A stretch of DNA of 37,150 nt. It comes from Flavobacteriales bacterium. GTDB taxonomy: Bacteria; Bacteroidota; Bacteroidia; Flavobacteriales_G; Salibacteraceae. Of the stretch, positions 1 to 37,150 are shown piece by piece; position 1 is the first letter of the stretch; the number at the start of each line of letters is the position of its first letter. Position numbers and translations under genes: made by a program. The notes under the pieces were generated by a model, which made no database searches, was not told the origin of the DNA, and saw only the letters and a program-made list of their open reading frames with translations. The stretch is from NCBI GenBank assembly GCA_020435995.1, contig JAGQYO010000006.1, positions 66,105 through 103,254 of the forward strand. Reading direction: 5' to 3'.

Positions 1-108
1 TTTTTAAAAACCTTATCTCTGAGCATTTCAGCCGGTCTTTTTTTAGGAGTATTTGTTTCTATTGGTATCATTTGGACGATTCGCTTGAGCTGGCAGATGA
101 TACAGTAA
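1..108 (+). CDS. C-terminal end of a membrane protein gene (partial)
   Basis: The first frame of the window is open from base 1 to a TAA at 106-108 and encodes 35 residues. They form a hydrophobic stretch (SAGLFLGVFVSIGIIW) followed by a short basic tail, which looks like a C-terminal transmembrane segment. The rest of the gene lies outside the window, so the family cannot be named; a C-terminal helix of this type occurs for example in polysaccharide chain-length determinants, but that is only a guess. Its stop codon directly abuts the uvrA stop codon on the other strand, with no base between them. Confidence 0.55.
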   Translation, partial: FLKTLSLSISAGLFLGVFVSIGIIWTIRLSWQMIQ

Positions 109-2946
109 TTAACCCACAGCTACTTTGCGAACCAATTTATCTTTTAAATACTTTCCAGTGTAAGAGTTTTTACACTTTATAAGTTCTTCAGGTGTTCCTG
201 CAAATACAAGATATCCTCCTTTTTCACCACCTTCTGGGCCTAAGTCAATCATCCAATCGGCGCTTTTAAGCACCTCGGTGTTGTGCTCAATCACAAGTAC
301 AGAATGACCTAATTCAATTAGCGAATTAAGTGCTTTTAAGAGTTTTTTTATATCATGAAAATGTAGGCCTGTGGTGGGTTCATCAAAAATAAAGAGGGTT
401 CTGTCTGAAGTGTTTGTGGCCCTTCCTTTTATAAGAAATGAGGCCAGCTTTATTCTTTGTGCTTCTCCACCACTCAAGGTATTGGAGCTTTGACCGAGCT
501 GAACATAGCCCAAACCTACATCTACCAATGGAAGAAGCTTTGAAAGAATTTTCTTTTCTAACCTACTTTCACCGGTATTAAAAAACATACAAGCTTCATC
601 AATGGTCATTCGGAGCACATCAGAAATGTTTTTTTGTCGATGTGTAATTTCGAGTACTTCCTCTGTAAATCGTTGCCCATCACAGGCTTCACAATGCAAC
701 CTCACGTCGGGCATAAATTGCATCTCAACCGTGATAAAACCTTCACCCTTACAGGTTTCACATCTTCCACCTTCGGTGTTAAATGAAAAATAGGTGGGTT
801 TGAACCCCCGATTTTTAGCCAAAGGGGTGACTGAGAATAAGGTACGAATGTCATCAAATGCTTTGACGTAAGTAACTGGGTTGGAGCGCGATGATTTGCC
901 AATTGGATTTTGGTCTACGTATTCAATATTTCCAATGCTCTTGATGTCACCGTCAAGGCCTCCAAATTTACCCGTGGCGTCGGCATATCCTCCCAAATAT
1001 TTTTTTACTGATGGGTATAAAATGCTGTTAATTAAGGAACTCTTCCCTGAACCACTTACTCCCGAGATAGCGCAGAAAATTCCAAGCGGAATTTCCACAT
1101 CTATATTTTTTAAATTATTCTCAGAAGCAGCAAATATTTTAATGCTCTTTTTCCAAGTTCTTCGAGAAACTGGAACGTCAATATTTTCTCGAAAAGTGAG
1201 ATATTTTGCAGTCAGACTTTTTTCAGAGTGGATAAGATCATCGTGGTTTCCCTGAAAAACCAATTCGCCGCCTTGTGTTCCGGCTTCAGGGCCCAAGTCA
1301 ATAATCACATCGGCAGCTCTCATTATGTCTTCTTCGTGCTCTACCACAATCACTGTATTGCCCATATCCCTGAGGTTCTGAAGAATGGATATAAGCCGTG
1401 CGGTATCTCTTGGATGCAGTCCAATGCTGGGTTCGTCTAGTATATATAGTGAGCCAACCAAGCTACTACCCAAGGATGTCGCTAAATTAATGCGTTGGCT
1501 TTCGCCACCTGAAAGGGAAGAACTCAACCTATTTAAGGTGAGGTAGCCCAAACCTACATCAATTAGGAATTGGATTCGGGTTTTTATTTCAGTAAGAATC
1601 CGGCTACTTACCTTTTCATCATGGTCACTTAGAACAAGGCTATTAAAAAAATCGGGCAAACTATTAATCTGAGAAAGCACAATTTCAGTGATCGAACGAT
1701 GAGCAATTTTTACATAATTGGCATCTTTACGCAGCCTAGTTCCATTACAATCTGGGCATTGAGTTTTTCCTCGATACCTGGACATCATAACGCGGTATTG
1801 AATTTTATAAGCGTTTTCCTCCAGCATTTTAAAAAAAGCGTGTAAGCCTTCAAAATACTTGTTACCTGACCAAATAAGGTCATATTGTTTTGGCGTTAAT
1901 TCACGGATGGGTTTATGTACTGGAAAGTCAAAGTGATGCGAATTTTTGACCATTTTATCCTTCCAAAGGCTCATTTTTTCAGTTTTCCAGCAGGCTATTG
2001 CACCTTCAAAAACCGATTTACTTTTATCGGGAATGACCAAGTCGGGATCGATTCCAATGATACTACCTAGGCCTTCACAACGTTTGCAGGCTCCAACAGG
2101 GTTATTAAAAGTAAAAAAGTGATCGCTGGGCTCTTCAAACAAAATTCCGTCGAGCTCAAAGCGGTTATTAAAGGAATGTTTGGTTTTTTTTCCGTCGTTG
2201 ATTAAATGAACAACACATTCATGATCACCTTCATAATAAGCAGTATCAATAGAGTCAGAAACTCGGCTTTTGTTGTCTTCGTTTTTGTGCTGCACCGTAA
2301 ACCTATCTACGAGAATATTTATCTCACCTTTAATTGAACCCTTAATCGTTAGAGCATCTTCAATTGAAGTCATTTCACCATCAATTAAAAGCCTGCTATA
2401 ACCTTGTTTAATCAAAAGACCGAGGCGATCAGATAACTTTTCTTTTGGCCGTAATCGAATAGGAGCACTTAAGAGCACCTTGGTTTCTTCGCTTTGAGAA
2501 TGAATAAACTGATAGACATCCTCTGGCCTATCACGGGTAACTTCGCTTCCTGAAACAGGGGAGTACGTTTTGCCGATTCGCGAAAAGAGTAATTTGAGGT
2601 AGTCATAAATTTCGGTTGAAGTACCTACCGTAGATCTTGAACTTCGGGAAGTAACCCTTTGCTCAATGGCTATTGCAGGCGAAACTCCTTTGATGTATTC
2701 CACCGCTGGTTTTTCAATCTTTCCCAAGAATTGTCTGGCGTAGGCCGAAAGGCTTTCTACATACCTTCTTTGTCCTTCGGCATAAAGTGTATCGAAGGCC
2801 AATGACGATTTGCCACTTCCCGATAAACCAGTGATAACAACAAGTTTGTTTCTTGGAATAGCAACATCTATGTTTTTTAGATTATGCTCTCTTGCACCTT
2901 TAATAACTATGAATTGTCGGGGATCTAAAGAATTGATGTCTGCCAA
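109..2946 (-). CDS. uvrA: Excinuclease ABC subunit UvrA (TTG start preferred)
   Basis: This is the damage-recognition ATPase of nucleotide excision repair, which loads UvrB on lesions. From the TTG at 2946 it is 945 residues (E. coli UvrA is 940). Seen: Walker A GLSGSGKSS at 40-48, signature LSGGE at 478-482, Walker B LDEPSIGLH at 503-511, second Walker A GVSGSGKSS at 629-637, C-terminal zinc module CETC (729-732) with CEAC (752-755), LSGGE at 824-828 and FDEPTTGLH at 854-862. The first zinc module keeps only CKRC (287-290); the earlier CxxC pair is missing. The frame is open to an ATG at 3060, but that adds 38 residues without resemblance to UvrA. The TTG gives MADINSLDPRQFIVIKGA, like related N termini as remembered, and an exact -7 box lies 22 nt upstream of it. 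Divergent from the sigma factor gene. Confidence 0.95.
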   Translation of the reverse strand: MADINSLDPRQFIVIKGAREHNLKNIDVAIPRNKLVVITGLSGSGKSSLAFDTLYAEGQRRYVESLSAYARQFLGKIEKPAVEYIKGVSPAIAIEQRVTSRSSRSTVGTSTEIYDYLKLLFSRIGKTYSPVSGSEVTRDRPEDVYQFIHSQSEETKVLLSAPIRLRPKEKLSDRLGLLIKQGYSRLLIDGEMTSIEDALTIKGSIKGEINILVDRFTVQHKNEDNKSRVSDSIDTAYYEGDHECVVHLINDGKKTKHSFNNRFELDGILFEEPSDHFFTFNNPVGACKRCEGLGSIIGIDPDLVIPDKSKSVFEGAIACWKTEKMSLWKDKMVKNSHHFDFPVHKPIRELTPKQYDLIWSGNKYFEGLHAFFKMLEENAYKIQYRVMMSRYRGKTQCPDCNGTRLRKDANYVKIAHRSITEIVLSQINSLPDFFNSLVLSDHDEKVSSRILTEIKTRIQFLIDVGLGYLTLNRLSSSLSGGESQRINLATSLGSSLVGSLYILDEPSIGLHPRDTARLISILQNLRDMGNTVIVVEHEEDIMRAADVIIDLGPEAGTQGGELVFQGNHDDLIHSEKSLTAKYLTFRENIDVPVSRRTWKKSIKIFAASENNLKNIDVEIPLGIFCAISGVSGSGKSSLINSILYPSVKKYLGGYADATGKFGGLDGDIKSIGNIEYVDQNPIGKSSRSNPVTYVKAFDDIRTLFSVTPLAKNRGFKPTYFSFNTEGGRCETCKGEGFITVEMQFMPDVRLHCEACDGQRFTEEVLEITHRQKNISDVLRMTIDEACMFFNTGESRLEKKILSKLLPLVDVGLGYVQLGQSSNTLSGGEAQRIKLASFLIKGRATNTSDRTLFIFDEPTTGLHFHDIKKLLKALNSLIELGHSVLVIEHNTEVLKSADWMIDLGPEGGEKGGYLVFAGTPEELIKCKNSYTGKYLKDKLVRKVAVG

Positions 2947-2968
2947 ACCGGAGTGAAATTTTCGGAGC

Positions 2969-2976
2969 CAAATGTA
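2969..2976 (-). promoter_or_regulatory. Candidate -7 promoter box TACATTTG for uvrA
   Basis: On the minus strand the octamer TACATTTG matches the Bacteroidota -7 consensus TANNTTTG exactly. It ends 22 nt before the proposed TTG start of uvrA, a spacing like that of other boxes in this window. It lies inside the open frame running up from the TTG to the ATG at 3060, so it supports the shorter protein. No convincing -33 TTG element was seen. Confidence 0.5.
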
Positions 2977-3191
2977 TGACCTGAATAATAAAATTTGGAA
3001 GGTTGAGTTTATTTTTCCATATTTGTCACTCTCAATCACTTGTTGAGAATCACAAAACAAAAAAAGGACACATATAGATCATAATTACTCGTCATTACTT
3101 TAAGCCACCAATAGCCCCCCTTTCTTTTTATTGTTAACCCGTTGATGCAAGACACACAGATGTTTAGTATTCAACACAACGAGTAAGTATT

Positions 3192-3776
3192 ATGATTCAG
3201 GAAAAAGTAAGCGATAGGCTCTTAATTGAGCACTATTTGGCCGGTAAAGAGAGCGCTCTTGAAAGCTTAATTAAACGACACCAAGAACGTGTGTTTTCAT
3301 ACATCTACACCATAGTAAAAGATGAGCAAGTGGCAAATGATGTATTTCAGGACACCTTTGTAAAAATTGTGACAACCATAAAGGATGGTCGATACAACGA
3401 AGAGGGGAAATTTATTCAGTGGGCCATGAGAATTGCCCATAACCTCAGCATTGATCACTTCAGGTTTGCCAAAAGAATGCCCACAACAAGTGGAGGCCCA
3501 GACTTCGATATTTTTGACACTATTGGCTTAGAAGATGAAAGCACCGAGGGAAAACTTGTTGATGCACAAATCAAAGAGGACGTTAAAAAACTGATAGAAT
3601 ATCTGCCTGAGGATCAAAAGCAGGTACTAAAAATGAGGTTTTATTTCGAAATGAGCTTTAAGGATATTGCAGAGGAAACAAATGTGAGTATTAATACGGC
3701 ACTAGGAAGAATGCGATATGCCCTCATTAACCTTAGAAAAATTGCCAAAAGCAAGAGCATACAGTTAACAGCTTAA
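3192..3776 (+). CDS. ECF-type RNA polymerase sigma factor (sigma-70 family)
   Basis: A 194-residue protein with the two-domain layout of ECF sigma factors. Region 2 covers about residues 27-96 and includes DVFQDTFVKI (50-59) and the promoter-melting segment WAMRIAHNLSIDHFR (77-91). Region 4 covers about 134-187 with YLPEDQKQVLKMRFYFEMSF and the helix-turn-helix DIAEETNVSINTALGRM. It should direct core polymerase to a subset of promoters. No anti-sigma factor gene (membrane protein with zinc-finger or FecR-like domain) is adjacent, unlike many ECF loci. It is divergent from uvrA and is followed after 75 nt by a small gene in the same direction. The regulon cannot be read from the sequence. Confidence 0.9.
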   Translation: MIQEKVSDRLLIEHYLAGKESALESLIKRHQERVFSYIYTIVKDEQVANDVFQDTFVKIVTTIKDGRYNEEGKFIQWAMRIAHNLSIDHFRFAKRMPTTSGGPDFDIFDTIGLEDESTEGKLVDAQIKEDVKKLIEYLPEDQKQVLKMRFYFEMSFKDIAEETNVSINTALGRMRYALINLRKIAKSKSIQLTA

Positions 3777-3851
3777 TTTTTTTAGAAACGAAACAATAAA
3801 AAGAAAAATTGATTCGTTAAGTAGGTAAATTCTTTAAAATGAAATTTGCCT

Positions 3852-4031
3852 ATGAAACAATTTTATCTCCCAAAAAACGAAAATATTGGCATTAACCACT
3901 CGGAGTCGGGAATAACAAAAAAAACCACGATGCCAAAGCCTCAAACGATTCAAAATATTTTGGATTTTTCTAAGGCGTATGAATCAAGACCTTCGGTTTA
4001 CCTGAAGAGAATAACACAAATACTTAATTGA
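3852..4031 (+). CDS. Small protein downstream of the sigma factor (59 aa, unknown)
   Basis: An open frame begins with ATG at 3852 (a TTG at 3846 would add two residues) and ends at TGA 4029-4031, encoding a basic 59-residue protein with no signal peptide or membrane segment. The C-terminal half contains TIQNILDFSKAYESR and ends LKRITQILN. From memory, similar short proteins with an ILxxSKA core ending in LN occur in other Bacteroidota, sometimes near sigma factor genes; this could not be checked. It lies between the sigma factor gene and a clear terminator hairpin starting 4 nt after its stop, which supports it being the last gene of that transcript. It might modulate the sigma factor, but nothing in the sequence shows this. 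Confidence 0.6.
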   Translation: MKQFYLPKNENIGINHSESGITKKTTMPKPQTIQNILDFSKAYESRPSVYLKRITQILN

Positions 4032-4034
4032 TTG

Positions 4035-4060
4035 AAAATCCCCTTAGTTGGGGATTTTTT
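4035..4060. terminator. Intrinsic terminator, probably bidirectional, overlapping the nth stop
   Basis: The arms AAAATCCCC (4035-4043) and GGGGATTTT (4050-4058) pair perfectly over 9 bp around a 6-nt loop TTAGTT, followed by further T residues. On the plus strand it would end the sigma factor/small protein transcript. On the minus strand the A residues of the left arm become a T-run, so it could also end the ilvE-nth transcript. The nth stop codon (4044-4046) lies in the loop. Confidence 0.85.
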
Positions 4061-4694
4061 GTTTGAATAATTCTGGCCTTCCTATTTTTGAGTCAATGGG
4101 GCTTTTGTGGACATTAAATCCACGCGCAGGACTATACTCTCGCCCATAAAAAATGATTTGTAAGTGAAGTTTGTTCCACAGTTCTTTAGGAAAAAGCCTT
4201 TTGGCATCGGCTTCCGTTTTTACAACAGACTTACCACTCGATAATCCCCATCTGTACATGAGCCGATGAATGTGGGTATCTACTGGAAATGCTGGCACTC
4301 CAAAGGCCTGAGCCATGACCACCGATGCTGTTTTGTGCCCCACCCCAGGTAATAGTTCCAATTCCTCAAATGATTGAGGCACCTCACCATTGTGCTTTTC
4401 AACTAGTATGATGGAGAGGTTTTTTATCGCTTTTGATTTCGCTGGAGAAAGCCCACAGGGTCTTATGATTTGTTTAATTGTATCTACCTCCAATTGGGCC
4501 ATATCGTAAGGATTGTTGGCTAGCTCAAATAATTTAGGAGTAATTTGGTTGACGCGAACATCCGTACACTGCGCAGATAATAAAACTGCAATTAAAAGGG
4601 TGTAAGCATCGGAATGATCTAAGGGAACAGGCGTTTCGGGATATAGTTCCTCTAGTTTTTCAATTACAAAAAATACTTTTTCCTTTTTGGTCAA
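4044..4694 (-). CDS. nth: Endonuclease III, lacking the iron-sulfur cluster cysteines
   Basis: A bifunctional DNA glycosylase/AP lyase of base excision repair that removes oxidised pyrimidines. The helix-hairpin-helix LPGVGHK (115-121) holds the catalytic lysine K121, and VDTHIHR (138-144) provides the catalytic aspartate D139. Length (216 aa) is near the usual 211-220. E. coli Nth ends with four cysteines (CX6CX2CX5C) binding a 4Fe-4S cluster. Here the equivalent segment (YGREYSPARGFNVHKSPID, 183-201) has none; the only cysteines in the protein are C43 and C80. From memory several Flavobacteriia have this cluster-less form. The gene follows ilvE after 5 nt, so the two are co-transcribed. Confidence 0.95.
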   Translation of the reverse strand: MTKKEKVFFVIEKLEELYPETPVPLDHSDAYTLLIAVLLSAQCTDVRVNQITPKLFELANNPYDMAQLEVDTIKQIIRPCGLSPAKSKAIKNLSIILVEKHNGEVPQSFEELELLPGVGHKTASVVMAQAFGVPAFPVDTHIHRLMYRWGLSSGKSVVKTEADAKRLFPKELWNKLHLQIIFYGREYSPARGFNVHKSPIDSKIGRPELFKQKIPN

Positions 4695-4699
4695 TTGCC

Positions 4700-5767
4700 T
4701 TAAACTTTAACGAGCCAGCCGTACTTATCTTCAATACGACCTCTTTTGTAGTCATTCAAGTATTTTTCAATAAAAGGACTAATTGTTCTGTTCGCAATTG
4801 GATTTAGTTCCAATATGTCGCCTTGGTAGCCAATAGATTCAATATGTGCTATGGTGGCAGCAGTACCCACACCAAATGCCTCGGTGAGTGTTCCTGATTT
4901 GATAGCCGAAATAATTTCAGAAACAAAAACATCCCTTTGTTCCACCGCAATTCCTTTTTCTCTCGCAATTGTAATGACAGAGTCTCTGGTGATTCCTGCT
5001 AAAATAGAAGAACTTAATTTTGGAGTAATGAGCTTGCCATCTACAACAAACATCACATTCATAGTTCCAGATTCTTCAATCTTCTCATGATTTTTGGCAT
5101 CCGTCCAAATGAGTTGATCAAATCCTTTTTTTTGGCCCAAAGAAGCGGGAAATAAGGAAGCTGCGTAGTTACCGCTTGTTTTGGCAGAACCAACACCCCC
5201 CGTCATGGCTCGCGCATATTCTGTTTCAATTTTAACTTTCACGGGCTTAGCATAATAAGAACCCGATGGTGATAAAATAACCATAAACCGATACGAGCTA
5301 GATGGACGTACGCCTAAAAACGCCTCAGTACCAAACATAAACGGACGTACGTAGATTGAACTGCTATCTCCCGATGGAATCCAATCTCTGTCTACATTTA
5401 ACAATTGCAGCATACCCTCCATAAACAACTCCTCAGGTATGGGTTGCATACAAAGCCGTTCAGCAGAATGATTCATTCTCATCCAATTGGATTTTGGACG
5501 GAATAGGAATGTGTCTCCATTTTCCGACTTGTGAGCCTTTAAACCTTCGAAAATGGACTGCCCATAGTGTATAAAGGACGTTGCCGGGTCAAGACTGATG
5601 TTTTCATAAGGTAAAATATCGGGGACTTGCCATGCACCATTTACATAATCTGCCACAAACATGTGGTCTGTAAATTGAGATCCAAATTTCAATTCGGCTA
5701 GGTTTTGACCCTTTAGTTTTGACTCCTTAGCCCGTGTAATTCTAATAGCTTTTGTTTCGCTAATCAT
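4700..5767 (-). CDS. ilvE: Branched-chain amino acid aminotransferase
   Basis: A class IV (fold type IV) PLP aminotransferase of 355 residues that transfers amino groups between glutamate and the 2-oxo acids of leucine, isoleucine and valine. The PLP-binding lysine is K196 in GVGSAKTSGNYAAS, and the N-terminal half has the family segment IHYGQSIFEGLKAH (66-79). Length and layout match the longer bacterial/eukaryotic BCAT type rather than the shorter D-amino-acid transaminase type. It is cytoplasmic, with no signal peptide. No other branched-chain pathway genes are adjacent. It lies 67 nt downstream of batE and 5 nt upstream of nth, so it may be read from the bat operon or from its own weak promoter in the 67-nt gap. 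Confidence 0.93.
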   Translation of the reverse strand: MISETKAIRITRAKESKLKGQNLAELKFGSQFTDHMFVADYVNGAWQVPDILPYENISLDPATSFIHYGQSIFEGLKAHKSENGDTFLFRPKSNWMRMNHSAERLCMQPIPEELFMEGMLQLLNVDRDWIPSGDSSSIYVRPFMFGTEAFLGVRPSSSYRFMVILSPSGSYYAKPVKVKIETEYARAMTGGVGSAKTSGNYAASLFPASLGQKKGFDQLIWTDAKNHEKIEESGTMNVMFVVDGKLITPKLSSSILAGITRDSVITIAREKGIAVEQRDVFVSEIISAIKSGTLTEAFGVGTAATIAHIESIGYQGDILELNPIANRTISPFIEKYLNDYKRGRIEDKYGWLVKV

Positions 5768-5834
5768 AGCTTACTAAATTAATAAAAAGAAAAGAAAAAA
5801 ACTATCCAGAATACTCTGCTAATTTATTGCCCGT

Positions 5835-6596
5835 CTAATACGTTTTAATGCTCTCTAATGGTACCCAACCTTCATTTCCATCTGGTAGTGAAACTCGACA
5901 CCAATCTCCTGTTTTTTCTAATAAGGCCACCTTCGTTCCTTCATGAATCACAAACAAATCTGACGAAGATGATCGCGGTTCTGATTTAACTGATAACGAT
6001 GCTGCAAAAACAATGGCTTCGTCCTCATCACTCACAGCACACATAGAAACATAGCCAAAGGAGGCTGCGAATAAACTTAATCCCATCAAGAAAAGAAAAG
6101 AAAAGAAAGTTAATTTTTTTAATATCACTGTTTGACTCAGCAAATAGATTCCAAAAAACATTACAGCCAGCATAAAGGCCACAACCGTGAGAATTCCCCA
6201 GTCATTGGGGCTTAGGAAATCTCTAAACCAATTGATTACCTTGGTAAGTGCAGGTTGCGGTACTTTTTCAATTTTGTCTACTATTTGAGAATTGGCCATC
6301 TCAAGGTTAAAGCGTATGTCTGCATCGTTAGGGGACAACTTACTTGCTTTTTCATAATAAAAAATAGCTGCTGAAAGTTCACCTGATTTGTAATAAGCGT
6401 TACCTAAGTTAAATAACAAGGCCGCTGATTCGTATCCAGAATTAACGATTTGTGAATAGTAAGTAGCCGCTGAATCGTAGGCTTCATGTTCGTAAGCAAT
6501 ATTACCCAACTCGAAAAAATCTTCATACCGATCTGCTTCCGAAGAAAACCCAAAATGACTGGTAAGACAAAATAAAATGGCTAATGCAATCCTCAT
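5835..6596 (-). CDS. batE: BatE: TPR and SH3-domain membrane protein
   Basis: The last gene of the bat operon, 253 residues. The N terminus has a signal sequence (MRIALAILFCLTSHFGFSS), followed by TPR repeats over about residues 24-105 (ELGNIAYEHEAYDSAATYY, LFNLGNAYYKSGELSAAIF). Two hydrophobic segments follow (about 134-154 and 163-184), then a bacterial SH3 domain at about 190-253 containing VALLEKTGDWCRVSLPDG and EGWVPLESI. This architecture is that of BatE of the Bacteroides aerotolerance operon. Its ATG overlaps the batD stop by 4 nt, indicating translational coupling. The molecular role of Bat proteins is not settled; an envelope complex working with MoxR is the usual model. Confidence 0.9.
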   Translation of the reverse strand: MRIALAILFCLTSHFGFSSEADRYEDFFELGNIAYEHEAYDSAATYYSQIVNSGYESAALLFNLGNAYYKSGELSAAIFYYEKASKLSPNDADIRFNLEMANSQIVDKIEKVPQPALTKVINWFRDFLSPNDWGILTVVAFMLAVMFFGIYLLSQTVILKKLTFFSFLFLMGLSLFAASFGYVSMCAVSDEDEAIVFAASLSVKSEPRSSSSDLFVIHEGTKVALLEKTGDWCRVSLPDGNEGWVPLESIKTY

Positions 6597-8413
6597 TTTA
6601 CTTCATTTTCAATTTGATTAATAATTCCCATAGCTGACGCATACACTTGAGGTTCACTCATAGCCGCGCTTGGAGCAAATCGAGCCATTTCACATTCCGA
6701 CAATACGCTTAAAAAGCTTTTTATTATTGGCTCGGCAACGCTGTGTTTGATTAAATTTTGCTCTATGGCTTCTTTGCTTAACTCGGCCATAGAAATATTG
6801 AATTTGTCAGAAACATAACCGTTGAGTGATTTAAATATTTCTTCATAAAAAGCATTTTTCTCCGATGCTTCCATGTGTAACTTGGCCTTCGAAAGCCGTT
6901 TGACGGCCACTTTTGTTGCTTTTTTCTTTTTCATTCCAATCACGTCAGCTTGCATTTCTTGCAATCGTTTTCTTGCGAGGAACAACAGGAATAAACCCAC
7001 AACTGGAATTAAAATGAGTATCCAAAACAACCTTGAACCCATAAAATAATAGTGTGCTTCCATGAGATGCGGATTTCCTTTTTTGATAAAGCGGATATCT
7101 CGCCCCAAAAGAGTTACATCTTTTTTGGATACTCCTCGCATACCTCCGTCACTTGCGATGGCGGGTTGGCCATTGCCCCGAAGCACGTTAATGGTATATG
7201 CTTCTGTATTTTGTGTCATGTATTTTTTCTTGTTGGGATCAAAATATGTGAATGAAACACTTGGGATATTAAACCTGCCTGCGTGGCGAGGAATGATCAA
7301 GTACTCCAATGTTTTACTTCCTTGAACCCCAGAGGCACTTGTTTTAATGTCGGAGTTCTTTTTTGGGTCATACACCTCAAAATCAGGCGGGAACTCCAAT
7401 ATTGGATCCGAAATGAGTTTGATGTTTCCTTGACCAGAATAAGTGATTTTGAAATTGATAGCTTCGTTCTCTTTTACTTCGGTTTTGTCAATTGTACCGC
7501 TCATGTTAAAGGATCCAACTGCTCCACTGAAGTTACTTGGTTTTCCAGCGGAAGGAAGTGGGTCTACATTTATAATTACCGAATTGGATACAGCTTTGTG
7601 CCTGATATCCTTATAAGCGCCAAAAAATTGATCGAACACGCTTCGTGGCGCTCTTTCATCTCTTATACGGATGACCAAATCCATAGACATAGGCTCAATT
7701 TTGATCTCTCCCGAACGCTGAGGTGATAACACCATTTGTTTGATGATAGCTGTATTGAATTGTACGCCATTTACTATTTCTGGCTTGAGGTTTCCTTGGT
7801 CGGCTGTGTTTATTTCTTCTGAATAAAAGCCAGTAAACGACGGCATGTGGTCAACAGCATTATCCACTATACTGAGCCTAGTATAGATCTTGAACGTAGC
7901 AATTAATTGCTCCCCTTGTACTGCTTGTTTTTTGCTGACAATCAATCGGATGAAACAATTGTCGCTTATTTCATTGCCGGGGTCGCCGTTATTCGATTGG
8001 GTATTAGCCTGCCCACCGTTTCGATTTCCTTGTTGGGTTTGTTTGGTTACTGTAATATCAATAGTGTTTGATTGAAATTCACTTCCGTTTGCCCTAATTG
8101 TTGCTGCTGGAATAGTAAATTGACCTTCACGGATAGGTGAAAGAATATAAGAAAATGAGGTTGAAGACGACATTTGGCCATTGCTTACCGACATGCTGGT
8201 AGACTGGTTTGGTCCACTCAATACCCGAAAGTCAGAAAAGTTAGGGCCCATATACTGTTCAGCTCGGTCATTAAGTGAATAGGTAAGTTTGAAGTTCTCC
8301 CCAACAGAAACCGTATTTCTGTTTACAGTAGCGGTAAATTTCTGCGCATATCCGAGTTGAACCGCCAATGAGAGCAGCAAGAACGAACATCCATATTTAA
8401 AAGCCGATTTCAT
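6593..8413 (-). CDS. batD: BatD: large exported protein with C-terminal membrane anchor
   Basis: A 606-residue member of the BatD (oxygen tolerance) family. I place the start at the ATG at 8413, which yields a clean signal peptide (MKSAFKYGCSFLLLSLAV...GYAQ) and leaves 1 nt after the batC stop; an upstream in-frame ATG at 8431 would add six residues inside batC. The bulk is beta-rich and periplasmic (FTATVNRNTVSVGENFKLTY opens it), with a Gly/Asn/Gln-rich linker near residues 126-148. One transmembrane helix lies at about 462-481 (FWILILIPVVGLFLLFLA), followed by a basic then helical cytoplasmic domain of about 120 residues. It probably forms part of a membrane complex with BatA and BatB. Confidence 0.9.
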   Translation of the reverse strand: MKSAFKYGCSFLLLSLAVQLGYAQKFTATVNRNTVSVGENFKLTYSLNDRAEQYMGPNFSDFRVLSGPNQSTSMSVSNGQMSSSTSFSYILSPIREGQFTIPAATIRANGSEFQSNTIDITVTKQTQQGNRNGGQANTQSNNGDPGNEISDNCFIRLIVSKKQAVQGEQLIATFKIYTRLSIVDNAVDHMPSFTGFYSEEINTADQGNLKPEIVNGVQFNTAIIKQMVLSPQRSGEIKIEPMSMDLVIRIRDERAPRSVFDQFFGAYKDIRHKAVSNSVIINVDPLPSAGKPSNFSGAVGSFNMSGTIDKTEVKENEAINFKITYSGQGNIKLISDPILEFPPDFEVYDPKKNSDIKTSASGVQGSKTLEYLIIPRHAGRFNIPSVSFTYFDPNKKKYMTQNTEAYTINVLRGNGQPAIASDGGMRGVSKKDVTLLGRDIRFIKKGNPHLMEAHYYFMGSRLFWILILIPVVGLFLLFLARKRLQEMQADVIGMKKKKATKVAVKRLSKAKLHMEASEKNAFYEEIFKSLNGYVSDKFNISMAELSKEAIEQNLIKHSVAEPIIKSFLSVLSECEMARFAPSAAMSEPQVYASAMGIINQIENEVK

Positions 8414-8414
8414 A

Positions 8415-9167
8415 CTACCAATCTTTGTCAACTTGAATTTTTTTGACCTTCATTTTATCCTTCTTCAGCTTGTCTTGGGTATCATTTTCTTCTTCCTCAA
8501 GCATCTGCAATAACCGCTCGGCATCTTCTTTAGATATTTGAGAAGGACGCTCTTGTTGTTCATTTTCTTTTTTCTGATCGTCTTTTTTCTCATTTTCATT
8601 TTGCTGGTCTTTATTCTCATCATTGTTTTCTTGGTCTTTCTTTTCTTGATCTTCTTTGTTTTGCTGATCCTCTTGTTCTTGCTGGTCTTTGTTTTTATCT
8701 TGATTTTGATCTTGCTGTTGTTCCTGTTGTTGCTGCTCTTTTAGTAGTTTTTGTGCCACGGCAAGGTTGTAACGAGTTTCATCATCCGAAGGGTTGAGTC
8801 TAAGGGAATTCTTATATGAATCCACAGCTTCTTTCAGCTTTTTTGATTGCATTTGGCAATTGCCTAAATTGTGATAGCCTTTGGCTTTGTCTTCCTTCGA
8901 AATGGCCAAATCAATAGCTTTTTGATATTGAATAGCGGCATCTTCCGTTTTTTCTTGGCGATAAAGGGCATTTCCCAAATTGTAACCTGCGATATCGGAT
9001 TTTGGGACCTTGAGTAATGCATTTCTATAAGCTGCTTCTGCACCTACATAGTCTTTATCTGCATAAGCGCTGTTTCCTTCATTCAAATCGAATTTAAAGT
9101 TTTGAGCGCACAAATTTGAACCGACAAAAATCAGTGTAACCCATACGATATGTTTTAAAGAAAGCAT
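8415..9167 (-). CDS. batC: BatC: TPR protein with a Gln/Glu/Lys/Asp low-complexity tail
   Basis: A 250-residue exported protein: signal peptide (residues 1-21, ending GSNLCAQ), then about three TPR units (residues 25-135, e.g. GYNLGNALYRQEKTEDAAI and GYHNLGNCQMQSKKLKEAV), then an extreme low-complexity region at 143-207 made almost only of Q, E, K, D and N, and a helical end (ISKEDAERLLQMLEEEEND). This layout is typical of BatC in Bacteroidota. The TPR part presumably scaffolds protein contacts; the charged tail is expected to be disordered. It lies 2 nt after batB and 1 nt before batD. Confidence 0.9.
   Translation of the reverse strand: MLSLKHIVWVTLIFVGSNLCAQNFKFDLNEGNSAYADKDYVGAEAAYRNALLKVPKSDIAGYNLGNALYRQEKTEDAAIQYQKAIDLAISKEDKAKGYHNLGNCQMQSKKLKEAVDSYKNSLRLNPSDDETRYNLAVAQKLLKEQQQQEQQQDQNQDKNKDQQEQEDQQNKEDQEKKDQENNDENKDQQNENEKKDDQKKENEQQERPSQISKEDAERLLQMLEEEENDTQDKLKKDKMKVKKIQVDKDW
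8547..8741. repeat. Low-complexity CAA/GAA/AAA/GAC coding tract in batC
   Basis: This stretch codes for residues 143-207 of BatC and is nearly pure purine-plus-C on the coding strand, hence pyrimidine-rich (TTCTTG-, TTGCTG- and CTGGTC-type triplets) on the plus strand. It is degenerate rather than an exact tandem array. Its composition creates a long open but spurious frame of F, L, I and V residues on the plus strand. Confidence 0.75.
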
Positions 9168-9169
9168 GA

Positions 9170-10213
9170 TTAGATGTTACTTTTATTTTCAAACAACTTT
9201 AAGGCTTTCAACCATCGGTTTCGCTTTTCTGATATCAAAAATTCTAAAATCAGGAGAAAAATTCCAAACCCAACGAAGTATTGGAACCGATCTTCGTAAT
9301 CCGTAAATACTTTGCTGCCATATTCGGCAGTTTCTAAAGTCTCTAATTCATCCATGATGAGGTCCAATCCCGCATCCGAATTTGTGGCGCGCACATACAA
9401 TCCCTTGCCCGCGACCGCCAATTCTTGAAGCATTACTTCATTTAATTTGGTAACCACACTGTTGCCTTCTTTATCCTTTCTATATCCTATCCTTTGCCCA
9501 TTTCGATATATCGGTATGGGAACTCCTTGGCTCGATCCCATGCCTACTGTATGCACTGTAATTCCCTCTTCCGCGGCGTTTTCAGCGGCTTTTACTGCGT
9601 CGTCTTCATGGTTTTCGCCATCTGTAATAATCACAATGGCCTTACCAGCCTTGCTTTGTTCATCAAAACCCTTCAATGATTGCTCAATGGCAGCAGCAAT
9701 GTTGGTTCCCTGAGTGGGAATGATGTCGGTGCTAATGGTTGACAAAAAGAGTTTGGCCGCTGCATAATCTGTGGTTAGTGGAAGTTGTGTATAGGCGTCG
9801 CCACCGAAAACTACAATTCCTATTCTATCGGAATGCAATCGGTCGATGAGCTTCGAAATGGCTCTTTTTGACTTCTCTAACCTGTTGGGTGTGAGGTCTT
9901 CGGCAAGCATGCTGTTGGATAAATCTATGGCTAGCATCAAGTCAATACCTTCTCGTTTCACTTCTTCAAGTTTAGAGCCTATTTGTGGATTGGCGAGGCC
10001 TAAAATGATGAATATAAATGCAATTCCAAACAGGAAAAACTTAGCCAAGGGTTTGTGTTTTGGAAACAAGGGAATGGTGTGATCCACTAAAGAAGAATCG
10101 GCAAAGAGGTGAAGGCTCTTTTTTCGCCAGCGCATGTGGTATACATACACCAAAGCGAATATGGGTATCAGCACCAACAAGTAAAGCATATCTGGATTTT
10201 CGAGTCTATACAT
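9170..10213 (-). CDS. batB: BatB: VWA-domain membrane protein
   Basis: A 347-residue protein with two N-terminal transmembrane helices (about 8-26 and 57-74), a von Willebrand factor A domain and a C-terminal helix (about 312-328). The metal-ion-dependent adhesion site motif DxSxS is D97-L-S99-N-S101, and the later VWA aspartate lies in IITDGENHEDD. The VWA domain is predicted on the periplasmic side of the inner membrane. It is paralogous to BatA immediately upstream (both have MLAxDxSxSMLAEDxxPNRLE-like cores), and the pair probably arose by tandem duplication. Gap to batA is 1 nt and to batC 2 nt. Confidence 0.92.
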   Translation of the reverse strand: MYRLENPDMLYLLVLIPIFALVYVYHMRWRKKSLHLFADSSLVDHTIPLFPKHKPLAKFFLFGIAFIFIILGLANPQIGSKLEEVKREGIDLMLAIDLSNSMLAEDLTPNRLEKSKRAISKLIDRLHSDRIGIVVFGGDAYTQLPLTTDYAAAKLFLSTISTDIIPTQGTNIAAAIEQSLKGFDEQSKAGKAIVIITDGENHEDDAVKAAENAAEEGITVHTVGMGSSQGVPIPIYRNGQRIGYRKDKEGNSVVTKLNEVMLQELAVAGKGLYVRATNSDAGLDLIMDELETLETAEYGSKVFTDYEDRFQYFVGFGIFLLILEFLISEKRNRWLKALKLFENKSNI

Positions 10214-10214
10214 T

Positions 10215-11210
10215 TTACACCAATGATTTGAAATAAGTGTTTCTCAACATATATTCTAGCCCAAGCAAAACCAAAGCAACCAAGACCAAGGGAAAAAATT
10301 CTTCTGATTTTTTTCTAAACTCTGTTACTTCAATTTTTGACTTTTCCATTTTATCAATTTCTTGATAAATTCCTTCCAGCTTCTTCTTGTCAACCGCTCT
10401 AAAGTATTGCCCACCGGTAGCATCCGCAATTCCTTGAAGAGTTGCTTCGTCAATTTTCACTTCCATTTGTTGGTATTGAATTCCAAAAGGTGTTTGAACG
10501 GGATATGGCGCCTGGCCATTGGTTCCTACACCTATGGTGTACACCCTTACACCAAAAGATTTTGCAATTTCGGCTGCGGTAAGCGGTGGAATCGATCCCG
10601 TGGTGTTCGAACCATCAGTAAGAAGAATAATAACCTTGCTTTTTGCCTCCGAATCTTTGAGTCTATTTACTGCGGTTGCTAAACCCATTCCGATTGCAGT
10701 ACCATCTTCTATCATTCCATTTTTAATTTCTAAAAACAGGTTTTTGAGCACCGCATGGTCTGTAGTTAAGGGGCACTGGGTAAAACTTTCACCAGAATAA
10801 ACCACCAAACCTATTCGGTCATTTGGACGCTCTTCAATAAACTTAACAGCTACTTCTTTTGAAGCTTCAAGTCTATTCGGTTTAAAATCTTCGGCGAGCA
10901 TACTTCCCGAAATATCTATGGCCAATATGATATCGATTCCTTCAGTGCTTATGTCTTGCCAACTCGACGAACTCTGTGGACGTGTCATGGCCAAAATGAG
11001 CAAAGAAATGGCCACCAACCGAAGTATGAGGAGGGAGTGACGGAGTTTTTCCTTTAGGGACATACCCATTTCAGAGAATGCATCTAGTGATGGCATAGTT
11101 ACAAGCGCCCGGAAATTGAAGTACCGATAGACATACCATGCCAATAAGGCTGGAATGACCAGCAAAGCCCAGAGCCATTCTTTGTTCGCAAATTCAATTC
11201 CTTCTATCAA
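10215..11210 (-). CDS. batA: BatA: VWA-domain membrane protein
   Basis: A 331-residue inner membrane protein with N-terminal helices (about 12-30 and 58-76), a VWA domain and a C-terminal helix (about 308-325). The MIDAS motif is D99-I-S101-G-S103, with the further metal-site segments DGTAIGMGLA (169-178) and LLTDGSN (196-202). It is the first of the two Bat VWA proteins. Its start codon overlaps the stop of the upstream BatD-like gene by 4 nt. By analogy with MoxR/VWA systems the MoxR ATPase encoded upstream may remodel or activate a complex containing this protein; that is inference. Confidence 0.92.
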   Translation of the reverse strand: MIEGIEFANKEWLWALLVIPALLAWYVYRYFNFRALVTMPSLDAFSEMGMSLKEKLRHSLLILRLVAISLLILAMTRPQSSSSWQDISTEGIDIILAIDISGSMLAEDFKPNRLEASKEVAVKFIEERPNDRIGLVVYSGESFTQCPLTTDHAVLKNLFLEIKNGMIEDGTAIGMGLATAVNRLKDSEAKSKVIILLTDGSNTTGSIPPLTAAEIAKSFGVRVYTIGVGTNGQAPYPVQTPFGIQYQQMEVKIDEATLQGIADATGGQYFRAVDKKKLEGIYQEIDKMEKSKIEVTEFRKKSEEFFPLVLVALVLLGLEYMLRNTYFKSLV

Positions 11211-12166
11211 GACTGCTCAGTTTTTCGTTCAACTTGATTTGGTAGTTCTTTTGTTTTTTCAACAAATTCGAAGGCGATACGGATACTTTCCGTGTTTTCA
11301 TCAGCTAGCGGCTCTTCTTTGGCAAATTTCACCAAATCCGAAAGCATTAAAAACTTGCGTAGCGTTCCTTTTTGCTGGTCGCTTATATCGGTTAGCCTAA
11401 GGTGATGTAATATCTCCGCAGTAGTTTGTTCGAGGGCCAAAATATGGTAGCGGTTTTCGATATATTCTCGCACTATCTCCGAAAGCCGCACGTGGTATTC
11501 TTTTACTTGGCCACTTTGCCAGAGCTTGGCCGAATCGAGCTCCTTCAGTTTTTGAAGAGCGATAATATGTGCTGGGATAATTTCTTTGACAACTACCGGA
11601 GCTTCTGGAGCTTTTTTTCTTGATTTAATAAATAGGTAGATTCCCAATCCCAAAAGTATGGCTAGCAGAATTCCAATGGCATAATGCCAATAGGCTTCCA
11701 CGTAGTCCATAAAAGTTAGCGGCATTTCAATAGGGGCTTTGATATCGGTAATGCCTTGTATCGAATCAATTTGATAGGTGTAAACCGAAATTAAAAAAGG
11801 ATCGGCATATATAGTATCTCCATTAGCCAATGCTGGAATAGGAGGGATGGCATAAAACCCTGAATCAAAGGAAGTAAGAATGTACTTTTGATGTAGAATC
11901 CTTAGAGTAAGGTTGTTAGGGTCAAAACTAGTATCAATTCCACTTCTTTCTAAAATTTCAATTTTCCCAATCAAGGAATCTTGGAGGATGGGCAAGGCAA
12001 CTTCATCGGCAGAATTTGAAGTAAGCTCCAAAGTCATTTCTATTTGTTGACCGATGAGTATTTGAGCCGTATCGGTATACACATTCAGCTTGGCACTTTG
12101 CTGGGCATAAGTGCCAATTGAAAATAATGTAGAAAACAAGACGGATAGAACATGTGCAATTCTCAT
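11207..12166 (-). CDS. BatD-like membrane protein of the moxR-bat operon
   Basis: A 319-residue protein with a signal peptide (residues 1-22, ending GTYAQQ), an exported beta-rich domain starting KLNVYTDTAQILIGQQIEMTLEL that resembles the first BatD repeat, one transmembrane helix at about 160-180 (YAIGILLAILLGLGIYLFI), and a helical cytoplasmic tail with EYHVRLSEIVREYIENRYH. Proteins of this type sit between the DUF58 gene and batA in many Bacteroidota operons without an agreed name. It overlaps DUF58 and batA by 4 nt on each side, so it is translationally coupled to both. No catalytic residues are evident; a structural role in the Bat complex is likely. Confidence 0.8.
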   Translation of the reverse strand: MRIAHVLSVLFSTLFSIGTYAQQSAKLNVYTDTAQILIGQQIEMTLELTSNSADEVALPILQDSLIGKIEILERSGIDTSFDPNNLTLRILHQKYILTSFDSGFYAIPPIPALANGDTIYADPFLISVYTYQIDSIQGITDIKAPIEMPLTFMDYVEAYWHYAIGILLAILLGLGIYLFIKSRKKAPEAPVVVKEIIPAHIIALQKLKELDSAKLWQSGQVKEYHVRLSEIVREYIENRYHILALEQTTAEILHHLRLTDISDQQKGTLRKFLMLSDLVKFAKEEPLADENTESIRIAFEFVEKTKELPNQVERKTEQS

Positions 12167-13041
12167 CTTCGGCTTCCTCTTTGTTTAAACAAGGTGTGTA
12201 AAGCTTTTACATAAGAACCATCGGTAGCCACACTTGTGTAATCTACCCCTGCGCGCTTCATTTGATCCTGAATTTCTTCATTTCGCTTCTTTGCCGTAGC
12301 TTCATAGTGGGTTCTTACTTTTTTACTTGAAGTATCAATAAATCGAATTTTACCCGATTCGTTGTCAAGCATGGGTACAAGGCCAATATTGGGAAGTTTA
12401 TTTTGGCGCTCATCATAGATGTTAAGCGCTATGAGGTCATGTTTTTTATTGGCTATTTTTAAAGCAGCATTAAAATCATTTTGATCAATAAAATCCGAAA
12501 TAAGAAAGGCTGTGCTCTTCTTTTTAATGGCATTGGTTATAAATTTTAAGGCTTCTCCTAAATTGGTTCCCTTGCTTTCAGGTTCAAACGAAAGCAATTC
12601 TCTAATAATTCTGAGTCCATGACTCTTACCTTTTTTTGGTGGAATAAACTTTTCGATTTTATCGCTGAAGAAAATCAAACCAATTTTGTCATTGTTTTGA
12701 ATTGCCGAAAAGGAAAGCACCGCGCATATTTCGGTAATGAGCTCTCTTTTTAATTGAACTTGTGTTCCGAAATTTCCTGATTCACTCACATCCACGAGGA
12801 GCATCACTGTAAGCTCCCGCTCTTCTTCAAATACTTTAATAAAAGGATGATTAAAACGCGCCGTAACATTCCAATCGATTTTCCGAATATCATCGCCCAA
12901 GGTGTAATTCCTTACTTCACTAAAAGCCATACCGCTGCCCTTAAATGCCGAATGGTATTCACCAGCAAATAATTGATTGGTCAAGCCCTTCGACTTGATT
13001 TCAATCTTTCGTACTTTTTTTAAGAGTTCAGCCGCGTCCAC
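12163..13041 (-). CDS. DUF58 protein with VWA-like fold (GTG start)
   Basis: A 292-residue DUF58 protein. The frame is open further upstream into moxR, but a GTG at 13041 follows a good GAGGAG ribosome binding site and gives MDAAELLKKVRKIEIKSKGL, the usual N terminus of this family, so I choose it. The hallmark YTLGDDIRKIDWNVTAR lies at residues 46-62 and a MIDAS-like DxSxS at D84-V-S86-E-S88. It has no signal peptide or membrane helix, so it is cytoplasmic. DUF58 proteins consistently accompany MoxR ATPases; a role as adaptor between MoxR and membrane VWA proteins is inferred. The stop overlaps the next gene by 4 nt. Confidence 0.92.
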   Translation of the reverse strand: MDAAELLKKVRKIEIKSKGLTNQLFAGEYHSAFKGSGMAFSEVRNYTLGDDIRKIDWNVTARFNHPFIKVFEEERELTVMLLVDVSESGNFGTQVQLKRELITEICAVLSFSAIQNNDKIGLIFFSDKIEKFIPPKKGKSHGLRIIRELLSFEPESKGTNLGEALKFITNAIKKKSTAFLISDFIDQNDFNAALKIANKKHDLIALNIYDERQNKLPNIGLVPMLDNESGKIRFIDTSSKKVRTHYEATAKKRNEEIQDQMKRAGVDYTSVATDGSYVKALHTLFKQRGSRR

Positions 13042-13048
13042 GTTAATT

Positions 13049-13054
13049 CTCCTC
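13049..13054 (-). promoter_or_regulatory. Shine-Dalgarno site GAGGAG deciding the DUF58 start
   Basis: On the minus strand GAGGAG lies 7 nt before the GTG at 13041, within the 17-nt gap after the moxR stop codon. Strong Shine-Dalgarno matches are rare in this window, so the site is a good argument for the GTG start and for translation independent of moxR. Confidence 0.7.
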
Positions 13055-13058
13055 GAGA

Positions 13059-14084
13059 TTATGGTATTTCGACTTTGTTTAAAATATCGGTAATGATATC
13101 TTCTGACGTTACATTTTCGGCTTCGGCTTCGTAAGATAACCCAATTCTGTGGCGAAGCACATCCTTGCAAACAGCTCGTATATCTTCTGGAATAACATAG
13201 CCTCGACGCTTAATAAAAGCATACGCTTTGGCCGCTTTGGCAAGATTAATACTCGCACGGGGCGAACCTCCAAACGAAATCATGTTTTCGTATCGATCAA
13301 GACCGTATTGAGATGGAAAGCGCGTGGCAAAAACAATATCTACTATGTATTGTTCAATTTTTTCATCCATGTAAACTTCCTTCACAATATCCTTCGCTCG
13401 GATAATGTCTTCAGTTCTCACTACGGCATTAACTTTAGGAAATCCAGCTTTCGAAATGTTGCTCCTGATAATTAATTTTTCTTCTTCTTTTTTAGGGTAA
13501 TCCAAAACTACCTTCAGCATAAATCGGTCTACCTGGGCTTCGGGAAGCGGATAGGTACCTTCTTGTTCCACAGGGTTTTGTGTGGCCATAACTAGAAATG
13601 GTTTTGGTAAGTCATAAGTTGTTTCTCCGATGGTTACTTGGCGTTCTTGCATGGCTTCTAATAGTGCCGACTGAACTTTTGCGGGCGCTCGGTTAATTTC
13701 ATCAGCCAGTACGAAATTTGAGAAGATGGGCCCTTTATTTACCGAGAACTCTTCTTTTTTCTGTGAGTATATCATTGTTCCGATCACGTCGGCGGGTAGT
13801 AGATCAGGAGTAAACTGAATTCTACTAAATTGCGCTTCAACGGCATGTGAAAGTGTATTGATAGCCAAAGTTTTGGCTAAACCAGGAACTCCTTCTAATA
13901 AAATATGTCCATCTGAAAGGAGACCAATCAACAGACTTTCTACCATGTGTTTTTGCCCTACAATCACCTTATCCATTTCCATAGAAATGAGGTCAACGAA
14001 GGAGCTTTCTTTTTGTATTTTTTCGTTTAAAGCGCGTATATCTGCCGAACCAGATGTTGAATTTGAAATGATGGTGTCACTCAT
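13059..14084 (-). CDS. moxR: MoxR-family AAA+ ATPase
   Basis: The first gene of the bat operon, encoding a 341-residue AAA+ ATPase of the MoxR family, thought to act as a chaperone or activator for VWA-domain partners. Seen: Walker A GVPGLAKT (65-72), Walker B VLADEINR (125-132) followed by APAKVQSALLEAMQERQV, sensor 1 MATQNP (166-171) and the arginine-containing LPEAQVDRF (180-188). A helical C-terminal lid follows. It is cytoplasmic. The ATG at 14084 is preceded by a 160-nt gap shared with the divergent pyrophosphohydrolase gene, where the operon promoter should lie, although no exact TANNTTTG box was found there. Confidence 0.94.
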   Translation of the reverse strand: MSDTIISNSTSGSADIRALNEKIQKESSFVDLISMEMDKVIVGQKHMVESLLIGLLSDGHILLEGVPGLAKTLAINTLSHAVEAQFSRIQFTPDLLPADVIGTMIYSQKKEEFSVNKGPIFSNFVLADEINRAPAKVQSALLEAMQERQVTIGETTYDLPKPFLVMATQNPVEQEGTYPLPEAQVDRFMLKVVLDYPKKEEEKLIIRSNISKAGFPKVNAVVRTEDIIRAKDIVKEVYMDEKIEQYIVDIVFATRFPSQYGLDRYENMISFGGSPRASINLAKAAKAYAFIKRRGYVIPEDIRAVCKDVLRHRIGLSYEAEAENVTSEDIITDILNKVEIP

Positions 14085-14244
14085 AGTAAATAGTTTTCAA
14101 AAAATGATTTTCAGTGCCCACAAAAGTTCAATGAAATCAGGGGTTTCAGAGGTTTTTCGATGTTAATTAAAGTTAACCGCAACTGCCTCTAAATTGCTTT
14201 AAAAGCGCGTACTTTTAGCGCTTCTGGTGTTAAAAAAAAACAAA

Positions 14245-14652
14245 ATGAATAATTCGAAAATGACGGTTGAAAAAGCGATTGATTATGTGAAAAAGTTTCA
14301 TGTAGCTTTTGGGGTTCCGGTTAATGATGAACCAACTGTTGAGGTTGATGAAAAATTGATTGAATTGCGTTACAATTTGATGAGTGAAGAAAATGCAGAA
14401 TACCTACATGCTGCAAAAAATGGAGACTTAATTGAAGTGGCCGATGCACTTGGAGATATGCTTTATATACTTTGTGGAACCATTATTACCCACGGCATGC
14501 AACATAAAATTGTAGAAGTATATTCTGAAATACAAAGGAGCAACATGTCGAAATTGGATAAGGATGGCAATCCGATATACCGAGAGGATGGAAAAGTGAT
14601 GAAAAGCGAACTATACTTTAAGCCTAAAATAGCGGAGATACTGAATAACTAA
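14245..14652 (+). CDS. MazG-like nucleoside triphosphate pyrophosphohydrolase
   Basis: A 135-residue protein of the all-alpha NTP pyrophosphatase (MazG/HisE-like) superfamily, which hydrolyses nucleotide triphosphates to monophosphates, often to clear damaged or unwanted dNTPs. The metal-binding motif is visible as E48-E49-xx-E52 followed by E64-VA-D67 in LMSEENAEYL and IEVADALGDML. The end SNMSKLDKDGNPIYREDG is typical of a stand-alone single-domain subgroup. I choose the ATG at 14245 over an upstream GTG at 14227. The exact substrate cannot be deduced. It converges on ribH with 1 nt between the stop codons. Confidence 0.88.
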   Translation: MNNSKMTVEKAIDYVKKFHVAFGVPVNDEPTVEVDEKLIELRYNLMSEENAEYLHAAKNGDLIEVADALGDMLYILCGTIITHGMQHKIVEVYSEIQRSNMSKLDKDGNPIYREDGKVMKSELYFKPKIAEILNN

Positions 14653-14653
14653 G

Positions 14654-15154
14654 CTACTTGGCCATCAGAATTCGGTCCTTAAGTCCGAGCATTTTGATGG
14701 CCGCAACCGCCGCTTCAACGCCTTTGTTGCCATGTTTTCCACCAGATCGATCGATAGATTGCTGCAAATGATCGTCGGTTAGTACACAAAAAATTACGGG
14801 CGAGTTAAACTTAACAGACACATCCTTAATTCCTTGCGCTGCGGCTTCACATACAAATGTAAAGTGTTCAGTTTCACCTCTTATTACACTACCGATGCAA
14901 ATCACCGCGTCAACTAAGTTGGAGGCTAACATCATATTCGCTGCCGAAGGGAGTTCGAACGCCCCTGGCACATGTTCGATTGCTATATGGGATGCCGGAA
15001 TATTGTTTTGAAGTAAGGTATCAATAGCACCCTTCGCAAGCGCATTGGTAATTTCTGGATTCCATTCGGAAACCAAAACACCAATTTTTTTAGAAATAAC
15101 ATTGGGCAACTTAGAAGCGTCGTAATCTGATAGATTGATTCCTGCTGTTGCCAT
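14654..15154 (-). CDS. ribH: 6,7-dimethyl-8-ribityllumazine synthase
   Basis: The penultimate enzyme of riboflavin synthesis, condensing 5-amino-6-ribitylaminouracil with 3,4-dihydroxy-2-butanone 4-phosphate. The 166-residue protein has the expected motifs: W31 in SEWNPEIT, HVPGAFELP (61-69), GSVIRGETEHF with catalytic H97, and LTDDHLQQSIDRSGGKHGNKG with R136. Length is close to the usual 155-170. It assembles as an icosahedral or pentameric cytoplasmic particle in known cases. It follows the TPR gene after 10 nt and is probably co-transcribed from the promoter upstream of that gene. No other riboflavin genes are in the window. Confidence 0.96.
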   Translation of the reverse strand: MATAGINLSDYDASKLPNVISKKIGVLVSEWNPEITNALAKGAIDTLLQNNIPASHIAIEHVPGAFELPSAANMMLASNLVDAVICIGSVIRGETEHFTFVCEAAAQGIKDVSVKFNSPVIFCVLTDDHLQQSIDRSGGKHGNKGVEAAVAAIKMLGLKDRILMAK

Positions 15155-15164
15155 TTTGAAAAGC

Positions 15165-15860
15165 TTATTTTGCCTCTGCCAAGGTTTTGGCTCGGAACAA
15201 ATATTTCTCTACTTCTCTACCTTCTTGAGAATTGCCGTAATCATTCGACAACTCTTCATAAAGGCTAACAGCTTTTTTATAGTCGCCAATTCTTTCAGCT
15301 GCCTTTCCAGCTTTCATTAAGAAAATAGGTGTTGAAAATTCGTTTGCGTTTTTGCGGGCAGCTTTTATGTAGTGATTCATTGCTTCTTCATCATCACCCA
15401 ATTCTGAATAACAGTCACCCGTAACACCTATTGCCGCAGCACTCACCAAAACATCACTTGAGTTGAAGTCCGATAGGTAATCAATTGCAGCATCGTATTC
15501 GCCTTTCTTTTTATAAATAAGTCCGATGTAGAAGTTGGCTAATTTACCTGCCTTGGTAGCGCCGTATTGATCAGCGATATCTTCAAACCCAAGGTAGTTG
15601 CCATCTCCAGCCAAAGCCTTGTCTAATGAATCAACTACAAAATATTGTTGAGCCTTCCACATTTCATTAGATGCTTCTTCCTCAAGTGGCTTTAAATAAA
15701 GATTGGTGTAAGCAAAGTAACCTCCAATTACGATAGCCAATCCACCTATTATATAAGTAATTGTGTTTTTGTTGTGCTCGATAAATTGCTCAATCTTGTT
15801 GTAGTTTCCAACAACATCAACAATAACCTCTTCCTCCTCACTATGCTTTTTTGCAGCCAT
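15165..15860 (-). CDS. Membrane-anchored TPR protein (YfgM-like)
   Basis: A 231-residue protein starting MAAKKHSEEEEVIVDVV at the ATG at 15860; an upstream ATG at 15902 is disfavoured because an exact -7 box lies between the two. A single transmembrane helix near residues 32-52 (YIIGGLAIVIGGYFAYTNLY) is followed by TPR repeats, e.g. NFYIGLIYKKKGEYDAAIDYL and TGDCYSELGDDEEAMNHYI. This is the layout of YfgM-like ancillary proteins, which in E. coli associate with the Sec translocon and periplasmic chaperones; the role here is inferred. It is encoded directly upstream of ribH and divergent from recF, an arrangement I recall from other Flavobacteriales. Confidence 0.88.
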   Translation of the reverse strand: MAAKKHSEEEEVIVDVVGNYNKIEQFIEHNKNTITYIIGGLAIVIGGYFAYTNLYLKPLEEEASNEMWKAQQYFVVDSLDKALAGDGNYLGFEDIADQYGATKAGKLANFYIGLIYKKKGEYDAAIDYLSDFNSSDVLVSAAAIGVTGDCYSELGDDEEAMNHYIKAARKNANEFSTPIFLMKAGKAAERIGDYKKAVSLYEELSNDYGNSQEGREVEKYLFRAKTLAEAK

Positions 15861-15881
15861 TACCTCAAAAATTTGAAGCGG

Positions 15882-15889
15882 CAAATATA
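15882..15889 (-). promoter_or_regulatory. Candidate -7 box TATATTTG for the TPR gene and ribH
   Basis: Exact match to TANNTTTG on the minus strand, ending 21 nt before the TPR start codon and followed by CCGCTT. No clear -33 element was seen. Confidence 0.55.
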
Positions 15890-15978
15890 CTTTTTTTCGC
15901 ATTGCACATATCGGTCATTTCGTTGATAAAACATGTAGTAATTTGGGTATCCGAAGTAAATTCATTCTTGATGCCAAT

Positions 15979-15986
15979 TACTTTTG
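15979..15986 (+). promoter_or_regulatory. Candidate -7 box TACTTTTG for recF
   Basis: Exact match to TANNTTTG ending only 8 nt before the recF ATG at 15995. If used, the transcript would be leaderless or nearly so. It lies within the open frame upstream of that ATG, so it also argues against the longer open frame being translated. It could equally be a chance match. Confidence 0.35.
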
Positions 15987-15994
15987 TCTGGCTC

Positions 15995-17107
15995 ATGAAA
16001 AAGGTTGATCTTTCACACTTATCTCTCGTTAATTTTAAGAATTACGATGACCTTGATTTGCGCTTTGGACCTAGTTTAAATTGCTTTGTTGGAAACAACG
16101 GTGAAGGAAAAACCAACGTTCTTGATGCGATATACTATCTTGCTTTTTGCAAAAGCTATTTCAACCCAGTTGATTCTCAAAACATTAGAAATGAGGAAGA
16201 TTTTTTTGTTGTTCAAGGTGGGTTTCAAATGGAGAACCAAGCGCTCGATATTTTTTGTGGAATAAAAAAGGGGCAAAAGAAGAGCTTTAAAAGGGACAAA
16301 AAAGTTTACGAAAAGCTGTCTGAGCACATTGGATTGATTCCGCTTGTGATGATTTCGCCGTCTGATATTAGCTTGATCTTGGAAGGTTCTGATGTGAGAA
16401 GAAAATTTGTGGATAGCGTTATTTCACAGTTTGACAAAACATACTTAGATGACCTGCTCAATTATCAGAAGGCATTGGTTCAGCGGAATGCCTTGTTAAG
16501 GTCGTTTGCGGAGAACCGTTTTTTTGAAAAAGACTCTTTAGAAATATGGGACCAGCAATTGATTCAATATGGAAGGCCAATTTTTGAAGGACGCAAAAAG
16601 TTCTTAGAGGAATTTATTCCATTGTTTCAGTCTTTTTTTAGTGAAGTGAGTTTGGGAAGAGATGAGGTGCATTTGGAATACCAATCGGGTTTGTTAGAAA
16701 ATGATTTTAGCGAGTTATTAAGCGAAACTTTGGATAAAGATCGCGCTCTGAAATATACAAGCTCGGGAATTCACAAAGATGATATGATATTCCAACTTTC
16801 GGGAAAGCCCTTGAAAAAATTTGGTTCACAGGGTCAGCAAAAGAGTTTTTTAGTTGCCCTGAAGTTGGCTCAATTTGCCTTCATTAGAGAGAAAAAACAA
16901 ACGATGCCCCTCCTTTTGTTGGATGATATATTTGATAAGCTGGATGAAGATAGGGTAGCTCAGATTATTCATATTGTGGGTAGTCCCGACTTTGGACAAA
17001 TATTTATTACAGACACGAGTCAAGCAAGAATGGAAGAGATTTTAAGACGAATAGGCAAGGAGTTTAATCTGTATAACGTTGCCGAGGGTAAAGTTCAAAA
17101 AACATGA
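15995..17107 (+). CDS. recF: RecF recombination mediator / gap repair ATPase
   Basis: A 370-residue SMC-like ATPase that helps load RecA at single-strand gaps (E. coli RecF has 357). From the ATG at 15995 it begins MKKVDLSHLSLVNFKNYDDL, the standard RecF N terminus, although the frame is open 48 codons further upstream. Seen: Walker A GNNGEGKTN (33-41), the ABC-type signature FGSQGQQKSFLVALKLAQ, and Walker B LLLLDDIFDKLDEDR. It is cytoplasmic. The DUF721 gene overlaps its end by 4 nt (ATGA), a pairing common in many bacteria, which points to a shared role at the replication fork. Confidence 0.95.
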   Translation: MKKVDLSHLSLVNFKNYDDLDLRFGPSLNCFVGNNGEGKTNVLDAIYYLAFCKSYFNPVDSQNIRNEEDFFVVQGGFQMENQALDIFCGIKKGQKKSFKRDKKVYEKLSEHIGLIPLVMISPSDISLILEGSDVRRKFVDSVISQFDKTYLDDLLNYQKALVQRNALLRSFAENRFFEKDSLEIWDQQLIQYGRPIFEGRKKFLEEFIPLFQSFFSEVSLGRDEVHLEYQSGLLENDFSELLSETLDKDRALKYTSSGIHKDDMIFQLSGKPLKKFGSQGQQKSFLVALKLAQFAFIREKKQTMPLLLLDDIFDKLDEDRVAQIIHIVGSPDFGQIFITDTSQARMEEILRRIGKEFNLYNVAEGKVQKT

Positions 17108-17394
17108 GTGATAAAAACCAATATCAGCTAAAAGATTTGTTGAAGGCAATGCTCAAACAATACAAGCTTGAGGATAAATACGAAGAAGTAGATTTAAATA
17201 AGAACTGGCCACACCTTATGGGGACACTTATTGCCAATCACACAACCAAGCTGCAGATTCGTGATAAAAAACTATACGTAGAGCTGGATTCTCCCGTAAT
17301 TCGTCAAGAAATGAGCTATGGTAAATCGCTTATTATTGAGAAGGTTAATCAATTTGCAGGGCAAGAATTGATTAATGATGTAGTGCTTCGTTAA
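17104..17394 (+). CDS. DUF721 protein, DciA-like
   Basis: A 96-residue cytoplasmic protein with the DUF721 core: LKDLLKAMLKQYKLEDKYEE at the N terminus, then NKNWPHLMGTLIANHT (32-47) and KLYVELDSPVIRQEMSYGK, which fold as a KH-like domain in DciA. DciA loads the replicative helicase DnaB in bacteria lacking DnaC/DnaI loaders. This is a short form without the extended C-terminal tail of some DciA proteins, so the loader function is inferred from family and from the recF neighbour. Its start overlaps recF by 4 nt and its stop overlaps the convergent acyltransferase stop by 4 nt. Confidence 0.85.
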   Translation: MSDKNQYQLKDLLKAMLKQYKLEDKYEEVDLNKNWPHLMGTLIANHTTKLQIRDKKLYVELDSPVIRQEMSYGKSLIIEKVNQFAGQELINDVVLR

Positions 17395-18695
17395 GCGGCT
17401 TGGCTTAAGAAGTCAATCAAGATTTCCCTTGTCTTTAAAAGTTTTTCGTAGCCACTTTTGTTTTCCTTCTTAAGCTTGTTGAACCGAATTTGTTCGAACA
17501 CAAACAGCATGTAATCGTGGTACAAAACCGTAGCGTAGATGATCAGCCACAGCACAAACGGGGCGCTAATTCCCAACCAAAAATTAAAAGGAGCAATTCC
17601 CACAAAAGTTGCGAAACCCACGAATCCACTCAAGATCATTAATATTCCCATTCTCACGGGATTTTTAAAAAAATCGAGCTTTATTTTAGTTTTTACCATC
17701 TTATTCACTCTGCTAAAAGGCACATAGCTGATAAGAAACCCCAGTGTGTATACTGGAAATACAAAGATGCTTGCAAAAAAAGCAACCCACATGTTGGGTG
17801 CAGAAGAAGAGAAGTTTCTGTCGGCTACTTTAAGTTCCCTAAGCTGCTTGGTGTAGCCTTTTGCCAAAGTTCTAATTTCCTCAAGTTTTTCTGGGTTTTC
17901 AATTCTTGTTTGGTTGAGCAAATTGGCCACATTTTGTTCCGCAAGAAATCTTTTGTTTGATTCCACCCGCCACTTTAATGTGTTGATATTAAAAAGACTG
18001 CGCTGTATCACAATTAAATCTTCAAAAAGCCCAAGGTCGTCTCTCGATTCAACATGGATATAGATTTCTTTCATTTTTTGCTCTAGGTCACGAGAAAGTT
18101 GAGTGAGCGCTTTGCCGGGGTGTTCTTCGTATAATGCGCGGTAGTCGCTTATTGGAATGGGTTTTCCGATGGCAACAATGAGTTCAGTTCTGTAGTCGGC
18201 GGGATAGGTGTAATTTACTGTGCTAGGTAGAATCTGAAGATCGAGATCCCATCCATGTTTTTCCACTGCACCAAACGCCATCCTAGCGGTTCCTTTTTTA
18301 ATGCTTCTAAGATGTTTTTCTTGAACACAATCTCCTTCGGAAAAAATCATAACAATTTCGTTCTGACTTAAAAAGTCATAGCATTTTTCGAAGGTCTCAA
18401 CATTTCGCTGTACACTTTCGAGCCCATCTCTTTCTCTAAACATTGGAAGTTGCCTCATTTGCCAGAGCAGCCAATGAATAAAAGGCGTTTTAAAAATATC
18501 GCCTCTCACAATATAAATGACCTTTTTTAAAAACTGTGTGGGCAGTATTACGGGGTCCAGAAAACCATTGACATGGTTGCTCGTCAGAATGACTGGTTTG
18601 TTGGTTATCCAATTTTCGTTACCATGAATATAGAGTCTTTTAAAATAGATTCTGTAAAAAAACTGCATGAGTATCCAGAGAGGACGATAGAGCAT
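17391..18695 (-). CDS. Gpt2/Sct1-type lysophospholipid or glycerol-phosphate acyltransferase
   Basis: A 434-residue PlsC-superfamily acyltransferase. The catalytic block is SNHVNGFLDP with H41 and D47, i.e. HX5D rather than the usual HX4D; the longer spacing is known from yeast Gpt2/Sct1-like enzymes. The phosphate-binding FSEG is at 118-121 and LPSTVNYTYP follows as the fourth block. After the acyltransferase domain comes a helical region (about 215-290) and then three to four transmembrane segments between about 300 and 400, absent from simple PlsC proteins. It is probably an inner membrane enzyme acylating a glycerophosphate-type acceptor with fatty acid; the substrate is not certain. It stands alone, with its own candidate promoter. 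Confidence 0.85.
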   Translation of the reverse strand: MLYRPLWILMQFFYRIYFKRLYIHGNENWITNKPVILTSNHVNGFLDPVILPTQFLKKVIYIVRGDIFKTPFIHWLLWQMRQLPMFRERDGLESVQRNVETFEKCYDFLSQNEIVMIFSEGDCVQEKHLRSIKKGTARMAFGAVEKHGWDLDLQILPSTVNYTYPADYRTELIVAIGKPIPISDYRALYEEHPGKALTQLSRDLEQKMKEIYIHVESRDDLGLFEDLIVIQRSLFNINTLKWRVESNKRFLAEQNVANLLNQTRIENPEKLEEIRTLAKGYTKQLRELKVADRNFSSSAPNMWVAFFASIFVFPVYTLGFLISYVPFSRVNKMVKTKIKLDFFKNPVRMGILMILSGFVGFATFVGIAPFNFWLGISAPFVLWLIIYATVLYHDYMLFVFEQIRFNKLKKENKSGYEKLLKTREILIDFLSQAA

Positions 18696-18712
18696 AGTTG
18701 AAAATTAATCGG

Positions 18713-18720
18713 CAAATGTA
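18713..18720 (-). promoter_or_regulatory. Candidate -7 box TACATTTG for the acyltransferase gene
   Basis: Exact TANNTTTG match on the minus strand ending 17 nt before the start codon at 18695, followed by CCGATT. No clear -33 element. Confidence 0.5.
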
Positions 18721-18762
18721 GAAAGTTTAGAAAAGTCGAAAAATGTCGTGTATTCAAATAAT

Positions 18763-18770
18763 TATTTTTG
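18763..18770 (+). promoter_or_regulatory. Candidate -7 box TATTTTTG for the membrane protein/M14/DUF2452 operon
   Basis: Exact TANNTTTG match, followed by CGCCAG, ending 7 nt before the ATG at 18778. If functional, transcription would begin at or within a few bases of that ATG, giving a leaderless mRNA and excluding the in-frame GTG at 18748 as the start. Confidence 0.45.
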
Positions 18771-18777
18771 CGCCAGT

Positions 18778-19494
18778 ATGGATAAAGTGATGATTGAGGT
18801 TGGGGGGATGAGGCTATACGAGCCCGAAACCTTTATTTCAGATATATACCTCACAATAGTTTGCTATTTTTTTTGGAGGGAAATCAAGAGGTCGAGTAAT
18901 ACAGATTATGGAAATTATTACGCCAATTTTTTCATCTTTTTGGCTATGGGGTCTGTTGTAGGTGGGGTGGCGCATCTTTTTGCTCACTACATCCCCAATA
19001 ATTACCTTCATGTACTCGCATGGTCATTATCTGCACTTGGGCTTTATTATGTTGAAGTAGCCAGCGCATTCGATTATCCTAAAAAGGTCAAAAAGGTTTT
19101 AAATTCTATTTTTTTAATTCAGTATATCGTGTCGGTCGGTGTTTTTGTCGGCTATCAACTTTTTGGCGACTTTGTTCACGATACTACTTTGGTTGGGGTT
19201 CCCGGCTTCACAGCAGTAAGCATTAGCATTGGAATATCGCTAGTAGGCTTTGTTGTACCGTTGCACTTAATCAAGTATTTCAAAGAAAGAGATAATGGTT
19301 CAGGCATCATTATTTTAGGTGTTTTTTTGAGCGCAGGAGCAGCCGTTGTACACGCTAAGAAATGGTCATTAAACTTATATATCAACTATAACGTTGTTGC
19401 CCACATTATCCTTTCACTTTGCTACTACATTTATATGCTAGGAATGAAAATTAAAGTTTCGGGAGGGGATGTTGAGTCTGAAGAAACTACTTGA
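18778..19494 (+). CDS. Multi-pass membrane protein, DUF6962/CREST-like candidate
   Basis: A 238-residue integral membrane protein with about seven hydrophobic segments (roughly 18-34, 48-66, 74-92, 110-128, 140-160, 172-190, 204-222). I prefer the ATG at 18778 over the GTG at 18748 because of the promoter octamer between them. Histidines cluster at membrane borders: H66 and H70 in VAHLFAHYIP, H78, H192 in VHAKKW and H209 in NYNVVAHI. Helix number and paired histidines recall the CREST hydrolase superfamily (ceramidases, PAQR receptors) and the DUF6962-type proteins of Bacteroidota, but I cannot confirm membership. The downstream M14 peptidase gene starts inside its last 26 nt, so the two are translationally coupled. 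Confidence 0.75.
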   Translation: MDKVMIEVGGMRLYEPETFISDIYLTIVCYFFWREIKRSSNTDYGNYYANFFIFLAMGSVVGGVAHLFAHYIPNNYLHVLAWSLSALGLYYVEVASAFDYPKKVKKVLNSIFLIQYIVSVGVFVGYQLFGDFVHDTTLVGVPGFTAVSISIGISLVGFVVPLHLIKYFKERDNGSGIIILGVFLSAGAAVVHAKKWSLNLYINYNVVAHIILSLCYYIYMLGMKIKVSGGDVESEETT

Positions 19495-20644
19495 TTTACA
19501 CGATAAAAGCCGTGAGATTCGACTGCCTTATCGCCGTTTTTCTTTTGAGCTTTTCTTGGAGCTTCTGGAGCAAAAATGTGCTTCACATCCAACGAGATTA
19601 AAAGAACAAATCGGAACTTCAATTGAAGGGAGACCAATTTATGCCATCTCCTTTGGAACGGGAAGTACCCGTGTTTTGCTTTGGACCCAAATGCACGGAA
19701 ATGAATCTACTGCCACACGTGCATTCTTTGATTTTTTTAATGCATCAGTAGCACACCCAGAGTATTTTGAAAAGGTTTTCGAGAGTTTAACCATAGTTTT
19801 TATTCCGGTGTTGAACCCCGATGGTATGGCGCGATTTCAACGTGCAAATGCCATTGGAATTGATCCTAATAGGGATGCGCGAGCACAACAAACTCCCGAA
19901 ATTAAAAGCCTTTTGACCTTTGCTAAGAATTTTGAACCCGATTGGTGCTTTAACCTGCACGATCAACGCAATTTGTTTAGTGTAAAGGGAAGCACGAATC
20001 CTGCTACCGTTTCGTTTTTGAGCCCAAGCCATTTTGGCAATGATAGGAAGAACCGGCTCGACGCCAAGCAAATGGTCGTGGCCCTTTCGAATGAAATTCA
20101 AACGTTGATTCCTAATTGTATGGGTAGATTCGATGAAGAATATTACCCCAGAGCCATCGGAGAAAAATTTCAGGAAATGGGATACCGAACCATCTTAATT
20201 GAAGCTGGCGGGGCTCCTAATGACCCAGAGCGTGAAGTGGCGCGTAAGATGAATTTTCTTTTGTTTTGTTCTGCTTTTCACTTAATTGGTAGTGAAAATT
20301 GGAAAAAGAGACCAGATAGAGATTATTACGCCATACCAGAAAACGATCAAAAAATGGTTGATCTTCTCATTAAGGGAGTTACACTGCATCAAAATGGACA
20401 TTCAATTGTATTGGACATAGCCATTGAACGTGTGGAAGAAAATGCGCCAAACGTGCAAGGATTTATTTATAAATCAATTGTAAAAGACTTAGGCGACTTA
20501 AAAGAATACGGTGGATATGAAGTAATTGATGCGCAGGGATATTATCTACATAGCGCACTTGAACTCAATGCGGCCGCATCTTTTGTATTAAAAAGCGATT
20601 CTAAGGGTGATTTGAAGATCGAAAATGGTTTTATCCTCGAATGA
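19469..20644 (+). CDS. M14-family zinc carboxypeptidase-like protein (cytoplasmic)
   Basis: A 391-residue metallohydrolase of the M14 family. Zinc ligands are H76 and E79 in QMHGNES and H164 in CFNLHDQRN; the proposed catalytic glutamate is E245 in TILIEAGG; NPDGMARFQR (116-125) supplies the carboxylate-binding region. There is no signal peptide, so it acts in the cytoplasm, unlike digestive carboxypeptidases. The region after about residue 270 does not resemble the M14 core and may be a separate beta-rich domain. The start at 19469 overlaps the preceding gene by 26 nt but gives a start (MLSLKKLLDLHDKSREIRL) that fits homologues as remembered. Its stop overlaps the DUF2452 gene by 4 nt. The substrate is unknown. 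Confidence 0.88.
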   Translation: MLSLKKLLDLHDKSREIRLPYRRFSFELFLELLEQKCASHPTRLKEQIGTSIEGRPIYAISFGTGSTRVLLWTQMHGNESTATRAFFDFFNASVAHPEYFEKVFESLTIVFIPVLNPDGMARFQRANAIGIDPNRDARAQQTPEIKSLLTFAKNFEPDWCFNLHDQRNLFSVKGSTNPATVSFLSPSHFGNDRKNRLDAKQMVVALSNEIQTLIPNCMGRFDEEYYPRAIGEKFQEMGYRTILIEAGGAPNDPEREVARKMNFLLFCSAFHLIGSENWKKRPDRDYYAIPENDQKMVDLLIKGVTLHQNGHSIVLDIAIERVEENAPNVQGFIYKSIVKDLGDLKEYGGYEVIDAQGYYLHSALELNAAASFVLKSDSKGDLKIENGFILE

Positions 20645-21087
20645 TGGAAGAAGAAAAATTTCAAAATCCGATCGATGACGATCACATAACGGAGAACCCC
20701 GGGAGTTTGGAATACCCACATCACAGAGGTAGCCAGCTTGTAAAGCCTGAAGACCAAGGTAGGGTGATGGGAAGGGCTATGGCCGCTATGGAGCAGCAAA
20801 CTGACCGACAAATGGCCCAAATTCAGGAGCAACTTGAAATATTGGCTCGACAGGCTCGAAACTTAAAAAGTAGAAAGGAAGTAAGCGAAAAAATTTACCA
20901 AGCGACCATCTCATTCGAACCCCTCATTGGACACACTTATTACTTGTATCAAAAAGAAGATTTAACTCATTTTTTATCCCTTCTTTCACCACAAGAATGG
21001 GGAAGAAGTTTAAAACATCAATTCAAAGCCAAAGTGTCACTCTTGGCAGACCACACTTGGGATGTGATGGAGTTGGCGAACTCTTGA
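20641..21087 (+). CDS. DUF2452 family protein
   Basis: A 148-residue soluble protein matching DUF2452 as I know it: an N-terminal ITENPGSLEYPHHRG, then GRVMGRAMAAMEQQTDRQM leading into a helix IQEQLEILARQARNLKSRKEV, and the block FEPLIGHTYYLYQKED, followed by LLSPQEWGRS and ending LLADHTWDVMEL. No catalytic motif is known for the family and no function has been assigned that I am aware of. Its ATG overlaps the stop of the M14 gene (ATGA), so it belongs to the same operon as the membrane protein and the peptidase. It has no membrane segment or signal peptide. Confidence 0.85.
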   Translation: MMEEEKFQNPIDDDHITENPGSLEYPHHRGSQLVKPEDQGRVMGRAMAAMEQQTDRQMAQIQEQLEILARQARNLKSRKEVSEKIYQATISFEPLIGHTYYLYQKEDLTHFLSLLSPQEWGRSLKHQFKAKVSLLADHTWDVMELANS

Positions 21088-21140
21088 AAACTTCCATTTA
21101 ATTGGTCGTGGCTTTTAGTGCTTGGTGCAAATTGAAAAAA

Positions 21141-21148
21141 TAGATTTG
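21141..21148 (+). promoter_or_regulatory. Candidate -7 box TAGATTTG for the TonB-dependent receptor
   Basis: Exact TANNTTTG match, followed by CCGCGC, ending 20 nt before the ATG at 21169. A TTG at 21122-21124 lies 16 nt upstream and could be part of a -33 element. Confidence 0.55.
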
Positions 21149-21168
21149 CCGCGCTAAATATAAATTTC

Positions 21169-23154
21169 ATGAAGAGGCTTTTATTACTAGTATTAATCGC
21201 AATCAATAACATAGCAACGGCCCAAACAATTGATACCATAATCACCATAAAAACCTTTACTGTTCAGGGAATTAGGCAAGCTGATTCGCTTGAAAACAAC
21301 CCGAGTAATCCCTACTTGATTGACCATTTAGAAATAAAAAACACGCCTATTCAGTCCACCTCAGATTTACTCGACAATGCCGTTGGAATAGATATTAAAA
21401 GTAGGAGTGGACTTGGTGTTCAAAGTGATTTGAGCATTCGAGGAGGAACCTTTGACCAATCATTACTTATGATTGACGGTGTAAAATTATCAGATCCGCA
21501 AACGGGTCATCATTTGATGGATGTTCCCGTGTTTATTGATCAAATAGAAAGAATTGAACAAATAAACAATGGTGGTTCACGCTGGTTTGGGCCATACGCA
21601 TTTAGCGGAGCGGTAAATTTAATCACCAAAAGAGCGAGCGAAAGTGGACTTCAACTAAGGCTTAGCGGTGGTGATTTTGGCTACCTCGATGCTGGGTTTT
21701 CAGTTTCTGGAGTTGGCAAAAATTCGAGTACCACACTCAGCTTTAATAGGAGGCAAAGCACAGGTTATATTACCAATACGGATTTTGATTTGAATAATAT
21801 TTTCCTTTCCTCAAATTTTGATCTAAATAAAACCACTTTTAAATTAAATGCCGGAATTACCGAGAAGAATTTTGGAGCACAAAATTTTTATACTTCTAGG
21901 TTTCCCAACCAATATGAGGCAACCCAAACCTATTTTGGTTCTCTTCAAGCCACACTTGATTTGGATCAACTCCAAATTACGCCACGGGTTTATTACCGAA
22001 GACATTATGACCGCTTTGAGCTTTACCGAAAGGGTGAAGGATGGTACGAAGAAGAGGGCCGTTATTTGGTGAGAAAAGAGACCCGCGATACAGTACCAGG
22101 GTGGTACACTGGCCCTAATTATCACCGCACAGATGTACAAGGAGCTGAGTTGAATTTTTCTTACACATCGGCCCTCGGCCAAACGTCTATTGGGGGTGAA
22201 TACCGTCATGAATTTGTGTGGAGTAACAACTTGGGAGAACCTTCCGATACCTTGAGTGATTTGGGAAATGCGGCTTACACCAAAACTGCAGATCGGGAAA
22301 ATTCAAGTTTATTTTTTGAACATAATGTTACCTTAAATCGGTTCAGAATATCAGCTGGGCTTCTTGCCAATTTTCATTCCGTGTACGGCAATGATGTTTT
22401 TCCTGGAGCTGACGTGAGCTATGATTTAAGCGATCAAGTGCGGGTATTTGCCGGTGCCAATCGAAACATGAGATTTCCCACATTTACTGATTTATACTAC
22501 AATTTGGGTGGGGCAGTTGGAAGTCGAAACTTAGAACCCGAACAATCACAGAACTATCAATTGGGTTTTAAATACCGATTCAATTGGTTTAGCGGGAGTA
22601 TTACCGGTTTTTATAGGCAGGGGCAAAACCTTATTGATTGGGTGAGGTTAAATGGTTCTCCAATAACACAAGCAGCCAACATTACCGAAGTAAATTTCAT
22701 TGGAATTGAAATGAATGAAGTGCTCGATTTGAGAAAACTGTATGATGATAAAAAAGTATTTTTTAACCAAATTACTTTTCGATATACGGGCATGGAGGCC
22801 GATAAATCCAGCGAGGGGTTCGAATCAAATTATGTGTTGGATTACCTCCGACATAAATTGAATGTAGGTGTCGACCATTCGTTAATCGCAAATTTGAATC
22901 TGGCTTGGAATTTTAAATACCAATACCGCGAAGGTGGGTATTATGACGCTAGCACAAAGAGTGAAATTCTTTTTGGTTCGTATGGCTTGTTGGATGTGCG
23001 TTTGTATCAAGAAACTCCCATCATATATTGGTATGTGGAAGTGGCCAATTTGTTTAACCGACAATATGAAGACATCGGCTTTGTGCAACAGCCCGGTAGG
23101 TGGTTGCGGGTAGGGATTAAATACAATATTTCATTCAAGAAAAAAGCCGAGTAA
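21169..23154 (+). CDS. TonB-dependent outer membrane receptor
   Basis: A 661-residue outer membrane transporter energised by TonB. A signal peptide (MKRLLLLVLIAINNIATAQ) precedes the plug domain at about 45-155, with SDLLDNAVGIDIKSRSGLG, LSIRGGTFDQSLLMIDGVK and FSGAVNLITKRAS. The remainder is a beta-barrel with alternating aromatic and polar strands, e.g. VFAGANRNMRFPTFTDLYYN, ending near YNISFKKKAE. It lacks the N-terminal carboxypeptidase-like domain and SusD partner of glycan utilisation systems, and most resembles the shorter BtuB/siderophore-type receptors. The ligand cannot be deduced; no cobalamin or siderophore genes and no recognisable riboswitch lie nearby. It converges on the FkbM gene with a 7-nt gap. 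Confidence 0.92.
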   Translation: MKRLLLLVLIAINNIATAQTIDTIITIKTFTVQGIRQADSLENNPSNPYLIDHLEIKNTPIQSTSDLLDNAVGIDIKSRSGLGVQSDLSIRGGTFDQSLLMIDGVKLSDPQTGHHLMDVPVFIDQIERIEQINNGGSRWFGPYAFSGAVNLITKRASESGLQLRLSGGDFGYLDAGFSVSGVGKNSSTTLSFNRRQSTGYITNTDFDLNNIFLSSNFDLNKTTFKLNAGITEKNFGAQNFYTSRFPNQYEATQTYFGSLQATLDLDQLQITPRVYYRRHYDRFELYRKGEGWYEEEGRYLVRKETRDTVPGWYTGPNYHRTDVQGAELNFSYTSALGQTSIGGEYRHEFVWSNNLGEPSDTLSDLGNAAYTKTADRENSSLFFEHNVTLNRFRISAGLLANFHSVYGNDVFPGADVSYDLSDQVRVFAGANRNMRFPTFTDLYYNLGGAVGSRNLEPEQSQNYQLGFKYRFNWFSGSITGFYRQGQNLIDWVRLNGSPITQAANITEVNFIGIEMNEVLDLRKLYDDKKVFFNQITFRYTGMEADKSSEGFESNYVLDYLRHKLNVGVDHSLIANLNLAWNFKYQYREGGYYDASTKSEILFGSYGLLDVRLYQETPIIYWYVEVANLFNRQYEDIGFVQQPGRWLRVGIKYNISFKKKAE

Positions 23155-23161
23155 ATCAAAC

Positions 23162-23995
23162 TCAAATATTCCAAAAAATAATGTTTTTGCTGTGGCTCTC
23201 TAAGGAATTGTCGCAAAGTTCTCCCTTCGAATTAAAGTAGGTTGGTTTGTATCCCAATTCATGGAGAAAGGCGTACATTTTACCCTCAATGTCTGCTTGA
23301 TCTTTTAAAATTTCAGAATCAAATTCTACCATCAAGATGGGTTTGAAGCTTCGGAGCACGTCTTCCATTCCCAGAAGCGCGTTGTATTCACCACCTTCAA
23401 TATCTATTTTGATTAAATCAATTTTATCAATCTCCGCCTGTTTAATGTACATATCTAGAGCAACTACTTGCACTTCCTCATATTGGCCGCCACTACCAAA
23501 TTGACTAGCCATTCCAGCGTTATTCGATTCAAAATTGTAGTTCAGTGTGATGGTGCCAGACTCAGCTCCCACGCCTAGTTTTTCTGCGTGAATATTCGTC
23601 ATTTCAGGATTGAGTGAAATGTTTTTGTTCAATCGGTTCCAATTTAATGTAAAAGGCTCGAAGCATATTACAAGTCCATCTTTACCCACGGCTTTAGAGG
23701 CATTTAATGAATGCCAACCCACATTGGTACCTACATCTATGAAAACGCCGCCAGGCTTGAGTGATTTGTATATAAAAGCTATTTCAAATGCTTCATATAC
23801 ATTCAGAAAATATAGGTTTTGTTGAATCCAATCGGATAAATGGAGCTCCATTTTGATTCCGTTGGGAAGTGAATGAACAATGGTTGATGTTTTAAACCAA
23901 CCAAAAGGTTTGATTATTTTTTTGTGAATACCGTAGAAATGAGGCCTAATCTGCTGATGAGCAAATAACATTTTAAAAAATCGAGCGAGCATCAT
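23162..23995 (-). CDS. FkbM family SAM-dependent methyltransferase
   Basis: A 277-residue protein with the FkbM-type methyltransferase domain from about residue 80 to 250. The SAM-binding motif I FIDVGTNVG is at 85-93, motif II is VICFEPFTLNW, and the FkbM hallmark is IDLIKIDIEGGEYNAL followed by PILMVEFDSE. The family O-methylates small molecules or sugars; the acceptor is unknown here. The N-terminal 35 residues are basic and hydrophobic (MMLARFFKMLFAHQQ) without a clean signal peptide, and two further in-frame ATGs within the first nine codons make the exact start uncertain. It is a single gene between the TonB receptor and the efflux operon and need not be related to either. Confidence 0.88.
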   Translation of the reverse strand: MMLARFFKMLFAHQQIRPHFYGIHKKIIKPFGWFKTSTIVHSLPNGIKMELHLSDWIQQNLYFLNVYEAFEIAFIYKSLKPGGVFIDVGTNVGWHSLNASKAVGKDGLVICFEPFTLNWNRLNKNISLNPEMTNIHAEKLGVGAESGTITLNYNFESNNAGMASQFGSGGQYEEVQVVALDMYIKQAEIDKIDLIKIDIEGGEYNALLGMEDVLRSFKPILMVEFDSEILKDQADIEGKMYAFLHELGYKPTYFNSKGELCDNSLESHSKNIIFWNI

Positions 23996-24132
23996 GGGGT
24001 CGAAAGTTAATTTAAAGATGTAAGAAGAGCGCTTAAACCTTGCGAAATTAAATCTGTCTTTAACTGGATTTTATATCAGTGGCCCAATTTCCAACTGAAA
24101 CAAAGCTTTTTTTCGAGATCAAAAGGAATTAT

Positions 24133-25566
24133 TTATTCCGCCGAATTTGGGTGATCGACTGAATTGCCTTTTTTGGTGAGCCAACCCCCGCCAAGTGCTT
24201 TATACAGGGCAATATAAGCTTGGTATAAATTCTTTTTTGCCCCTACATACCGGAGTTGTGCGTCAAAGGCTTGACGCTGCTGTTCCAAATATTCCAAATA
24301 GCTTGTTACTCCCTTGTCGTACCTGAGGGCTGATAGATTTTGCGCATTTATGGCCGCGATTACATGAGCTTCACGTGCTTCCATTTCCTTTCTATAAGTT
24401 TGAATAGAGATAAGTGCGTCATCAACTTCTTTAAATGCAACCAACAAGGTTTGTTCGTACTGCAGATTAGCTTGTTCGGCTTTTTTCCTTTCTATTTCTA
24501 CCCGTCTTTTGTTTCTTCCGAAATAAAATAAAGGGGCAGTTAACCCAGCTCCAACACTCCATCCCAACTGACCGCTTGTGACACCCATAAGGGCATTGGA
24601 TCCAACCCCTAACAAACCTGTTAAACTGATAGCTGGGTACCTCGCCGCTATGGCCGCGCCTATTCTAGCATTTTGGGCAACCGCCATTTGTTCGGCACGA
24701 AGTACATCTGGCCTACGGTAGAGTAGATCGGAGGGAATTCCAGCAGGAATTTCTGGAACAGGTTTTAAATTCGTTTGACTCACGGCAGTTTCAATGGCCC
24801 TCGGATTTGAGCCGATAAGTATGCTCAATAAATTTTCGGTTAATCCAATTTGCCGTTCGTAAACGGGAACCGCACTTTGTGCTATCGATTTTTGAATTTG
24901 CGCCTGATTGAGGTCAATTTCTGGTATAATGCCTTGATCGAAACGCTGCTGAATAACGGCCAATGAGCTGTCTCTCAAATTGAGCGTTTGAACCGATATT
25001 TCATGGCTTCTTCTGGCAGCCACCAGTTCGAAATACGTAGTAGTAATTTGATTAATTAGGGTAAGTTGAATGTTGTAATAGGCATATTGGTTCGATACGT
25101 ATTCGGCCCGAGAAGCCTCATTTAATCTGCGGTATTTCCCCCAAAAATCGAGCTCCCAATTTACTGTGCCATTGAGGTACCAACTTGTGTTGGCCGATGG
25201 CGTAATAAATCCTTGGAAATTGCCGTGTGAAAAACCTCCTGTGGCGTCGAATTTAGGCAGCATTTCTGTTTTTTGATTTTTGAAAGCTAACTCAGCAGCT
25301 TCAATCGACTTCAGGGCTGTTTGTGATTCTTTGTTGTTTTTTAGCCCTGTTTCAATTAATGAATCGAGTTGGGGGTTTTGAAATAATTCCCACCACCTTA
25401 ATCCGTTGGAATCTATGGTAGCTGTGTTGTTGCTAGCTTGAAGAATGCTGTCGTTGGAGAAACGAAACACTGAATCAATCTGAACTTCAATAGGTTCAAA
25501 GTTCTTTCCCATTTTGCAGGAAGTAGCACTTAACCCAACTAAAATGATTAAAACTATAACCCTCAT
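24133..25566 (-). CDS. Outer membrane efflux lipoprotein, NodT/OprM type
   Basis: The outer membrane channel of the tripartite RND pump, 477 residues. The N terminus is a lipoprotein signal (MRVIVLIILVGLSATSC) with the acylated cysteine at 17. The body has the two-fold repeat of the outer membrane factor family: long helices such as LTLINQITTTYFELVAAR and the family-typical IPSDLLYRRPDVLRAEQ (about 278-294), then ARIGAAIAARYPAISLTG. It forms a trimeric TolC-like conduit. Its ATG overlaps the stop of the pump gene by 4 nt, giving the order MFP, pump, outer membrane factor. Confidence 0.93.
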   Translation of the reverse strand: MRVIVLIILVGLSATSCKMGKNFEPIEVQIDSVFRFSNDSILQASNNTATIDSNGLRWWELFQNPQLDSLIETGLKNNKESQTALKSIEAAELAFKNQKTEMLPKFDATGGFSHGNFQGFITPSANTSWYLNGTVNWELDFWGKYRRLNEASRAEYVSNQYAYYNIQLTLINQITTTYFELVAARRSHEISVQTLNLRDSSLAVIQQRFDQGIIPEIDLNQAQIQKSIAQSAVPVYERQIGLTENLLSILIGSNPRAIETAVSQTNLKPVPEIPAGIPSDLLYRRPDVLRAEQMAVAQNARIGAAIAARYPAISLTGLLGVGSNALMGVTSGQLGWSVGAGLTAPLFYFGRNKRRVEIERKKAEQANLQYEQTLLVAFKEVDDALISIQTYRKEMEAREAHVIAAINAQNLSALRYDKGVTSYLEYLEQQRQAFDAQLRYVGAKKNLYQAYIALYKALGGGWLTKKGNSVDHPNSAE

Positions 25567-28500
25567 GATTCGGCCTCCAATTTAGCTTGCTCCAATCGAT
25601 CTCGCTTTTCTTCATAACCTCCCATTTTGCCAATCATAACATAGAGTAGGGGGTAAAGAAACACACCTAACAAGGTGGCTACAACCATTCCTCCAAGAAG
25701 CGTCATGCCCATTACTTTCCGAGATTCTGCACCTGTACCGCTGGCTACCAATAACGGAAAGATGCCGAATATAAATGAGAAGGCTGTCATTAAAATAGGT
25801 CGAAATCTTTCTCTCGCTGCTTTCAACGCAGCTTCTTTTAAACTCAAACCACCCTTGAATTCGTCGTTGGCATATTCTACAATCAAAATGGCATTTTTGG
25901 CGGCCATACCAATCAGCATCACAAAAGATACCTGTGCGAAAATATTGTTCTCGAATGTGGGACTGATTAACCTTGCAACCCACAAAAAGAGTAAAGCTCC
26001 AAAAATTGCGAATGGCGTTCCAAGCAATATACTAAAGGGCAAGGACCAACTTTCGTACTGAGCACTTAGAATTAAAAACACAAAGAGCAAGGAAAATACG
26101 AGAATAATACCTAGCGAACCAGACGACTGTTTTTCTTGATAAGACATAGCATTCCATGTAAAATCAATACCTGCAGCAAGTTCTGATTTGGCGACCTCTT
26201 CCAACGCATTTAGAGCATCTGCTGAAGTATAGCCATCGGCGGGTGTGCCAGTAACTTCAACCGACCTGTAAAGGTTAAACCGATTGGTGTAGTCTGGGCC
26301 CGAAATAGGCCTAACCGTTACTATGGTGGCCAATGGCACCATATCTCCCTTGTTGTTTTTTACAAAAAAATTGGAAATGCCCGACTCATCCACCCGATAC
26401 TGGGGTTCGGCCTGTATGTAGGTTTTGTAAAGTCTTCCGAAACGTGTGAAATCGTTGACATAACTTCCCCCCAGAAAGGCCCCAATCGTTTTGTAGAGGT
26501 CATTTAAGGAAACGCCCAGTTTTAATGCCTTTTCTTTGTCAATGTCTAAGTATCTCTGAGGGGAATTTGCCTGAAAGGTTGTGTAGGCCATTCCAATTTC
26601 AGGGCGAGCATTAGCCGCGGCTATGAATTGATTGGCTTGTTGAGATAAAAATTCAATATTGCCACCAGTTTTGTCTTGAATGATGATGCTAAATCCGGCG
26701 CCGTTTCCAAGTCCTGGAATGGCTGGTGGACCAAATGCAATGACCTGAGCCCCTTTAATTTTAGCCCTAAACTTTTGATTGATCTCGGCAATGATTTCCT
26801 TGGCTGTTTTGTCTCTGTCGTCCCAATCTTCAAGGGTAATAAACATAAAACCAACACTAGGTGTTTTACTTCCATCTGCCAGCATGTTAAATCCAGCTGC
26901 ATTGGTCACATATTTTACTTCGGGAATTTCCAATAGAAGGTCTTCTACCTGGGTGGCAATTTCATTGGTTCTTTGAAGGGAAGAAGCTGGAGGCAATTGA
27001 ATATTGGTATAGATATAACCCATATCTTCTTCGGGAATAAAACCTCCGGGAACCATCTTGCCAAACACACCAGCGAAAACCGAGAAAATGGCAATATAGA
27101 GTACACCTCGATACACTTTTCGAGTAAGCAATTCCGTTGTGCTCATGTACTTATCGGTTGATTTACCGAGCCATTTATTAAATCCGCCAAAGAATTTTCC
27201 CAATGCACCACCTATGGGTTTAGGGGGTTTGAGCAAAAGGCTGCACAGCGCGGGACTCAACGATAGCGCATTAACTGATGAAACCAATACCGAAAGCGCA
27301 ATGGTTATGGCAAATTGCTGGTACAATTTACCGGTAATACCGGCCATACCTGCAACTGGGATAAAAACGGCAGCTAAAACTAAGGTAGTTGCAATTACGG
27401 GAGCTGTAACTTTTCTCATGGCATCGCTGGTAGCTTCTTTGGCGTTCATGCCGTTTGCCATGTTTACTTGTACTGCCTCAACCACTACAATGGCGTCGTC
27501 CACCACAATGCCGATAGCGAGCACAAGGCCCAATAATGACAATACATTGATGGTAAAGCCAAGCATTGGAAAGAAAATAAATGCACCTACTATAGAAACT
27601 GGAATGGCTAGGCAGGGTATGAGCGTTGCACGCCAGTCTTGGATAAACATAAACACCACCAAAATAACAAGTACAAGAGCCTCTAAAAGGGTAATGATGA
27701 TATCCCGAATACCTGCCGTAATAGGTAGTGTAGAATCCAAAGATACTGTGTATTCAACACTTTCAGGGAAGCTCTCAGCCAGACGGTTCATTTCCTTTTT
27801 TACGTCTTCGGCAAGTTGCACTGCGTTAGAACCTGGAGCTTGATAGATGCCAATTACTGCCCCTGTTTTTTTGTTGAGCCGTGTTATCATATCGTACGAT
27901 TCAACTCCCAAATTGATGGTGGCCACATCTTTTAATTTTACATGAGATCCGTCGTCCTTGGTTCTGATAACAATTTCGCCAAATGCTTCAGGCGAATTGA
28001 AACGCTCTGGCAGGCGCACGGTGTAGGTAAATTCAGTACCAGGAGGGGCTGGTTCTCCTCCGAATTTTCCACCTGGAACAATCACATTCTGTTCGTTTAT
28101 GGCACCCATAATCTCCGGAACGGTCATGTTAAGTTGTGAAAGGCGATCAGGTTTTACCCAAATTCGCATGGAGTAATTGGACGCGCCAATGACATCGACT
28201 CTACCTACGCCTTTTAACCGCGAAAGTGGATCCTTAATATTTATGAGGGAATAGTTACCCAAAAAATCTTGATCGTATCTGCCATCTGAAGTTAAACTGA
28301 CAAGCATTAAAATATTGGGCAATGATTTTTGGGTGGTTACACCATACTTCGTTACATCGGAAGGTAGTTTGGCACTTGCTGCCGAAACTCGGTTTTGGGC
28401 TAATACCGTGTTCATGTCGGGATCAGTTCCTACTTCAAAACTTATATTTAAAATCATTGAACCGTCATTGGAGTTTGTCGACTTCATGTAAATCATGTTG

Positions 28501-28730
28501 TCAACTCCGTTCACTTCTTGTTCAATAGGAGTGGCTACAGATTCCTCAACATTAGCCGCACTTGCACCAGTATAAGTTCCACGAACCATAACCACAGGTG
28601 GAGTTAAGTTGGGGTATTGTTCGATGGGAAGGCTTAGCATCGATACGGTACCTACTATAACCACCACAATGGCAATTACAAGGGCCACGATGGGTCGATT
28701 GACAAAAAAATTGTCTTTGGGTTTAGCCAT
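25563..28730 (-). CDS. RND efflux pump, HAE1 family (AcrB/MexB-like)
   Basis: A 1055-residue inner membrane proton/drug antiporter of the hydrophobe/amphiphile efflux (HAE1) family. It starts MAKPKDNFFVNRPIVALVIA, the usual first helix, and carries the TM4 proton-relay aspartates D411 and D412 in IGIVVDDAIVVVEA and the TM10 lysine in MIGMAAKNAILIVEYAN. Two large periplasmic porter/docking regions separate the expected 12 helices. Length matches AcrB (1049) and MexB (1046). Substrates are predicted to be hydrophobic or amphiphilic compounds such as dyes, detergents, bile salts or antibiotics, but specificity cannot be read. It is co-transcribed with the adaptor (1-nt overlap) and the outer membrane factor. 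Confidence 0.96.
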   Translation of the reverse strand: MAKPKDNFFVNRPIVALVIAIVVVIVGTVSMLSLPIEQYPNLTPPVVMVRGTYTGASAANVEESVATPIEQEVNGVDNMIYMKSTNSNDGSMILNISFEVGTDPDMNTVLAQNRVSAASAKLPSDVTKYGVTTQKSLPNILMLVSLTSDGRYDQDFLGNYSLINIKDPLSRLKGVGRVDVIGASNYSMRIWVKPDRLSQLNMTVPEIMGAINEQNVIVPGGKFGGEPAPPGTEFTYTVRLPERFNSPEAFGEIVIRTKDDGSHVKLKDVATINLGVESYDMITRLNKKTGAVIGIYQAPGSNAVQLAEDVKKEMNRLAESFPESVEYTVSLDSTLPITAGIRDIIITLLEALVLVILVVFMFIQDWRATLIPCLAIPVSIVGAFIFFPMLGFTINVLSLLGLVLAIGIVVDDAIVVVEAVQVNMANGMNAKEATSDAMRKVTAPVIATTLVLAAVFIPVAGMAGITGKLYQQFAITIALSVLVSSVNALSLSPALCSLLLKPPKPIGGALGKFFGGFNKWLGKSTDKYMSTTELLTRKVYRGVLYIAIFSVFAGVFGKMVPGGFIPEEDMGYIYTNIQLPPASSLQRTNEIATQVEDLLLEIPEVKYVTNAAGFNMLADGSKTPSVGFMFITLEDWDDRDKTAKEIIAEINQKFRAKIKGAQVIAFGPPAIPGLGNGAGFSIIIQDKTGGNIEFLSQQANQFIAAANARPEIGMAYTTFQANSPQRYLDIDKEKALKLGVSLNDLYKTIGAFLGGSYVNDFTRFGRLYKTYIQAEPQYRVDESGISNFFVKNNKGDMVPLATIVTVRPISGPDYTNRFNLYRSVEVTGTPADGYTSADALNALEEVAKSELAAGIDFTWNAMSYQEKQSSGSLGIILVFSLLFVFLILSAQYESWSLPFSILLGTPFAIFGALLFLWVARLISPTFENNIFAQVSFVMLIGMAAKNAILIVEYANDEFKGGLSLKEAALKAARERFRPILMTAFSFIFGIFPLLVASGTGAESRKVMGMTLLGGMVVATLLGVFLYPLLYVMIGKMGGYEEKRDRLEQAKLEAES

Positions 28731-29884
28731 TACAGTGATTTGCTTTCAAATGAAACGAGCGTAGGTTCTACCACACTGCCGCTGCGCATTCCTGCCGAAC
28801 CAGACAATATGATTTTATCGGATTTGGTGAGTCCAGACTCAACTATTCTTAAGTCGCCAAACTTGCTGCCAATGGTTATTTGCTTGGCCACCACTTTGTT
28901 GCTATCACCTAGGGTAAATATGGAATAACTGCCCTGTAGTTCTACCAAACATCGCTCTGGTACCAGCAAAGCGCCTATGGCTGATTCAAATAACACCCTT
29001 ACTTTGGCGTACTGTCCAGGTCGGAGCAGCCCTGTCGGATTGGGAAACGAAGATTGAACCAACATAGAGCCTGTTGAGGCATCTACTTCTCTATTTATAA
29101 AATCTACTTTGCCTTTAAATTCGTGTTTTGTACCATCCGATAAAATCAATTCTAAGTTGTTGCGGTTGCTATTGGGCTCACCAGTCTTAGCGCCAGACTT
29201 TCCTAGAAACTCTCGGGCAATTAGCAAATACTGGGATTCTGTGAGAAAAAAGTTGACCCTTACATCGCTCACATCAGAAACTGTATTGAGAATTACTGGA
29301 TTGGGTTCTTTTCCTACAAATTCACCTACTTTGGCCAGGGTTTTACCAATTAAACCGTCACTCGGCGAAACGATTTTACAATAGCCCAGATTTATTTCGG
29401 ACATGGTAACATTAGCTTGCGCTGCTTCTACTGCGGAGACTGCTGCTTCAGCTTGAGCTTTTGTTGCATCATAATCGCTTTGGCTAACCGCCCTCGTTTT
29501 TATGAGTTCTTCATATCTCACAAGTTCATTTTTGGAACGGGTCATTTCGGTTTTTGATTCCGCTAACCTACTTTTTTGCTCTGCTACTTCCGCTAAATAG
29601 GGCTGAGGATCAATAGAATATAAAAGCTGACCCTTGGTTACGCTTCGGCCTTCAGTAAAATGTATTCCCTCCAAAAAGCCATGTACCCTTGCTCGAATAG
29701 GAATGTCAACCATGCCATATACTTGCCCCACAAAGTCTTCATAAATAGGTACATCAGTGGTGATTACATCTATAACCTCAACTTTAGGGGTGGCTGCCTC
29801 CTTGGGCGCCTCTGATTTACAAGCCAAAAAAGGTTGCGTGAGGACCAACATTAGGAAAATATTGAAAAGAATAGGGCTTTTCAT
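28730..29884 (-). CDS. RND efflux membrane fusion protein (AcrA/MexA-like lipoprotein)
   Basis: The periplasmic adaptor linking pump and outer membrane channel, 384 residues. A lipoprotein signal (MKSPILFNIFLMLVLTQPFLAC) puts the lipid-modified cysteine at 22. A lipoyl-like domain (IPIRARVHGFLEGIHFTEGR, 61-80, with QLLYSIDPQPYLAEV) is split by a coiled-coil hairpin (about 100-165, KSRLAESKTEMTRSKNELVR), then beta-barrel and membrane-proximal domains including LRPGQYAKVRVLFE. First gene of the operon, with a candidate -7 box 21 nt before the ATG and a palindrome further upstream. No regulator gene is adjacent, unlike many such operons. Confidence 0.94.
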   Translation of the reverse strand: MKSPILFNIFLMLVLTQPFLACKSEAPKEAATPKVEVIDVITTDVPIYEDFVGQVYGMVDIPIRARVHGFLEGIHFTEGRSVTKGQLLYSIDPQPYLAEVAEQKSRLAESKTEMTRSKNELVRYEELIKTRAVSQSDYDATKAQAEAAVSAVEAAQANVTMSEINLGYCKIVSPSDGLIGKTLAKVGEFVGKEPNPVILNTVSDVSDVRVNFFLTESQYLLIAREFLGKSGAKTGEPNSNRNNLELILSDGTKHEFKGKVDFINREVDASTGSMLVQSSFPNPTGLLRPGQYAKVRVLFESAIGALLVPERCLVELQGSYSIFTLGDSNKVVAKQITIGSKFGDLRIVESGLTKSDKIILSGSAGMRSGSVVEPTLVSFESKSL

Positions 29885-29905
29885 TGGGTTTCAATTTTGA
29901 GGGGC

Positions 29906-29913
29906 CAAAACTA
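29906..29913 (-). promoter_or_regulatory. Candidate -7 box TAGTTTTG for the efflux operon
   Basis: Exact TANNTTTG match on the minus strand, followed by GCCCCT, ending 21 nt before the ATG of the membrane fusion protein at 29884. No -33 element is obvious. Confidence 0.5.
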
Positions 29914-29942
29914 ACAAACTCACGAGATTTTGATGTCCGGAT

Positions 29943-29957
29943 CGATTCTTAGAATCG
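29943..29957. promoter_or_regulatory. Perfect 15-nt palindrome, candidate operator of the efflux operon
   Basis: The sequence CGATTCTTAGAATCG has two 7-nt arms that are exact reverse complements around one central T. It lies 58 nt upstream of the first efflux gene and about 30 nt upstream of the candidate -7 box, a position that suits an activator or repressor dimer. No cognate regulator gene is in the window. Confidence 0.45.
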
Positions 29958-30181
29958 GGGTAGATTATTTGACCAAAAAGGATATCTAGTTGAATCATAA
30001 GGGAAACCAACGGTAGCTTTACAAACCATCACGCGTGCTTGCTAAATTCAACAAACAATTGCCTTTTAAGTGTATTAGTTTTTCCTTATTTTTAGAACAA
30101 TGCTATGAGAAATTTAGCCTTAAGTAATTTGAATTATCTTGGAGCATTCAATTGTGAGGCTTAGAAGTACGATTCAATTTC

Positions 30182-30210
30182 AAATATTCGTTTGTAAGAA
30201 TTGAATATTT
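30182..30210. repeat. Inverted repeat AAATATTC / GAATATTT
   Basis: Two exact 8-nt arms (30182-30189 and 30203-30210) separated by 13 nt lie 26 nt upstream of the -7 box of the stress-type gene, so they overlap the -33 region. They could be an operator, but the AT-rich arms make chance occurrence plausible. Confidence 0.3.
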
Positions 30211-30235
30211 AAAGCTGTTTTGTCTGCCTAGTTTT

Positions 30236-30243
30236 TAATTTTG
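30236..30243 (+). promoter_or_regulatory. Candidate -7 box TAATTTTG for the stress-type gene
   Basis: Exact TANNTTTG match followed by CCTCCT, 33 nt before the ATG at 30277. A TTTG lies 13 nt upstream, which is shorter than the expected -33 spacing. Confidence 0.45.
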
Positions 30244-30276
30244 CCTCCTCATTTTAGCTGATAAAATTGTTTGGTT

Positions 30277-30777
30277 ATGAAAAAATCTGTAGTTGCAGTT
30301 TATGAATCTCATGAAAAGGCCATTAGAGCCGTAACTCATCTTATTAAAAACGATATTCCAGAATCGCACCTTTCAATTGTAGGGCATGGTGATATAGTTG
30401 AAGATCATATTCACATTGTTGAAGTCAAGAATTTTAAACTGATGCCTGGTTTTGTGGGCGCTGGAGTAGGTGGTGTTTTAGGATTTGTTGCTGGTGCTGC
30501 AGATGTACCCATTCCAGGAGTTGCTTTTTTGACTGAGGCTGGGGGCTTGCCTGGGCTATTGGGTGGAATAGCAGTGGGAATAGCGGTTGGTGCTTTAATT
30601 TCAATAGCGGTTTCGTTGGCATACCGAAAAGATGATTTGGTTTTGTTTAAAAAACACGTAGAAAAAGGAAAGTATCTGGTTGTTGTGAATGGCGAAAACG
30701 ATGAAATTGATAAATCGCGAAAGCTGCTTCACACCGAAAACGAACACCTTGAAATACATGATATTTTAGTGAAGTAA
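30277..30777 (+). CDS. General stress protein-like, glycine-zipper membrane protein
   Basis: A 166-residue protein starting MKKSVVAVYESHEKAIRAV at the ATG at 30277 (a TTG two codons earlier is unlikely). The first 50 residues resemble the YflT/general stress protein 17M-type alpha/beta domain (VVAVYESHEKAIRAVTHLIK). A long Gly/Ala-rich hydrophobic stretch at 57-116 (GAGVGGVLGFVAGAAD, LLGGIAVGIAVGALISIAVS) would form two membrane hairpin helices. The end, YLVVVNGENDEIDKSRKLL, is again alpha/beta. Such proteins are often induced by stress in other bacteria; no mechanism is known to me. It is monocistronic: own promoter and a clear terminator 22 nt after its stop. Confidence 0.8.
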   Translation: MKKSVVAVYESHEKAIRAVTHLIKNDIPESHLSIVGHGDIVEDHIHIVEVKNFKLMPGFVGAGVGGVLGFVAGAADVPIPGVAFLTEAGGLPGLLGGIAVGIAVGALISIAVSLAYRKDDLVLFKKHVEKGKYLVVVNGENDEIDKSRKLLHTENEHLEIHDILVK

Positions 30778-30799
30778 TTTTCATAAATAAAAAATAGAG

Positions 30800-30825
30800 A
30801 GGCCACTAAAAGTGGCCTTTTTTGT
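30800..30825 (+). terminator. Intrinsic terminator after the stress-type gene
   Basis: Arms AGGCCAC (30800-30806) and GTGGCCT (30812-30818) pair perfectly around a 5-nt loop and are followed by a run of T. The stem is GC-rich in an AT-rich setting. Confidence 0.9.
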
Positions 30826-30895
30826 TTAAGCCTTTTGGTTAGGTATTGCTATGTGAGTTTTTTTGACTTCAACCGCACTTCTTACACATTTCATT

Positions 30896-30903
30896 TAATT
30901 TCG
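30896..30903 (+). promoter_or_regulatory. Weak candidate -7 box TAATTTCG for the sulfite oxidase operon
   Basis: Matches TANNTTTG at all but one position and ends 17 nt before the ATG at 30921, a spacing like that of the exact boxes. The same TTCG variant (TACCTTCG, 35646-35653) lies upstream of the minus-strand M28 peptidase gene. Confidence 0.3.
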
Positions 30904-30920
30904 GATTTTAATGTGGCGTT

Positions 30921-32201
30921 ATGCGTGAAAAAGGAGAGGATTCAGTTGATAGGCGTTTAAAATCAGGGTCATCTGGACATTCTAGAAGAGGTTTTATTCA
31001 AAAAACGGCATTAGCTACTTTTGGGGCGCTGCTTGGGACTCCTGTTGTTTTTGGACGTTTTTTGCCAAAGGGAATAATTCCAATAGGCCTTGATTTTTTG
31101 GGTGACCCTCTTGTTATTTCTGGGAAACACAAAGAATTACTTATTCTCAACGATCGACCTATTAATGCAGAGACTCCCCCTCATTTGTTAGATGATTTAG
31201 TTACCCCCGCAGATAAATTATTTGTGAGAAATAATGGAAATCCACCCCATTCGATTGACGAAGAAATTTGGACCTTAACTGTTGATGGAGAATCGGTGAA
31301 GACGCCTAAAACCTACACCTTGGCAGAGTTAAAATCGAGATTTGAAGAGGTAACTTATCAATTGACCATTGAGTGTGGAGGGAACGGACGATCGGAATTT
31401 AATCCACCAGCAAAAGGTAATCAATGGGGGAATGGAGCTGTTGGTTGCCCTTCTTGGACAGGAGTTAAATTAAAAGACGTATTAAATGATGTCGGCATCA
31501 AGGAAAATGCGGTTTATGTGGGCTACTATGGAGTAGATACACATTTGAGTGGAGATACTTCAAAAGTGGTGATAAGCCGAGGCGTTCCTATAAAAAAGGC
31601 GATGGAGAATGAAAGCATAATAGCTTGGAAAATGAATGGCGAAAACATTCCTAATCTCCACGGTTTTCCACTCAGGGTGGTTTTTGGGGGTTGGCCCGCC
31701 TCAACTTCTGGTAAGTGGCTCACAAGGTTATCCGTTAGAAACAAAGAACACGATGGGCCAAAAATGGGCGGACAATCGTATCGAGTGCCGTGCAAACCTG
31801 TGGCTCCTGGATCGGAAGTACCTGATAACGAAATGTGTATTGTGGAAAGTATGCCTGTAAAATCGCTGATTACTTATCCAAAAACTGGTGGAATCTTGAA
31901 ATCGAGGAGGTCCTTAGAAGTAAGGGGTCATGCTTGGGCTGGCGATGTTGAGGTTGCAGTTATGCATGTCTCCATTGATTTTGGTCAAACTTGGCAAAAA
32001 GCCGCCTTAGAAAAACCAGTGAACCGTCTAGCATGGCAGCACTGGAGTACCACTGTAAATTTTCCAGAATCAGGCTATTATGAGGTTTGGGCAAAGGCCA
32101 CAGATGCTACGGGAAAAGCTCAGCCAATGGTTGTTCCCGATTGGAATCCAAAAGGATATTTAAATAATGCTTGCCACCGAATTGCTATCAAAGTGCTTTA
32201 A
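30921..32201 (+). CDS. Tat-exported molybdopterin sulfite oxidase/dehydrogenase (SorA-like)
   Basis: A 426-residue periplasmic molybdoenzyme of the sulfite oxidase family. The N terminus has a twin-arginine signal (SRRGFIQKTALATFGALLG, R22-R23), fitting export after cofactor insertion. The molybdenum-ligand cysteine is C152 in IECGGNGRSEF. The oxidoreductase domain (about 90-290) includes HGFPLRVVFGGWPAS and is followed by the Mo-cofactor dimerisation domain (about 300-426) with MHVSIDFGQTWQKA and WNPKGYLNNACHRI. It should oxidise sulfite to sulfate and pass electrons to the cytochrome c encoded 3 nt downstream, as in SorAB. Sulfite is the likely substrate, but related family members act on other compounds. 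No molybdopterin synthesis genes are nearby. Confidence 0.9.
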   Translation: MREKGEDSVDRRLKSGSSGHSRRGFIQKTALATFGALLGTPVVFGRFLPKGIIPIGLDFLGDPLVISGKHKELLILNDRPINAETPPHLLDDLVTPADKLFVRNNGNPPHSIDEEIWTLTVDGESVKTPKTYTLAELKSRFEEVTYQLTIECGGNGRSEFNPPAKGNQWGNGAVGCPSWTGVKLKDVLNDVGIKENAVYVGYYGVDTHLSGDTSKVVISRGVPIKKAMENESIIAWKMNGENIPNLHGFPLRVVFGGWPASTSGKWLTRLSVRNKEHDGPKMGGQSYRVPCKPVAPGSEVPDNEMCIVESMPVKSLITYPKTGGILKSRRSLEVRGHAWAGDVEVAVMHVSIDFGQTWQKAALEKPVNRLAWQHWSTTVNFPESGYYEVWAKATDATGKAQPMVVPDWNPKGYLNNACHRIAIKVL

Positions 32202-32204
32202 AAT

Positions 32205-32681
32205 ATGGAGAAGAAAAGTCCATTTGAATTAGCAAAGCTTCAAAAGAAATTAAGTTTATTAAGTGCTACCGTATTTCTACTTAGTGTTTTGGTGATTGTG
32301 GGGGCTTTTATATGCCATTTCAATTGGTGGCAGCCCGCAATTTCTGAGGAGATTGCTTTAGTGCAAGGTGAGGAAGCCAAGAAAAATGAATGGGACGTCG
32401 CAAATGGTATTCATTTGTCTACGGGATTGATTGCAGAGGGTGATTTTATGGCGGTAGCTAATAATTGTTTGGGTTGTCACTCGGCAAAACTGGTTACCCA
32501 AAATCGGATGAGCAAGGAAGCTTGGAAAAACACAATAAAGTGGATGCAAGAATCTCAAAACTTGTGGGATTTGGGAGATGATGAACCTAAAATATTGGCC
32601 TATTTGTCCACTTATTACGCGCCCAAAAACACGGGGCGAAGAAAACCGCTTGAAATTACTGAGTGGCATACGATTGAATAG
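32205..32681 (+). CDS. Membrane-anchored monoheme cytochrome c (SorB-like)
   Basis: A 158-residue protein with an N-terminal transmembrane helix (about 16-38, LSLLSATVFLLSVLVIVGAF) and a single heme-binding CLGCH (C88-C91-H92). M114 in IKWMQES is a candidate distal ligand, and the end, PLEITEWHTIE, is compact. It is predicted to face the periplasm and to accept electrons from the sulfite oxidase encoded 3 nt upstream, passing them to the respiratory chain. In soluble SorAB the cytochrome subunit is free; here the anchor keeps it at the membrane. The next gene follows after 197 nt. Confidence 0.88.
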   Translation: MEKKSPFELAKLQKKLSLLSATVFLLSVLVIVGAFICHFNWWQPAISEEIALVQGEEAKKNEWDVANGIHLSTGLIAEGDFMAVANNCLGCHSAKLVTQNRMSKEAWKNTIKWMQESQNLWDLGDDEPKILAYLSTYYAPKNTGRRKPLEITEWHTIE

Positions 32682-32878
32682 CGAATATTTTGGATTCGTA
32701 AATTCTGGAAGTACAGTTGTAGTTGCAGTAGATAAAATAGAAGGATATGCCATTCAAACCTTATCAAAACCTGTGTTTGGAGGCAAAAATGGACTGTAAC
32801 CAAGCTCACATTCCAATGAAAAGTTAATCCTCACCTTTGTGCAATCGTACCTGAGTAGAATACAGAAACAAAAAAATT

Positions 32879-33766
32879 ATGAGTGAGGTTTTATCAGCTT
32901 TTGTGGAGTCCTTTTTTGGTACCGCCAATTGGACATGGAATAACATTATTTTCGAAGTTCCCTGGTATAACAATTATTTCTATGGATTAATTCTCATTTC
33001 GCTTTTAGCATGGGGGCTTGAGGTATTATTTCCGTGGAGAAAAAATCAATCGTTCATTCGCAAGGATTTCTGGTTGGATGGGTTTTATATGTTTTTTAAT
33101 TTCTTCATTTTTTCAATGGTAATATCGGGTTTTTATAAAACCTTGGAACTTTTGTTTGGCAAGATCGGCATTGATTCATCGAGCCTGGCGCTGGTAGAAA
33201 TTTCCGAGTGGCCCATGTGGTTGCAATTATTGGTGTTTTTCGTTGTGTTGGATTTTGTTCAATGGTTTACACATGTATTGCTCCACCGCTTCGAATTTCT
33301 ATGGCGATTTCATAAAGTACATCATTCGGTTGTAGAAATGGGCTTTGCAGCACATTTGCGCTATCACTGGATGGAAAACGTGTTGTATAAACCCCTCAAA
33401 ACTTTTGGAGTAATGGTTTTGGGTGGATTCGAGCCAGAACAAGCATACATGGTTCACTTTTTATCTATCACTATTGGACATCTCAACCATTCGAATATTA
33501 ACTTGACTTACGGGCCTTTAAAATATATTTTGAATAATCCAGCGATGCACATTTGGCATCACGCTTATGAACTTCCAGAGGGAAGAGAAAACGGGATGAA
33601 TTTCGGTATTTCGCTGTCTATTTGGGATTATCTATTTGGCACAGCATCGATTCCCACCGATGGAAGAGACATTCCGCTTGGGTTTAGTGGAATAGAAACG
33701 TTTCCAACCACTTTTATGGGCCACTTATTTCATGGTTTTAGAAAAGAAAAAGACGAGGAAGGGTAA
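32879..33766 (+). CDS. Fatty acid hydroxylase / sterol desaturase superfamily protein
   Basis: A 295-residue integral membrane di-iron oxygenase. The conserved histidine clusters are all present: H132-VLL-H136, H145-KV-H148-H149, H201-LN-H204 and H224-IW-H227-H228, which bind the non-heme di-iron centre. About four hydrophobic segments surround them (near 33-52, 68-90, 115-130 and 178-200). The family hydroxylates or desaturates lipids, sterols or carotenoids; no sterol or carotenoid gene is nearby, so the substrate is open. It lies 197 nt after the cytochrome gene on the same strand and probably has its own promoter. Its stop is 2 nt from the convergent glutathione peroxidase stop. Confidence 0.9.
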   Translation: MSEVLSAFVESFFGTANWTWNNIIFEVPWYNNYFYGLILISLLAWGLEVLFPWRKNQSFIRKDFWLDGFYMFFNFFIFSMVISGFYKTLELLFGKIGIDSSSLALVEISEWPMWLQLLVFFVVLDFVQWFTHVLLHRFEFLWRFHKVHHSVVEMGFAAHLRYHWMENVLYKPLKTFGVMVLGGFEPEQAYMVHFLSITIGHLNHSNINLTYGPLKYILNNPAMHIWHHAYELPEGRENGMNFGISLSIWDYLFGTASIPTDGRDIPLGFSGIETFPTTFMGHLFHGFRKEKDEEG

Positions 33767-33768
33767 AG

Positions 33769-34296
33769 TTAAAGCGCCCCAATGATTTCTTCGCTCATAG
33801 GTTCCACTCCCGAGCGATATCGATGGATAAGAATTCCGTCTTCGTCCAGTAAAAATTTTTCAAAATTCCATCGAATTTTGCCACCGAAATCTGGGTTTTT
33901 ACGGCTGCAAAGCCAAGTGAACAATTCGTGTTGATCATCCCCTTTTACTGAAACCTTGGCCGCTAAGGGAAATGTTACGCCATAGTTTTTTTGACAGAAT
34001 TCTCCAATCTCTTCGTTGCTTCCAGGCTCTTGGCTTCCAAAGTTGTTGGCAGGAAATCCAACAATTACCAATTTCTCTCCGAGTGAGTCATACAGTTCTT
34101 GAAGCTGAGCATATTGCTTTGTGAATCCACATTGGGATGCCGTGTTGACCACAAGAATCTTTTTGCCTTTATAATCAGAGAATTTGATTTTGTCGCCATC
34201 GATTGACTCGACTTTAAATTCGTGGATACTGAGTTGTGCCATTGCGTTTAAGTTAAAAAATAGAGAAATGATAAATGTGAGGTAAATGAACTTCAT
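33769..34296 (-). CDS. Exported glutathione peroxidase-family thiol peroxidase
   Basis: A 175-residue peroxidase with a signal peptide (MKFIYLTFIISLFFNLNAMAQ), so it is periplasmic. The catalytic tetrad is C56 in NTASQCGFT, Q89 in FPANNFGSQEPG, and W143-N144 in KIRWNFEKF; it is a cysteine, not selenocysteine, enzyme. A second cysteine C101 in GEFCQKNYGVTFP lies 45 residues later, matching the resolving cysteine of thioredoxin-dependent members such as yeast Gpx3. It therefore probably reduces hydroperoxides using a thioredoxin-like donor rather than glutathione. Single gene, convergent with the hydroxylase gene. Confidence 0.92.
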   Translation of the reverse strand: MKFIYLTFIISLFFNLNAMAQLSIHEFKVESIDGDKIKFSDYKGKKILVVNTASQCGFTKQYAQLQELYDSLGEKLVIVGFPANNFGSQEPGSNEEIGEFCQKNYGVTFPLAAKVSVKGDDQHELFTWLCSRKNPDFGGKIRWNFEKFLLDEDGILIHRYRSGVEPMSEEIIGAL

Positions 34297-34339
34297 AGTT
34301 TTTGAATTTATCTATTCAACAATAATACGGTAGAAGGGT

Positions 34340-35629
34340 TTAAAATTCCAATTCAAATTCCATTTCTTGGCCCTCTCTTTTTGCTTTTACCTTGGTTTTG
34401 TCTCCTGGCTCAAACTGGCTTAATGCCGTCATGTATGATTGCATATCCGCTACTCTTACGTCCCCAATTTGAATAACCACATCACCGCTTTTAAGCCCCG
34501 CTTTTTCGGCAGGCCTTTCAGGAATGGTTCCATCTATTCTCATGCCTTCCCCTTGAAACATATAGTCGGGCATTACACCCAGTGTGACCTTAAAACGAGG
34601 AGCTTTGGTTTGACTATCACCTTTGGTTTTCAAATATTCTAATTTCCCCAGAGAGTCTGCCTTCCAAACCAGTTTGAAGATGAAGTTTCCAATTCGCCGA
34701 ACCCCGTCAATATTCACCTTTTCGAAATCATCACTCGGTTTGTGATAATCACTGTGCTGGCCCGTGAAAAATGCCAATACAGGTATTTCCTTCAAATAAA
34801 AACTGGTATGATCGGATGGCCCAATACCACTTTCACCCAATACCAAATTAAAAATATTGTCTTCTGGTTTCACGCTGTCTTGAACGTGAGGATTCAAACA
34901 TTTTCGGTTGTTGGTTACGGCTATTACATCCTTCCATGCTGGACTGGTTCCTGTGCCATTAATCGCTAATTTATTGCTATCCAATCTTCCAATCATATCC
35001 ATATTTATCATGTAGTTGATTTTGGCCAGCGGAATGGTTGGGTTGTTTACAAACGATTTGCTTCCCCAAAGGCCTTTTTCTTCACCACTAAAAGCAATAA
35101 ACAAGTAATTGTTCTTTTTGTAATTAGACCCTCTCAGCAGCTGAGCCAAATAAAGAACGCCCGCAACGCCAGATGCATTATCGTCGGCTCCATTGTGAAC
35201 TTCGGTACTTCGGGCGGCTAAAGACCCTTCTCCACCAAAGCCCAAATGATCGTAATGAGCTCCAATCACAATGGTATATTCAGCACCATTGTCTAAATAT
35301 CCTATGACATTTTTTCCAGTAATAGGTTCAAGGTTTTCGCTGGTTTCCTGACTATGTGAATGCGGATTTTTTTTTGGGGTGAAGGTGAATTCTTGAAAAT
35401 ATCCTCCGATTCCATAGGGCTTTAGATACAAGCTTTCCATTCTTTTGGCAATATAATCTGCGGCTTTGGCCTCTCCTTTGGTGCCGGTTTCGCGGCCTTC
35501 CATTTTATCACTCGATAGTTTTTTTACATCCTTGGTAATCGACTTTAAGAATGATTTAGTTATTGGTTCTTGCGCATTAGCACAAAAAACTAAAAAGGAA
35601 AGCATCAAGTAGAGCAGCTGTATTTTCAT
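34340..35629 (-). CDS. Exported M28 metallopeptidase with PDZ domain
   Basis: A 429-residue secreted aminopeptidase-like protein. The signal peptide MKIQLLYLMLSFLVFCANAQ is followed by an M28 catalytic domain with a complete co-catalytic di-zinc site: H125 in GAHYDHLG, bridging D150 in HNGADDNASG, E183/E184 in SGEEKG, D211 in INMDMIGR, and H296 in QHSDYHKPSDD. Residues about 348-429 form a PDZ domain (IDGTIPERPAEKAGLKSGDVV and QIGDVRVAD), which may regulate activity or bind substrate C termini. It probably cleaves N-terminal residues of peptides in the periplasm or outside. It has its own upstream region shared with the divergent PD40 lipoprotein gene. Confidence 0.93.
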   Translation of the reverse strand: MKIQLLYLMLSFLVFCANAQEPITKSFLKSITKDVKKLSSDKMEGRETGTKGEAKAADYIAKRMESLYLKPYGIGGYFQEFTFTPKKNPHSHSQETSENLEPITGKNVIGYLDNGAEYTIVIGAHYDHLGFGGEGSLAARSTEVHNGADDNASGVAGVLYLAQLLRGSNYKKNNYLFIAFSGEEKGLWGSKSFVNNPTIPLAKINYMINMDMIGRLDSNKLAINGTGTSPAWKDVIAVTNNRKCLNPHVQDSVKPEDNIFNLVLGESGIGPSDHTSFYLKEIPVLAFFTGQHSDYHKPSDDFEKVNIDGVRRIGNFIFKLVWKADSLGKLEYLKTKGDSQTKAPRFKVTLGVMPDYMFQGEGMRIDGTIPERPAEKAGLKSGDVVIQIGDVRVADMQSYMTALSQFEPGDKTKVKAKREGQEMEFELEF

Positions 35630-35748
35630 GTTTTTTTTTGAGTCGCGAAGGTAATTCTTGCCTTTTTTAAATCGTCATCCTATTGTCATATATGGTGCTA
35701 TCAGCAGGCTCCGCAAATTCTTTAATATTGCGCCCATAAAATATTGAC

Positions 35749-36855
35749 ATGAATAAATTATTACTTGCTATTTCCATCATTGTATTGGTTTCGTGTGGAG
35801 AAAAAAACACAGAAGAAGAAACTACAGATGCCCACTCTGGAGCAACCCAAACGGATAAAATCCATTACGAGGGAGAAACGCATTTGAAGAACATACGTCA
35901 GCTCACATTTGGCGGCGACAATGCTGAGGCATATTGGAGTTTTAATGATGAAATGTTGGTTTTTCAGGCTACCAATCCAGCTTGGGAAGTAGAATGTGAT
36001 CAGATTTACGTTACGCGTTGGCAGGATTCCGACCTGAGAAGCAATAGAGGGCAAATGGTCAGTACGGGGTTAGGCCGAACAACTTGTTCTTACTTTTTAC
36101 CAGGAGATAGCAGTGTCGTTTATGCATCCACTCACGAATCAGATTCGCTTTGTCCACCCAAACCAGAAAAGCGCGAGGATGGAAAATATGTTTGGCCTAT
36201 TTATGCTGAATTTGACATTTACACTGCCGATTTAGGTGGAAAGATTTTGAAGAAACTGACCGACACTCCCGGCTACGATGCAGAAGCTACTGTTTCACCA
36301 AAAGGCGATAAAATCGTTTTCACTTCATTGAGAAGCGGTGATTTAGAACTGTACACCATGAATATTGATGGCTCTGACGTAAAACAAGTAACTAACGAAT
36401 TGGGGTATGATGGCGGTGCATTTTTCTCTCCTGATGGTACCAAACTTATTTTTAGAAGCTCGCGTCCAACTACGCCAGAAGATGTAAAAGTGTATAAAGA
36501 TTTATTGGCTCAAGGGCTTGTAATGCCTACCGACATGGAATTGTATATGTGTAACGTAGACGGAAGTAACATGAAGCAACTTACCAATTTGGGTAAGGCC
36601 AATTGGTGTCCATTTTTTCACCCAAAGGGCGATAAAGTCATTTTTGCGAGCAACCATGCCACTGAGCGCGGCTTTCCCTTCAATTTGTATGTGATTGATA
36701 CCCTTGGCCAAAATCTAGAAAAAATAACTGAAGACAACGTGTTTGATGCGTTTCCGGTGTTTTCGAACAATGGTAAATACTTGGTGTTTTCGAGTAACCG
36801 AAACAATGGCGGAACTAGAGAAACCAATTTGTTTGTAGCGGAGTGGGAAGATTAG
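35749..36855 (+). CDS. PD40/TolB-like beta-propeller lipoprotein
   Basis: A 368-residue lipoprotein with signal MNKLLLAISIIVLVSC and acylated cysteine at 16, then a Glu/Thr-rich linker and WD40-like PD40 repeats: EATVSPKGDKIVFTSLRSG, GAFFSPDGTKLIFRSSRP, FFHPKGDKVIFASNHA and PVFSNNGKYLVFSSNRN. About six blades form a TolB-like propeller with no catalytic triad, so it is probably a binding or scaffold protein in the envelope rather than a peptidase. It is the last gene in the window on this strand and is followed directly by a tandem-repeat region. Confidence 0.88.
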   Translation: MNKLLLAISIIVLVSCGEKNTEEETTDAHSGATQTDKIHYEGETHLKNIRQLTFGGDNAEAYWSFNDEMLVFQATNPAWEVECDQIYVTRWQDSDLRSNRGQMVSTGLGRTTCSYFLPGDSSVVYASTHESDSLCPPKPEKREDGKYVWPIYAEFDIYTADLGGKILKKLTDTPGYDAEATVSPKGDKIVFTSLRSGDLELYTMNIDGSDVKQVTNELGYDGGAFFSPDGTKLIFRSSRPTTPEDVKVYKDLLAQGLVMPTDMELYMCNVDGSNMKQLTNLGKANWCPFFHPKGDKVIFASNHATERGFPFNLYVIDTLGQNLEKITEDNVFDAFPVFSNNGKYLVFSSNRNNGGTRETNLFVAEWED

Positions 36856-36860
36856 ATTTG

Positions 36861-36958
36861 TTTGGAGTTTTGAATTTGGAGTTTTGAATTTGGAGTTTTG
36901 AATTTGGAGTTTTGAATTTTGAATTTTGAATTTTGAATTTTGAATTTTTAATTTTGAA
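36861..36958. repeat. Tandem repeat: four 14-mers then six 7-mers
   Basis: Four exact copies of TTTGGAGTTTTGAA (36861-36916) are followed by six copies of the 7-mer TTTTGAA (36917-36958), of which the fifth carries one change (TTTTTAA). The 14-mer equals one variant plus one standard heptamer, so the whole 98 nt has a 7-nt period. It starts 5 nt after the PD40 lipoprotein stop. Spurious open frames on the minus strand read as KIQNSKF-like repeats. Confidence 0.95.
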
Positions 36959-36971
36959 TGGTTAGTTTTTC

Positions 36972-37035
36972 CATCAAACATCCAAGATCCAACATCCAAT
37001 AAAGCCCTTCGGTCGGGTAGGCATCAAACACCCAA
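36972..37035. repeat. Second degenerate heptad array (CATCCAA type)
   Basis: Four consecutive heptads CATCAAA, CATCCAA, GATCCAA, CATCCAA (36972-36999) are followed after a 22-nt non-repeat stretch by CATCAAA and CACCCAA (37022-37035). The period matches the array just upstream, but the A/C-rich strand is swapped, giving the two arrays opposite polarity. Confidence 0.7.
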
Positions 37036-37080
37036 TTTCTAAACGTTAACCAAGCCTACTGCCAATTGCGTCCAAACCCA

Positions 37081-37131
37081 AGCCAAACACAACGAAACCC
37101 CGCCCAGAATTGCAATGCGGGAGATTTGGCT
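37081..37131. repeat. Nested inverted repeats at the right edge
   Basis: An outer pair AGCCAAA (37081-37087) / TTTGGCT (37125-37131) encloses an inner pair CCCGC (37099-37103) / GCGGG (37117-37121), which in turn encloses the perfect palindrome ATTGCAAT (37109-37116). The spacing on the two sides is unequal (11 and 3 nt), so a single clean hairpin is doubtful. It might be part of a dispersed palindromic element or a terminator for a gene beyond the edge. On the minus strand the frame is open from the window end to a TAA at 37046-37048, too short to call a gene. Confidence 0.35.
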
Positions 37132-37150
37132 CCTTACTTTTTGGAGAATA

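Follow-up and report, generated by a model that had tools for sequence, protein, structure and literature searches.

A trio of overlapping genes in the window, by which we mean the whole analysed stretch of 37,150 nucleotides, raises the question of whether the three genes form a real unit and what their products could do together. The features concerned are the following.

17391..18695, minus strand: PlsC-like acyltransferase (PF01553), the divergent partner adjoining the trio, with this adjacency in 8/8 genomes
18763..18770, plus strand: candidate Bacteroidota -7 element TATTTTTG
18778..19494, plus strand: DUF6962 seven-helix membrane protein (PF22285) with a CREST-like fold in its AF2 model, which matches AdipoR1/2 and ACER3
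19469..20644, plus strand: M14 zinc carboxypeptidase (PF00246), predicted to be cytoplasmic, with invariant site residues
20641..21087, plus strand: DUF2452 small soluble protein (PF10504, the human C1orf50 family)

The three open reading frames overlap by 26 nt and then by 4 nt, so the coordinates of the earlier note were exact. In Pfam, the proteins exceeded the cut-offs for DUF6962 (107.3 bits vs 27), Peptidase_M14 (52 bits vs 21.6), DUF2452 (70.9 bits vs 25) and, in the case of the acyltransferase, PF01553 (60.8 bits vs 23). No NCBIfam model scored above its cut-off for any protein of the trio, and the acyltransferase reached 49.8 against TIGR00530, below the cut-off of 102.95. The window's genome has one copy each of DUF6962, M14 and DUF2452, where M14 is counted narrowly as close relatives of the window protein. 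The description of the membrane protein as His-rich was overstated, since histidine makes up 7 of its 238 residues (2.9%). A defence system was ruled out, as PADLOC anti-phage models, with an E-value limit of 0.01, matched neither the trio nor the acyltransferase.

To see how far the arrangement is conserved, we compared genomes of the same order. The full trio was present in 7 of 42 genomes, distributed over four genera (G000, G199, G206, G208, G214, G219 and G247); a close DUF6962 of the window type was likewise found in 7 of the 42, and M14 followed by DUF2452 lay downstream of every one. Matching sequences at NCBI came from loci labelled Crocinitomicaceae or Flavobacteriales bacterium. Considering that gene order, strand and overlaps are shared by four genera while the membrane proteins are only 41-50% identical to that of the window, the trio is more than a chance arrangement. 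The overlap lengths themselves vary, from 17 to 26 nt at the first junction and from 1 to 13 nt at the second, among the loci with clear starts. Among the 41 relatives searched, M14 was found in 8, and at least one partner gene adjoined it in all eight; ten order genomes (G238-G247) lay outside this search as such, and the M14 of G247 was seen at its locus. Two further genomes carry parts of the arrangement. G202 provides an eighth locus, where DUF6962 and M14 overlap by 4 nt and DUF2452 is elsewhere in the genome, and in G204 M14 and DUF2452 overlap by 32 nt and DUF6962 is elsewhere.

In the trees, the trio M14s formed a single clade (support 93/90) and so did the trio DUF2452s (100/94). The M14 tree and the residue counts were based on 37 rows from the best loci, with the phylum sample matching 69 places. 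The G204 M14 was placed as sister of the trio M14s on a long branch (91/87), whereas the G204 DUF2452 grouped with proteins of another family (99/84), so that M14 and DUF2452 may have been brought together on two occasions, judging from these tree positions. In the DUF6962 tree, where L084 and L090 also stand for their duplicates L139 and L143, the G202 protein was not placed with the trio clade and long branches meet at this point. From the set of related loci, L152 and L161 were left out as they were cut by contig ends. The comparison confirmed that the trio is a real operon conserved within one bacterial family.

The claim that the three genes are made together from one promoter was supported by the overlaps and by one candidate -7 element, both of which are conserved. 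The element TATTTTTG stands 7 nt ahead of the start codon of DUF6962, the first gene of the trio, and the consensus of the Bacteroidota -7 element is given as TAnnTTTG in PMC6847099. The pattern TA[TC]TTTTG preceded the start codon by 4-7 nt in 7/7 loci (G000, G199, G202, G206, G208, G214 and G247; the upstream region of G219 was left out of this count), and at any one locus 0.8-11% of shuffles are expected to contain a match somewhere within the 110 bases upstream. The position of the element implies a leader of almost no length. A scan for sigma-70 promoters was at chance level, with 7 found vs 6.9 expected. We infer that the trio genes belong to one transcript.

The divergently transcribed acyltransferase adjoined DUF6962 in all eight genomes with DUF6962-M14. 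It shares the PF01553 domain with the OlsA/PlsC acyltransferases, whereas it is 434 aa long and has a long C-terminal part past the domain. In G202, the recF-dciA flank that is syntenic beside the trio in most trio loci is gone, yet the acyltransferase, DUF6962 and M14 remain together, and mnmA lies on the far side of the locus, likewise to G199 and G208. This retention despite the lost flank points to a single ancestral locus, to which DUF2452 was added later or from which it was lost locally. The best reading of the gene orders is a conserved core of the acyltransferase and, divergent from it, DUF6962-M14, to which DUF2452 is added in 7/8 loci. At 23 other acyltransferase loci, no trio gene was detected within 1.5 kb, the probes being the proteins of the window, with which divergent DUF6962s are not picked up; where a DUF6962 of the same genome was listed for these 23 loci, it lay on a different contig or, in G204, at a distance of about 100 kb. 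The membership of the acyltransferase in the conserved cassette had been missed by the earlier note.

Beyond the order, we searched a sample of 198 genomes of the phylum, in which 23 genomes had DUF2452, 62 had M14 (E up to 1e-10) and 29 had DUF6962 at E 0.001, 25 of the latter being over the cut-off and used for the co-occurrence test. None of the pairs was enriched in this sample: DUF2452 and M14 co-occurred in 10 genomes vs 7.2 expected (p 0.23), DUF2452 and DUF6962 in 3 vs 2.9 (p 1.0), and M14 and DUF6962 in 4 vs 7.8 (p 0.11). Outside the family, a partner stood beside M14 at 0/29 loci with 1.5-kb flanks, the flank length used for most loci, and at 0/18 loci with flanks of about 5 kb. Given the lack of adjacency at these loci outside the family and the independent distributions, a Bacteroidota-wide unit was rejected. 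Adjacency is thus not restricted to this genome, as the trio is shared by seven genomes of the order, but it was not seen beyond one family, and the phylogenetic distributions of the three gene families are unrelated, which the earlier note had named as grounds against its reading.

Based on these results, two readings of the operon have to be weighed. In the one that we prefer, DUF6962, M14 and the acyltransferase are functionally coupled in membrane-lipid or lipopeptide turnover, without any claim of a ceramidase; we give this a probability of roughly 35% and regard co-function of the three as the best but a modest bet. The other reading, which is as likely, is a real but functionally mixed operon, in which a cytosolic carboxypeptidase of general function, DUF2452 and a membrane protein with no relation to them have been kept together because a small number of related genera inherited the locus vertically. 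The confinement of the adjacency to one family, the single clades of the trio proteins, the independence of the three families across the 198 genomes and the broken gene pairs in G202 and G204 all speak for a mixed operon, and recF-dciA is likewise syntenic beside most trio loci. While these observations are consistent with simple inheritance, the overlaps and the -7 element persist though the membrane proteins fall to 41% identity with that of the window, the acyltransferase-DUF6962-M14 order is intact in G202 despite the changed flank, and M14 kept at least one neighbouring partner in every relative that had it.

The role of DUF6962 was approached through its predicted structure. The AF2 model, built with an alignment of 25 homologues, had a pLDDT of 89 and a pTM of 0.87, with all seven helices predicted. 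A Foldseek search of the PDB returned ACER3 and AdipoR1/2 as the top five matches (E 7.5e-3 to 5.2e-2), of which ACER3 had E 7.5e-3 at a probability of 1.00. VIA-align superimposed the model on AdipoR1 with Z 17.3 (rmsd 3.4 over 225 residues) and on ACER3 with Z 17.1 (rmsd 3.7 over 213 residues), whereas unrelated natural 7-TM proteins gave Z of at most 14.9 and a designed GPCR-like fold gave 16.2. In the structural ranking, proteins of the CREST superfamily, which comprises the alkaline ceramidase ACER3, PAQR/AdipoR and HlyIII, stood above rhodopsins and GPCRs. A viral fold library returned models labelled HlyIII or ceramidase, but only at E of at least 1.7e-3. Profile comparison with hhalign matched DUF6962 to Bacteroidota ceramidases at 82% (E 1e-5) and, with a second set, at 62%, over 62-82 columns covering the first two helices, while the control of ceramidase against HlyIII, two accepted CREST groups, gave 42% (E 2.7e-4). 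In this alignment, an N-terminal E-P..(T/N)..(D/N) stretch of DUF6962 aligns with that of the bacterial ceramidases, E15-P16 and H66 being set on the ceramidase E-P and TM2 His. There was no hhalign match to HlyIII (1.2% and 2.5%), the DUF6962 profile had no match among PDB sequences, and the window protein matched neither Pfam Ceramidase nor HlyIII. A bridge protein (L258 in G088) matched Ceramidase over the cut-off (9.7e-10) and DUF6962 just below it (3.1e-5). On its model, the seven-helix fold of DUF6962 is predicted to be CREST-like, and the earlier guess of a CREST-like protein was right for the shape, at Z of about 17 to AdipoR and ACER3, but not for the catalytic motif. In the literature that we searched, DUF6962 was not mentioned, and the accessible text of the CREST paper PMC3146951 holds no word starting with 'Bacteroid'.

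To compare the active site, residues were counted over 65 distinct DUF6962 rows. CREST proteins are defined by three features (PMC3146951), namely SxxxH closing TM2, an Asp where TM3 begins and HxxxH in the first part of TM7, and the three His and the Asp are all essential in ACER3 (PMC9436119). The His at the end of TM2 (H66) and that at the start of TM7 (H209) are shared with CREST and were universal in DUF6962 (65/65), and they are the only two of the five CREST catalytic residues kept in the window protein. In contrast, most DUF6962 proteins are without the Ser of SxxxH, and the window protein has Gly at position 62, where Ser was found in 3/7 trio rows and 3/38 others, and Gly in 20/20 rows of the group f23. 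The position of the CREST Asp, aligned with residue 81, is Ala, Gly or Ser in the trio rows; the start of TM3 in the window protein has no Asp or Glu, and its nearest ionisable residue is His78. The start of TM7 reads N205-xxx-H209, NxxxH instead of HxxxH, with the first CREST His replaced by Asn in 7/7 trio rows. The trio clade also differs from the other PF22285 proteins, which have Asp in 55/58 where the trio has V206 and mostly Lys where it has H78. A conserved HxxxH in TM2 was ruled out because H70 is not conserved; the paired histidines noticed earlier (H66/H70) hence do not hold as a pair, and the conserved ones are H66 and H209. Neither does the canonical lipid-amidase site survive, as the Asp and the first TM7 His are absent and the Ser is mostly absent. 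DUF6962 therefore resembles CREST proteins in shape but not in active site; it cannot be classed among the CREST hydrolases, and perhaps it works like a lipid-binding CREST protein.

A bolder version, which we consider quite improbable, is that the trio DUF6962 forms a CREST-fold branch not described before, in which the metal site has been rewired to H66, H78 and H209, and acts as a hydrolase or transfer protein for a lipid conjugate, the product being trimmed by the co-translated M14, with the bacterial C1orf50 relative as partner, and re-acylated by the divergent acyltransferase. The clade-specific His78 would in that case replace the TM3 Asp and the first TM7 His, and the site would be built from the ends of TM2, TM3 and TM7. 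If true, the rewired site would extend CREST chemistry.

If the trio were a unit for recycling amino-lipids, its genomes should make amino-lipids. We searched for PF13444 (Acetyltransf_5), which we take to be the N-acyltransferase domain of OlsB, OlsF and GlsB. Strong matches (E below 1e-15) were found in none of 6 trio genomes, G247 being left out of this comparison, whereas 12 of 19 genomes from the rest of the family had one (Fisher p 0.015, not corrected for relatedness); 2 of the 6 trio genomes had weak matches. The window's genome, which carries the OlsA/PlsC-type domain at 17391-18695, differs from the Ols systems in having no OlsB/OlsF-type PF13444 match. The parts played by OlsB, OlsF and GlsB in amino-lipid pathways are described in PMC11631085. 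As none of the six trio genomes in the search had a strong OlsF-type synthase, against 12 of the 19 others, an amino-lipid substrate is disfavoured by gene content, and with it the modification or recycling of an amide-linked amino-lipid that had been suggested. The same result bears on the idea that DUF6962 is an active lipid amidase or ceramidase, with M14 then processing the released head group, which we hold to be very improbable. While the CREST-like fold, the invariance of H66 and H209 in 65/65 rows and the neighbouring acyltransferase would suit such an enzyme, the trio clade lacks two residues that ACER3 requires (PMC9436119), the Asp acting as general base and the first His of TM7, has the Ser in just three of its seven rows, and showed no strong OlsF-type synthase in its six genomes.

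Loss of the catalytic residues would also fit a receptor. Weak matches to 7TMR-DISM_7TM were found among DUF6962 members in 8/25 (best 2e-7) and 7/29, together with single matches to MASE3 and HisKA_7TM, and they leave a receptor role possible. DUF6962 could then be a 7TMR-DISM-like membrane sensor or receptor that sets the activity of M14, with DUF2452 as an adaptor, and the AdipoR fold is common to receptors. However, no signalling domain is fused to or lies beside DUF6962, CREST proteins rank above rhodopsins and GPCRs in the structural matches, and the neighbours of DUF6962 are lipid enzymes, including a fatty-acid hydroxylase after it elsewhere in the bacterial family (G204, G205 and G221). 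We therefore regard a sensor as unlikely.

The M14 protein had been described as having a complete zinc site and no export signal, and both points stood: H76-x2-E79, H164 and E245 are present, and the N-terminus has no hydrophobic stretch. H76, E79, H164, R125, N134, R135 and E245 were invariant in 37/37 M14 rows, and these residues presumably serve as zinc ligands, catalytic Glu, Arg and the Asn-Arg pair for the carboxylate as in carboxypeptidase A. Its matches among PDB sequences were family M14 carboxypeptidases. M14 thus shares the zinc ligands, catalytic Glu, Arg and Asn-Arg carboxylate site with carboxypeptidase A and the cytosolic CCPs, whereas it belongs to a Bacteroidota subfamily with its own C-terminal part that falls under every NCBIfam cut-off. 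Judged by its sequence, M14 is catalytically complete and cytoplasmic. Elsewhere in the phylum, M14 is located between XRE-type and AsnC-type regulators or before a sigma factor, and such neighbours do not point to lipids.

Returning to the reading in which DUF6962, M14 and the acyltransferase work together, the joint role may be acyl-lipid handling combined with peptide trimming. Within the membrane, DUF6962 would bind an acyl-lipid or a conjugate of lipid and peptide, acting as a lipid-binding or atypically metal-bound protein beside the acyltransferase. On the cytosolic side, M14 would trim the C-terminus of the peptide moiety or of small peptides. DUF2452 would be a soluble partner of M14 that was recruited later. 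The DUF6962 family gains a predicted fold and a short list of candidate residues, tied to an acyltransferase and a carboxypeptidase.

For DUF2452, we make no proposal beyond that of a putative soluble partner. Its model was of low confidence (pLDDT 56, pTM 0.28, from only 5 close sequences), and a search of PDB sequences gave nothing below E 0.36. The protein belongs to the same Pfam family as human C1orf50, PF10504, whereas the window's DUF2452 is bacterial and stands in an operon with M14; a 2024 paper on C1orf50 reports no bacterial orthologs in the portion of its text available (PMC11842435). The C1orf50 family thus gains a bacterial operon context. Outside the trio, within the same bacterial family, a DUF4440 protein is often the next gene after DUF2452.

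The 7-TM protein of genome G088, encoded at locus L258:1420-2115, scored over the Pfam Ceramidase cut-off and fell just short of that for DUF6962 (24.5 versus 27 bits). Judged by sequence, this protein is a bridge from Ceramidase to DUF6962. Other DUF6962 genes were found outside the trio. At G201:C74:209864-211475, there were two adjoining DUF6962 matches, one of which contained two stop codons and is perhaps a decayed duplicate. In three loci from the same bacterial family as the trio (L193, L199 and L200), a fatty-acid hydroxylase followed the non-trio DUF6962; the one hydroxylase of this set that was scanned matched the ornithine lipid hydroxylase OlsE under the cut-off. In 5 of 6 loci of a second bacterial family, f23 (L185 and L187-L190), an amidohydrolase came after DUF6962, either adjoining it or past one or two small genes. 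An HlyIII gene was located about 10 kb from DUF6962 in several f23 genomes (contigs G026:C16, G038:C4 and G054:C18).

Across 7 loci, the candidate -7 promoter element was separated from the start codon by only 4-7 nt (18763-18778 in the window), so the trio operon mRNA would be nearly leaderless. When the window, L140 and L142 were compared, the gene 3' of the trio was not constant:

Window 21169-23154, TonB-dependent receptor, downstream of the trio
L140:9368-11335, secreted M1 peptidase carrying a type IX signal, downstream of the trio, with a relative in L142

Elsewhere, the M14 family was flanked by XRE-type and AsnC-type regulators in 4 loci (L209, L216, L217 and L218) and followed by a sigma-70-like factor in 5 others (L208, L211, L213, L215 and L219), with a Pfam check on one member per cluster.

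DUF2452, the family of human C1orf50, was found in 23 of the 198 sampled Bacteroidota genomes (L002-L024 and L091-L114), whereas PMC11842435 describes bacterial C1orf50 orthologs as absent. Longer members of 262-297 aa, carrying an extra N-terminal part, were encoded at L005, L009, L011, L012 and L017. In six genomes of the trio's family that lack the trio, DUF2452 was adjoined by a DUF4440-like protein (L166, L168, L169, L171, L172 and L173), where five pairings were read from the map and that of L172 from coordinates, with a Pfam check on one member.
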